Positions 1 to 64,000 of a stretch of 64,000 bases of DNA are shown here, piece after piece. Within the stretch, counting starts at the first letter, position 1. Each line of letters begins with the position of its first letter. Origin of the DNA: Cokeromyces recurvatus (lineage: Eukaryota > Mucoromycota > Mucoromycetes > Mucorales > Mucoraceae). The DNA lies in assembly GCF_025118155.1 (NCBI RefSeq), contig NW_026251418.1, forward strand, positions 248,001 to 312,000, given 5' to 3'. Position numbers and translations under genes: made by a program. Below the pieces are notes generated by a model, which was not told where the DNA came from, ran no database searches, and worked only from the letters and a program-made list of their open reading frames with translations.

Positions 1-2
1 TA

Positions 3-480
3 GAAACAATTACACATGATAGTGAAAAAGGTAAAGAAGCAATGCGTCAAAGACAACAATGTATAGATGAACGATTACTTTATTCGGAACATGCTGATCG
101 AGCCTCTGTTGTTGCTAACGGAAAATATTACTTTATTGAAAGATTATGGTTAATTTCATGGTTCTTACGTTTATGTGATGGTAAAATTGGAGTTGGACCT
201 ATTTCAAACCATGAATTAGAAGATCCTGAAAGAGAAGGTAAAATGAATCCTGCTTCAAGGCCACGTGGTAATTTTAAGGGTGGATTTTCTATTGTTACCC
301 CATTTTTATGGGATTATTTAGTCAAGACCTATGGGTTATCGGGCAATACTTATAGTTCAGGTAATAAAAGATAAGAAAGAAAAAGGACATGCGGTACTAA
401 TCATGTTAATAATAGAGGATGTAACTGGACCAGAATACTTTGGCTTAAATGAAGCCATTACTAACTGGAGATTAAATTAG
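3..480 (+). CDS. 3' part of a DUSP-domain protein (ubiquitin-protease type), partial
   Basis: The reading frame is open from the left edge, so the gene starts upstream. Proposed exons are 3-360 and 416-480. The 55-nt intron (phase 1) has GTAATA at its start, a TACTAAT branch-like site and an AATAG acceptor. Without splicing the frame stops at 372-374; with splicing it ends at the TAG at 478-480. Visible residues (YYFIERLWLISWF, then VGPISNHEL, then a closing FLWDYLVKTYG) fit the DUSP fold: a W-rich start, a GPI(D/S)N core and a W..L...YG end. DUSP modules occur mostly in ubiquitin-specific proteases and some other ubiquitin-pathway proteins. No catalytic domain is in the window, so the enzyme class is not shown. 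The fold call is moderate; the splice model is good because it adds a conserved-looking tail. Confidence 0.55.
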
Positions 481-724
481 ATGTGTGTGTATATATTTTA
501 CTTTTTTGTTTATTTATGTAATCAATATCAGAAAGAAAAGAGGATATTTATACAATTTCTTTTCTGACCTATAAAAATCAATGTATTTCTAAGAAGGTAA
601 AAATACGACTCAACATTAAAATAGATGTAGATTGAGTATAATACGTGTGTTTCTTTTTTCTCTTGTTTTTTGAACTTGTACTGCAGTAAGAGAATACTGA
701 CTTGACAGCTATTTTGTATAATAT

Positions 725-814
725 CACTGCAGATAAAGTACTAGTTTCACCATAATGAAAGTAGTACATTCACCAACAATTCACCATGGTGAAACTAGTA
801 CTTTATCTGCAGTG
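725..814. mobile_element. Palindromic MITE, copy 1 (90 bp)
   Basis: A 29-bp perfect inverted repeat starting CACTGCAGATAAAGTACTAG closes a 90-bp element with a short asymmetric middle. It has no coding capacity. A second copy lies at 4006-4106. The left flank reads TAT in both copies. A TA duplication is possible here (TA at the left, CTA at the right) but is not proved. Confidence 0.75.
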
Positions 815-973
815 CTAATTATTCCTGACACAGCTTTTGTCTGGCCCGAATGTATTTCATATATTCATGTGGTTTATTTTCATAAATTCTAAAATAAAAT
901 AGCATAGTCAACGCGCGCACTGCAATCATTTGAGTATATTTTTCACAGGATATAATCAAGAAATAGACAAATT

Positions 974-1125
974 CTGTACTTTTTATGCAATATACACATA
1001 GGTTTTGAACATTTCTTGTGCTTTTTTCTACAGGATATACATAGGGTCTATACATTTCCTGTGCTGGTTTTCATAGGGTATATACATATTTTGTTTAAAT
1101 CCTGTGCTTTATAATTGGTTTTCAT
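974..1125. repeat. Degenerate tandem repeat, about 43-bp period
   Basis: Three to four diverged units each contain a CTGTGCTTTT-like start, an A(C/T)AGG(A/G)TATA core and a TATACATTT-like end. The period is about 41-43 bp. No coding or known regulatory role is visible. Confidence 0.45.
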
Positions 1126-1800
1126 CTGCTAATAATTTACATACCATGTTGTTTTTCATTGGCTTTATGCTTCATGACTCATCAAAACATAGTTATACAT
1201 TATTGGGTTATATAGTTGGTATTTTATTCCCTTTTAAGCTTTATTGATATTAAATAGGCTTCTTTATTGCCTTTTCTTTATTGGACATTATTAAATACTG
1301 TTATGATTGTAGTCGTCTTTACAACTAAGTTAATAGAAATAAACCATCATTTATTACATAATAAAGAGGTTATTCAAATAAAACTAGTGTATTGTACTTC
1401 ACAGCATAATATTCATTCTACAACATTCAGTTTTAATAATAGTCATTGTTAGAGTATTCGAGCATAATAAGAGTTCAATAGGATTATGATTGTTATATTC
1501 AATTACATAATTATTTATACAAGTCATATATACTAATTATATACATCTATAATATCGAATATTGTTATGTAATAACATCTTAGAGGATGATAATAGCAAC
1601 AGTGGCATATAAATAATTGGTATTGTTATAGCTGGAATATTCACTGTGAATTAATATGAACGCGTCGCTTACTCCAGAAATAATAATTTACAACAGCGAC
1701 GGCTCAGGGAGAATGAAGATAAAAATATATCCTATTACAAGCAGGATTATTTGGAGACAATGTCTATACATAATATTTTATTATACCAGTATTTACTTAC

Positions 1801-1833
1801 CCAAATCATACTTCTATTAATATCATTTACCTT

Positions 1834-1872
<39 letters not shown>

Positions 1873-1985
1873 ATATAAATAGCCATTGCCATTTTTCCGT
1901 GTTATTTTTCTTCTAATAAACTATATAGAGTTTTCACAGACTTGTCTTTTCTTTTTCCTCTTTCCTTATCTTTTGTACTCAAAAC
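1801..1985 (+). repeat. Dispersed promoter-like repeat R2, copy 1
   Basis: This segment resembles the reverse complement of 63225-63373. Shared blocks are CATACTTCTATTAATA, TTTACCTTGCA, a TATA-box context CATATAAATAGCC (about 1872-1884), AATAAACTATA, TTTTCACAGACTTGTC and a pyrimidine-rich stretch. Copy 1 has an A-tract of about 35 nt where copy 2 has only GTGGC. The order TATA box, about 60 nt, pyrimidine tract looks like a core promoter and 5' leader. Here no intact gene follows. Confidence 0.6.
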
Positions 1986-2085
1986 AATCTTATTCTACTA
2001 TGAATAAAGAAGCTTATTTGATGCCAGATTGAGACAGAAAATGATAAGATTTTATGGAAATTGTCAAAATAATTACCTCCATTAG

Positions 2086-2310
2086 GGTTCTATTGCACCT
2101 TACCCAACTCCCACTATACTACTACAACGTAAAAGTAGCATGCTACAAGCTCATTTTATTTTCCAACCTCTTGCTCTTCAAGAAGATACATTATTTGCAA
2201 AACTAGTAGTTTATCTCCAATATTTTGAAAACTGCTCACAACGATTTGAATTCAACAAAATACCTATTTAGAAACAATATATTCCCCTTCTACTAAAAGC
2301 TTTGGCACAC
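2086..2310 (+). pseudogene. LINE relic D (C-terminal domain scrap)
   Basis: A frame from 2086 contains the run MLQAHFIF followed by DTLFAKL, then a TAG. This parallels ILQAQFVF...NTLLAKL in the longer LINE relic at 37.3-38.8 kb. It is short and ends in a long T-tract, so it is a decayed fragment of the same non-LTR retrotransposon family. Confidence 0.5.
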
Positions 2311-2311
2311 A

Positions 2312-2361
<50 letters not shown>

Positions 2362-3218
2362 AATATGTATCTAATTTCCTCTATGACCTAATTTAAATGG
2401 AAGATGCTCTGCTGGTAATTCGAAGTGTTTATCCACCTACTGTGATGCAATAATAAGTAATCCTATCCTTTAGTTGCCTATGATATGTTTCGATCAAGCT
2501 CGTTATATCCATTGACAACATATTTGGTTACATTGCAATCATTCACTATGTTACTCTTTTCATTCTAATCAACTACTTGATAAGTCTTATTCAATATATT
2601 GTCTCTGTATATATCATAGCCCGAATAATCCTCTTTTTCTTCCTCCTAAATAAGCTTGCATCCAGGGAAAAAAAAAAAAGTACGATAAAGTTATAATTTG
2701 TTTACATGTAGAAAATGACATATATGTATTCCTTCATCTACAATGCTTTGAATAGCAATAACAATAATTAATCATTTATAATTTAAAATAATTCATTACA
2801 TTGACTCGATAAAAATTACATTTTGAGAAATAATATTAATAAAACATAATAAATTCTTTCATTGAATCTTCCAGTAATATATATTTACTAAAGAAAAAGA
2901 GATTAACACATTTCTAAAGCTAGCTTGTGACAATTCATATATTTCTTCTTCTTCCTCCCTTCTCTAAATAATAGATAAATATCACAAATAATTTAAAAAG
3001 ATGAAAAAAAAAAGGCTATTGTCTAAACAGATTACTGAAAACAATTTCAAATGTACAAATCTGTTATCGATATACAAAGTGAGTACATTAATTCTTTCAT
3101 GTTATCATTATTTTCAAATAATGATTTATTTGAAGGGATAATAAAAAGCAAAGAAAAAAGAAATGTTGTTTCCTTTCTTTTTTTTTAATTATAGTAAAAC
3201 TGATTATTGATAAGTTGT

Positions 3219-3693
3219 TTAATCGAAAAGACCGAAACCCATATCCTATAAAAAATATTATTTAATTACCACTTCTCATTTTTTTTTTCTTTTTTAGTTC
3301 AATACTTACTTCATCAGATTCTTCCTTCTCTTCTTCCTTAGCTTCTTCAGCAGGAGCATCAGTAGCAGCAGCAGCAGCACCACCAGCAGCAGCAACAGCA
3401 CCACCGGTAGGGACAGAGGACATCTTTTCCTTACCTTCAGCAATGAGCTAAATTATTTATTTTTTTAAAAATAAAATAAAATAAAATTATTCAATTAGCA
3501 TTAAAAAAGAAAACAGTGATTCTTCTTATTTTACCTCATCAACATTCTTACCCTCAAGGGCAGAAATCAAAGAAGTCAAACGTTCTTCTTCAGCTTCAAC
3601 ACCAACAGAGGCCATAAGAGTCTTGATATCATCAGCAGTAGGGGCGGTCTTGCCACCAGCAACAAGAAGAAGGTAAGAGGCGAGATACTTCAT
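3219..3693 (-). CDS. RPP2: 60S acidic ribosomal protein P2
   Basis: Three exons on the minus strand (3535-3693, 3310-3447, 3219-3245) give 107 residues. The start [15 protein letters not shown] is typical of P2 rather than P1. An Ala/Gly-rich hinge follows, then an acidic Glu/Lys stretch, and the last tiny exon encodes the invariant tail DDMGFGLFD once joined ([12 protein letters not shown]). P2 forms the ribosomal stalk with P0 and P1 and recruits GTPase translation factors. Both introns are phase 0 and have GTAA donors. Codon use (GCC, AAG, GTC, CGT) is more biased than in neighbouring genes, as expected for a highly expressed gene. Length and ends match the family, so confidence is high. 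Confidence 0.95.
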
Positions 3694-4005
3694 GATCACT
3701 AATTTACAAAGTATTAAAGAGGAGGAGCTTTCAAAATTGAGGCACGTTTGAGAAATATGGATAAAAAAAATTTTTTTGTGACTTTTTACTCCTTCAATGT
3801 CATTGATTGGACAGTATTTTAATTCATGTAATTATCGTGTTCATGCATTCCATAATAGATCATAAAATACAAATATATCAATTATTAAGTCTACATGTAT
3901 AAGCTATACTTCCATTTCTCTTTCTTTTTTTTTTATATATATAACTTAAGAACGCTTGTAACGCAAACCTAATTATTCAATGTTGATATTTGATTAATTT
4001 ACTAT

Positions 4006-4106
4006 CACTGCAGATAAAGTACTAGTTTCACCATGGTGAAATGTTGGTGAATGTACTACTTTCAATATGGTTTCATTATGGTGAAACTAGTACTTTATCT
4101 GCAGTG
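4006..4106. mobile_element. Palindromic MITE, copy 2 (101 bp)
   Basis: It has the same terminal inverted repeat as copy 1 (725-814). Its middle is the reverse complement of copy 1's middle and contains an extra 11-bp imperfect duplication (TTTCAATATGG next to TTTCATTATGG). It is non-coding. Confidence 0.75.
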
Positions 4107-4209
4107 CCAGCATTTTTGTCTCACTTCAAAATCAAGTTCGTTCACTATTTTTTGAGGAGAGAAAAATAAAGTACAATTAACGCATCTTAATCTACTAAAT
4201 TAACTTAAA

Positions 4210-5828
4210 ATGAATAACGTTCAGTACATCCATCTTCTCTATAACTGTAATATTTGTAAAATAAATTTTGAGAAAAAAGCAAATTTAAGGCGTCATTACA
4301 TAGAATATGAAAGTAAGAACTTTAATGCCTTTACTCAAGACAATACTGTAATCTAAACGATTTAATATATTAGATATCAAGGTACCTGACTCAAACAGTC
4401 GTCAATATAACAAGAAACAGTTAGTACTATTTAAATATGTCTTTCATTTCAATCAACTAATAACGTTTTTTTTTTAGTGTAAAATTCATATCAAAAAACC
4501 AGAGAAACAGATTTGTATGTTTAGATAACACATTCTGCTTCAATTAATTAACCAAACAAATTCTTAGGAAACCTTTACTGAACAATATGCTTGTATTTGC
4601 TGTAATGTTTACAAGGAAGATTTAAATGAACTAGGCAAACACTTACTTAGTACACGCGGTAAGTAATTACGTTAAGCTTATTATACTCATGAAACACTAC
4701 TAACGCAAAATGTTTTATTCAGTGCCTTGTAAACACCCAACAATCGAATCAGCTTTTAATAAGCTTGATGAAGAAAAGAAATGGAAACTCTCAGCGGGTA
4801 AAATCGTTGAAGACGCTTTGTACGTATTTGGTGAGCAATGTCTTGTGGACCACCCAGCTTGTTCTATGATTTTAGATTTGGAAGACAAAACTTACTTGAA
4901 AGAATGTGTGTTTACAGAAGCAGAGATCGAGGAGATTAAAAAAAAAAAGAATTCTATTCAATTCATCAGCCATATACCTGAAAAACTTGCGACTTATATA
5001 AATGCATTCAATCTTACAAATACTCAAAATCTAAGAGATGAGCTCTTAAAAGCGCAGGATTGGAAAAGCAATTATAGTATTAATAAGGACTATGATTTGG
5101 ATTGGGTCAAGCACACTATCTATTCCTTTGTAAGACTGTATGAATCAGGAAATTTGAAAACTGTTCATAAGGAAGCATGGTGTAATACGCGTGTGTGGTC
5201 CTTGATCGATACTATATTCGATGATTTTGAAAGTTTACAAGTTGTGCGGTAAGTCTACAATAAAAAATTATGTACAACAATCGATATTAAATTGCATTAT
5301 ATATTGAAGTGGGGAAGCCTCTAGTGCAGCAACCACTAAGCGGAAAAACGTTGACAGAGTGATTGATTCGGAAGACAAAATCGCTCGATCCAGCGTAGGG
5401 TACAAGTGCAACTTAATTATACGAGAAAGTAAAGTGCAACATGAACATGCTTACGAGTATTGTGTCGGTGGAACCGCAATTCAGTATCAAAATACCAAGA
5501 CACTTTAAGAAAAGATGTTAAAGCTGCCGAAGACCATGAAAGACATGCTTGATGATCTTATAAAGTACAACAAAAACGATCATACCAACCTTACTGTATT
5601 TGGAATCTATTATGCTGGACTATCCTTGACTCTCTTAGCAGCTGATAGGCCATCAACGTATATTACCAGAATTACTCGCTTAAAAGAGCACCATATTGCT
5701 AGTGATGTAGCTTTTTTTGGTAGTACCATCTTGCCCTTGTTGGTGCTGATATGACAGGTTAAACAACAGATTATTAAAGTAAAAAAGTACATATTATCAA
5801 ATCAAATGCAACTTAATACAAGTAACAA
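4210..5828 (+). pseudogene. Broken gene of a Mucoromycota-type protein family
   Basis: An ATG at 4210 opens a C2H2-like segment (CNICKINFEKKANLRRHY). A second Cys-rich exon lies near 4570-4660. The main exon runs from about 4722 to 5248 and splices (GTAAGT donor; acceptor at about 5309) into RGEASS...TKRKN, reaching about 5505. The same frame then meets a TAA at 5506-5508, resumes as EKMLKLPKTMKDML, and hits a TGA at 5752. From memory, proteins with this layout (KLDEEKKWKL, a VVRGE.SS/RKN stretch, then a DRP.TYI..-like end) recur in Mucoromycota genomes without known function. The in-frame stops suggest loss of function here. The lineage statement is recollection, not a search result. Confidence 0.5.
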
Positions 5829-6569
5829 TAGTGATTAGCTGCAGAGCTGTCTATAGCAAAATGCAGATATTGTCATGCCTACCACATCTACTTCAGAGGA
5901 ATTCGTAAATAAGAAGTACAAGGCTGATAATTAAATACAACAAGCTATCGATAACCCTTTTCCATTCAAATGTTTACAAATCCTTTTCGAAGCTCATCTT
6001 CAAATTTCTCTATATCATAAATATTTTTTATTATATTTTCGATTTTTAATATCAAACAGTGTTGTTACTTTAATTATTCCAAATATTGCTATTAAAATCT
6101 CTTTGGTTATTGAAAGCCGTTTATAAGAGAAACTGTGCCAAAGTTAACAGGTCCAAATAAAAGATGACTTTGTTAATCTTTACAAAACGTTTGTGTTTTA
6201 TTTCATAAAAACACAATCGGGCAATAGAATATATTAATGAGTCACGGGTCTTTTCCTTGCTTGAGCTTCAACTGATCATCGATTATACAACCGAATCCTG
6301 ATCTGTTTCTATATCTTGACTATAAAACTTACACAAGTTTTCCTCAAAGCAAAGTAGTAATAAATCATATCATTTGTAAAGTGATATCAGTGTTGAACAC
6401 TTACACCGACCTCTGTTCTCAATCTAGATCACGTATCGAAAATAACTGACATGTACATAAGTCTAACTGCATATAACAAAAGTAACATTCAACGCTTTGT
6501 TAATGTTTTTCTTATATGATTGAATAAACGTGTAGCAACTGGATGTAATTTACCGATCTTAGATTCCTC
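5829..6569. other. Intergenic, nothing recognised
   Basis: AT-rich sequence with stops in all frames. It lies between the broken gene and repeat R1. No RNA gene or element end was seen. Confidence 0.4.
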
Positions 6570-7155
6570 AATGTTATAGAACAAGCTCTGGATATAAGCA
6601 TAAGTAATATTATAATAGATGAATTACATAATACAGGATAAACTATAAGCCTGAACATAAAATAAAAGATATCATATCTTACTGTATATAACATCTTATA
6701 AATCATATAATATAAACTCTATTGACATCCAATCATCTAAATATGTCAGCTATAAGATATTGTATCATTTCTAAATATTTATTTTTATAACCTTAATAAA
6801 GGGTTCAAGTCGTCTTTGATCCACTGAAATAGACATCAGGAACATAAACTCAAATCAAACAATAAATTTCTAATTTAAAACCTTAATTAAATTATCATAA
6901 TACCCAATAGACAATCCATTGATCAGTCTCTTGAATTAACATAATGTATATTTGAACACTAACACTGTTTCATGACTTATCTTTTCGACAGCTATTTTTA
7001 TTTCTTTGATTAGGGATTTATTAGTATAAATACAAGCAGTTGTATAGACACAAAATAATCTTTAATCTTCAATTCTTATATTTTATTTTTCTTTACATTG
7101 AATAAACAAGTCTCAAACTATACTTCTTTTCTCTTTTTTCTTTTTATTTTCCTTT
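6570..7155 (+). repeat. Dispersed repeat R1, copy 1 (promoter-like)
   Basis: This roughly 580-bp segment is an imperfect reverse complement of 61350-61920. Shared blocks include ATGAATTACATAATA, GATAAACTATAAGCCTG, CAAGTCGTCTTTGATCCA, TATAAATACAAGCAGTT (TATA box, about 7025-7041) and CTCAAACTATACTTC. It ends just before the LINE at about 7175. The conserved TATA box followed by a pyrimidine-rich leader suggests a duplicated gene promoter and 5' leader, with the original gene body here replaced by a retrotransposon. Confidence 0.65.
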
Positions 7156-7174
7156 ATTTTATTACATACTATTA

Positions 7175-8157
7175 TAGCTCCCACCATCCTAATCTTGTTC
7201 CAATCATGTTGGGACTGGTCTTATACACCACTATCATGGCGAGTGGCACAGGTAATTTCTATCCACACAAAAAACAGTCCAACAGATCCAGCCAAAATTT
7301 GACCGATTAGTCTAACATCTACTTTTAGAAAGTTGTTTGAAAAATACAGATATCATGAACTCACTTACACTAGCCCTCTATTAGACACAACACAAGGAGG
7401 TTTTCGTGAAGTTTGTAGCTCTCCTGACCAGGTCTTATGCCTCACAGAACTCTGTCATATTCTACGTCAATACCATCACTTCAAACCGACGCTAATTTTT
7501 CTTGATATTAAATCGGCATACGATACAGTAGATCGATCTCACAAATGGCAGGAACTGCAACCGTTCGTACAACTCGCAGTGCTTGGTATACCTAGTGGTA
7601 TACCTCGTTCATGTCCCTACCATCCTTCTCAAACGTTCAGTCATACTTATTCTATTGAGTGTCTACATATGCACCATCGACTCCAAATTCCAAGAACGGT
7701 CACAGACCCACTCTTCTTCCTGCTAAAACACTCACAGGATGTGACTCCTCGTACAATATGTTGGCCAGCTATTTGTATCACTCTACATTAAATGGATTAC
7801 CTCTTTCATGAAAAGCTACCTCCAGATCCTCCCTCAGAACCCGGTGCACTACTGGTGAAATGGTTACTCAACTAACAGTGCTAATATCCTTGTACTGTCT
7901 CTGAATTTTATCTTACTGATCTTTTTTTTTTTTTTTCCAATTACTTTGTTCCCCTTCAACTCATTATATTTATTTTATATTTTACACATATACTTTTATC
8001 CTTTTCCCTTTTGTCTCATAAGAGGTTTTTTCTTACTTATATACTATTAGAACTGGTTAAAGCAATACAGCAGATGAAAAATGCTAGGTACTCATTTGGT
8101 CAAAAAAAAAAAAAAAAAAAAATAAAATAAAATAAAAAAAAAATAATAATAATTCCA
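7175..8157 (+). pseudogene. LINE relic A: 5'-truncated, internally deleted reverse transcriptase
   Basis: In succession the frames show SWRVAQV, NSPTDPAKI-stop-PISLTSTFRKLFEK, QGGFRE..SSPDQVLCL and FLDIKSAYDTVDR. These are the opening motifs of a non-LTR reverse transcriptase. The sequence then jumps to the C-terminal segment (ECLHMHHRLQIP, then WPAICITLH), so the palm with the YADD box is deleted. A 3' hairpin (CCTTTT at 8007-8012 against AAGAGG at 8020-8025) precedes a terminal A-rich tract at about 8102-8150. There are several frame breaks. It inserted immediately downstream of repeat R1. Confidence 0.8.
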
Positions 8158-8302
8158 TTTTTAAACGTATGCAGGCAATTTTGACATTTTTCAAATATCG
8201 GGACTTCGAATAGTCACAGAAAAACTTGTAATAATAATGCAGAAAAAGTTGCGCGTCCACCTTATTTCATTTTAATCTTTTATTAATTTTATATCCATAA
8301 AA

Positions 8303-11300
8303 ATGGCATTTACGCCTTATAAATTAGAATCAACACTAAAAAGTCACGAACAAGATGTAACAAACCTCTTCACTTTTTTTTTTTGTTTTTTTGAACAAAT
8401 TGAGAATTTAACTTAATTATTTCGTTCTCTAGGTCAAAGCTGTAGTTGCTTTATCAAATGATACCATCATCTCAGCATCTCGTGATAAAACCGTTCGTTC
8501 TTGGATACGTACTGGTTCAAACGCATTTTCACCCGAACATATTTATTTAGGACATGGTCATTTTGTAAACGCATTAGCAATCATTAAGCCTAATCAGACT
8601 TATCCTCAAGGTAATGTATTTATTTAATGGTTAATTAAAAACTTAACTAAAGAAAGCTTTTCCCATTTTTACTTATAGGTCTTATTGTATCGGGTGGTTC
8701 TGACAAATACATTCATGTATATGATCCTAATCAACCTTCTGAGCCTCGTTTTATTTTGATTGGCCACACTGAGAATGTGTGCGCTTTAGCAACTACTCCT
8801 TCAGGGCATATTATATCCGGTTCATGGGATAAGTAAAGTTGAAGATAATGAACAAATTAAGAAACAACATATTTACTTTTTTTTTTTTAAAAAAAAAATA
8901 GTAAAATAATTGTGTGGAAGGAATTTCAACAAGCATATGTTCTTGAAGGCCATTCTGCTGCGATATGGGCTGTACTTGCTATTGATGATGACTTAATTTT
9001 GACAGGTAAATACTTTTATTTTAAATTTTAAAGAAATAAAAACTATATACTCATGATTATGAATATTCTTGAAGCTTCTGCTGATAAGACAATCCGTTTG
9101 TGGAAAAATGGTAAATTAGTACATGTTTATCAGGGTCATACACAGGCTGTTAGAGGGCTTGCATTGGTGCCTGGGATTGGATTTGTATCATGTTCTAATG
9201 ATGGGTAAAAAAATAATAATATAAAAAGACTAGTATAGCATTATTCCTGTTAAAATATGAGTTATCATTTAGAACGCTTCGAGTTTGGACATTAGAGGGA
9301 GAATGTATTCAACAATTGGATGGTCATACATCTTTTGTTTATTCAGTCAACCTTTTAAGTACAGGTGAGTTTGTCTCATCTGGTGAGGATCGCACAGTTC
9401 GCATTTGGAAAGGTATATACATATATAGAGTAAAAATGCAGATGTTTGATACACTAAAAAAATAAAAAATAAAATGTATATGCATATAAGATGGTCAATG
9501 TGTTCAAACCCTTCAACAACCTTGTATTTCTGTATGGACGGTTTCAGTTTCACCAAATGATGATATTGTTGTAGGTGGTAGTGATGCTACGATACGAGTA
9601 TATACCAAAGATCCTGAGCGTATGGCATCTCCTGAGGCATTGAAGGTAACTTAAAGATTTAAATTCATACAATAACATCTTACACTTTTATTTTATTAAA
9701 GGAATTTGATGAGCTATTAGCCAGTCAGGCTATCCCTTCGTAAGTAAAATTAAATAATGATAATATACATATTTTTACTAACAAAAAATAAAATAAAATA
9801 GAAATCAAATTGGTGATTTAAATAAAGAAAAATTACCCGGGCCTGAAGCATTAAACAAGTCTGGAAGCAAAGAAGGACAAGTTATTATGGTCAATATGGG
9901 TTCTACAGTGGAAGCTCATCAATGGAGTATGCAGAGTCAGAGCTGGCAAAAAATTGGTGAAGTTGTAGGTAGTAGTGGATCTTCTAAGCAAACATATGAA
10001 GGAAAAGAATATGATTATGTATTTGATATTGATGTTGGTGAAGGACCTAATGGAAAACTCAAGCTTCCTTATAATGTAACTCGTAAAGTATATCATTAAT
10101 TGATTATTAAGATCTTTAATAATTTTATACTTTTTTTTTATTTTATTATTTTATATAGAAAATCCATATGATGCTGCTCAAAAGTTTTTGACAAGACATG
10201 ATCTTCCTATGTCTTACATTGATCAAGTTACTGATTTTATTATTAAAAACACTGAAGGAGTTAACTTGGGCGGCGGTTATCAGGATCCTTTTACAGGCGC
10301 AAATAGATACACCCCTCAATCAGCAAACCAATCTACTCCAGAAGCTAATTATATCGATCCTTATACAGGAGGGGCGTCCTATCGTCCAGGAACTTCAACT
10401 ACATTTGGCTCAACAGCTTCAAACTATGCTGATCCATTCACTGGTAGTAAATCATATAGACCCTTGGATAGCAATACTCCAACCTCTGTCCCATCTTTCC
10501 AGCAACCTAAAGTTTTGCCTGTTGTAAGTATCCAATTTGTGCTTCATAAACAATAATACTAAAGAAAAAAAAATACGTCTGTTTTGCAGAAAACTTATTT
10601 AGTCTTGAAGCAAGCCAATCCTGATGCAGTTTTGAATAAAATTCGTTCTTTGAATGAGGAAATGAACAACTGTAAGCTTTTAGAAGAAGAGTTGACTTCC
10701 TTAGGGACAGCTATTTCTTTCTTAAAAAATCCTATTGCTGGTAGCGCATCATTTAATGGATCTACTGGCTTATCAGCAGTAGTCAAAATGGCAAAACAAT
10801 GGCCAATAGATAAACGTTTTCCAGCTTTAGATTTAATACGATTATTTACGCTTTATTCACCTGAGGCTTTGGCTTCTGCTGTACCAGAAGAAAATTTGCC
10901 TAAATTCCTTATAGATGTAGGTGGATTGTCCCCAGATAATACAACCCAAACAAATGAGACAAATGCTATGCTTGCTTATCGTGGATTAGCAAACCTATTT
11001 AATTTTGAAGCAGGTCGTACTATGGTTTGGAATCAACGTAATATTGTTTCTGATATTATGCAGATGGATATTTCTGGTAAATTCAAAGGAAAAAATTCCC
11101 GTTTGGCTCAAAGCACATTAGCTGTCAAGTAAAGTTATTACTACAGAATTATATAATTTATGAAAGTGTATTAATTAGATATGTATATTATTATTATTAT
11201 TTATTAGTTTTGCTGTTTTACTTATGTCCAAACAAGAAGAAGAAATTGCTTTAGGGTTTACAAGCACATTAATTGAATTATTAAAAGATGAAAATGATGA

Positions 11301-11560
11301 TGAAAATGTTTATAGATTTGTTATGGCTTTTGGCACTTTGGTAATATTATTCATTTATATTTTTATATATGTTTATATTGCTATAATCTTTATGTATTCT
11401 AATTTTTCCCTTTTTTTTTTAGATTTCTCAATCTACATCTTGTCGTGAAGTTGGAAACATCATGGATGCAAAGGCTGAAATAAAACGTATTCAGTCCCAA
11501 AAAGTAGGACAGGAGCGTATGCAAAAAGCTACCTCTGAAATCCTCCAAATTTTAGCATAA
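8303..11560 (+). CDS. DOA1: DOA1/UFD3 (phospholipase A2-activating protein), ubiquitin-binding Cdc48 cofactor
   Basis: Thirteen exons (8303-8356, 8433-8610, 8679-8832, 8902-9005, 9075-9204, 9273-9412, 9491-9645, 9702-9739, 9802-10082, 10159-10523, 10590-11128, 11208-11340, 11423-11560) join in frame to 802 residues. The N-terminal ~300 residues are WD40 repeats with ISASRDKTVRSW, VSGGSDKYIHVY and SGSWDNKIIVW signatures. A PFU domain follows at about 345-440 (YDYVFDIDVGEG...LKLPYNV). Three DP(F/Y)TG repeats come next (YQDPFTGANRY, YIDPYTGGASY, YADPFTGSKSY). A C-terminal PUL domain covers about 534-802. Family knowledge: DOA1 binds ubiquitin through WD40/PFU and Cdc48/p97 through PUL, acting in ubiquitin homeostasis and endosomal sorting. 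It is convergent with the myosin gene. Order, length and splice phases all agree. Confidence 0.95.
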
Positions 11561-11789
11561 TAAAAAAAATATATATTTATTTGAACAATGGATACAGTAA
11601 AATATGTATATGAAAAAGAGTATGAAATTAAAGGAGGAAGCATTAAAATATTTACAATATTTTAATATGTTTTTTTACTTTTATTTTAAATAGAAAAAAA
11701 AATTGGGTAAAAAGAGGGTAAATATAAAAAAGGGAAAAAATGCCTGTTTTATAAGGTAAGAGAGAAGAGGGATATACTATCATAAAACA

Positions 11790-14538
11790 TTATAAATTTT
11801 GAATGAATTTTAAACCACTTAAAACTTGATCAAATCTATAAGCAAAATTATACAGTAAGTAAAATGCTTATTTTTTGTATATAAATACATATATAATTAA
11901 ATATAATTTACCTAGACATTCTTGCTCTTGCTTGATCAGACTCAGCTCTCACTAGAGCTGTTAACTCATCCCAGTCTTCCTTAAGATGATCATATTTTGC
12001 CTGCCAGTCTTCTTTTGATTTAACTTCAGTATCTAATTTTGTTCTTATTTCTATTAATTCAGCTTCTCGAGAAGCATTTTCTTCTTGTAATTTCTTTTCA
12101 TTTTCTTGACTGATTCGTAATGCCTCTTTTAGTTTTTCTATTTCTTCATTTTGTATTGAGAGAGTTTCCTCATATTCCTTATTTCCAGACTCTAACTGGC
12201 TGATTTTATCGTCTTGAGAATTTACTTTGTTCCCTAATTCTTCCAAATTATGTAAACTTTTATCGATTTCTGACTGTAGTAGCGCAAGGTTTTTCTCTGA
12301 TATTCCTTTTTCTTCTTGCACAGCTTCTAGCTGACTATGTAAAGTCTGAATTTCTTCTTTTAATTGTTGTAACTCAACTGAAAGACGTTCTTGAACCAAC
12401 TTAGATGTATCAATTTGGGTATTAAGCTCTTCAATATCTGCTTCCTGGGAATCTAATGTCTTTTGTTGTTCTTCCATCTGCTGTGTCTTCTCACGTATTT
12501 CTAATTCTAGTTCTTCTATTCGTTCTTCCGCCACTGTAAACTTATTAAGCAAGCTTTCCTTCGTTTCTTCCAACTCCTGAATGATGTTCTGCTCTGTCAT
12601 GATAAGTTCCTTAAAATCAACGTGATCTCCTTCCAATTGCTGATTACGTGCCATCAATTCGGAAATTATATCATGCTGTTCTTTAATCTCAGATTCTAGC
12701 GCAGTAATCCTTTGTTCCTTTTCACGCAACTGACTGTCAACACGGTAAGCTGCATTCAAAGGCTTGAGTTTAGCATAAATCCTCCACCATGGCCATTCCT
12801 TTAAGGTGATATAGATACGTGCATTACGTTGTATGATACGAATTGCATCTGTTTGACGAGAGAACCTTGTTTTATATTGGCGAGCAATACGACCTCGACA
12901 CATGGCTTGGAACCGGGTGATAAAGGCACTTAGCTTATTGTCACACAGTTCTTCTAAAGAAGCAAGGACAGTTGCCTTGAAGAAGATCTTTGTAGTACCA
13001 ATTTGATATTTATCACTTTCCAAATTCATTTGCTTTACCAACATTTGGCAAGCAGTTTTGCCATCAATAAATGCATTGCGATCTAATAATTCAGGACAGA
13101 GCATTTTATATCTTTTTCTGAACTCATCAAAGGAAAGACGATTAGGGAAACCCTTTCGACAGATACGGATACCTTCTAAAACACCATTACATCTTAGTTG
13201 ATCTAAAACAAGCTTGGTCTGAATTTCTCCAGGATACTTTTTGCTGTTGGGTAGGATACAACGAACAAAGTGTGGATGTGTCATGTGCAAAGTATTCATT
13301 AATGAAAGCAATTGTTGCTTATGACGTTGACCAACAGTTCTAAAGGAGCCGCTCCCTTTCCTAAATTTGAGCAAAGATGTAAACGAAGTAGTAGCATTAG
13401 AGGTGGTTGAAGCGGTAGAGTCTACTCTTCCATTTATGACAGATGACTTATCATCTTGATCTGCTAAATAATCTTCAAATAAATCAGCTACATGCTTATG
13501 ATTAGAACGAGCCAATAAGCGTGTAATATCTTCATTTAAAGGATCCTTATTTTTCTCAATCCATCCGTCTACAGAATATTCTACATCACCAGCATAGTGT
13601 TTAAGAATAAACCCATCTTTGAATCGTGTACTTCTGTATTTAGCGTCTGGATTTTCTTTATCACAGAACCTGTTCAGTTTCTCCAAGAAACGTTGATCGC
13701 TTCCTCTGGGTGCCACACATTCTTCTTCTAAACATGATAGAATACCAACAGGCTTAAAACAGAAAGAATAAAAGTAAGGTTAGTATTGCAATAGTAAATT
13801 TGTATATTTATGTATATGTATATGTGTATGTGTATGTGCATGTGTATGTATAAATATATATATGTATATTACATTTGATTTTTCAATAAGATCAATCGTT
13901 GGTTGAAGATCTTTTCCAAAATCAATATAATCCCAACTAATTTTTTCCTTTTGGTATTCTTCCTGTTCCAATTCAAACATATTTTGGTTAAAGAATTGTT
14001 GTAATTTTTCATTGGTATAATTGATACAAAGCTGTTCAAAGCTATTTGACTAGAAATATATACATATTATTAATTCATAAATTATTCCTCCACCTTTTTT
14101 TTTTTTTTCTTTTTTTAATATACCTCGAAAATCTCAAAGCCTGCAATATCCAAAACACCAATAAAACCTAGTAAATCTTTTGATTTTTGACTATCAATGG
14201 CTTTATTGATTTTTTCTACCAGATAAGCAAAATTTCTTTCATAAAGTGTCTTTGCAAGTGCATCAATACTGGCAATCACTTGAGCAGAAGATTTGGCTTG
14301 TGTAACCCAATCTCGACCCGCCTTTATACGAGGTGCTAATAAACTCTTTTTGAATTCCTCTGCCGAGATACCCAACAAATGGCAAACACGTTCAACGGCA
14401 GCAAAATCACGAATATCAGCACGATCACGATAATCAATCACAGAGATATTTCCCAAGTGTAGAATAGAAGCTACAATTCTGAATAAGTCTAATTTTTCCT
14501 TTTCCGTTAAGCCCATAATATCTAATGATTTCTAATAT

Positions 14539-14578
<40 letters not shown>

Positions 14579-16077
14579 CTTATTTTTTTTTCCTATAAAA
14601 AGGGACTCCAGTAATAATAAGTCATATAACTTACAGAAAGCTTTTGATATTCTTCAGCATCATCCACTCCTTCAATTCTTTTATTTGAATGTTTAATAAA
14701 ATTATAATCGTTCACAGTGCCATCGAGTAATAATTGTTCTAAGCAAATTATAAATACAAGTAAGTTTAGTAATATTATTATTATTAATTATTATTATTTT
14801 AAACCCTACTTTTAAGGCCATCATCAGCTTCCAATAATTGATAAAAAATATGATAATTTCTTTCCTTCAATGTTTGATGATGAACTCTTGATTTTTCAAG
14901 TAAATACCATTCAATATTTGCTCCACAAATCTGAGCTCTGTGATTAAATTCAATTCTAATAAATTTACCCTATAATAAAAGTTAAGCATGCTACTACTAC
15001 TACTACTGCTATTACTACAACAACAAAAAAGGGGGAGATAATAGAAAATAAACTTACAAATCTTGAAGAGTTATTATTACGTATAGTTTGAGCATTGCCA
15101 AAAGATTCAAGAATCGGGTTTGCCTGCAAAATCTGATTTTGTAATCTGTTTATATTCTCAGAGGATGATTTTTTATTCGTCGTTGATGCTATAGCAGTAA
15201 GGTATTGAATTACAATTTTGGTATTTTCTGTCTTGCCTGCACCTGATTCACCACTTAAATAATGAATTGTTAACTATCCATCGTGTTCTCTTTCCTTTCC
15301 TTCCTTCTTTCTTTCCTTCTGTTATATACTTACGTAATTAAGATGGATTGATTTTCTTTATCTTGTACCATATCATGATATGCTTGATCTGCTACAGCAT
15401 AGATATGAGGTGGCATTTCACCACGTCTTTTGCCTTTATAAAATTCAATATAATCATTACTATAGATAGGAAGGTTTCTATAAGGATTAACTGCAACTAA
15501 GAAGAGACCAGAATAAGTCTAATAAATAGAATATAAGAGTCTACCTTTGTTTATCTATTTAATATGACTACTTACATAAACATGATTTGCTTTATAACGA
15601 ACAGTAAGGTTATGAATTACAGAAGGTTCATTTAAATGGGTTAATTCAGCCATATCATCTACCATGTCAAACTTTGGAGGATTCATAGGTTGAATCATTG
15701 ACTGAGAAACTATGGCCGTCTAGCGTATATATATATATATAAAGTTGAGTAAATACTTTCATATATACATTCATATATGTGTATATATTTTTGTTTATTT
15801 GTTACGGTCCATAATAACACTTTACCCCACCATTATCGTACTCTATTTCTATTGCATCTTTGTCAATATCTTCATTGATGATGTGCCCTCTGACATAGCC
15901 TTTTTTATCATCTTCTATCCAAACCCATCTTTTTTCATTAAATTTTGCTTGTACGACAGCATCTAATACATCATCCAATTTTGGCCTCATAAAAGTCTTT
16001 GAGCCATAACTGTGTATAAATGATCCGCCTCCATTTACGTAATCCAGTTTATTTGCTTGCGAAGGTATTGATAACAT
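11790..16077 (-). CDS. Class II (conventional) myosin heavy chain with short coiled-coil tail
   Basis: Ten exons (15826-16077, 15576-15719, 15334-15518, 15058-15253, 14810-14969, 14635-14738, 14124-14531, 13873-14049, 11912-13752, 11790-11835) give about 1170 residues. The N-terminal SH3-like module ([14 protein letters not shown]) is followed by a motor with P-loop GESGAGKT (about 195-202), switch I NNNSSRFGK and switch [11 protein letters not shown]. Two IQ-like helices precede [14 protein letters not shown], the class II head-rod junction. About 280 residues of heptad-rich coiled coil follow. The expected role is cytokinetic and cortical contractility. The tail is much shorter than the roughly 1,000 residues usual for class II. 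The last 14 residues depend on a proposed intron (11836-11911); otherwise translation stops at 11908. Class assignment is strong; the short tail should be noted. Confidence 0.92.
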
Positions 16078-16567
16078 TTGTGAGTGTATTGGTATAAATT
16101 AATAATAGTAATAGTAAAAAAAAAAAAAACAAAAAAAAACAAAAAACAACAATAATAATAATAGAAAATATTTAAAAAAGCGGATTTTTTATTTTTTTTT
16201 TTTATTTTTTTTTTTTAATTTTACGTTCTATTTTGGGTACATTGTAAACATCCCATAAAAGGTAAATTCCAAATATTCTTTACATTTTACTCGAATTATA
16301 TAAACACATATGCACATATTCAGAGTAATACGTATCTATTTTATGACTGAGTTTGACCATAACAGTTTCATCTGTAAAGACTATAATGAATCATTATTTA
16401 CTTGTAAGCTTTAGATTAGTATTTTTTTTTTTTTCTTATAAAAAAAATCAAGACATCATGTGAAATGATTATAGCATGTTCATTAAGTTATACAGCTGAA
16501 ACAAATAACGTATACCTCTTCCTTTAAATATATATATATACATGTATATACATATATAGAAGATTAT
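16078..16567. other. Spacer between myosin start and dCMP deaminase end
   Basis: It lies upstream of the myosin ATG and downstream of the deaminase stop, both on the minus strand. It contains A- and T-tracts and TATA runs. It probably holds the myosin promoter. No gene is seen. Confidence 0.5.
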
Positions 16568-17804
16568 TTATTTTAAATTTAAAAGTAAGACTTCCTCATC
16601 TATACCTGTACGTAATTCAACTGGCATAGAAAGCGCACTATGTTGTCTTAATTTCACATTAGCTTCCTCAAACACTTTAGCCGTCATTTGATCCATGCCA
16701 TAGGATAAACTATAAACAACTTCTTTCACTCCTTGTTGAATAATCTTAATAGCACATCCCAAACAGGGACACGTATTACAATAAAGAATAACACCATTAT
16801 CTAATGCCACATTACTTCCACGACCTGCCTCTAACAATGCATTCTCTTCTGCATGCATACATAAACATCGATCTAATCCAGTTCCACAGGGTGCTCCTTC
16901 ATTACATCGTCCACAACCTCCCTCGTTACAGTTACGCAATCCACGAGGTGTGCCATTATATCCCGTTGCAATCACTCTAGAATCTTTTACAAGAATACAT
17001 CCTACGCGACGTTTCATGCAATTCGATCTACGGGCTGCTAAATCGGATAATTGCATAAAATAAGTATCCCATGAGGGACGAAGACGTTCTTTATCTGTCA
17101 AATTGCGTCGCTTCAATTCTTTATATAAACTACTTTTATCCGAGTATATATTTGTGATGACTAAATCAGATGCAATCATAATGTTATGAAGCGGTGTTAT
17201 AGTGTTAATTTCATGTTGATCTTTTTCTGAGATGTTGTACAAGTCGCGATCATCTTTTATTAAGAATGTCTCTAAATCAGCAGGTGGTCTGTCTTCAATT
17301 TGACATCTTTTATTGTATATTGAACTATAATGTCATTATATGTCCTAACATACTTTTGTGTAATCAACATTTTTACCTTTCAATCCAACGTTTATATCTT
17401 AATGTAACAGGTGCTTCAACGGATATTAATAGAAAAAAAGGTCGTTTTCTAGAATTAATATAGTTTTCAAGAAAGAAAGAAAAATAAGCAAAATTCAAGA
17501 AAAGACATGAAGAGAGAGAGAGAAAGAAAGAAAAAAAAGTAAATTCAATAGAATCTTACTTTAGAGTCCAAAGCTCTCTACTATCAACATCACAAGTGAC
17601 AAAGTCTTCTTGCCAACGTTCCGTGACATAACGTTGCATCTTATTGACATTTTCAAACTGAATGGCATTTGAGTAGAGGTGTTCGCGTCCAGCAGTATTT
17701 GTAAAAGAAGATAAAGTCAACAGTTGAAAGTGGTGTTGCTCTACAAGATATTGAGCAATGGTATGTTTACCGCTACTTTGTGATCCTGTAATGCCAATAA
17801 ACAT
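16568..17804 (-). CDS. DCD1: Deoxycytidylate (dCMP) deaminase
   Basis: Three exons (17560-17804, 17377-17448, 16568-17306) encode 351 residues. The N-terminus looks like a P-loop kinase fold (GITGSQSSGKH at residues 4-14), as in fungal Dcd1 proteins, where this domain precedes the deaminase. The catalytic part starts at RPSWDTYFM and carries the zinc/deaminase motifs CMHAEENAL (about 254-262) and CNTCPCLGC (about 281-289). A Cys-rich insertion NCNEGGCGRCNEGAPC lies between, also typical. The enzyme converts dCMP to dUMP for thymidylate synthesis and is usually regulated allosterically by dCTP and dTTP. It is divergent from TAF12 (about 500 bp apart). Splice phases are consistent throughout, so confidence is high. 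Confidence 0.95.
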
Positions 17805-18306
17805 GTATATTCAATTGTCTCCAAGAAATAAAAAAAAAGGGGAGAAGAAAACAAAATACGGGAAAAAAATTACGCCGATTTTTATATTTATTTTTGATGA
17901 AGATACTACTAAATGGTTTCAAAAGAAACATTCAATATTAATTGTAAATAGGCATTTTTATATATGCGTATACGCTTAACCAAAATGAAATTTGTTTAAA
18001 ATAACCAATAAAGCATTAAATATTGGTTTATTTATCAAAGTTGTTTTCCTTAAATAACTACAGAACACCTCTTTTCTTTTCTTTTTTTTTCAATAAATTT
18101 GGTAACATGAACCCAGTCACGGATTTTCTTATGATGTTGGCTTCATGATTTATTTTTTTTTATTTTTTATTTTTTTTTTATTATAACTGTTATTATTTTT
18201 TCTTTCTCTACATCAATAATCAGAAAAGAATTCTGATTTGATTGATTACGAATTATACAAGTTTGCATTCATATATACAATAAATTCAAATTTTAGTTGT
18301 TAAAAA
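17805..18306. promoter_or_regulatory. Shared upstream region of DCD1 and TAF12
   Basis: A 502-bp gap between two divergent start codons, rich in T-tracts. It must hold both promoters. No clear TATA box at a canonical distance was identified. Confidence 0.4.
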
Positions 18307-19890
18307 ATGTCAAATAATCAGCCTAATCACATGAGTCAATTACCCCAAATGATTGCACAATATCAGCAAAATATTGAATTTCTAAATAGCAACATTATAA
18401 TGTTGCGACGAAATATTGAACGCCCCGATATTTCGGCAGAAGAAAAGGAAACATATAAAAAGCAAGAACAAGAACTTCAATCTAAATTAGCCATGCTCCA
18501 AACTCTCATTAGTAACTTAACACCTCAGATCGTTGCTCAAAATTTACAGCAACGTGTTTTAGCTCAGCAAATAAATAATAATCAACAGCAAATGGGATCT
18601 CCTGCCTCAACTACTGATAATATGAGTGTCTCCTCTACTCCAGGCTCACCTGCTTCTTTTAATCCAAAGCAACCACAACAGCATCCTAATTTTGCTGCTG
18701 CTCAAGCAGCAGTTGCAGCAGCTCAACAACTTCGTAATTATTTACTAAAAAAAAAGAAATAAATAAAAAAAAGAAAAAAAAAAGTAAAAATGCTAATTTA
18801 CCACTTCTATATAGGTGCAGCACAACAGCAATCACAACAGTCCCAACCTCAACCTCAACCTCAACCAACACAAACACCTCAACCTCAACCTCAGCAACCT
18901 CAGCAGCCTCAGCAGCCTCAGCAGCCTCAGCAGCCTCAACAACCTCAACAGCCTCAACCTCAACCTCAACCTCAAATTCAACAAACACAGGTACAAGTTC
19001 AACAGCATCAACAAGCAATGAATAAAATGGCTTTAGCAAGTAATACAGGTGCACAATTACCTCCACAAAATACTTATCCTACAATAATGAATGCAGCACC
19101 CAATATTCAAATGAAAGCTACAAATAATCCAAACATGAAAAATAATGGTACTGGTGGCATGTTTACTTTTCCTACAAATAACAGCATTGTTCAACCACAA
19201 ATACCTTCTAACCCTCCACATGGTGGTAGTCTTACTAATTTGAATCCAATGCCTGCACCTGCACCAGCTCCTACACCTTCTACATCTACTGCTGCACCTA
19301 CACCTTCTGCTTCCCAAACACCTGTGCCTGCACCAGCTCCTAAACCTGCTACTGCCCCATCCTTAGATAATGATGGTGTTCATCGTGTCTTGACAAAAAG
19401 AAAAATTCAAGAATTAGTATCTGAAATAGATCCAAGTGAAAGATTAGAACCTGAAGTAGAAGATGTAGGTTAGATACTTATATATAACTTGGTTTATTCA
19501 TCACTTTTTTTTTCCTATAGATTCTTTTGGAAATTGCTGATGAATTTATTGAGTCTGTTACAACATTTGCTTGTCAACTGGCTAAGCACCGTAAATCAGA
19601 TACCTTGGAAGTGAAAGATGTTCAATTACATTTAGGTATAATCAATTTTCAGAGCTAAAATATATGTGTATATATATGAATGTATACATATATATATTCT
19701 TGAATTACATGTATATATTAAAAGTGTGTATTTATTAGAACGTAATTGGAATATTCGTATACCAGGATTTGCTGCAGATGATATTCGACCTTTAAGAAAG
19801 CCTAATATTCCATCCTCGCATCAAGCAAAAATACAGGCTGTTAATGCTGCTAAAAGTCAACAAGCTTCATCAAAGAAGGACCATCATTAA
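18307..19890 (+). CDS. TAF12: TFIID/SAGA subunit TAF12 (histone-fold)
   Basis: Four exons (18307-18733, 18815-19464, 19521-19635, 19739-19890) give 447 residues. The C-terminal histone fold starts at [16 protein letters not shown] and continues through [13 protein letters not shown] and [15 protein letters not shown], the diagnostic TAF12 H2B-like fold. The N-terminal two thirds are low complexity: a Gln/Asn-rich start with a short coiled coil, a Pro-Gln repeat (about 18837-18972) and a Pro-Ala-Thr stretch (about 19250-19360). TAF12 pairs with TAF4 in TFIID and with Ada1 in SAGA. The antisense strand over the repeats shows long spurious frames. The repeat is prone to length change and may vary between strains. 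Identification is secure from the histone fold. Confidence 0.95.
18837..18976. repeat. CAACCT/CAGCCT hexamer repeat encoding Pro-Gln
   Basis: Tandem CAACCT and CAGCCT hexamers within TAF12 exon 2 encode alternating Pro-Gln. It is a coding microsatellite. Confidence 0.8.
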
Positions 19891-20361
19891 TTATTATTAT
19901 TTTTTCAAGAAAAAAGTATTATATCCAAAAAAAAAAAAAAAAAAAAAAGAGCTTTTTTTGTACATTTATTTAACTAAGCTGTTATTAGTACTTGGAATAA
20001 ATAAATTAGAAAAATAATTTTATTTTGTTTTGGAGGAGGGGTTTTTTTGTCTTTTTTTCTTAATACTATTCGTTGTATATAGAATAGGGAAGAGTTACGA
20101 TTATATAACACATTATTATGCGAAAATTTGGGTGTCAAAGCAATTATGATGAAAGTTGAGAGCAGCACGGATTTCCAAAATGACTATAAAAACGGTCACA
20201 GATTCGAGTCGGAACAGGATAAATACAGGTCGGACTAATTTCTATTTTTTGAAATGCAAATGAAAGTAAGGCAGACAGACAAAGGAAAGAATCAGAGAGG
20301 AATATAGTAGAGAAGTAAATGCCGAACCTAATGATCATCCTCTTCTCTTTGTAATCTTAAA

Positions 20362-21573
20362 ATGGTAATATAATCTTGTCAAACAGTTTAGAAAGATGAT
20401 GATGATGAATAGATAAAAAAAAAAGAAAAAGAAGAATAAGATGGATGAAGAAGAAGGATAAAGAAGAAAGGGAATGGATGAGAATAACGATAAAATTTTC
20501 TGCGAAACGATTTTTTTTTTTGTGGAATTGGTTAATTTTGTTAAATTAACAAATAATACAATCACGAACAGAAACAAGTGAAGAAGAGAAGGAGGAGACT
20601 TTTATTATTGTATGCTGTTCTTCTTTTTTATAGCAACTTGAATATATTGTAGAAAAATGAAAAAAAACAATAGTAATGTTCCAAACACAATACATGGTTC
20701 ACTTGCATGTTCGAATAGTAAACACACCCTTAGACGATTATTTCGGCTTAACAGTTATTACATTTTGTAAAGTATATGAATTTTACAGTAAAAGTGAAAA
20801 AAAAACTAAGAGAAATGAGCATTATGTTTAGCATCGTTCATTCCATCATTTTTTCTGGTTTCTTTTTTTTTCAATCTATTTCATCATCATTATATAGCTG
20901 AATGACAAGGAGAAAATATGTTTTGTGAATTTATTTTTTTTTAACAAACTGTAAATTAGGGTATTGACCTCAAGAAGCATCACGTTAAGAACACCAACCG
21001 TACTGCCCCCAAGTCTGATAACGTCTACTTGGCTTTGTTGGTTAAGGTATATATTTTACGCACACATTTTAAACCAAAAAAAATTTATTCTGAATATGTC
21101 TTTATTTTTTTTTTTAGCTTTATCGTTTCCTTGCTCGTCGTACTGATGCCAACTTCAACAAGGTTGTTTTGAAGCGTCTCTTTATGTCTCGCATTAACCG
21201 TCCTCCCGTCACTGTCTCTCGTATTGTCAAGAACAACAAGGAAGGTAAGACTGTTGTTGTTGTTGGTACCGTTACCGATGACTCTCGTCTTCTTGATCTT
21301 CCCAAGCTCTCTGTTGCCGCTCTTCGTTTCACTAAGACCGCTAAGGCTCGTATTTTGAAGGCTGGTGGTGAAGTCTTGACTTTGGATCAATTGGCTCTCC
21401 GTGCTCCTACTGGTTCCAACACCATCCTCATCCGTGGTGCCAAGAACAGCCGTGAAGCTGTCAAGCACTTTGGTTTCGGTCCTCACAAGAACAAGAAGCC
21501 TTACGTTCGTTCTAAGGGTCGTAAGTTCGAACGTGCTCGTGGTAAGCGTGCTTCTCGTGGTTTCAAGGTTTAA
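20362..21573 (+). CDS. RPL18: 60S ribosomal protein eL18
   Basis: Two clear exons (20960-21046 and 21118-21573) encode [20 protein letters not shown]... through the basic C-terminus [10 protein letters not shown]. eL18 begins M-G-I-D, so the initiator must be on an upstream exon. The best candidate is ATG at 20362-20364, directly followed by a GTAATA donor and preceded by a pyrimidine-rich CCTCTTCTCTTTG leader. This gives a start exon with one coding codon and a 595-nt intron. The protein would be 181 residues, close to the usual ~186. eL18 is a structural protein of the large subunit. Codon use is strongly biased toward C/G third positions against an AT-rich background, a sign of high expression. 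The body is certain; the start exon is inferred. Confidence 0.93.
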
Positions 21574-21718
21574 ATGTATTTTATTATAACCTTAATAATA
21601 ACAATAAAAAAACAAACAAAAATACATACTTTCAACATTAACAAAACCACACACACACACACACACACTTTCTTTCTTTCAACTCATTAAAGTATATTAC
21701 AATGCTTTATTTTTATAT

Positions 21719-22061
21719 TTATTTTTTCGATTGTAATTCTGTTAACTTTCGCTTAAGATCTTCTGTTGTTTGTTCGTTTGTAGCCAATTTTTCTTTTAAA
21801 GTTTTAAGTAATTCGGCATCCTATTTTTTATGATTAATAATTGTATCCTACTACTTCCTCATCATCATTATTTATTTATTTATATTCTCTTACGTGTGAT
21901 CGAGCCCATTGATTCTCCACTGCAGTTTCCTTTTCCTTAAAACCTTTTGAGTTAGCAGTTGCACCTTCTGAACGAGTCATATTTGTCATGTGTAAACCAC
22001 GACGACGAATAGTCGTTAAAGAAGTAGTAAAACGAATAGAATAAATGCGTTGATAAATCAT
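21719..22061 (-). CDS. INH1: Mitochondrial F1Fo-ATPase inhibitor (IF1)
   Basis: Two exons (21894-22061, 21719-21820) give 89 residues. The start at 22061 (MIYQRIYSIRFTT) gives a basic, hydroxyl-rich mitochondrial presequence. An in-frame upstream codon run to 22112 is open but lacks presequence character. The mature part has the IF1 pattern: EGATANSKGFKEKETAVEN, then a helix (LLKTLKEKLATNEQ, LKRKLTELQSKK). IF1 blocks ATP hydrolysis by the ATP synthase when the proton gradient collapses. It is convergent with RPL18 (145 bp apart). The small size and helix make this a family call rather than a motif call, but the pattern is good. Confidence 0.82.
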
Positions 22062-23339
22062 AAGAGTCTGTTTTTGTTTGTTTGTTTTGTGTTTAATAAT
22101 AATAATAAGCACTTGAAGCCAGTTTATATATGTCGTAGGGATATTAGTTATTGTTGTTGTGGTTGCTCTGATTAAATGTTTACGTCAATGTACTTTTTTT
22201 TTTTTTTTTTTTAGCTCGACTTTTTTGAGTTTAGGCCGCGTAGTGTAACAGTGAAAGTATTATAACTGTCTACTACGTAACATCTTATGAAGTAAGTAGA
22301 AAATGTGTCTATTTGCAATTGAAGATTAGTTCTGGTATTTGATATTCATTTAACAGATTGATTGTAGTACTATCTATTTTTTGACCCCCTTTTTTTTTTA
22401 GTTTAACATATACGGACGCTTTTTTTTTTGCCCCTGAATATGACTATATTAATAAAACTATTTGATAAGAAGACATGATATATGCAAAAGTGTTTTAATT
22501 TTACTGATAAACTACTGCAGATATATCAAGAGTGTTTACTATCAATTCTTATTACAGACTCAAAAGCTCATATCTATGAAATGCTTACGAATAAATATGG
22601 ACTGTCTATTGATTTGTACAGACTATATACATATAGTATTCATGTTTAAACAAAGTCGCGCTTCCTTATGCAGCTTTTATAACAATGCTTTATGTTGATA
22701 TCTTTTTATATAAGCATAATTTGCTTTATATCTTGCTCTACCATATAAGCGTCTTAAATACGAAACAAGCTGCTCTCTATTATCACATTTCGTTTATATA
22801 AAGCAACAATAAGAATAAAATAATATCGTGTCTTTTGTAATCCTATAAACACTTAATCATTGCAAAAAAAAAAAAAAAAATCATTGATGGCTGTTAATGA
22901 GAGCTATAATGCTGTATTAAAGGTAATATAGTTTAACCGGAAAAAAAGACAAGAAAAAAAAAAGAAATAGATAGTACATATTTATAATAAATTTGGTAAT
23001 AAACGAACTTTTGTTTTCTTACTATTTCAGCTTATAAACATTATATTGACTTGTTTTAATAAGCAATTGTAATTTTGAAAATATCTTAAATATGTATACT
23101 TCATATACAAATACTTTTTTTTCGGAATAATTAATTTACCCTATTCCCACTTCATTGATTCTTTATATCCATAGTAATTGATTAAAACAAGCGTATAATA
23201 ATAGTAATAGTAACTCAAAAAGGAAAAAAGAGTTTCACTTTCAAAATCTATAAAAATAAATGTCTTTTTGTTTTACTTGTAGGCTCATTGTAATTTTTTA
23301 TTTTCATTTATTTATTTTTTTTATTTTTAAGAAAACACA
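22062..23339. other. Intergenic gap with a small inverted repeat
   Basis: It has no supported gene. An imperfect inverted pair (TTGACTTGTTTTAAT near 23050 and ATTAAAACAAGC near 23180) brackets about 140 bp and may be a decayed MITE or a promoter structure of the following gene. It also contains T/A tracts. Confidence 0.4.
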
Positions 23340-24239
23340 ATGTCTAGTATTGTTGAACGCGTCTTTATTGTAGGTGGTACGGGTAATATTGGTAGGAAAG
23401 TTGTCAATGATTTACTCGACAATAACGTTGCTGTCACGTTATATGCTCGTAACCCCGTGAAAGTTCAAGACCTGTTTTCTTCTCATAAGAATAGTAAGCA
23501 CCTTGTCAATGTAGTTCAGGGGGATTATCATGATTTAAGTCCTATCCAGGAAGGGATTAAAGGCCATACTCGACTTTTCTTACTTGTTGCTGATTTTAAT
23601 AATTTTGTGAATTGCAAGTTAACTATCTCTCAGTATGCTTATGTAGCAGGCGTTCAACAGATCGTCGATATTTCATCTTTCAGTGTGAATGCAGGTTGGA
23701 GGGAATCCCTTATTGGCTCAAATCATTATCTTGCTGAAAAGGCCATCTTTGAGATCCCTAACCGTGGTCACTTTGTTGCTCTTAGACCGGGTCGTTTTAT
23801 GTCCAATATCTTTATGCAAGCTCAGACGATGACAACAACAGGCGCTATGTATGATATCACTGATCCTAATAAAGCTCACGGCTGGATTTCACCTAATGAT
23901 ATTGGTGCAGTTGCTGCTGTTATCTTGCGCGAAGATATTAAAAAACATGCTGATGCTGTTTATCACTTAACTGGTGATGTCTCAACTCCATCAAAACTTG
24001 TACATATTATTTCTAGTCTTATTGATCGCGATATAGCTTATATTCAAATTTCTCCTGTTCAAAAGTATAACAAATTAATGGAAACAGGTCATATTTCACA
24101 TTTGCTAGCTATTGATTTAATAGATAATTTAGAAAATAATAGAGATGATGTTATCACTCCTACTATTGAAATTTTACTTGGTAGAAAACCAGAAACTCTA
24201 GAAGAATATCTTTTAGCTAATAAATCTCAATTTTATTAA
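23340..24239 (+). CDS. NmrA-like NAD(P)-binding oxidoreductase
   Basis: A single uninterrupted frame of 299 residues, unusual here since most neighbours have introns. It opens with a Rossmann nucleotide-binding motif VFIVGGTGNIGRKVV (GGTGNIG at about 12-18), followed by LYARNPVKV, typical of atypical SDRs of the NmrA/HSCARG type that bind NADP(H). SSFSVNAGWR and LRPGRFMSNIF match the later parts of the fold. Members act as redox sensors or as NAD(P)H-dependent reductases; the substrate cannot be told. VAC14 starts 157 bp downstream on the same strand. The ATG lies 12 nt after a T-rich leader. The absence of introns could mean retroposition or horizontal gain, but this is only a suggestion. 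Confidence 0.85.
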   Translation: MSSIVERVFIVGGTGNIGRKVVNDLLDNNVAVTLYARNPVKVQDLFSSHKNSKHLVNVVQGDYHDLSPIQEGIKGHTRLFLLVADFNNFVNCKLTISQYAYVAGVQQIVDISSFSVNAGWRESLIGSNHYLAEKAIFEIPNRGHFVALRPGRFMSNIFMQAQTMTTTGAMYDITDPNKAHGWISPNDIGAVAAVILREDIKKHADAVYHLTGDVSTPSKLVHIISSLIDRDIAYIQISPVQKYNKLMETGHISHLLAIDLIDNLENNRDDVITPTIEILLGRKPETLEEYLLANKSQFY

Positions 24240-24395
24240 AGTTTTTTTTTTCTCCCAAATATTACGTAATAAAACGCTCTCCTATTATTGTATCACTTTT
24301 TTTTTTTTTAACATAATAAACAAATACGCCATTTTTAATATACATTTTTATATACGTATTTTTTTTATTCTTTAATTTGTAACATATATCCTCGA

Positions 24396-27300
24396 ATGGA
24401 AGTCAGCATTTTCTCACCAGGTTTAGTTAAAGGGTTAACAGATAAAATATATGACAGAAGGAAAGCGGCTGCTTTAGAAATTGAAAGGTAGCAACATTTA
24501 CTTTTATAATTCTGTGTATGTGTGTGTGTGTGTGTGTGGATGGGAAGGAAGAAGGAAGGAAAAAAAAACATTAACTGAATCTTATTATTCTTTTATTAGA
24601 CTTGTACGAGAAAATGAAGATTCTAAAGAAAGAATTACACAAATTGTAGATGCACTTGTTCAAGAATTTGTTTATTCTAATAATCCATATGCTCGTTATG
24701 GTGGTTTAATAGGCTTAGCAGCAACCTCAATTGCATTAGGATCTGTAAAAGAAAAAAAAACAAAACAAAAATAAATCAATATATACTTATTATTCTTTAT
24801 CATTAGGGGGTATCTGAATATTTGAACATGATCGTCCCACCCATTTTATCATGCTTTAGCAATCAAGACCAGAAAGTAAGATACTATGCCTGTGAAAGTA
24901 TGTACAATATTGCCAAAGTAGCTAAAGGTGAAGTTTTAAGATATTTCAATAGTATTTTTGATGCCTTATGCAAGGTAAGTTTTTTTTTTTCTTTATACAC
25001 CATTTTCAATAAGAGCTTTTTACTCATTTTTTTTTTGTCGTGGGGGAGGGGAGAATAGTTGTCTGCTGATTCTGAAATTAGTGTAAAGAATGGAGCAGAG
25101 CTACTTGATCGACTTATAAAAGATATTGTTTCAGAACTATCAACAACTTACGTCTCACCTTATAATGAACCTTTGAATACAGTAGAAGCTGGTGGTGAAG
25201 AACTGGATACGCCTTCTTCATTACCACGTAACACTGCCTTTTCATTACCTCGCTTTATTCCCCTTCTTAGTCAACGTATCTATGTACGTAATTCAAATGC
25301 TCGTCAATTCTTGGTATCTTGGATGTGTGTCTTGGATTCGATTCCTGATCTTGAATTAATATCCTTTTTACCAGAGTTCTTGGATGGATTAATTCGTTGT
25401 CTGAACGATGTGAGCGAAGATGTCAGGGTTGCAACAAGCGGATTACTACAGGAGTTTTTAAATGAAATTAAGGAAGCAGCAGCAGCTCGCGAATTACAAC
25501 TTCAACAGCAAGAAGAAAGGAAACGAAAAATGAAACAGGAAGAAGGGAGAGTCAAGGTAAAAGAAATGAAGGAAGAAGGGAATGATAAAGATGGAGAAGA
25601 AAAGGAAAGAAAGGAGCGAAAGGAAGAAGGAGATGAAGAGTTCAAGACAGAACGACAAGATGAAAAAGAAGAAGATGCTCTAATTGATTCAGAGAATGAT
25701 GGTCATGGGAAGGGAACATATGTGCCTGGCCAGGGTGTGATTGTTCAATATGGCAAGATTGTAGAAATATTAGTGCCTCATTTATCATCATCTGAAGAAG
25801 ATATTCAAAGAACAGCTTTATTATGGATTAATGAGTTTATAGAAATTACTAAAGATGTTATCATTCAATACACTCCTGAGATTATTAAAGCTGTCTTACC
25901 TTCACTTGCACACACTGTCACTGGTATTCGCAATATTGCATTAGAAACAAATCAGAATTTGCAAAAATTAGTATTAGAGACACCTATTCATGTCCCTGAG
26001 CCTATAACGAGTAAAAGTGATCCATCAGGAGGTACCCAAATTTTACAACAACAACAACAACAACAACAACAAAAGAAGAAATCATTGATGTTTAGTCGGG
26101 TTGATAATGACCGTGATCCATTTGATTATCAAACTACTGTGGCTAATTTACGTCTTCAATTTTTGAATCAACATGAAGAAACTCGCATAGCCAGTCTGGA
26201 TTGGCTCTTAATGTTACATAAAAAAGCGCCTAACAAAATTTTAGCGTCTGATGATGGAACATTCCCTGCACTTTTAAAAACATTGTCAGATTCATCAGAA
26301 GAAGTAGTGCGTAAGGATTTACAGTTACTAGCACAGATATCCTTCTATTCAGATCATAGTTACTTTCGTAGTTTTATCATGTCTCTTCTATCGTTGTTTA
26401 GCACAGACCGTCGTCTGTTGGAGACCCGAGGTAGTTTGATTATTCGTCAACTGTGTATGAGCCTTGATCCAGAGCGTATCTATTGTACAATCGCTGATAT
26501 CTTGGAGCAAGATGAGGATCTCGAATTTGCAAGTACTATGGTTCAAAATTTAAATATTATTTTGATTACTGCTTCTGAATTAACTGACTTACGCAAGAGG
26601 CTTCGAAATTTGGATTCAAGAGAGAATCAACGTTTGTTTAATACTCTATATCGATCCTGGTGTCATAATGCTGTTTCCACCTTTTCTTTATGTCTATTGT
26701 CTCAAGTTTATGAACATGCTGCTAATATGCTTCAAATCTTGTAACATTGCTTAATCGCTCATGATCAATATTATTGTAGATGTTAACTTTTTTTTTTTTT
26801 TTTTTTTTTCAGTGCCGAATTAGACATTACTGTCAATATGCTTATACAGATTGATAAGCTTGTACAATTACTAGAATCACCAGTATTTACATGTAATGTA
26901 TTTTTTTAAAGTGAGGTTATGTATTATATACATACATATAAATATACATGTATATATATTGAACTAAAGAAAAAAAAACAAATTATATATTTGTAGATCT
27001 TCGCCTTCAATTACTGGAGCCCGAAAAATACCCATATTTATTTAAATGCTTGTATGGAATATTGATGTTACTTCCTCAGTCCTCTGCTTTTTCAACCTTA
27101 CGAAATCGATTGAATAGTGTTTCATCACTTGGATTTCTTCATGTTTTACCTAAAAGGTATAAAAGACTAAATGAAGACTCTTTTGTATTTTCTTTACTCA
27201 CTTTTGTTTAGCCCCGTCACTTCTACCATATCCACTGATAAAAAGCAACTTAAAACAACTACATTTAATAGTAAAAATACAGAAGAAATCAATACGATTA

Positions 27301-27854
27301 AATATCAAGACCTTTTAACACATTTTAAAAATGTTCAGTCGAGGCATGAAACACAAAGAAGAGAATGTAAGTATATGAATCTATATTATTATTATTATTA
27401 TTATTATTTTTAAAGAAAAAAAAACAATCTATTCATATATCTTTTATTAGTTTTACAAACTGCATCACGTACAGCAACAACACAGACACCAAGTCCTAAT
27501 ACAGGAGCTCAAGCCCGTTCAAGAAGATCTAGGATTATTTACAATGATGGTAATAATTATGCATTATCTAGTAATAATCAACAACCTTCCTCATTGACAG
27601 TTCATCATAATAAAGGAGCAGGACTCGCATTAAGTAATACATCTTCAGGACATCATTTATCAGTAGGAACAGGAGGGATTCGAAATGGTATAGCCAATCT
27701 TAGTTTTATGACCTCAACTGCTGGATCCAACCATGATACATCTATGACACACACTAACAATGAACATTTAAACACTACAAACCCAACTAATAATAACAAC
27801 AACACTAATAATACGCGTATGATAGGAACAACAAGAAGAAATAGAAGAGTATGA
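24396..27854 (+). CDS. VAC14: VAC14, scaffold of the PI(3,5)P2 synthesis complex
   Basis: Eight exons (24396-24487, 24600-24744, 24807-24974, 25059-26740, 26813-26892, 26997-27156, 27212-27366, 27451-27854) join in frame to 961 residues. HEAT-repeat signatures of Vac14 are obvious: [50 protein letters not shown] and [18 protein letters not shown]. Vac14 nucleates the Fab1/PIKfyve-Fig4 complex at the vacuole/endosome. A Lys/Glu-rich low-complexity insertion (about 25495-25690) and a CAA-repeat Gln run (about 26046-26073) interrupt the repeats. The C-terminus (after 27500) is Asn/Thr/Ser-rich and likely disordered. It is convergent with the RhoGEF gene. Identity is strong; the length exceeds yeast Vac14 (about 880) because of the insertions. 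Confidence 0.95.
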
Positions 27855-28162
27855 ACGCACATAATATATATGTCTATAAATATAAATAGTTATGTGTATA
27901 TTGAAGTAATATTACAACTCCCTTTATTTAAGCACTTTTTAAATACATTTTTTAGATTTCATTTTTTTTTTTAAAAAAAAAATTTAATTAAGCCATAATT
28001 TTTAGAGAAGGAAAATGTGAAAGATAAGAGCGAAATAGTTGTAGATATTGTATTATAAGTTAAAAAAGAAAAAAAAAGGGAGAAAAAGGAAGGAGAGAGA
28101 GAGAGAAAGAGAGGGTATAACACAGAGGATATCTATTTTTGACTTGTGCAGTCTTTTTTTTT
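27855..28162. other. Shared 3' region of VAC14 and RhoGEF
   Basis: 308 bp between convergent stop codons, with A/T tracts and an AG-rich GAGAGAGAGAAAGAGAG run near 28097. No gene. Confidence 0.5.
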
Positions 28163-28364
28163 TTATTTTTTTTTGGTCAAGATAGTTTCATCTTGAAGTC
28201 TTGGTTTCATCGTTGAATTTATTTGATTTAAAATAGAGTTGTAATAAAGCTGATGATGTTGATTTAATAATAGTGCACGAAGTTGGTATTCAAGCTCCCT
28301 ATGAGCGAAGTTAGTTATGGATAAATAACGTATACAGATATTTATTGAATGTCTTTATGGAATA

Positions 28365-28408
<44 letters not shown>

Positions 28409-28708
28409 TACGTCGCTTTTAATTGCCATTGATTTCTTTCTCGTAAAGTCATGTCTAATTTCTTCTTTAATTGCATATCAGGGGATGGATGAGAAGGTCG
28501 ACTAGGTTGCTGATGATCGGTTGTGTAGATATCAGCAATTTCATCCAATTCCCTATTGAATTTCTGTAGAGACAGTATATGCGGGGTTAAAGTTTATAAA
28601 TATGAATATGTATACATGTATATTTTATAACTTACATCACATACAGAGCCTAGTTCAGAAACATAGTCATCCAAGTCTGCTTTTAATACTTCAATCTCTT
28701 CTTCTTTC

Positions 28709-28739
<31 letters not shown>

Positions 28740-31700
28740 GTATATGTATTTTTCTTTTAAAAAAAGGGAGTGTTTCTATATAACTGATTTTTTTTTTTTT
28801 TAAGAAAAAAGTACCTTTTGTACAAGCTCTGTCAACACGAGTATAGTTTTGTTCTTCTCTTCTAATTTCAAATATAAATCAGATTCAAAAGGTTTTTTAT
28901 TATCTGCTGCTGTATCAGATCCAATATAAGTTGATACATTATGCTGATAATCATCAAGTGAAGACGACACAGTAGTAATTGGAATGGTCAAGTCAGATAA
29001 GGATGGACGATTGATGAAGGATGGGAGGGAATGATGATCTAAAATCTTTATAATCATATTTAGAATAAATAGTATATGTTCATATAGAAATACAAAAAAA
29101 AAAAAAAAAAAAAAAAAAAAGGGGGAGGGAGAGAGAAATAACTTACTTTATTACGAGATAAAGGAGAAAGTCGTTGATGATTAAAAGTTGAAATAGTAGA
29201 AGTACTTTGCTGACTATGAATGGTTGAAAACTCACTTCCAGGTCCAATCATAGCAGGTGTAGGCTCACGTAGACTAGAACTTTGATTATCGTCATCTTCT
29301 TCCAACATTGATTTGTTATTGTTATTCATGAAAGAAAGATTGATTAATTCTTCTGATCCTCTTTTATCTGCAGCAGACTTGATTATATGTAAGACTATTT
29401 AACAAACTATATGCAAATAGATAATAACATTGCTTAGCATACCTGTAATTCATAAGAAGCAGTTCGTGTTGGATGAAAACTTGGCTAAGAGTAATCCAAA
29501 AGAAATGTATACAAGTGAGTTATTTATGTAATATGATATAATATAATGAAGGTGTACTAACTTTACATTCAAACCTCTTTGTTCTTGATTATTTGTTAAA
29601 AGAGAAGCATTTGCTAGACGATAAAACGTGGATTGATATTGTGATGATACAAGTGGTGATGGTGATAAGGATAAAGAGCGTCTATTAGTGCTTTGTTTTT
29701 CAAGTGAATTTAATGGTGATATCAGTTTGTTAATAGACTCTTCACTATATTGAGATTTGATAGAGAGATTGCTACTATTTATGGATGATAGACACGAACG
29801 ATATATGGATGAATTATGATTATCCAAATCATTTGAATTAGATTCATTATTTACTGCTGCTGATGTTACCCTAGTTGTTATTGGTTTTCTCGCTGTAGTT
29901 GTTCGTGAACGTCGATTTATGAATATATTATTAGAAGGCTTTACATGTTGACGTCGTTGTTGATGTATTCCTAGAGCAGAGAATAACCTAAAAGTAGATA
30001 TGCTCTTTTTACGTATAATTTCATGCTTTACAAATGAAAATCGACTATTTGTTGGTCGTTGATAGGCATTCATTTTTACTAGTTGAGATTCTCTTGATAA
30101 ATCACGATTACAAGCTAATACTAATGTGTGTAATAAATAAAGCTTTACATATGAGGTAAGAAAACAAAAAAAAAATTTTTTTTTGTAAAACTTACAATTT
30201 CCAAATAACTGATCTTGTGCTTCATTTATTTGTTTAACTTGAATTAGAGTCATCTTGGATAACTTTTGATTCTCATTGTTGCCCATGATAGCAGCCCATT
30301 TGCTACGAATAGCAAATTCGTAATTATCTTCTTTTTCATGAGGCACAATGAAAGCTACTATGTTTGGAGTGATAAAACAATTACTTAAAATTGTTTCTAT
30401 TTGTTTTACCATGTTATTCTCTACAAAAACTAAAATAGTATCATTCTTATATATGTAAATATATTAAGAGAAGAAAGGAGAAGAAGGATAGTATTTATAA
30501 CATAGGTTGTCTTTTCTTTTCTATTTTAAAATTTTACCTTATTTTCAATCTTGGAGTATTTTAATGTAGAATAAATGTTTGTATAAAAATGATGATTATT
30601 CCATTGACAGTAACAGGTTTTGATCAATTCATCTAACAAATAAAATAGGTTTAAGTGTCTTCTTCTTCTTCTCCTCCTCCTCCTCCTCCTTCTTCTTCTT
30701 TTATTTTTACCACTTTGCTTCTTTTCATTCTTTAATTTTCCATACTGATAAATGAAAAAGGACTTTGTTTTATCGATTGTTTGAAAATATTCTCGATTTA
30801 TCAAATTACCACCAGAGTGAGTTAATGAAAAATAATGTCCTTGTAGTTCATCTTGGAAATAAGCCTCTAAAGATCTTTGGGTGGCTTGATCAGTATTGTC
30901 AATTGAAGTATTTCTTGAAGTATTATTATACATTAAAACAAACGATTTTAGATTATCTAAAAAGGAGAAAAAAAAAAAGAAAGAAAGTTTTATTAAATAA
31001 TCACAAACTGACCCATCTCATTAACGCGTTTATTATACCTGACTCTAGTCCTCCTTCACGTATATCAATATCGTCTAAACTCGTCCATCCTATAAACTTT
31101 AATTTACCCGAGTTTGCCTTTTTTCGAATGATAAAGTCAGTTTTCTCAGAGCCTTCATATATCCGTTGATCTAATCCACAAGCATCTAAGCCATCCACAT
31201 CATACGAGGGCCTCCTAACGATCATTAATTTATCTGAAAACAAAAATAAAGTAACAGGTTGAGTTGGTTTTAATGTAATTGGATCCATTTCTGCTATATC
31301 AAGATAACTTATAAATCGACGTTGAAAGCTAATTAAGGACTCCTTTTATATATATATATATAAAAGTATGTATATATTCATTCATTCATAATAGATGAGT
31401 ATGTAAGTATGTGTTATGTACAGAAGAAGACTTACTGGGCAATAGAGAATAGCCTGTAATAATTGACGAAATATTTTCATAAGCTGCGTATGCACTTCTT
31501 CCGTCATATTGGCTATTTCTTCTGCTTTTAAAAGTGAGCCATAAAGACCTGGTAAATCTTTATGATCGTCTGTTGTATGCTTTATAATCTCTGTTATATA
31601 CATATATAATGTATATATAGACATATATAATATATATGTGTGTATATATATGTGTATGTGTGTGTGTGTATGTACGTGTATGTATGTTACGAATAAAGTA

Positions 31701-32858
31701 TATCTAGGTTTATTGTTTTATATTTACCTTTAAAGTACATTGTATATCTTCCAACTCTCTGAATAGGTAGTGCCAAATAGTCGTATACAGTTTGATTTCC
31801 ATTATTTTTATTAGTATTTACTTTCTAAAGTATATATATATATATGTGTGTGTTGTATGTTAGAAAAGAACAAGTAGATCTATTTTGTTTATTTACCTCT
31901 AAAAAATGAACATAATGAGGATTCTTCATTTGCTTTTCATTAATGATTTGAGCATTATGTACGCCTAATAAGAATTTATTATAACAAGAGAATTTACGCA
32001 ACTAATTATTATATATGATATTAGAATATACGCACATATGTATTCATTTATGATTATACTTACATGTGATAAACACAAGTCACCAAAATTATCTGTATCT
32101 GGATTATATCGAACTAAATCTTGATAAAAATCGTTTGTCACTTGAACTAATTCACCAATATTCATAAATATATTTGCACATTCATATTGTCCAATAATTG
32201 CACGATGTCTATCTTTTGATCTTTGTCGAAGTGGTTCAACGATTAACTATTTTATAACCAAAAAAGAAGAAAGAAAAAGTTAATGAAAAAAAAAACCGTT
32301 TATTATAATATACGTTACAGTAACAAATGTCCTTAAACTGTTCAAGTAATTTGCTTCAGTATTGATAAATTCATTTAAAAGATATTTTCTTCTTTCATTA
32401 TTCTATTGATAAAATATTAGCTTACAATTTGTCAAATTGAATTTCAATATTCTATATATACTTGAACAAATTCTCTTTTCTTTGAAATAGAAGGTGTTAT
32501 ATTATAATATGAATTAGAAGAAGATATAATACGTTGAAATTGCTTATATAATTCTGATTTTTCTCCTTTTTTTTTAAAAAAAAAAAAAAAAAAGAAAAAA
32601 AGAAAATAAAATAAATATATAACATGGTTAGATAAATTTATTATTTTGTACCTGAATCATGAATTAATACATCATAGTAATGACACTTTTAAGAAAAGAT
32701 AGTTAGCTTCTTTATTTACAATTTCCCTTATTTGTTACCAGCGGCTCTAAAGTGAATGTCTCTGTATAATTTGATGATAATTGATTGCTATTAAAATTAT
32801 ATAAGTGTCGAGAATAATTATAACCCAAATTATCAAGGCAAATCCCAAGTTGTTGCAT
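28163..32858 (-). CDS. Rho guanine-nucleotide exchange factor (DH-PH), 19 exons
   Basis: Exons: 32739-32858, 32652-32685, 32462-32565, 32319-32402, 32064-32246, 31897-32001, 31728-31824, 31436-31590, 31039-31342, 30711-30956, 30538-30632, 30196-30418, 29562-30120, 29443-29479, 29147-29377, 28815-29045, 28636-28707, 28412-28563, 28163-28298. They join to 1055 residues with every phase matching. A DH domain (about 87-290) opens with RKYLLNEFINTEANYL and contains LALPIQRVGRYTMYFK, the conserved GEF helix. A PH domain follows (about 310-480: PVTLFLFSDKLMIVRR, then KLKFIGWTSLDDI). The rest is a Ser/Arg-rich tail ending in a coiled coil (LELEYQLRALLLN region). It should activate a Rho/Cdc42 GTPase for polarity or the cell wall. 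The exact orthologue is unresolved. Intron 10 holds a GAA/GGA repeat that would read as poly-Arg if retained. Confidence 0.88.
30655..30702. repeat. (CTT/CTC)n trinucleotide repeat in a RhoGEF intron
   Basis: A run of TCTTCTTCTTCTCCTCC-type triplets, purine-rich on the transcribed strand, inside the intron 30633-30710. Removing this intron (GTAAAAATAA...TTTGTTAG) keeps the frame and removes a 14-Arg tract. Confidence 0.6.
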
Positions 32859-32957
32859 AATTAAAGATTAAAAAAAAAAGGGGTTGAATTTATTTTATTT
32901 ATTTATGTATTTATTTTATATTGCCTTGTCTGTGTGTTTGTGTAAATAAATAAAAGG

Positions 32958-32999
<42 letters not shown>

Positions 33000-35294
33000 A
33001 CTTGTACCTGTCAATGAATTACACTATAATTTCTTATAATTATTGCTCCGCCATAATTTTTTTTAAAAGATTGTAACAAAAAGTTAACATTAGTTTCTTT
33101 TTCTTTTATATGCATATTAATTCCTTTACACGTTTACAAACATGAGTCAGTTCAATTTTAAAATAGATAACTTTTACCATGTCATAAAAGAAAGAAAGAA
33201 AAAGAACACTCTCAATAAGAAAAATATCACGAACTTTATATTTCTAATAGTTACACGAACATTATACATATCGGAAGGGAGAAGGTCCTGGTCCTCCGAG
33301 ATGAAGAAAGTTTAATATATTTACCACTTCAAATCCGTCAGTAACTGAAGTTTGTGAAATTAAATTATAAAAGATTAGCTACTTTTGATGAAATAAACAA
33401 GCTCAACTACTACTACTCTTCCCTTCTTAATGATATGAACTCTTTTCTTTATTCGCTCTCTCTGTAATAATGGCTTTATAGTATAGACAAAAATTTAGCG
33501 GATTAGATTAGATCATATTTACACAATATGTTTTCTATTCATTGATATACTAGTACAATATTATGCTTCATCATGATCAAATATAACACACTGGGCGTAA
33601 AAGCAAGTTTGAGAGAGGTTGGTTAAAGACTGTTCACAGTGATAATAATCGATAAGCCTCCTTAGGAGAATACATTATGAAATATATACAAATATATATA
33701 TATATACATATATAAAAGGCTAATAATAAATACACTCGAAAGGGGGAAAGAAGTATAGATATAACTACATATTGTTAATAATCAAATTTATAAACATATA
33801 TCAAAATGTACACATAGAATTGATATAGTCCGTAGTGAAATCCATTTGATGTAGATAAGAATATGTGTCTAAAATTGTTTATAGTAGGTCTTTTATTATA
33901 AATAAATACAATAATTATATCCATGATATGTCATTAATTATTTACATCATGTTATTCTAAATAACCCATAAAGTAATAGTGTCTATTGAGTATCACTGAC
34001 AGCCAAAATAGAAAAACATTGCGAATTTCGCTCGTAAAATCTGGTTCTATTCTTACATCGAATGTAACTTTGATAGATGGTATATGACTCTAGCGTAGAC
34101 AATGGTAGTCATATTTTATTTTATTTTTCTGATAGTTATTTCAAATAGATTTTAAAAGCCTATTTCCTAATGAGCTTAGTCTTGGTACAATTGATTCATA
34201 CTTTATTAAAAGATAACCCAAATATTAATACAATTGACAGAAGATTAACTTGGAAAAGTCTTTGATATAGCGAAGACTATGTATGATTATTTCCTGGAGG
34301 GTTCTTTTTTTTCTTAGCTTATTATTAAATGAAGTTATTTTTTTTTACTCTAAACTATGTTATAAAGAAAAGTAAAAATGCGAGCTTACAAAAAATAATA
34401 ATCCAGTAATTTACAAAGTTTAGGTTATAAAAAGCACAAAGCTTAATTCTTCTAAAATTAATAATTACTTGGAGCAGCTGGGAAATTAGACATAGACGGA
34501 TCAAAATACTTGAATTGCAAAAGGTTAAAAGAATATCTTTGTAAATGTATCGAAATTGTTGTAATTAATGACTATCTTATGTCTTCTTCTTTGACTATAA
34601 TAAGTCTACCCACTTTAAATAATTACTATCTTCGGGACTTATAAATAGTTGATACTATTTGAAATACTGACTTATCATTAATGAAAGATTTAAAATAAAA
34701 ATGAACGATTCAAGTGATGGGAACGACTCTTTTTAATCTTAGGGTTTAAAGTCATAAGAAAAAAGGTAGGTCTGCGCAAGAGAATTCATATGCGAAAAAA
34801 AAAAATCAGCATAGTAACAAACGTGATATCTAGATATTTTCAACACAAATATAAGTGGTTACTTTTTTTTTATGAACAGAATTATATCGATTGTTGCAAA
34901 TTAGTCAATCATCAATTCAGGTTGACATAATTAATGACGATAGATTGAAGATTGACAAGAATGATTGATACAAAGTTAAAAAAGAAAGGTACAAATTCAT
35001 GGACCACATAGAATTATTATTATTTTAAAATTCATTATTTTATATATAGAACTTAGTTACAATAAAATGAAATAATAAAGAGTAAAAATTTATTTGAAAC
35101 CTATGATTTTATTGCGACAAAAGAAATGAGCTAATTTAGTTGGACAAAAATTTTTTTTTTTTTTGACCAATCTTTTCCGAAGAATAAGAAGTAAAGCTGC
35201 TTTGAAATAATAAAGAAAGATAAAATTTTGAAAAGGAGAAGTTATTCGAAGAAATACTTTTATTTATTTATTTATTTATTTTTTTTTTTTTTTT

Positions 35295-35332
<38 letters not shown>

Positions 35333-35474
35333 TTATTATTTTCTCTCTTTTTCTTTTTCTCTTTATTTTTATTTATTTATTTATTTTTTTTTTTTTACTT
35401 AAATAACTAATTCCTTTATACATCATTATTTTTATTTTATCTTTTTAAGAGTTATCTTTGTTTACAATCAAGTC
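32859..35474. other. 2.6-kb gap between divergent RhoGEF and MUB1
   Basis: It has no supported gene. It contains an A-tract at about 32957-32997 and T-rich low complexity at about 35260-35400 just upstream of MUB1. It is presumably promoter sequence for two divergent genes. No element ends, tRNA or conserved structure were recognised by eye. Confidence 0.45.
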
Positions 35475-37082
35475 ATGCGTGAACCTAATTTTAGTTCCCC
35501 AGCACAAAATAAAGCAGCTGTAGTTGTTACTTCTACCTTATATGACAGAAGAGCTTTAGATTGTACAGCAACTTTACCATTAGTGAATTCTTTAACTCAT
35601 CTAGCTTACATGACATCAACTTCACCACGCATTCGTGAAATATTAGCAGCAGATGGAGGATTAGAAAGATTAATAAAGATATTAGCTACTTGCCAACATA
35701 CAGATAAGCATTCTTTATGGAAATGGTCATTAGCATTTCAATGTGTTGTTAACATTGGTGTTCGTGGTACAGAAGCTATTCGGTCTCGTGTGGTTGAAGC
35801 AGGTGCTGTCCATGTTATTCTCGCCATTCTCGAAAATTTTATAAATGCACTTGACCAAACAAAAATAGAAAAGGACCAAGAAAGAAAGCAACATCTCTAT
35901 AGTCACACTCCAACAACCGCTTTAAGCTTACCAACTATGCCATCTGAAAATAAACAATCTTTGAATACTTTTAACTCTCTTTCACAGCATCATCCTCAGC
36001 CTCAAGTTAATCATCATAACATGTTATTTGTCATCCCTAAACGTCGTACATTCTTAAAGCGTATTCGAAAACCAAAACCAAAACCATATACCGCATCATT
36101 ATCTACTATTCCACTTTTAAATAATTTATCTAATGACGCAATACTTCATCGTGAAGAAGATATTCTTTTATCTTTACAATTGCTTGCTTATCTTTCTAAA
36201 TACCCTTCTATTCGTCAAGCCTTTCATAATAATCATCGTCATAATGTCTTTTCTGTTGTTGAAAAATTTACTCATCGTCTTCATCCCGCTGCTATTATTT
36301 ATTGGGCTGGTGTTATCATGAGGAATGCTTGCAGAAAAGATGAAGCAAGAGGTGGTGTAAGACAATGTGCAAACATGCAATGTGGTAAATGGGAGAGATT
36401 CCCACGTGAATTTGCTAAATGTCGTCGATGGTAATATTTGCTTTCCTTTTTTTTTTTATAATTTACAAAAAAAATATACATATTAACTTATTTTATATAA
36501 ATATATACACTATATATATAATTTAGTCGAAAAGCAAAATATTGTTCTAAATCATGTCAATCTAAAGCTTGGGCAGATGGTCATCGATGGTGGTGTGTAG
36601 AAAGACCTCATAGTTCACATCCACCTAATGCGACATCATCTACTACTCAGGCAGCAGCAGCAGCAGTTGTTGCAGCAGCTCCACCACCTCCACCCCCTGC
36701 TGAACAAGTTGTTCATCTTGAAGACAATGTTACTTCTGATGTTATGGCTATACCCATTGCAGAACATAATAATGGACAACAAGATAATAATAATGTAACA
36801 GAAGATACAAATGCAGTTACTACTACTACTACAAACACTCTTAGACAATCATCTCTACCTAATAATACAACAGCTTCTCCTACTACAACTACATCAAATC
36901 ATATGACATCTATATTAGCTAGTCGTCCGCCACGTGAAGGAGATCTACTATTTTATCACCATTCTCAACGAAGGAATTCTCGCTCTGCACGTAGTTTTGC
37001 TTCTGGAAGTTCAACTGAAGTAGAAGCAGATACTTCAGATAATTCACACGAACGTCCAAGAGATTTAATGGATGTAGATTAA
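35475..37082 (+). CDS. MUB1: MYND zinc-finger protein MUB1/SamB
   Basis: Two exons (35475-36430, 36527-37082) give 503 residues. The N-terminus MREPNFSSPAQNKAAVVV, then STLYDRRALDCTATLPL and LTSTSPRIREILAADGG (here MTSTSPRIREI), is characteristic of the Mub1/SamB family and is armadillo-like. The MYND zinc finger spans the splice site: CANMQCGKW...CRRC|RKAKYCSKSCQSKAW...HRWWC (about 296-342). In yeast Mub1 partners the E3 ligase Ubr2 to degrade Rpn4; in Aspergillus SamB affects hyphal morphogenesis. The tail is Ala/Pro/Thr/Asn low complexity. Splicing at 36431-36526 is required to complete the Cys/His set, which supports it. Identity is strong; function is taken from other fungi. Confidence 0.93.
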
Positions 37083-37319
37083 CTTAAAAAAGACGTAAGA
37101 GAAGGGTTAATTTTGAAGCGGAAAAAAAAAAAGAGAATTTATTTTTTTTCTTTTTTAACAATATAATAAATGATGATATATTCTATAATTATGTATTGGC
37201 AGTAATAATATTCATTCTGAATGAATTATTGGTTCCTTCCTCTAAGTTTATTTTATTTTGTGGGCTGTGATTTTATATGACTACGATTAAACAGTTTTTA
37301 TTTTTACTATTTTTTATAA

Positions 37320-38845
37320 ATTAACCTATGAGCACATAATATCTTTGTTATATTAGATTGCCTAGGTCAGTTCAAATTATGTGAAAAAAAAGTATCTAAA
37401 AACCCTCTTACGGGGACAAGAGGTAAAAAAAAGGTGAAGGGAAGGAAGAAGAAGAGAAGGTGATAAAGAAAGGGGGGAAATATTGCTAACAAGTTTAAAG
37501 GGACAACCAGTTGAGTCATTTCCTGCCTGGGTCAAGAAGTGGAGGGAGACATAGTTTATCGTGTATTAAGTGATCCATTACCTGTAGAATGGTACACATC
37601 GCTGGCCAGCGATAGAGCCAGGCAGTAACATCCCGAGAATTTCGATACTTACGCTGAGGGAGATGATTTAAAAGAAAGGTAAAAAAGGGGATCTGCAATT
37701 GATCGTGGCAAGAATAAACATGTGTGCATGTACAAGCATTCAGTGGCGTATGACCGACTAAAAGTGTACTTAAGGATGATATGGGCAGGCTTTAGGTATT
37801 CCTCCGGGTAACCAACCAAGACGCCATCAAATAGTTCGACTATGCTCACTGTGTGTCGTGAGTAACCAGAGTATCGGATCAATAATCGAATTTTGGGGGG
37901 GGGGTAACAAGCGGAAAGCAAAACAGAACGTGCCCCGTCACGTAGCTGATGAAAACTCTCTTCAAGAAATTCTTGACAATGTTTCCAAAAGGAGTGTTGG
38001 CGACACAGAGTCTCCAGCATGGTGTTTGAATGAGTTTATACCATTGAATGTTAAAGGTGGAGGCTTGAAGCTCGGGAAGTAATTTAGCGAGCAAGGTATT
38101 ATCCGGTAAATCAATAGCACAGAAAACGAATTGGGCTTGAAGAATGGACACCCTAACCTTCATCGATGATTGGTTTACCATATGAAGCATCACATTTACT
38201 GATGATCGACTAGAGTCACCAAATATCCGTCTTATGCATATGCTTTGACAAGATCCCAGTTGTTGGATATCCTTTGCACTAAGTAGACTAATAGCTAGAC
38301 CATATTCGAGTTGTGGTCGGACTATCTGCGTGTAGAAGCGAGTAGCGAGTAAACGATCAAATCCCTTGAGGTTAACCCCAATAGATGCCATTTGGTTCAT
38401 TGTTTGTAGGGCTTTGTTAGTATTATTTTGTACGAGTTGCGCTATATCTAAGAATCCTCCTATCTTTGATGGGGATACCTAGATAAGAAAAACATTTTTT
38501 TTGGGTTGGAATGGGGTCACGATATAAAGTGTACGGTTGCTGATGATCAGAAGGATCAAGGATTACACGTTTACCAGGATTCTAGCGGTAGCCTAATAAA
38601 TTACTGTTTTCTTCACATAACAATAATAAAGAGCGTCACTTTTCAGGTGCCGTGATGAGGACAACATTGTCAGCATATAACAAGCAATTAAGCGATTGTA
38701 CAAATTGAAGTGGTTGATCACATATATTTGTTGAAATTGGTAATAGACATAGAATATCAGGAAGCTTGTTTATGTATATTAAGTACAAAAAATGGAGAAA
38801 GAACTGAGCCTTAAAGAACATCAGTTTTCAGGGATTCTAGGATTA
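37320..38845 (-). pseudogene. LINE relic B (reverse transcriptase palm to 3' end)
   Basis: Read on the minus strand from 38840: an RT palm piece FLYLIYINKLPDIL and LLYADNVVLIT (a YADN variant of the YADD box), then a thumb/connection segment (FDRLLATRFYTQIVRPQLEYGLA) and the C-terminal domain (ECLYMHTCLFLPRSIADPLF; WLYRWPAMCTILQVMDHLIH). Several frameshifts separate these blocks. The 3' end carries a hairpin (CCTCTT at 37404-37409 with AAGAGG at 37418-37423). The 5' side is cut at a transposon end (38846). It is a dead copy of the same family as relics A and C. Confidence 0.8.
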
Positions 38846-38900
38846 CAGTATTCACACTTCAAATTCGGACAATGTTCGATTTTTTTTTTTGGACGATAGC
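38846..38900 (+). mobile_element. Solo terminal end related to the Fanzor-element termini
   Basis: The sequence TA|CAGTATTCACACTTCAAA followed by TTCGGACAATGTTCG matches the two ends of the element at 47085-49749. The partner end was not found downstream by eye. It sits exactly where LINE relic B stops, so it is probably a fragment of a related transposon that inserted into the LINE. Confidence 0.6.
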
Positions 38901-39861
38901 AACGGCAACGCTGCAACGTTAACCAAGCATGACTCTTGAGCTACAATCTCCGAATTGTCTGTAAATGGATTCGCAAAAAAAGTTAGTGAACAAGATCAAT
39001 CATCATTTAGTTACCCACTATTTTAGGGTCTACAATAGTAGCAGTCGACAAGACCTCATTGATTTTCTTTTGCTATGTCATCACAGTCAGCTTATAATAC
39101 GATCTTTATCTGCTTTTTGAAAGTTTGTAATTTGAAATGCTAGATTTTGATGTGGAAGTTTTTATAAATAGATGCATGATTTTGTAGGATTATTTCATAT
39201 CTTGCCATTAAATCTGATAATTTTGAATCCTCTAAATATCTGGACCATTGCTTTTCAATCGCCGCTTTCAGTCTTCCACCCTCACGAATTAAATTCTTTC
39301 CATCCTAACTATTTTCAAGTAGAGCAGGCCAACTTCACTTCTTTTCTATCATTAGCTAAATTTCGATAACGACGAGATAATCGCTAAAGATATTGAAATT
39401 TGAGGAAAAAGAGTAGAGAAGGAGGGTAGCTCTGTAAGTAGTGTGCGTACTATACATTTATATTCCCTATTGACATAGCGTACCGTCTTTAAATAAAATA
39501 CCTCTGACTACTCATATTGCTACAATGATTTTTTTTTTCTTTTTCAAACGATCTTATTACATGCGTTGTGATGGTTAGAAAAATTACTTTACTTAAGGAA
39601 TAGAGAGGCTCGTATTTCAATAGATGAGTAAAGTATGATGATTAGCATCAGACATGTTTAGATGCATAATGTAAATAGTGTCCATGTTATTTAACCTTAT
39701 ACAATAAATATTAGAAGATGGAAGGAGGAAAGACAAATGAGAATGGTCAATTAAAGCAATTCCATTTTATAGCTTTTTTTACAGATTATTAAAAAAAAAA
39801 AAAAAAAAGAACTATATACAAAATCATTTTTCTTCTTCTTCTTTTATAATGCTCTTGATAA
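38901..39861. other. Intergenic, nothing recognised
   Basis: Short frames only. A 65-codon open stretch at 39172-39369 has no domain features and a composition like random AT-rich DNA. It may be interior debris of the transposon whose end is at 38846. Confidence 0.4.
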
Positions 39862-40203
39862 TTATTTACGTGTTCTTAATGTACGGTAGCTTGGGTTTTG
39901 TTCTAAAAATTTAGCTCGAAGTGTCTTGAAACGACCCCAACAACATCCACGAGAACGATGAGGTAAATATCTAGAGGATATCATAGCCCAAGACAAACCT
40001 TGTAAATAACCTTTTTCTAATAAATAATCTTCTGAAGTAGTCCATGGTGTACGTCTTTGATGTTTCTTCTTTTTTGAGATAAATAAATTAGAGTCTAGAG
40101 TCTCTAATAATGAAGGTGAACTAGAAGACCAATAGGTGACTTGTCTTTCGTATTCTTTTTCAAAATTTGAAGAATTATCACAAAGTAAATATTTGATGTC
40201 CAT
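39862..40203 (-). CDS. Small Myb/SANT-like DNA-binding protein
   Basis: A 113-residue uninterrupted frame. The C-terminal half has a Myb-like pattern with spaced aromatic residues: RRTPWTTSEDYLLEKGYLQG, then LSWAMISSRYLPHRS and CCWGRFKTLRAKFLEQ (W-x..E..L...W..I......R....C..R). One repeat only. A basic KKKKHQRR run precedes it and may act in nuclear import. Such single-repeat proteins are often transcription or telomere factors, but nothing shows the target here. The ATG at 40203 is preceded by TTTTTTATAG, so a 5' UTR intron is possible. It is isolated between repeat-rich gaps. Confidence 0.65.
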   Translation of the reverse strand: MDIKYLLCDNSSNFEKEYERQVTYWSSSSPSLLETLDSNLFISKKKKHQRRTPWTTSEDYLLEKGYLQGLSWAMISSRYLPHRSRGCCWGRFKTLRAKFLEQNPSYRTLRTRK

Positions 40204-41997
40204 ATGCTATAAAAAAATAAAAATAAAAATAAAGAAAAGAAATAAGAATGATAAAAGACTGGATTTTATTATCATTATTTAGACTTCTTATTGTTCTATA
40301 TATATATATATAAATGTATATATACATATAAATATATAAATATATATGTATATATATTTATATCAATGCTCCTTTTCTTTCATTTAAGGGTTCTATATAT
40401 AATAAATAACAGTTTATTTTTGACAGCTGTATACTACAATAAATAAAAGGAGAAATTATAACATAAAAAGGAGAGAAACACACAAAAAAAAGATAAATCA
40501 ATTTATATGTCTATTACGATAGAATAAAGGAGGGAATATATGATGTATATAATGTATAAAAGATAAAGGATGTACGTTAAATATTCTATATAAATTACAG
40601 AGATTTTTGTTATATATCTATGTAAGCGACCGAGCGAGTAAGTAGGCGCGTGGGTGAGTCTGTATGTATATTTGTATGTATGTGATATGTATATTGATTA
40701 CAGTATAATAATAATAATAAAAAGGAGTGTTATATATCTTTAAATATAACTTGATGTTTTCTTTCTAAAATAAAATAAAGTAATATCATAGTTTAGTATC
40801 TACAATAATATACATACGTACATACATATATAATATAAATATTTGCATAAATAAATATATGTATGTCTGTATGTCTGTATGTATGTATGTATGTATGTAT
40901 GTATGTATTAGATGTAATAATTATCATGGTTAATATCTTTAATATAATTTTTTTTGATATAATTGAGTACTGCATATATGAATATATACAAGATTAAACT
41001 ATATTTGTCAAGATATGTATAACAATCTAACAAAAAAAAAAAAAAAAAAGGATTAATATTCATAAGGGGAAAGGAAATAATTATTAATTGCCGAAGAAAC
41101 TCTTATTATGGAGAGTTAAATTAAAAAAAAAAGGGGGAGTTAAGCATTGTCAATAAATTGTATCTAATAGACAACATTGATTTTAGTCATATTAAATCAT
41201 GTATATTCTAAAGCTTAAGAGTTAAGAAAGAGTCATTTTACTTGGAAGGAAGTTTATTGTATTTTGTTTTTCTTCAACGCGTAAAATATACATTATTCAC
41301 CAGATAACATTGGGAATAAATTTAAGATAAACCCATTTTAGAAGTTTGCAGCACATTCAAATTATATAAGAATTTGTGTCAAATGTACAAAATATTAAGA
41401 AATTATTTGCACTTATTCCTCCTTGAGTAAATCTAGTAAAGTAAATAAAATACTGAAAACTAATCCATTATTAGATGTAAGGTAATCAAATGTTTTTAAG
41501 TAGAAAGCCAAGACAAGTCAGAAGTAAGGATGAAACTATGAAATTATGACTTTGCAGCAATATTAAACTTTTGGTCTATATTGATAAGCTTGAGGGAAAT
41601 GGGTAAGCGCCCAAATCGTTGTAGCAGAAAGTAATCCCAACAAAATCAACAGCAATAGCAATATTAATAAAATAAAATAAAAACTCCCTCTTTCTAGTAG
41701 GTTACCATTTGTATTTTCATGAGTAAGTGTTTAGACTAAAATAATAATAATAAAAAAAGACGCTAACATTATCTGTTTATATTTTAATGTTTCCCTCCCC
41801 CTTAATTATGTTCGATACCAATAATACTGGCTATTCTTTCTTGTACTTGGGAATTCGTTTTTTATATGATGTCTCTTATTGAATCAATTTTTATCTTCTT
41901 TATATCAGCTTTTGTCGTATTATTTTACTTTTGTGTGATCCCAATCATTTCTCAATAAAATTTAGAATTGAAAAGTATCATTCATCCCAATCATAGG
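40204..41997. other. Microsatellite-rich gap
   Basis: It contains TA/TATATG runs (about 40290-40360), a (TATG)n array (about 40857-40908) and A-tracts. The long frame over the TATG run is a repeat artefact. No gene. Confidence 0.5.
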
Positions 41998-42180
41998 CTC
42001 ACTCGGTCTCTCGATACTGTCTGTTTAAATATGCATCGTCAATTACAAATGCCAAACATCGTGACTAATCATTTTACCTATGCTACTCAGTTACCTTCCT
42101 AGCAAACATAGAAAAGCCACGTGTTGCGTGAGGCGACTCTTCCGCCCCTGCATGGATTATTTACTAGCCGATGCTATATC
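41998..42180 (+). pseudogene. LINE relic E (C-terminal scrap)
   Basis: The frame reads LTRSLDTVCLNMHRQLQMP and later, after a shift, CMDYLLADAISHI. It lines up with SIECLHMHHRLQIP and MDYLFHEKLP of LINE relic A. No poly-A tail or hairpin was recognised, so it is an old fragment. Confidence 0.45.
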
Positions 42181-42651
42181 GCATATACTTTGAATTTAAT
42201 TACCTTCACCATGGTAAGTTATCTCCTGAAAAACCTCTTTCTTTCTTGGTACTGACTTGATCAAATGGTTACGTGGTAATTAATTTAGTATTTGAAAATA
42301 TCATTCTCTACTCCTCTTCCCTTCTTAAACTTTTTTCCCCCTTTTTCATTATCATTTTTTTTTTATATCCTTATTTTTTCCCTTTTTTTGATCTGACTTT
42401 GTCACTACAATACTATTTCATTTATGTGTTCAAGAATGAGCCTTAAAATTTTATTCAATAATAAAAAAAATTGTAGAATTGATGATTGCAGTCCTTTTTT
42501 TTTTTTTTTTTCTATCGGACACGAAAAAAAAAAAAAAATTAAATTTGTTAATTTGACCTTTCTCTGATTTTGACTTGTCTCCTTCTTTTCCCCTTTTTTT
42601 TTTTTTTTTTTTTTTTTCATTAAATTGCCAATAATTGATGTTAAATATTAA
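42181..42651. promoter_or_regulatory. Upstream region of the kinesin-13 gene
   Basis: T-rich, with long T-tracts up to 42617, directly before the ATG at 42652. Presumed promoter and leader; no discrete site is recognised. Confidence 0.4.
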
Positions 42652-44891
42652 ATGTATTCACCCCAAAGAACAAGTATTTTAAAAAGCCCTGCACGACAGT
42701 CTCCAATAAAAAGAAAAAGTCCTAGTGAAAGTCCAATCAACAATAGATATTATACTTCTAACACTTCACCTTGGCGATCATCACCAACAAAACGCAATGA
42801 AGATCCTTCAATGTCTCTTGAACACTATTTAGCTATGAAACAGTCAAGAAAAAGAATGAAACCAGCTGATGATTCACCTACAAGGCCATTGAATGGTATC
42901 AGAGGCAACTCGAACAACACTACACTGCCTTCTGTATATAATAATAGAAGATCAACTATACTCATAAATAATAGAAAGAGACCTAATCAAATAACTGCGA
43001 ATCGAGCCAAACCTAATCTTGGAATGACTAGTAGTCCAGTTACATTACCAAAGAAAGATGTTCGATCTTGTATAACCATTTGTAATCAGGCAGGAGGACA
43101 AGATTTAAAGATTCGTGTATGTGTTAGAAAACGACCATTAAATAAACATGAGATTAACATGAATGAGCAAGATATTGCACCATTAACAAATACTAGAACT
43201 ATTGAAATCCATGCGCCAAAGTATATATCTTATAGATGTATATACATTATAATATATTGTTATATAGACTTATTGTTTATTTATTTTAAAGACAAAAAGT
43301 AGATCTTACAAAGTATATTGAACAACATTCTTTTACATTTGATGACGTTTTTGATTGTAATACCTCAAATAGAACTGTAAGATAGATACACACATATTTA
43401 TATTTTTGCAGCTATTTTTTTTCTTTTGCATGCATATTGTGATACTAATTACATATTGAAAAAAAAAATAGATTTATCAACAAACAACTCGCCCTTTAGT
43501 AGAACATATGTTTAAAGGTGGAAAAGCAACTTGTTTTGCATAGTAAGGAATTATTATCTATCAATAGTATAGTGCGAGTTAAAAAAAATCATATACATAA
43601 TTATTATTTTATAGTGGACAAACAGGTTCTGGAAAGACATTTACTATGCTTAATCCTAAACATGGTCTTTACTTTCAAGCTATTACAGATATTTTTAAAC
43701 TTCTCAATAATCCACATTACAGCCATCTTCAAGCCTGGGTAGGCTACTATGAAATATACCAGGGACAACTATTTGACTTGCTTAATAGTCGGAAAAAGCT
43801 AGTTCCACGAGAGGATGGCAAGGGCAATATTATCATTTCAGGTTTAAAAGAATATCATATCCATTCATCCTCTGTCATGAAACAAGTTTTTGATTTTGGT
43901 AATCGAGAGCGTACAACATCAAAGACAGAAACAAATGAAGCGTCATCCAGATCGCATGCCATTTTACAAATTTTACTTAAACAAACTTCGAACCATGCTG
44001 TCTATGGTAAATTAAATTTTATTGATCTTGCAGGTAGTGAAAGAGGTACAGATCGTGGTAGTAATTCAGATACAAAGACGCGTATGGAAGGAGCAGAGAT
44101 CAATCGTAGTTTATTGGCCTTAAAAGAATGTATTCGTGCCTTAGATCAAGATAAACGGCATGCGCCCTTTAGAGGAAGTAAATTGACAATGGTATTAAGA
44201 GATTCCTTTATAGGCAATTCAAAGACATGTATGATTGCTACTATATCACCTAATCATTCAAATAGTGATCATACATTGAATACATTAAGATATGCTGACA
44301 GGTATGTTAGTTATATATGTATATATATATATGTGTGTGTGTGTGTGTACTGAATTAGTAATCATATTACTTTATATTTATAGAGTAAAAGAATTAAAAG
44401 GCGAATCTGATCCAAGGTTATTAAATACTACTACTACTACTACTAACAATGTACTTGAAGAATCATCCTTATTTCAAAAGGAACAAGATGATCCAATGCT
44501 ATTAGAACCAGAAATTACAATTTCTACTACTATAACAAATGATAACACAAGCCAGTCTACACCCACCGTTCATATACCCATCCATCATCTACAGCCGCCA
44601 CCAAAGCTCACAAAAAGGCATATTAATAATTTTATTCATTCCCACAAAATTCAGGTAGAAGCATTTGAAGCTTATATTAGAAGTTCAAATGAATTGATAG
44701 CTCAATTTGAAAGAGATTTTGAATATCTAACAAGACGAGATGACGAACGATCAAAACAACTTTTGAAAGAAAAATTCGAAAACTATCAACAAGAGTTATC
44801 CTATAAGGGATCTCATGTAGATTATTTTCTTCAAAATTTGAAAAGTAAGGTGAAAGCTGAACTTGTAGATGATGATGAAGAAGATCATTAA
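42652..44891 (+). CDS. Kinesin-13 (microtubule-depolymerising kinesin)
   Basis: Five exons (42652-43220, 43292-43376, 43472-43542, 43615-44301, 44384-44891) give 639 residues. The N-terminal ~145 residues are basic and Ser-Pro rich (many SP sites, plausible CDK targets). The motor starts at KIRVCVRKRPLNKHE and has P-loop GQTGSGKT (about 243-250), switch I NEASSRSHA and switch II DLAGSERG. KQKVDLTKY holds the KVD motif of the kinesin-13 loop 2, and HAPFRGSKLTMVLRDSF is another class hallmark. The C-terminal ~170 residues contain an acidic Ser/Thr linker and a coiled coil (VEAFEAYIRSSNELIAQFE). Class 13 motors depolymerise microtubule ends rather than walk. It is convergent with the uL24m gene. 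Strong call. Confidence 0.94.
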
Positions 44892-44975
44892 TATATAAAT
44901 AAATAAAGCTAAAGCTAAAGCTAAAAAAAAAATGATTTCTATTCTTTATAATATTTTAATTAAAATGACGTTATA

Positions 44976-45839
44976 TTATATTGTCGCTTGTGATGATACT
45001 TGTTCTGTAGTCTTTGCTGTTGTGGTAGCATTTAGGTTTATATTGAGCTTCTTTTTGTAAGGATTTCGAAGTTCCTTCACAAGATCTTGGGGGAATGGAG
45101 GTTGAAAAGGATTGTGCTGGTAAGTGACAGTCAATACATCCTCAGGTGCCGTTGTAAATTGTTCATCAACACTTTGATCATCATATTTTCTCTGTGGTTT
45201 AGGGATCTCGATATCTGTTCCTTTCACAAATCGACTCCAACGTGAAATAATACGACCATCTTCTAAGGTCCTTGTCACTTTACGACGTTCAATACGTGTA
45301 GGTGTTCTAAGAGCAAATAAAAGAGGAGGAGAAGAAAAAAAAAAGATGAATACATAAGAATATTGAAATGTAATGTACTTTACTGTGTATTAGGATGAAG
45401 TAACATAACGTTGGAGTAATGAATAGGTAATTCTATTCTCATTATGCCTTCAGGCGCAGCAGGTTGCATAGGAACATGTTTCTTGGCCTAAACAAATAAA
45501 TAAGGTTAATTTTTATTTTATTTTATTTTATTTTATTTTATTTTATTTTATTTTTGTATCATACTAATTTTTTCCTTCAACAATGACTGTATTTGTTTTA
45601 CGATTTACTGATTTAATCTCACCAATGGTATCTTTATCTTTACCAGCAATAATAGCAACCTAAAAAAAAAGAAGAAGAAAAAGAATTGAGCATGTATTAA
45701 TTCAAACATGTCAGAAACTGAACTTAATAATCTGATTTACTTTATCACCAGTAACAATGTTCCATTGTTTAATTCTATCTTTAGGATTAACCCATTTTAT
45801 TTTAGGGACTACTCGCGAAGAAATGTTACCACGATGCAT
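44976..45839 (-). CDS. MRPL40: Mitochondrial ribosomal protein uL24m (KOW domain)
   Basis: Proposed exons: 45741-45839, about 45569-45659, 45384-45487, 44976-45306. The KOW motif is clear: GDKVAIIAGKDKDTIGEI, then NRKTNTVIVEG, with AKKHVPMQP continuing in the next exon. A long fungal-mitochondrial C-terminal extension follows (PTRIERRKVTRTLEDGR). The symbol follows the yeast uL24m name. Oddity: exon 2 ends GGAAAAAATTA|GTATG, one base out of phase with exon 3, and splicing as written creates a TAG. Seven rather than six A would make both exons fit, so this is either an assembly/homopolymer error or a true frameshift. The start at 45839 fits length and context. Confidence 0.83.
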
Positions 45840-46739
45840 TTTGTTATTGTTGTGTGTGTGTGTGTTTTTTAGCGTTAATAAAAGGAAAAAGACACTGTTT
45901 GATACCAGGGCGGAGAGTGGGAAGGGGGTTTTGTTTTTTTATTACCCCTCACTGATAATAGTGACTCTTTTTTTCTACAGGCTATTTAAGCAATATTAAG
46001 ACAAAAAAAACTCTTTCTTAAAAATCAAAATAACCTATTACATAGAACATCCAAAAAGCTCTTTATCTCTAATGATTTATGCTGTTATTATTCCAATACA
46101 ACGTCTTTTCTGTAAACAGAATTCAAAGGAAATCATAGAATATTGAAGTATATCTTATACTATCATCTGTTGTCATATTTCAACTACTTTAGTTATTTTA
46201 GCTTGACTTGTTTTATTTTTTCCCAACTTTATTGTTGATGAAGGCGACTATTTATCGAGAAAATCTGATTAAAGTGTAATTAATGTTACCCCTTAAATAA
46301 TAGAGCAGAGTTTTATTCATTGTAGAATAATTAATATAAAGTGACAGCCAATACAGAAGAAAGCATTTATTGTCTAAAAAGTAAGGAAAATAATTACAAG
46401 ACAAAAAAAAAAAGGTAATAGTAGGTGTACTAGATTCTGCTTATTTGGATTGTAAAATAAGGTAACCTAATATCTGTTAATAAACTCTCTGACCATGCTT
46501 TTATAAAGCATTAAGAATTACAGTAAATTATATATCTTTTACATACAAAAGAACGTTGAACTAAAAGTTGGGTGGAAAATAGTTAAAGACTCTCTTAAGA
46601 TACGGTAGTTTGGAATCATGCAAAGATATCAATGGTTAAAGCATTATTTTTTCTTTAACCGTATGTAGACCCTTCTATAAGTTGTAAACTCTGCGATTAT
46701 TATTTTATTTATTTTTCATGACTGTAAGAATTTTATTTA
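45840..46739. other. Intergenic, nothing recognised
   Basis: AT-rich and without a supportable gene. The first ~150 bp, with a GT run at 45849-45865, lie upstream of the uL24m start and are its likely promoter. Confidence 0.4.
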
Positions 46740-47084
46740 AAACATTAAAAAATGACCAATGAGCACAAATCATTTATATATGCTGTTTTGCCCTGGTCAG
46801 ATCGCTATGGAAAAAAAAAGAAAAGAAAACCCCTTTTGGGATAAAAGGGGAAACGTTGAAGTGTATGTATAAGTGATGATAATTAACTATCAGAAAATCG
46901 TTGTTGTATTGAAAGATGATGATGATCAGAAGGTTCAGGGATTTGGGAGTGAGCTAGGTAGTGCATCTCAAGCAGAATTGTACATATAAAAGGCCAGCGT
47001 ATGAGCCAGACATCAATTGATTTTCTCACTTTCTTAGTAAGGAGTTTTGATGGTAATAGATTCAAGAGATGAAGGGTCTACATG
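46740..47084 (-). pseudogene. LINE relic C (C-terminus and 3' end)
   Basis: The minus strand reads LPSKLLTKKVRKSIDVW then RWPFICTILLEMHYLAH, matching WLYRWPAMCTILQVMDHL of relic B. The 3' UTR has the family hairpin (CCCCTTTT at 46830-46837 with AAAAGGGG at 46843-46850) and a TGCTCATTGGTCA end block near 46753. The 5' side is interrupted by the transposon whose end is at 47085. Confidence 0.75.
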
Positions 47085-47519
47085 CAGTATTAGCACTTTA
47101 AATTCGGATAACTGAAAAATATTTTCGGACTGGTTCAAAAAGGCTTTCAGGCCAATGAGAAAAAGTATTCAGACAACTGTAAAAAATGAATTCAAACAAT
47201 ATTAAAAGCATTCAGACCCTTAAGATACTAAACTATACATAGTTTTTTACCAAGGCATGTATCTAATCCCACTATTCATGTTGAGTATACCGACACACGG
47301 CATTTTGAACCAAAATTACAATATTGTATGCACTTGTACCTTTTTATCTATTTTTATGTTCAGCTTATTGGATCGAACGGAATAACTGGTGTCATAATTC
47401 TGATTTATTCTTAAAAATGTTGTTAATTACTTTTTTACCTCTTTATTATACAATTTTTTTTTGATATAAAAGTAAACTCTTTAAAAGCAATAACGGTCAA
47501 AACCTCTGTTTCTAGACTT

Positions 47520-48667
47520 CAGTGGAAGCCGGAATATATACCAAGGCTTAGACGCCTCGTGTCAACTACTAATACAATTGTCATTCACACTTTTGCGTTG
47601 ATGAAGTTCATTTTTACTAGTGAATTGCAGAAAGATGAATCTTTTAACCTTCAAAAATATGCTCAAAAGGATTTTTACATGCAGGTGTTTACGGTACTCG
47701 TACAACAAAGCAGATCCATTTCTCCAAAGAGCTCGAAAACAAAAGAGTTTAGAGAATTGTCTGTAAAATATGTGGAAGAGTACTGCAAGTTAAGTAGTTA
47801 CGTTCCTGTAGAATTGAAAAATTCACAGCAAATCGTGACGTACGAATGTGCCAAAATTAATACTGTGTACAAAAAAAAAAAGCCATTGTAGTACACTTTG
47901 GGAGTAGATTTCGTATGTTCATCAACCAAATCACAGGTCAAAAAGAGAGGATCAAAAGTAGAAGGCAAGAATTACTTAAGGGAAATCAGATCAAAGAAGA
48001 GGTAAACAGAATTATTTTCAATGAAATTACAGAGCCTCGTTAACGTCTGAAGCTTTCATTTGCTTCTGGCATAATCCAAAACTTGCCCACGGATATTTTG
48101 GACGATAAAACCGTCTCTCTTATTCAACAGTTATTTGATATCTACAACAATAATTATAAATTTCCGAAGGGAAGTATCTACTACGATTGCAAAGCAGACC
48201 TCTCAATCATTTAAAGGCATACTAGAAGATTGCAAACTTGTACGAACAGACAGGAAACAAGTCGTTCATGTGCTTTCCTTTGAGAGGAACTTATATTCCC
48301 TCTTATATGATGATCGATACCATGATCCTGAGCAACCATATTGTAAATCCCAGTCAGCGATCCAACCTAGACAAAAAAACTCACTTGGTCCAAAGTAGTC
48401 ATTGTATCATGCAAAGCTCTGAAGGATCAAGGCCAATCAAAGTCAAAGCAGTTTCGAGGCATGATTCAGACTGATGGTATAGGAGTTTCTGTTCTCAAAC
48501 AGAATAAAGAATCATCCAGAGGAGGTAATAGGGGCGTACGCATACAAGATGACGAGGCTTTCCAATACATATGCATATTGTCAACAAAAGATCTTTAGGA
48601 CACCACCAACAAGTGCGTCTTTATAGATCCTGGACGCCGTGACTTGTTGTACTGTATGCACGAGAGA

Positions 48668-48716
<49 letters not shown>

Positions 48717-49551
48717 AACTACGACATATATCGGCATACCAGTAATCAAAAAGCCAAGGAAACCAAATCGAGGAAGTTTATTAAACTAAGACAAACCACA
48801 AGGCCTGGAGAAGTAAAGTAATGCGAAGCAGATCTTTCACAGTATGCAGCTTCGACTGTCAACGTCCTTCAGTTTTCTGAATACCTGAAGGTCAAGGGAA
48901 AAGCTCATAATACATTAGCATCTTATTATTCAAATGAAGACAATACAGGGCGCGAACATGGCTTACTTCCCTTCAGAAAGATGAAACTCTCTTCAATTAT
49001 CAACAAACAGCAGTCCGACAGCCGACTTGCAGCAAAACTTAGAGAGAAATTTGGGAAGGATTCTGAACTTGTGGTGGGTGATTGGTCTGCTGCCAACAGC
49101 AAGTTCCACGAACCGATCAGAGGCAAGGACATGCGAAGGATGTTGAAAAAGCATAGTTTTTTAGTATATCTGATTGATGAATACAGTACTTCTTCCTTTT
49201 GTCTCAATTGCAACGATGGAAAACTGGGAAAGTTATTGCAAATACTTAAATCACGGCCATTCAGAAGAACCACTAGACCAAAAGTCATATGTCATGAACT
49301 CTTAAGGTAAAACCTCAGCATTCTAAAATGCAGACAGCTCTTTTAGTAACCTCTTTTTGTTCAATAATAGATGTACAAATAAAAAATGCTTGGAGTCCAA
49401 CAGACAATGGTGGAATAGAGACTTGGTGGCAGTGCTAAATTTTAGGGATGTCATGAACAGCCACAGACAAGCACTTGGCCGTCCTTCCAGGTTTTCAAGA
49501 CATATCTTGAAACGTCCTTCTACAAGCAATGATGACTCATCGAAAAAGTAA
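47520..49551 (+). pseudogene. Fanzor (eukaryotic TnpB-like RNA-guided nuclease) relic
   Basis: Blocks in order: PRLRRLVSTTNTIVIHTFAL (about 47541), MCFPLRGTYIPSYMMIDT (about 48267), FRGMIQTDGIGVSVLKQN (about 48454), the RuvC-I strand FIDPGRRDLLY (Asp codon at 48626), GDWSAANSKF and IDEYSTSSFCLNC (about 49079 and 49172), then after an intron (49307-49370) CTNKKC and the RuvC-III WNRD (Asp codon at 49420). Two Cys pairs (CLNC, CTNKKC) form the zinc ribbon typical of TnpB and Fanzor. All key acidic residues remain. The gene is broken by a shift at the A-tract near 47870, TAA at 48041 and 48212, at least two further shifts, TAG at 48596, a long A-tract at about 48670-48710 with a shift, and TAA at 48819. 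It cannot make a full protein as it stands. Confidence 0.85.
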
Positions 49552-49749
49552 ATCCGCTTTATGCCATTCTAATAATGGCAATATTTTTGCCTAAAGAGAT
49601 GGGTATTGATAGAGTAAACCATGATACAGATAAAATTATATTCAACGCTCTTTTTTCCATCTGAAAAATCATGAACCTTTTGTCCGAAACTCCTTTTTTG
49701 TTTGTCCGAAAAAATACTAACATTGTCTGAGTTTAAAGTGTGAAAGCTG
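49552..49749 (+). ncRNA. Candidate omega-RNA region of the Fanzor element (position only)
   Basis: In TnpB and Fanzor loci the guide (omega) RNA is made from the stretch between the nuclease stop codon and the element end. Here that is 198 bp holding inverted copies of the TTCGGAC word (GTCCGAAAC near 49681, GTCCGAAAA near 49701). No fold was computed. With a dead nuclease gene the RNA may be non-functional. This is an inference from location only. Confidence 0.25.
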
Positions 49750-50101
49750 TAGACTTGGATAGTGGCTATTGATGAACTTCGTATATCAAGGATAATATGG
49801 ATACACATATTTACAATGACTCGAGCTGAATCGACACACCTTTATTTCTATTGAAATTATGAAGAGTATCCGTCTATACAAAAATGAATAACTTTGTAGG
49901 AATTTTTTTTTTATTTTACTTTCGTAGCATTCAAATTCATACAAGTTGTAGAAAATGACATCTAGTCTAAAAATATTTTGTCTGATTTTCAATTTTAATA
50001 AAATGGAGATTTCTGCACGATACAAACAGCTTTATAACGATATCTTGGCCTTTTTTATTATTTTTATTATTATTATTAATTTTATTTTTATTTATAATAA
50101 G
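49750..50101. promoter_or_regulatory. Upstream region of ABP1
   Basis: 352 bp from the transposon's right flank to the ABP1 ATG, with T-rich and ATT-repeat sequence just before the start. The transposon therefore sits within about 350 bp of a housekeeping start codon. Confidence 0.4.
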
Positions 50102-50252
50102 ATGAGTTTCCACGTTAATTTTGCTCCTCATGGAAAGCAGCTTGATGAAGCATTTCAAGCAGTAATTAGTGACAGAGATGATACAAATTGGTTAATATTT
50201 GCGTTTGACAAAGGCACTTATGATCTTAGAGTTCAAGCAACAGGCGGTAAGA

Positions 50253-50285
<33 letters not shown>

Positions 50286-51880
50286 AAAGAAGCTTAACGT
50301 TGCATATATATTGTAATAAAAAGATGGTGGACTTGAAGAGTTAAATGACGAATTCTCGGATGGAAAGGTTCAATTTGCTTATGCAAAAGTCATTGATCCT
50401 AATACAGAACTTCCAAAATTTGTCTTTATTGGTTGGGTAAGATTATTCATTTTTCATTACTTTGTTATATAAAAAAAAAAGAAAAGTTCTCATTTCTTTT
50501 TATAGTGTGGTAGTGGTGTTCCTGAATTGAGAAAGGCTTTCTTCAACTCACAACTGAATGATGTATCCAAGTTTTTCAAGGTAGATAATATTGAAAAAGA
50601 AAGTCAAAGCTAATTCAATTTGTATTCACATGTAACTACTAGAGTTTTCATGTTCAAATTAATGCTCGAGATGAGGTAATGTAGATGATTAGATATATAA
50701 ATTAACAAGCACTTGTATAAACTTGAAATATGGCTTTAATTAGGCGGATGTTGAACCTAGTCTTATCATGAAACGTGTTGCTGAATCTTCAGGCGCCAAC
50801 TATAGTGTCCATAAAGAAACTGCAAAGCCTCAACCTAGGGTCGAACCTGTGGTAAGGAAGAGAAGAAATATATTGTTATTTGATTTTTTCTTTTTAAAGA
50901 AAAAAACCATAAGAATTAACATATTTACATATTTCTATTTTAAAAGGGTTCTGTCTACAAAAAGACCGAAATTCCTGACATTGCAGCAATGCAACGTGAG
51001 TCCATGAAAAAAGAAAATGCACCCAAACCTGTTGGTACAAATTATACACCTATCCAAACCGCACCAAAGAAATTGGGAAATCGTTGGAATGTAGCACTGC
51101 AAAATCAAGATTCAGGTGCTATGGCAGTTCGTGCTGAACGTGAACGATTTGAAAGAGAGGTACGTGAACGTGAATCTCAAAGAGCCAGAGAGATACTATC
51201 CAATGAGAGTCATAATGAAGATGAAGAGAGATTAAAGGCGATTAAACGTGAACAAGAAGAAGCTGAAAGAAAAGAACGTGAGGCTGAAGAAGAAAGACGT
51301 AGACATGAAGCTGAAGAGGCAGCCAAGATACGTCAACAAGAGGAACAGGAAGCTCTAAGATTGCAGGAAGAGGAAGAAAGACGCCGTCGTATTCAATTAG
51401 AAGAAGAAGAAAAAGAACGTGCTAGATATCAACAACAACAACAACAAGAAGAGGCTGAACGTAAACGTCAAGAAGAAGAGGCCGAGCGTAAACGTCAAGA
51501 AGAAGAGATGCGTAAAGCCGAAGAGGAGGAAAGAAGACGTAGAGCTAGAGAAGAAGAAGAAAACCAGCGTCGTCAACAAGAAGAGGCAGAAAGATTAGAA
51601 CGTCAAAGGCAAGAAGAAGCAGAAAGATTAGAGCATCAAAAGCAAGAAGAAGCAGCTGCTCTTCAATCTCAAATGAATGAGGTAGATATAAATATATGTT
51701 CATTCAAGTTATGTTTTTATTAAATACCCTGTTTTTTTTTTCTTCTTCTTCTTCTCTTATTAGGTCACTGATCGTGCTATTCATGCTTCACAAACTGCTA
51801 GTGCTGCTGCTGCTGTCCCCAATGGTCAATATGAAGGTTTATGCGCTGTTGTTTTATTTGAATATGATGCTGGTAAGAGA

Positions 51881-51911
<31 letters not shown>

Positions 51912-52380
51912 GTAATTCATAATTTCTTTCAACTAAATATGATTATTAACATTAGCTGAGCCCAATGAAATGTCACTTGTGGAAGGTGAAGTTATTTCTC
52001 AAATTGATCAAGTAGATGAAGGATGGTGGTATGGTGTTGGTGAGGATGGTAAAAAACAAGGTTTATTCCCTGCTAACTATGTTCAGCTTTTGGAAGAACA
52101 GCCCTCTTTAGCTCCTAATGAATCTGTATCCACTTCTGCACCAACTTCTACACAAGCCTCAACTCCACTTAAGCAACAATCCGAACAAGAAGAAGATAAG
52201 GGTAATGTTGCTGTTGCGCTTTATGATTATGAAGCAGATGAAGATAATGAAATATCTTTTGTCGAAGGTGATGTTATTACGCATATAGAATTTGTCAGTG
52301 ACGATTGGTGGCAAGGTCTTGCTGCTGATGGTAAATCAGTTGGTCTATTCCCAGCAAACTATGTTGAATTACAGCAATAA
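50102..52380 (+). CDS. ABP1: Actin-binding protein Abp1 (ADF-H + two SH3)
   Basis: Eight exons (50102-50246, 50324-50436, 50506-50580, 50643-50675, 50744-50851, 50947-51681, 51764-51872, 51956-52380) give 580 residues in frame. An ADF-homology domain fills residues 1-140 ([30 protein letters not shown]). A short motif NRWNVAL and about 170 residues of Glu/Arg/Gln-rich charged helix follow (about 270-400). Two SH3 domains end the protein ([15 protein letters not shown] and two GLFPANYV signatures, about 427-482 and 525-578); the yeast protein has one. Abp1 binds F-actin at endocytic patches and recruits Arp2/3 regulators and kinases. Intron 1 contains a pure A-tract of about 29 nt. Identity is strong. 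Confidence 0.95.
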
Positions 52381-52927
52381 ATTATGTAACTTTTATAAAA
52401 TTTGTTATTAAGATATGTAATGTTAAGCTTATTACTACGGCTTGTTATACATAATTTGAATATATGTTATTTTATTGTATAAAAAGTAAGCAAATAAAGA
52501 CCCTAAATGTGATTTTGAGGATATAATTCGTTATTGTTATTTTAGAAATATAAGTATTATTTAGCAAGTATTTAATATAGTAAGGACAATAACAGTAGCA
52601 AAAAAAAAATTACTCCCCTTGTTCAAACATATTTAAAAAGGTACTACTCTCTTTTCTTTTTTTGTAGAAAAAAAAACTAATGAATTTAACAATGAAGATC
52701 AATATTATAAGATATATAACTAATTTTATTTATAATCAACTTTAATAATTAAAAAACTTCCAATTATGTTTGATATAAACCTCTTCGTTATAAACAAACA
52801 CGGTCAGTACTCCAGTAGTTCTTAAACTGAAAGGTTTTTATATTGGTTTAGGAACTACTTTGTTTGTGAATAATCTCCGTAGACTTGTTAAATTATCCAA
52901 AACTTGACTTACAACTAATTAAAGTTG
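52381..52927. other. ABP1 3' region, nothing else seen
   Basis: AT-rich 3' UTR-like sequence with several AATAAA-like words (for example AAATAAAGA near 52494). No gene. Confidence 0.45.
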
Positions 52928-53893
52928 TTAGCAGCATTGGATCATTTGAATAGTTGGTTGTAATGTATGATTTCTTGCATATTCTCCAAATACTCTTGCA
53001 AGAGAATAAGTGATTTCTTGGTTACATTTAGACCGTAATTGCCTGACATATGTTAAAGGATCTGCACCCATGGAAAGCAGCTGATCGCTACTAGCATTAA
53101 GTATTTTAATTGATTTTTTTATCGAGGTGGCTGATAAAAAAATACGTGCATCTGTTGAAGGATTGAAATTTTTTGTCGATGCACCCCCCTCAGGGGCAAG
53201 CTTAACATTATCTACACGAATACTTGAAATGGCCAGAATGTTGCAAGTGTTTGATCCAATTATTAGTTTTTCAGAATTATCAAAAAAAATCTTTGTAATC
53301 TTTAACTTGTTCAGATACTGGGACTTAAAATCAGGAAGTGATGATTGTTGCGGAACTTTCTCAAAATGTGCATCAATACTTGGATATCTGCAATAAGATT
53401 CCACGCCATTAAGGAGAAGCGCGTGACTGCCGTCTACTAAAATCGAACTAGCCAACAAATGTCCCACCACCAAGTACATCTGTGGTCACTTCCTCCAGTA
53501 TGCATTTAAAAGCCCCAAGTGTTCTTCATTTAACATCATATAGCTATCAAACGTGAATAGTTGGCTATATGGACTACTTTTAATTATTTGATAACATGAT
53601 GGGGTTGAAGATGGGTCATCAACATGAGCACAGTCTGCCCATGAGGAAGGCTTGCCGCATGGTGTAGAGAATTTTATTCTTTTTTTACTTCTCTATGTTC
53701 CATGTCTTCAACATTTGCTGTAGTCAGGGCAGTGATTTTTTGCTTGCATCCATCTTCAAAATCAACATCTACATCAAATGGTGATAATTGTAGCGCAGAA
53801 ATAACATTCTGAAGTATCTGACTATTTGATGGATTATCTTCAGGGTACAATGAATTGATAACGTTTTGTACTGAAATTTTTGTTGTTGGTTCT
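52928..53893 (-). pseudogene. Unrecognised broken gene
   Basis: Minus-strand blocks in order: TTKISVQNVINSLYPEDNPS with a long acidic continuation ending at a TAA; after a frame change CGKPSSWADCAHVDD and FDSYMMLNEEHLGLLNAYW; a TGA; then in the same frame PQMYLVVGHLLASSILVDG through to SLARVFGEYARNHTLQPT. Coding-like composition across two breaks (one shift, one TGA where TGG would fit) suggests a decayed gene of about 320 codons, or an intron-containing gene whose splice sites I could not place. No family is recognised. It lies among transposon debris. Confidence 0.4.
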
Positions 53894-54362
53894 ACGTGTC
53901 ATGATTGTAAGATTTATAGCTTTATTCAATAAGATAAATAATCATAATAGAACATATAATACACTTTTATGATAATTGTGTCTATACGCATATTTTAAGT
54001 ATATTTAATCTTGTATAAAAAACAAAAAAATAAAAAATAAAAAAGTCTTTTATGTAAAAATACCTCCTTTTTTTTTTATTAATTCTCTGCTGAGTATGAA
54101 ATTATAAAATAACTTTATAAAATAAACTGGAGTAACACAAGTACGTGAACACTTTGAACACCTTCAAAACACTTTAAATCATAAAAGAATGATGATGTAG
54201 CAGCAAAGTGTAACATATGTAGATGCATTGTTTTTGGTTACCATTGGTCTTCAGTTAATTACACAGTTTTTTAATCTATAATGAGACAGTTGTGTTGTTT
54301 TTTGGAAATCGACACCGAGCTCTTTTCATTTAGAGACAACCTCATAACGCAGACGGAGTTCC

Positions 54363-54410
54363 CTGTCTATGTCTATGTCTGTGTCTATGTCTCCGTCTAT
54401 GTCCATATCG
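54363..54410. repeat. TCTATG/TCTGTG hexamer repeat
   Basis: About eight imperfect tandem copies of a TGTCTA hexamer. It lies just downstream of the transposase fragment and may mark its truncated end. Confidence 0.7.
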
Positions 54411-54479
54411 TACTTCGATGTTTGTTTAAGTGAAAAGAAACGCGTTTTAGTAATATGTTTCTACAGTGCTGGCAACGAA

Positions 54480-54920
54480 ATGATCAAGTTAGGAAATTTT
54501 TCGATCAATTCCGCTCTAGCTAATTCTAATATTGTGACTTTTTGTTTATCAAAGTACTGGATTCAAAAGGTTGTATGTTCAGGAACGAATTTGGGAGGTG
54601 TATCTCTATTACGCCCCTTTGACTTGGTTTCTAGTAAAACAGGGCCAGGCCTCTCTTTATATCCTTTTAGAAGTTTATAAACAGTGCTACGTGGAATCAT
54701 ACACTTCTCAGCTGCTTTTGCTACAGACATACCCTCTTCCCTCATAAGAAAAAAAGTGTTGGATTTGATCTGTACCGTATTTCTTTTTCTTATCTACAAG
54801 TGGAACCGCTTCAACTTTTGCAATTTTTTTGCTGACATCCACAACTTCCATCTTTTCACCGGAAGATTCATCATAAGTGTAAGAGTCGATTTCTTCAGAA
54901 ATGTAATTAATAATGTCCAT
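54480..54920 (-). pseudogene. Transposase N-terminal fragment (IS630/Tc1-like HTH)
   Basis: From the ATG at 54920 the minus strand reads DIINYISEEIDSYTYDESSG and then KKKKYGTDQIQ. After a one-base slip in a T-run it gives MREEGMSVAKAAEKCMIP and RSTVYKLLKGYKE, a helix-turn-helix of the type found at the N-terminus of IS630/Tc1-like transposases. FVPEHTTF is then followed by an in-frame TGA and further similar sequence. The DDE catalytic domain is absent. It is related in layout to the intact transposase at 58702-60009 but diverged in sequence. Confidence 0.65.
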
Positions 54921-55252
54921 GTCAATCTTAGATTAAAGTGTAAAAAATCGAGAAGAGTTTAATCCTAAAAAAATATAAAAATAGAACTTTACATGTTACA
55001 TCACATGATACTAAATTTGAAAAACAACTTACATGCGTCATCTTTTTTGAATATAGGACTTAAGAAAATCCTTTTATTTTGCGATTTATAAAAATAATGG
55101 CAACACGCACTTTGTAATGTGAAATATTTTGTATATATAATTGTATCTAACATTCTTGAAAAAAATGGTAGATGTTTTTGGTTGTGCATGCAAAAATATA
55201 AAAAAAACATTTTCCTTACGAACAAACATAGCCAGTCGCAGATATGACTTAG
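54921..55252. other. Intergenic, nothing recognised
   Basis: AT-rich spacer between the transposase fragment and the tandem array. No supported feature. Confidence 0.4.
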
Positions 55253-55946
55253 TCATTTTCTGACTTACCGCAAATCTTAAACTGTTGGATCCTTGTTAGG
55301 TTTAAGTTTTTAGTTTGGTTATGAACATTCTCCGCGGGCTTGAGGTGTTATCCATGCACTTGACGCAACTAGAAACTACACATGGTAAGAGTTGGCTCAT
55401 TTAAAGGACGGTTTTTGGATGGTCTTTTAAAAGAGTTGCTCGTCGAGAATGTTGTAAGTAAAAGAAGTAAGCAAAGCTTGAAGCCGTAACTGGTCCCAGA
55501 TCATTTTCTGTCTTACCGCAAATCTTAAACTGTTGGATCCTTGTTAGGTTTAAGTTTTTAGTTCGGTTATGAACATTCTCCGCGGGCTTGAGGTGTTATC
55601 CATGCACTTGACGCAACTAGAAACTACACATGGTAAGAGTTGGCTCATTTAAAGGACGGTTTTTGGATGGTCTTTTAAAAGAGTTGCTCGTCGAGAATGT
55701 TGTAAGTAAAAGAAGTAAGCAAAGCTTGAAGCCGTAACTGGTCCCAGATCATTTTCTGTCTTACCGCAAATCTTAAACTGTTGGATCCTTGTTAGGTTTA
55801 AGTTTTTAGTTCGGTTATGAACATTCTCCGCGGGCTTGAGGTGTTATCCATGCACTTGACGCAACTAAGTCAGACGTGGCAGAGTTGGCTCATTTAAAGG
55901 ACAATTTTTGGATGGTCTTTTAAAAGAGTTGCTCGTCGAGAATGTT
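55253..55946. repeat. Tandem array, 248-bp unit, 2.8 copies
   Basis: Units start at 55253, 55501 and 55749, each opening TCATTTTCTG(A/T)CTTACCGC and containing CTCCGCGGGCTTGAGGTG. Copies 1 and 2 differ by only about three bases over 248 bp. Copy 3 is truncated near 55946 and has one replaced patch (GTCAGACGTGGC at about 55871). The unit is less AT-rich than its surroundings and has no long reading frame. Near-identity implies recent amplification or homogenisation. Confidence 0.9.
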
Positions 55947-56490
55947 TTGCTTCTTGCAATGCTTAAATATGAAGAAAAAAAAATTTTTTTATATATTTAA
56001 GGTAATAATACTAAATAAATAGCGTTAACATTTGACTAATCGCCCTTTTTTTCGAGCAATTAATTAAGCGCTTATAAGTTGCAAGAATGATGCAGTTTAC
56101 AGAAGTCAACACAATGTTAATGTTTTTACCAATAAAATAGTCTTTCTGAACAGGATGAATACTTGTACTTTTGATGGACACCTCTAAAATTATGAGTACT
56201 TTTGGTAGCTTTCAATACTTTGTTAGAAACAAACCCTACTATACTTGCTAATACAGTTTGTTTTCTCAAGTTTTACTAGTTTATGTATATTCTATATTCT
56301 ATACTTATTATATATAGCATTGTTTTAAAAGTTATATAGAATATATCCTGTTTGAATTATTCTATGTTTACTTTTTTTATGTATATAAATATTGTGTGCA
56401 GCCATTCTTGAAATATAAAAATGATTTTCATAAAAACTTTAATATCATACAGTTACTATAAAAAAACGAGGTATAAAAGCAAACTCAATA
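55947..56490. other. Intergenic, nothing recognised
   Basis: AT-rich spacer between the tandem array and the stop of the 495-codon gene. No supported feature. Confidence 0.4.
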
Positions 56491-58447
56491 TTAAGGAGAG
56501 AAAGAACCACAGTAGAATGGGCCAAGTAAATGCATACCCACTTTGTCGTCTTCTTCAAGTAATTTTAGAATAGATGGATTAACAATTGTAGAAAGATTAT
56601 CTGAAGGAGCGACATCATTAAATCTATTCTTTACTAAATGTTCAATATGCTCTTTTTTGAGCTGGACAAAATTCAGGATGCTCTCAGTCAAGCGGCTCTA
56701 TCATAAAAAACAACGGTTGGTCAGGTGCAATTCAAATGAACAATAAAATTAGACAAATACCTTCATGCCCCAGAAGAAGTTCAAGAAACAAGGAAGAGTT
56801 TCTAGTTTGTTATCAATATCTGGCTTTATATACAGCGTATCTTCGAGCCACAATTCAAAGATCGGGTCTTTTGGCTCAAAACGTAGGCTCCAGAGGTAAG
56901 TATTTTCTCCTAGAGTTATTAAAAGAAGTAAGAGATAGAGCAAAAAATAATAGACAAATGAATTTAATATCTTACCTGCACCATGCGTGAAAAAGACCTT
57001 ACATTTTTGGAATGTCTCCACACTTGCCATAGGAAATTCATCAGCAATACTTTTTAACATCGCAAGGACTTCAAAGAGACCCTTATGATGATCAAATGCA
57101 ATTTTTGATTTATCTGTAGAACCAAAACAACCTGACGTTTCAAGCAGCAAGATTTCAATGTTTTTTAACCCATAAAGTTTAATAACTCCATCAGCCAGAT
57201 AACTGTGGTTATCTTCTTCATATAATGGGAGAGTTTTAAGCTGTTTACCCATGGATATCAATTGTACCTCCGCATGCCGAAATCCTGCTTTGCACCAATC
57301 TTCACTTTCTTTTAGCCATGTAGCTACTGCTCCGAGAAAGGGATATATAAATAGAGAATTAAATGTTGCTTCTCCGTCCCTGATATCTATAGTTGTAGTA
57401 TGGAAGTCATATCTATATATATATTTATATAGATAGGTCAGTATACATATTAAATTTAAATAATAGCATAAGCTAGCATATAATTTAATAAAGAGTCACT
57501 TACACAGCTCGAAATACAGTTTCTAGAAAATTGTAATTAAATTCGTCATCACCTTCACAAGGAGGTATATTTCGTATAGCTTTTCTATACTCAGAATTAT
57601 TTTCCTGTGTCATAGGTTATCAAATTAGATGTGCTCTGATAAGTTATTAATATGTACACACACGACTTACGCTACTAAAAATATTATCAAGGTATGGAAT
57701 GAATACTTTTGGTAATTCATACACTTTTTCTTCATGGTTTCTTAAATGGTCTTTGTATATATTTTCATCCAAATTGGGACGAGGAGACACATTTTTTCCG
57801 CATCTGATAACATTGTGATTCTCAGGGCTACAATGATAACGGTAATATCTTTTTAGTATGATTTTCTTTTTCTTGATAGGAAAATAAAAAATGTGTTTAC
57901 CTATGAGGATGAAAATTTTGGTTATTTTCTAGAAAACCAATCCAATCTTTCCAAAAGCTAGGATATTCTTCATTTCCTTCTTCCTTCTTTTTATCTTCTC
58001 CTTGCTTCTTTTCATCCTTCTCTTTCTTTTTCTCAAGCTTAAAAGGTGAAAAATATTAATTTTTATATAACTCAATTATTTTTTAATAGTATATTACATT
58101 GTAATTAATGGTTGGATTAGTAACCGTGTTTCCATCTCCAAACAATAATTGTGCACCATAATTAATATTAAGGCGTCTTTTTTTCGATGGCTTTGAGGTA
58201 TTAGCTTTCAACTTTGCCTTGCTAGGCTATAAAAAATGATTCAGTAAGAATTTTTTTTAAAAATAAAGTGACTTACAATCTCATTCAACAAAAAAGAACA
58301 ATAGTGTTTGACTATTTTTGGTACATCTTCTAGCTTGAGGATCCAATCAAGATTGTTGGAATAATCACGAACTATACGATTATAGTGCTTCAATTTATTC
58401 CTATAATCAGCTTGAAAAAAATATTTTTCAAAACACCAATCCTTCAT
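56491..58447 (-). CDS. Spliced lineage-specific protein with a possible nuclease-like fold
   Basis: Eight exons (58277-58447, 58098-58226, 57901-58037, 57671-57827, 57504-57604, 56976-57412, 56761-56909, 56491-56697) join in frame to 495 residues without stops. A charged Lys/Glu linker (about 110-130) precedes the core. The core has ADGVIKLYG, then IEILLLETSGCFG, KIAFDHHKGLFEVLAML and, across an intron, HGAG|ENTYLWSLRFEP. The Asp-Gly...Glu-x(4)-Glu-Thr layout on a beta strand resembles PD-(D/E)XK-type nuclease folds, but the final Lys is not evident; this is inference only. From memory, such proteins recur in Mucoromycota without known function. The frame stays open upstream of the chosen ATG (AREGTKVFFSSHP) to an AATACAG acceptor-like site about 40 nt from a transposon end, so 5' exons may be lost. 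Confidence 0.65.
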
Positions 58448-58510
58448 TGGATGTGATGAGAAGAAAACCTTGGTGCCTTCTCTAGCTGTATTAAGTTTTT
58501 ATTCAGAGTA

Positions 58511-60161
58511 TTGTGTATCCATAATAATAAATAAAGAATAATGAAAATGTCTGTCGCGAAGAATTTGAAAAAGCTGGTCAGATTTTTGAATAAATTTGCC
58601 AACTTTTTTGAAACTCGATTAGTTATTTGTTTGAAATTCATTTGGATCTTTTTTTTTTTTTTTTTTGAAAATATTGTACCTTAAATAATGTTAAGGGAAA
58701 GTTATAGAGGGACCTTATTCAAGCAATTGCTAAGCTGGTTTACAGAATGTTGAATAATATTTTGAAGACGCTCAACAGGTACTTCTTCACTAGCCGCAAT
58801 AATTCTTGAAGTAAGCGTTTCAACATCATTAAGTTTACTTCGCTTTACTTTTCCCTTAAGAATGGACCAAAATTGTTCTATTGGGTTGAGTTCGGGCGAG
58901 TAGGGAGGAAGGTATAATGGCTTAGAGCCCCGACTTACAATTACAGGGTCAATCATAGCAGGAATATGAATTGGAGCATTGTCCACAACAATAAAAAATC
59001 CTTTCATTTCTGGGGACTCATCCATAATATCCATAGTATCGTTAAGAAACAAAAGATAATGATCGCCAGTAGTGCCACTGGGAATAGTTAATTTATCTTC
59101 AGGAGCCTTTCTCTTTTTGGCCCCTACAACTTTCCTTCTCTTAACATTTCCAGATTTTCGCATACTCACATTGACGACACCATTAGCTGATATTGCACCA
59201 AGAACAGTATGTGAGGTAGCCTTGGTGGAAGGAGTTGTGGTAGTTGATTTTGTACCGTGCTGTGACCAACCATGACTACATCGCATATTAATATCAAACC
59301 CGGACTCATCAACAAATATACAATTGTCGAGATAATTGACGCCATTGCTGATCAATTTCTCAACCCACTCAGCACGAGCTTTAAGATTTTTATCTTTGTT
59401 TCTGGCAAGAGGGTGTCGGTTAATAAGTTTGATACTGAGATTACATTCTTCCTTCATAAACTCGGCTACTCTTGTTTTTTTTATTTGTAAGCCAGCAAAG
59501 TTGGCTGTCAAGCTTTCAACTGCGTCCTGGATTGTTGCAGTTGAGTCATCATCAAAAAAGCTGATCAGATAGACCTTATGAGCTTCGTTCAGTTGACTGA
59601 CTGGTCTGTTAGGATTCAGATTCGTCTTTTTGATAGGAATCTTCCTTTCCGGATCATCTTCGTAAGCCTTTTTCCATTTGCGCGCTGTGTTATAATTTAC
59701 ATTTGCGGCTATGGCTGCATCTTTTGGTTTCATGAGTTTTTCTTTCAAAAAATAAAAGTAACGTCTACGGTCTTCCATTGTATAAACGTTATACTCAAGA
59801 GGTCTTTCTTTCTTTGGACTAGCCTCTTTCATGACTGTATCGTCTGAACTGATCGTTTCAAATTGGAGATCCTTATTCTTAATGTATTTTCGTAGATCTG
59901 TTAATCTTTTCAAACGAAATGACTTCTCTTCAACATATGTTTTTGCTTGCTCGCCCTGTTCATCAATGAGATGACCAGCACCATCTTCATAAAAAATATT
60001 CATGCTCATTTGAAAAATAATCACGAAATAATGGTATAAAAAAAGTAACAAAATATACCTCAGATAAAATGGCCCAATTGAGTTTCAAAAAAGTGGGCAA
60101 ATTTATTCAAAAATTTGACCACCTTTTTCAAAAATTCGTCCAATTGACGGCGGACACACTG
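58511..60161 (-). mobile_element. Tc1/mariner-like transposon with long inverted repeats
   Basis: It is bounded by TA at 58509-58510 and 60162-60163. The right end (reverse complement) is CAGTGTGTCCGCC; the left is a diverged TTGTGTATCC. Long imperfect inverted repeats (left about 58511-58622, right about 60072-60161) share GAAAAAG.TGGTCA, ATTTTTGAATAAATTTGCC and ACTTTTTTGAAACTC. It holds one intact transposase gene. The intact frame suggests recent activity; the mismatched ends suggest age, so mobility is uncertain. Confidence 0.8.
58702..60009 (-). CDS. DDE superfamily transposase (IS630/Tc1-mariner-like)
   Basis: An intact 435-residue frame from ATG 60009 (MSMNIFYEDGAG); the frame is open further upstream but without a better start. 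A DNA-binding helix-turn-helix lies at about 95-130 (KPKDAAIAANVNYNTARKWK). The catalytic triad is visible as IFVDESGFD (first Asp), FFIVVDNAPIH (second Asp) and SPELNPIEQFWS (Glu), the DDE_3 pattern. A basic insertion (GNVKRRKVVGAKKRKAPE) sits between the first and second Asp. The enzyme would cut and paste the element at TA sites. It lies alone between two long inverted repeats. No introns. Strong family call; activity is not shown. Confidence 0.93.
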   Translation of the reverse strand: MSMNIFYEDGAGHLIDEQGEQAKTYVEEKSFRLKRLTDLRKYIKNKDLQFETISSDDTVMKEASPKKERPLEYNVYTMEDRRRYFYFLKEKLMKPKDAAIAANVNYNTARKWKKAYEDDPERKIPIKKTNLNPNRPVSQLNEAHKVYLISFFDDDSTATIQDAVESLTANFAGLQIKKTRVAEFMKEECNLSIKLINRHPLARNKDKNLKARAEWVEKLISNGVNYLDNCIFVDESGFDINMRCSHGWSQHGTKSTTTTPSTKATSHTVLGAISANGVVNVSMRKSGNVKRRKVVGAKKRKAPEDKLTIPSGTTGDHYLLFLNDTMDIMDESPEMKGFFIVVDNAPIHIPAMIDPVIVSRGSKPLYLPPYSPELNPIEQFWSILKGKVKRSKLNDVETLTSRIIAASEEVPVERLQNIIQHSVNQLSNCLNKVPL

Positions 60162-60163
60162 TA

Positions 60164-60566
60164 TCATAGTTGGATTATGAATCAATCAGAGACCATTCTT
60201 CAAACAAATATCATGGGTGCCATTGTAGGTATCAATGTAGTGTACAAAGCCATGAAGAAATGTAGCCGAGATAGTCAAATTGCCGCTGTCTCCTCTGTTT
60301 GTGGTCTCTTTAACCTATCCATCTTATTAAGTTATGGTGCCTTAAAAGCGGCTTTTCTGAGCTATTGTCATGATTTGCGTGCTTTTGGTAAAGACGATCA
60401 CATTACAGTGAACACGATTACTCCGGTATATATTACTACGGCCATTACTCAAAGTTCGTCCAGAAAAAACAAACATTTATATTTGACAGCAGATTACTTT
60501 AGTCAGCAAGTCAAAATCGCTCTTGAAAATAATATGCCACTTATTTCGTTACCGCTCCATCAATAA
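60164..60566 (+). pseudogene. Short-chain dehydrogenase, N-terminus lost at the transposon
   Basis: The frame from the TA flank reads ..SWIMNQSETILQTNIMG, then IAAVSSVCGLFN and LSYGALKAAFLSY. That is the SDR active site with catalytic Ser and the Tyr-x3-Lys pair (YGALK). The C-terminus ends normally at a TAA (60564-60566). The Rossmann TGxxxGIG motif and the NAG strand, about the first 90-100 residues, are absent. The coding sequence begins immediately at the right end of the Tc1/mariner-like element, and the missing part is not on the element's other side. Confidence 0.75.
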
Positions 60567-61170
60567 TTTACCTTTGCTGTTGTCAACTTACTAACATTCA
60601 TGGCGAAACTATTTATTTCAAACTTGATCCATCAATGGTTGAAAAAAACCCCTCCCCGATCAAGAAAAGAAAAAACAAACAGACGCAACACGAACAGTAG
60701 ATCGAAACCGAATAACATACATATTAATATAGTTGATTAATTAATAGAGAAAAATTAATCCCAGTTGATTTCTACTACAAAATAATGGTATATAAATCCA
60801 AATAAAAAGGATATATCTACTATATACATATCCATACTATAATATACTTGTGGGAGTATTTATAGGTGAGTGATAATACGAGTAGTAGTAGTAGTAGAAG
60901 AGGAATTTCGAACAAGATGAAGACAGCTACTCTGCTTACTGAGAATTGCGTGTCTTTTACTCTGAAGCATATTTTTCAATGCATGCAATGCAAATACTGT
61001 CAAGCCAATGCCTATCCAATCTTTATCATGAAGATCACGAAGTTCACCGACAGTCATAATATATTAATCCTAAAAATTCTTTACCCAGTGAATAGCTTTA
61101 CCAGCATTGCAATGACTTGAAGGTTTACATTATTGGACAAATGACTCGATATCAGTATCATTGGAGTATT
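60567..61170. other. Spacer with a weak minus-strand frame
   Basis: A 65-codon minus-strand frame (60860-61057) begins TVGELRDLHDKDWIGIGLT, which resembles the end of a SAM-type helical domain but then becomes Ser/Thr repeat-like. It could be the last exon of a gene starting in the 61.2-61.6 kb region, but I found no splice path that keeps frame. Left uncalled. Confidence 0.3.
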
Positions 61171-61349
61171 CTACATATTCAAATTTAGACATGAATAAAG
61201 AGATAAGATTTTTTTTTTACCCTCCAAAACATAAGACACAAGTTGATTATGACAATGGTTGACGTCTATCAATGGAGGTGAACAAGGTTTATAATAACTG
61301 ATATGATCATGATTTTTCGTGGGTTCTGTGATGGCATGACTTGAAGAAA

Positions 61350-61920
61350 AAAAATAAAAAAGAAGAAAAAAGAGGAGAAAGAAAACAAAAGGAAGTATAG
61401 TTTGAGACTGTTTATTTAATGTAAGAAGAATGATATAAAGATTATTTGTGTTTACAGAACTGCTTGTATTTATACTAATGAATCCTGAATCAGAGAAATA
61501 AAAATAACTGTCAACGAGTAAAAGTCCTGAAATAATATTAGTATTCAGATATACATTGTGTTGATTCAAGTTACTGATTTCTATGGATTATCTATTGCAT
61601 ATTATAATAATCTGATAAAGGTTTAAATTGTTTGATCTGAGTGTATGTTCCTGATATTTTTTATAGTTTTATTTTATTGGATCAAAGACGACTTGAATCC
61701 TTTGTCAAGGTTATAAAAATAAATATTTAGAAATGATACTATGTCTTATAATTGATACATCTAGACAATTGGATGTCAATAAGTTTTATATTATTTACAA
61801 GATGTTGTATACATAGTATTATATCATATCCAGGCTTATAGTTTATCCTTTATTATGTAATTCATCTATTACACTATTGCTTATGCTTATATCCAAAGCT
61901 TATTCTATAACAATAATAAG
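61350..61920 (-). repeat. Dispersed repeat R1, copy 2 (promoter-like)
   Basis: Imperfect reverse complement of 6570-7155, with the same TATA box context (TATAAATACAAGCAGTT, about 61476-61492 on the minus strand) and CTCAAACTATACTTC leader. In this copy the sequence continues into a minus-strand frame (61171-61569) containing a hydrophobic run (LPFVFFLLFFLLFYFF) and then SSHAITEPTKNHDH and CSPPLIDVNHCHNQ. That could be a small secreted or membrane protein, but most of the frame lies in the apparent leader. Confidence 0.6.
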
Positions 61921-62395
61921 ATAAAAATATAACAAATTGTATTTGATATTATAATGATAGAAAGGGAATGATTATTAACAGTTATTATAGATATAGATCC
62001 ATGTCTTTTGTATAAAACTAATGTGTGCACTCTGAGTGGAATCAACTATTACGCTTATTTGCATTATTTTTAGTTTATCCCAGTTTAACTTATAATAAAG
62101 TTATATTCAGCAGAACAAGATAATTTTTGGATGTAGGACTTTTGTTAATCATTTTTTCTACACAAGAGTAAATATATTCTTAATATGTGTAAAGACATAG
62201 TTAGCATATAAATGCTCTATGTGTTTTATCATGACTATTTTTCTTATTGAATTAAGTAACAAATCTTGCAGCCATGATAATTTCCTACACAACAAAAAGA
62301 CAAAAGAAGCATAAAAAAAAAAGGGAAAACAATAATAATAAAAATACTATAAAAAAAGCCATCAAGTATAATAAACAAAGAGCGCTTAAAGGTTT
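61921..62395. other. Intergenic, nothing recognised
   Basis: AT-rich spacer. No supported feature. Confidence 0.4.
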
Positions 62396-63108
62396 ATGTT
62401 GGTGCTAATGTCTTGAAAGAGGTTGAGTAAGTTAGTATTAGCTTGTCTTTTAATAATGTCATCTGCTTGTGCAATTTCACTGTCAGATTTAAGTTTATAT
62501 TTTTGCGTTTATTTTGAAGATAGTCAAATTTTAATATATGCTTTTGGTTTTTACCATCAGAAGATACTAGGTAAAGAAGATAGTAATTAGTAGAAGATAA
62601 GATATATGTATATATATATATATAAAGAGAGAGAGAGATACCTACAGGTTTTTCTGACAATAGATTGAATTTGCTCAGGAGTACAACTTGTATATTTTCC
62701 TTTTTTTGTGTCAAAGGAATATTTAGATGGGTACATTAATAGGGTGACAGTGTTGTCAGCATTTTTATTTATTTTTTATCTTGTGTAAATTCGGTAAAAT
62801 CGACGAGAAGCTTTTTTAACATTCAATTCAGTGCGTGTGGGATACATGCTCAGAGGGGTTGTTCCAATGGTTTACCTGTAAAGGACCAAAAACAGAAATA
62901 GCAGTATTGATATTGATGCTGTTAATAATATAAACTATCATAGAATAGTCACTTATGTACAGATTATAATATTCCTTGCTTTTGACAAGTTTTAGTGTAG
63001 TCTTAAAACTATCATTGTCATATAAAAAGGAACAGAAAGTTCTTATATCGTTGCATGATAGAGTATGTAACCATCTTTGTTATCTATGTTGAGGTATTTA
63101 GGATACAT
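62396..63108 (-). pseudogene. Broken paralogue of the gene at 63635
   Basis: The minus-strand frame LSCNDIRTFCSFLYDNDSFK, then KLVKSKEYYNLYISD and ISVFGPLQVNHW, parallels LLDCEVKNT.PILKYENNNF, KIIKDKQFYNV and IHLFGPETVTTW of the + strand gene starting at 63635. It ends at a TGA (62828-62830). Further on, in another frame, NADNTVTLLMYPSKYSF parallels NPSRNVIITLYMYL, then CTPEQIQSIVRKTC leads to a possible splice donor at about 62645. Frame changes and stops indicate decay. The R2 promoter copy (63225-63373) lies upstream in the right orientation. Confidence 0.55.
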
Positions 63109-63224
63109 TTTTTTTAAAAAAAATAAAAAGAATGATAAAATAAAATAAAAAGGAAAGAAAGAAAACAAAGATAAATAATATATATTTATATTTATATGTT
63201 TTACCTGCAAAGAAAAAGATAAAG

Positions 63225-63373
63225 AAAGAGAAAATAGACAAGTCTGTGAAAACTTTGTATAGTTTATTAAAGATAATACAAAAATTGTAACACTCCCAAA
63301 TTATATGGAAAATATCGAGGGCTATTTATATGCCACTTGCAAGGTAAGTGGTATTAATAGAAGTATGGTTTGG
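63225..63373 (-). repeat. Dispersed promoter-like repeat R2, copy 2
   Basis: Reverse-complement counterpart of 1801-1985, with TATA context CATATAAATAGCC (about 63321-63334) and the TTTTCACAGACTTGTC block. It faces the broken paralogue at 62.4-63.1 kb and is likely that gene's promoter. Confidence 0.6.
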
Positions 63374-63634
63374 ATAAATGAACACTGATATAATGAAGCA
63401 TTATACATGAATATCGTATTCGAATAACTCTACTTTGCAATAGAGTATATTTTTACCGAAGCTTTCTCTATTACTAGAAATATAATAAATCATTATTTCT
63501 GAAGCAACGCGATAATGATATCAGTTTTAATTGGCAAACCTAAAGATATGGCAACTATAAAAGAAGACACTCATCTTAGAAAAAACATGTTCTCTTTGCT
63601 TCTTTACTTTTATTATTACTTTTATTATTTTAAA
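63374..63634. promoter_or_regulatory. Region between head-to-head paralogues
   Basis: A TATA-like ACTATAAAAG at about 63555-63564 lies 70-80 nt before the ATG at 63635 and suits the + strand gene. The R2 copy on the other side serves the minus strand. Confidence 0.5.
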
Positions 63635-64000
63635 ATGACTATTTTTGACTCTGTTCTGACCAGTGATATAGTTCTCCTCGATTGCGAGGTTAAGAATACA
63701 CCCATTCTAAAATATGAAAATAATAATTTCAAATGCATTTTTAAAATTATCAAAGACAAACAGTTCTACAACGTTACGACAACATCACCAGGTATGAGTT
63801 TGTATGTCATACAAAATTTACAAGAAGCATCTAACATCCATTTATTTGGCCCTGAAACTGTCACAACCTGGGTCAATACCAATGGTTTTGCCAATAAATC
63901 CCATAAAATTTCTTGCTATGAAATACAACATCAAGATATGCATCTTACGATGAAAGATAATCCTTCAAGAAACGTAATCATCACACTTTATATGTATTTA
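63635..64000 (+). CDS. Start of an unrecognised gene, running off the window
   Basis: An ATG at 63635 opens 122 codons with no stop before the window ends: MTIFDSVLTSDIVLLDCEV, then YENNNFKCIFKIIKDKQFYN, LYVIQNLQEASNIHLFGPE and HQDMHLTMKDNPSRNVIIT. It is preceded by a TATA-like ACTATAAAAG and a pyrimidine-rich leader, and composition is protein-like, so it is probably real. No family is recognised. A decayed paralogue lies head to head at 62396-63108. The conserved pieces (a Cys, Y[DE]N..FK, K.K.[FY]YN, FGP, W) suggest a beta-rich domain of about 130 residues. Confidence 0.6.
   Translation, partial: MTIFDSVLTSDIVLLDCEVKNTPILKYENNNFKCIFKIIKDKQFYNVTTTSPGMSLYVIQNLQEASNIHLFGPETVTTWVNTNGFANKSHKISCYEIQHQDMHLTMKDNPSRNVIITLYMYL

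Follow-up and report, generated by a model that had tools for sequence, protein, structure and literature searches.

Fanzor1 genes on Tc1/mariner-type carriers have been known since 2013, and the family described here adds a mucoralean family to that catalogue. The available portions of Bao and Jurka 2013 (PMC3627910) give the Fanzor1 motif as D-X(125-275)-[TS][TS]XX-C4-X(5-50)-RD, describe Fanzor1 in the Tc/mariner elements PUl-4, PUl-1 and PGv-1, with or without a transposase, and include Fanzor1 of Mucorales on other carriers. In the accessible parts of Saito 2023 (PMC10432273), Spu-1 of Spizellomyces punctatus is a Fanzor-only inverted-repeat element for which no transposase was found. We analysed a window of 64,000 nucleotides (bases 248001-312000 of contig C26) from the 28.05-Mb assembly of Cokeromyces recurvatus; no published report of the Fanzor elements of this fungus was found in the literature searched. 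Like PUl-4, PUl-1 and PGv-1, the element in the window has a Fanzor1 gene between TA-flanked, mariner-like inverted repeats; unlike them, as far as the available descriptions go, it has Cokeromyces as host and other ends, at least two Fanzor lineages occur on one end set, and such transposase remnants as were seen are truncated and divergent. With Spu-1, in its partly available description, it shares the layout of one Fanzor gene inside inverted repeats, with no transposase in the window copy, the difference being that sister elements in Cokeromyces hold a DDE_3 remnant.

The target of the LINE Tx1L is the DNA transposon Tx1D. Tx1L, from Xenopus, is a target-specific LINE according to the titles of references. 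In Cokeromyces, too, a non-LTR retrotransposon appears to land in a DNA transposon, but it is proposed to land at the outer edge of the Tc1/Fanzor inverted repeats, the duplications measure 13-16 nt and the host is a fungus. No report of LINEs targeting Tc1/mariner ends was found in the open-licence literature searched.

Boundaries and ends of the window element

The element is very probably a dead, Fanzor1-bearing, cut-and-paste DNA transposon of the Tc1/mariner type. It measures 2.67 kb (47081-49749) and is bounded by TA on either side (Table 1). From the TA present on both sides we infer a TA target-site duplication; a search for an empty site with the joined flanks found none. The inverted-repeat alignment of the two ends had a score of 41, which was equalled in one of 2000 approximate dinucleotide shuffles and reached by no 71-mer taken at 37-base steps from the rest of the window. 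The two ends thus did not prove unrelated when aligned, and the claim of inverted ends made in an earlier note on this DNA holds. The same note had read the ends as TA|CAG: they are indeed TA-flanked and inverted, but the left end reads TA-CATG-CAG, with CAG beginning at 47085, so that the element starts four bases further out than the proposed 47085-49749. Terminal inverted repeats with TA-CAG ends, as in Tc1/mariner elements, are therefore present, the left end in the window carrying the four extra bases (CATG between TA and CAG) while most other ends are TA-CAG or close to it. As for the arrays of TTCRGACAA words that had also been proposed, their clustering is notable (three TTCRGAC words in the left arm and two in the right, all oriented as expected), but the total of 12 TTCRGAC words in the window lies within chance (mean 10.7). 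Scanning the window for Rfam families and tRNAs gave no matches.

Table 1. Features of the Fanzor1-bearing element and its surroundings (window positions).
Feature	Position	Strand	Basis or remark
Neighbouring open frames	11911-13779, 16571-17332, 25059-26741, 43601-44350		Pfam scan; fit a housekeeping block
Second LINE, RT and C-terminal parts, adjoining the lone transposon end	37284-38843	-	
Lone transposon end of the window element's family	38844-38900	+	no Fanzor match beside it
LINE 3' fragment adjoining the left end, its 5' side toward the transposon	46725-47079	-	LINE_E2 84%, E 1.6e-24
Left TA, presumed target-site dinucleotide	47079-47080	.	sequence; TA-CAG ends elsewhere in the genome
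Left terminal inverted repeat, part of TTCRGAC word array	47081-47150	+	aligns with right end, score 41
Left arm	47085-47350	+	bases 14-264: single 89% identical copy elsewhere, C23:331000-331253
Fanzor1 N-terminal segment, broken	47472-47873	+	tblastn FzN 57% to L043 segment, E 5.8e-47
Fanzor1 middle segment, interrupted by frame changes and A run; contains FIDPGRRD	47903-49106	+	
A run, 42 bp, within coding region	48671-48712	+	sequence
Fanzor1 segment, DEYSTS and first zinc pair CLNC	49110-49306	+	tblastn FzC1 58%, E 6.4e-19
Intron GT...AG	49307-49370	+	same junction in public gene models P0001 and P0078
Last exon, CTNKKC and WNRD	49371-49566	+	tblastn FzC2 61%, E 7.8e-22
Right terminal inverted repeat	49696-49749	-	86% to 72-bp end consensus; among the 56 genome 27-mer matches
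Right TA	49750-49751	.	sequence

The coding region belongs to a Fanzor1 homologue

Searches by tblastn with open relatives gave Fanzor matches over 47472-49566 in five pieces with 44-61% identity, the middle-segment query (FzM) matching at 47903-48730 and 48693-49106 (44% and 48%, E 1.7e-63 and 2.9e-34). The motifs FIDPGRRD (48620-48643), IDEYSTSSFCLNC (49173-49211), CTNKKC (49372-49389) and WNRD (49411-49422) are spread over three frames, and the last two lie downstream of a GT-AG intron that splits the zinc finger. This intron had been proposed from the letters alone, and its GT at 49307 and the AG ending at 49370 agree with the joins of both public gene models. The motif blocks, previously attributed to Fanzor/TnpB, belong to a Fanzor1 homologue, the search in which they might have gone without a hit having returned one. 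The Bao and Jurka spacing is found in P0001 (D, 164 residues, TS, CPTC, CLNHQC, 8 residues, RD), and the same blocks occur in the window, divided among frames. Stops, frame changes and the A run bear out the description of this copy as dead; the 792-bp match C26:295903-296694 contains 10 stops, some of them owed to a part lying in another frame.

The PF07282 zinc-ribbon profile had no match in the seven window pieces scanned; it scored 18.4 for P0001, below the cut-off of 26.3, and 41.3 for L062, a copy of another lineage. Since PF07282 misses the window pieces, the case for Fanzor1 rests on homology to solved Fanzor1 proteins. A 390-residue open stretch of L043, a copy to which the window aligns, matched the middle part of Fanzor1 of Parasitella parasitica (PpFz1, 9cf0) with E 3.4e-87, and Fanzor1 of Spizellomyces punctatus (8gkh) with E 7.5e-34, placing the window family by homology in the same Fanzor1 branch as PpFz1 (PDB 9cf0-9cf3). 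The stretch had 112 homologues in the protein database, of which those named to species were mostly from Mucorales, with some from Umbelopsis and Coemansia. The earlier note had thought living relatives in the same genome the most valuable find; the genome does hold copies with longer open frames. Conserved sequence that follows the usual stop of the Fanzor was considered as an omega RNA signal and set aside, being equally readable as a conserved protein tail.

The window family differs from PpFz1 by the absence of the FRI insertion (about 105 residues; query 335-340 against chain 985-1090). In the sections of PMC11423790 that were available, the FRI domain is reported in Parasitella and Rhizopus only. 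A Cokeromyces Fanzor at L055:4630-5412 (+) has an FRI-like insertion and aligns with the PpFz1 chain down to residue 1069; by this alignment Cokeromyces, too, seems to have the FRI domain.

A second, very different Fanzor lineage (L058, L061, L062) is found on the same ends as L042-L047, and two divergent lineages on one end set suggest that nuclease cargo has been exchanged between carrier copies. By eye, the second lineage shows CCHC-like motifs near its N-terminus (L061:1192-1491, L062:1-946); its single Pfam zinc-knuckle match is below the cut-off.

A probable non-autonomous carrier of the Tc1/mariner type

Transposon ends of this kind recur across the genome. A 27-base end pattern had 56 matches with at most three mismatches, while its reversed control had none, and a 72-base end query, for which the best 40 of 67 candidates were scored, had 40 matches; merging both gave at least 72 distinct ends. 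A right-type end was found 38-315 bp downstream of 12 of 70 PF07282 hits (1 kb searched) and 289-633 bp downstream at 10 of 30 PpFz1-like loci (64 matches merged by hand; 1.6 kb searched), the wrong-strand controls giving 0/70 and 0/30. A history of separate nested insertions of Fanzor, LINE and inverted ends, in which no Fanzor-bearing unit existed, is thus highly improbable: the region is repeat-rich and many copies have LINE pieces next to them, but a correctly oriented right-type end follows the Fanzor by 38-633 bp at 22 loci against none in the strand control, and the same ends are common to the two very different lineages (L042-L047 versus L058, L061 and L062). At the remaining 58 of the 70 PF07282 hits no right-type end was found within 1 kb downstream, which means that other carriers exist or that ends have decayed. 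Forty-two of the 72 ends had no Fanzor hit nearby among the matches listed, and at least one end pair in this category (C20, L061) does contain a Fanzor by its sequence.

The C-terminal piece of a DDE_3 transposase is present in five copies of the same family (L042, L043, L044, L045 and L047), upstream of the Fanzor and on the opposite strand; L044 and L047 retain half of it. The longest piece, in L042, scored 38.6 bits against DDE_3 (cut-off 28.6, E 1.2e-9), and this copy reads left end, transposase piece, Fanzor, right end. The window copy had no transposase match and so holds no DDE gene within the element, and no complete transposase was found between these ends. Because the window copy has no transposase and the five relatives have the C-terminal piece only, we describe the element as a non-autonomous carrier of the Tc1/mariner type and not as a complete member. 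This agrees with the earlier reading of a Tc1/mariner-type carrier lacking its own DDE transposase, given the TA-CAG ends genome-wide and the remnant in the five sisters. A carrier of another class, MuDR-like or unclassified for example, that merely resembles Tc1/mariner at its ends would fit with the failure to find an intact transposase between these ends, but appears unlikely in view of ends that are TA-CAG and not 9-bp duplications, and of the part of a DDE_3 (Tc1-type) transposase at the same divergent position in five sisters.

The genome contains at least 184 DDE_3 matches (best 150 of 403 candidates scored) and one match to the PF03184 profile. Among the DDE_3-type matches listed (150 of 184), seven of the 72 ends had one within 6 kb; five of these ends belong to the same-family copies, and at the other two the nearest match among those listed lies 5.1 and 5.2 kb away. 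Given the at least 184 matches, a DDE_3 helper acting on these ends is plausible. An open frame of 460 residues at 58705-60084 (-) in the window encodes a DDE_3 (Tc1/mariner-type) transposase; it has different ends of its own, one of which reads TACAGTGTGTCCGCC.

On a mechanism taken from published OMEGA work (among it the available part of PMC10432273), a Tc1/mariner-type transposase provided in trans would act on the ends and move the element. An intact Fanzor would ride along as a passenger nuclease; a right-end omega RNA would direct it to matching DNA, most likely the empty donor site, where its cut would favour retention of the transposon. The copy in the window would no longer perform such cutting.

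LINEs adjoin the outer edge of the transposon ends

Besides the two LINEs that adjoin transposon ends in the window (Table 1), outward LINE fragments adjoin the outer edge of an end at L043, L044, L045, L048, L051, L053 and L058. Among the best 40 of 101 candidate LINE copies scored, 18 had a transposon end or a Fanzor listed no more than 2.5 kb away on their 5' side and two on their 3' side, while 21 had neither listed within 2.5 kb on either side; the count of 18 is not a clean one, as the query itself touches the window element and no fewer than five of these 18 copies are LINE-Fanzor fused units sharing ancestry. For this reason the association was also counted from the transposon side, using 22 ends picked from the loci examined, most of which had been chosen by transposon similarity and none by LINE similarity. 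Nineteen of these ends had at least 665 bases outside, and a LINE lay within 160 bp at nine of the 19, in every case pointing outward; by alignment, the nine starts all differ. We rejected the idea of a transposon nested in a LINE, which predicts LINE sequence of the same direction on both flanks, one of them inward, but all nine point outward. When 190 LINE places (best 150 of 362 plus best 40 of 101 candidates) were compared by coordinates with the 72 ends, a LINE started within 60 bp outside eight ends, again always outward, where 0.04 would be expected under random placement; this model is a simple one, and some of the 190 places are parts of one LINE. Within 1200 bp outside, LINEs were outward at 19 ends and inward at one; the inward piece speaks against full regularity.

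Direct repeats were first noticed at L053 and L045, looking outward from the transposon ends. A scan for duplications was then made at 27 LINE 3'-end-like sites (T[TC]AA[TC]C|GTA) from L001-L008, L041-L062 and the window; it sought exact direct repeats up to 7 kb upstream and made no use of the transposon ends. Repeats longer than 10 nt, their first three bases (GTA) being fixed by the scan pattern, were found at three of the 27 sites (L045, 16 nt; L058, 14 nt; L053, 13 nt), and the other 24, including the sites at the window's own LINEs, showed no such repeat. At L045 and L053 the repeat begins directly after AAAAACT, the transposon end, and at L058 it begins inside or at a shortened transposon end, after GAATTTGAA. 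At three of 27 sites, then, the LINE lies between the copies of a 13-16-nt duplication that begins at the transposon end, as for a target-specific LINE. In the same DNA, 15 of 3000 other GTA sites had an exact repeat of at least 13 nt, corresponding to about 0.14 expected per 27. As GTA belongs to the transposon end and also follows the LINE, the cut can be placed only to within 3 bp.

The three duplications and the position test together make it probable that this LINE group targets the outer terminus of the Fanzor-carrying Tc1/mariner-type inverted repeats, at or next to ACT|GTA, with the first strand primed from the flank; such priming from the flanking side is our proposed reason for the outward direction of the LINEs. 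TA-CAGT transposon ends in general may be the target, or the transposase or the Fanzor may supply the break used by the LINE. This docking is the part of the results that deserves follow-up. If it holds, it provides a natural retrotransposon whose short landing site lies at DNA transposon termini, and a way to ask whether the nick comes from the LINE endonuclease, the transposase or the Fanzor; transposons with an RNA-guided nuclease would then be landing pads for retrotransposons.

In six loci, the 3' part of a LINE is fused directly to a Fanzor without a left end (L046, L051 and L052; L050, L053 and L054). The left surroundings of these fused units are mutually dissimilar, and L052, L053 and L054 have an internal Fanzor deletion in common. 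The 13-mer ATGTAGACCCTTC is inverted around the LINE fragment at the left flank of the window element (46663-46675, + strand, and 47071-47083, - strand), and a third LINE remnant of the window, with RT and C-terminal matches, lies at 7372-7821.

Genomic surroundings

The element had been said to sit in a fungal housekeeping block. The immediate left flank is the LINE remnant, which does not fit that description, whereas the neighbouring frames do. Five of eight neighbouring open frames scanned have a Pfam domain, including a myosin head, a cytidine deaminase, Vac14 and a kinesin motor.
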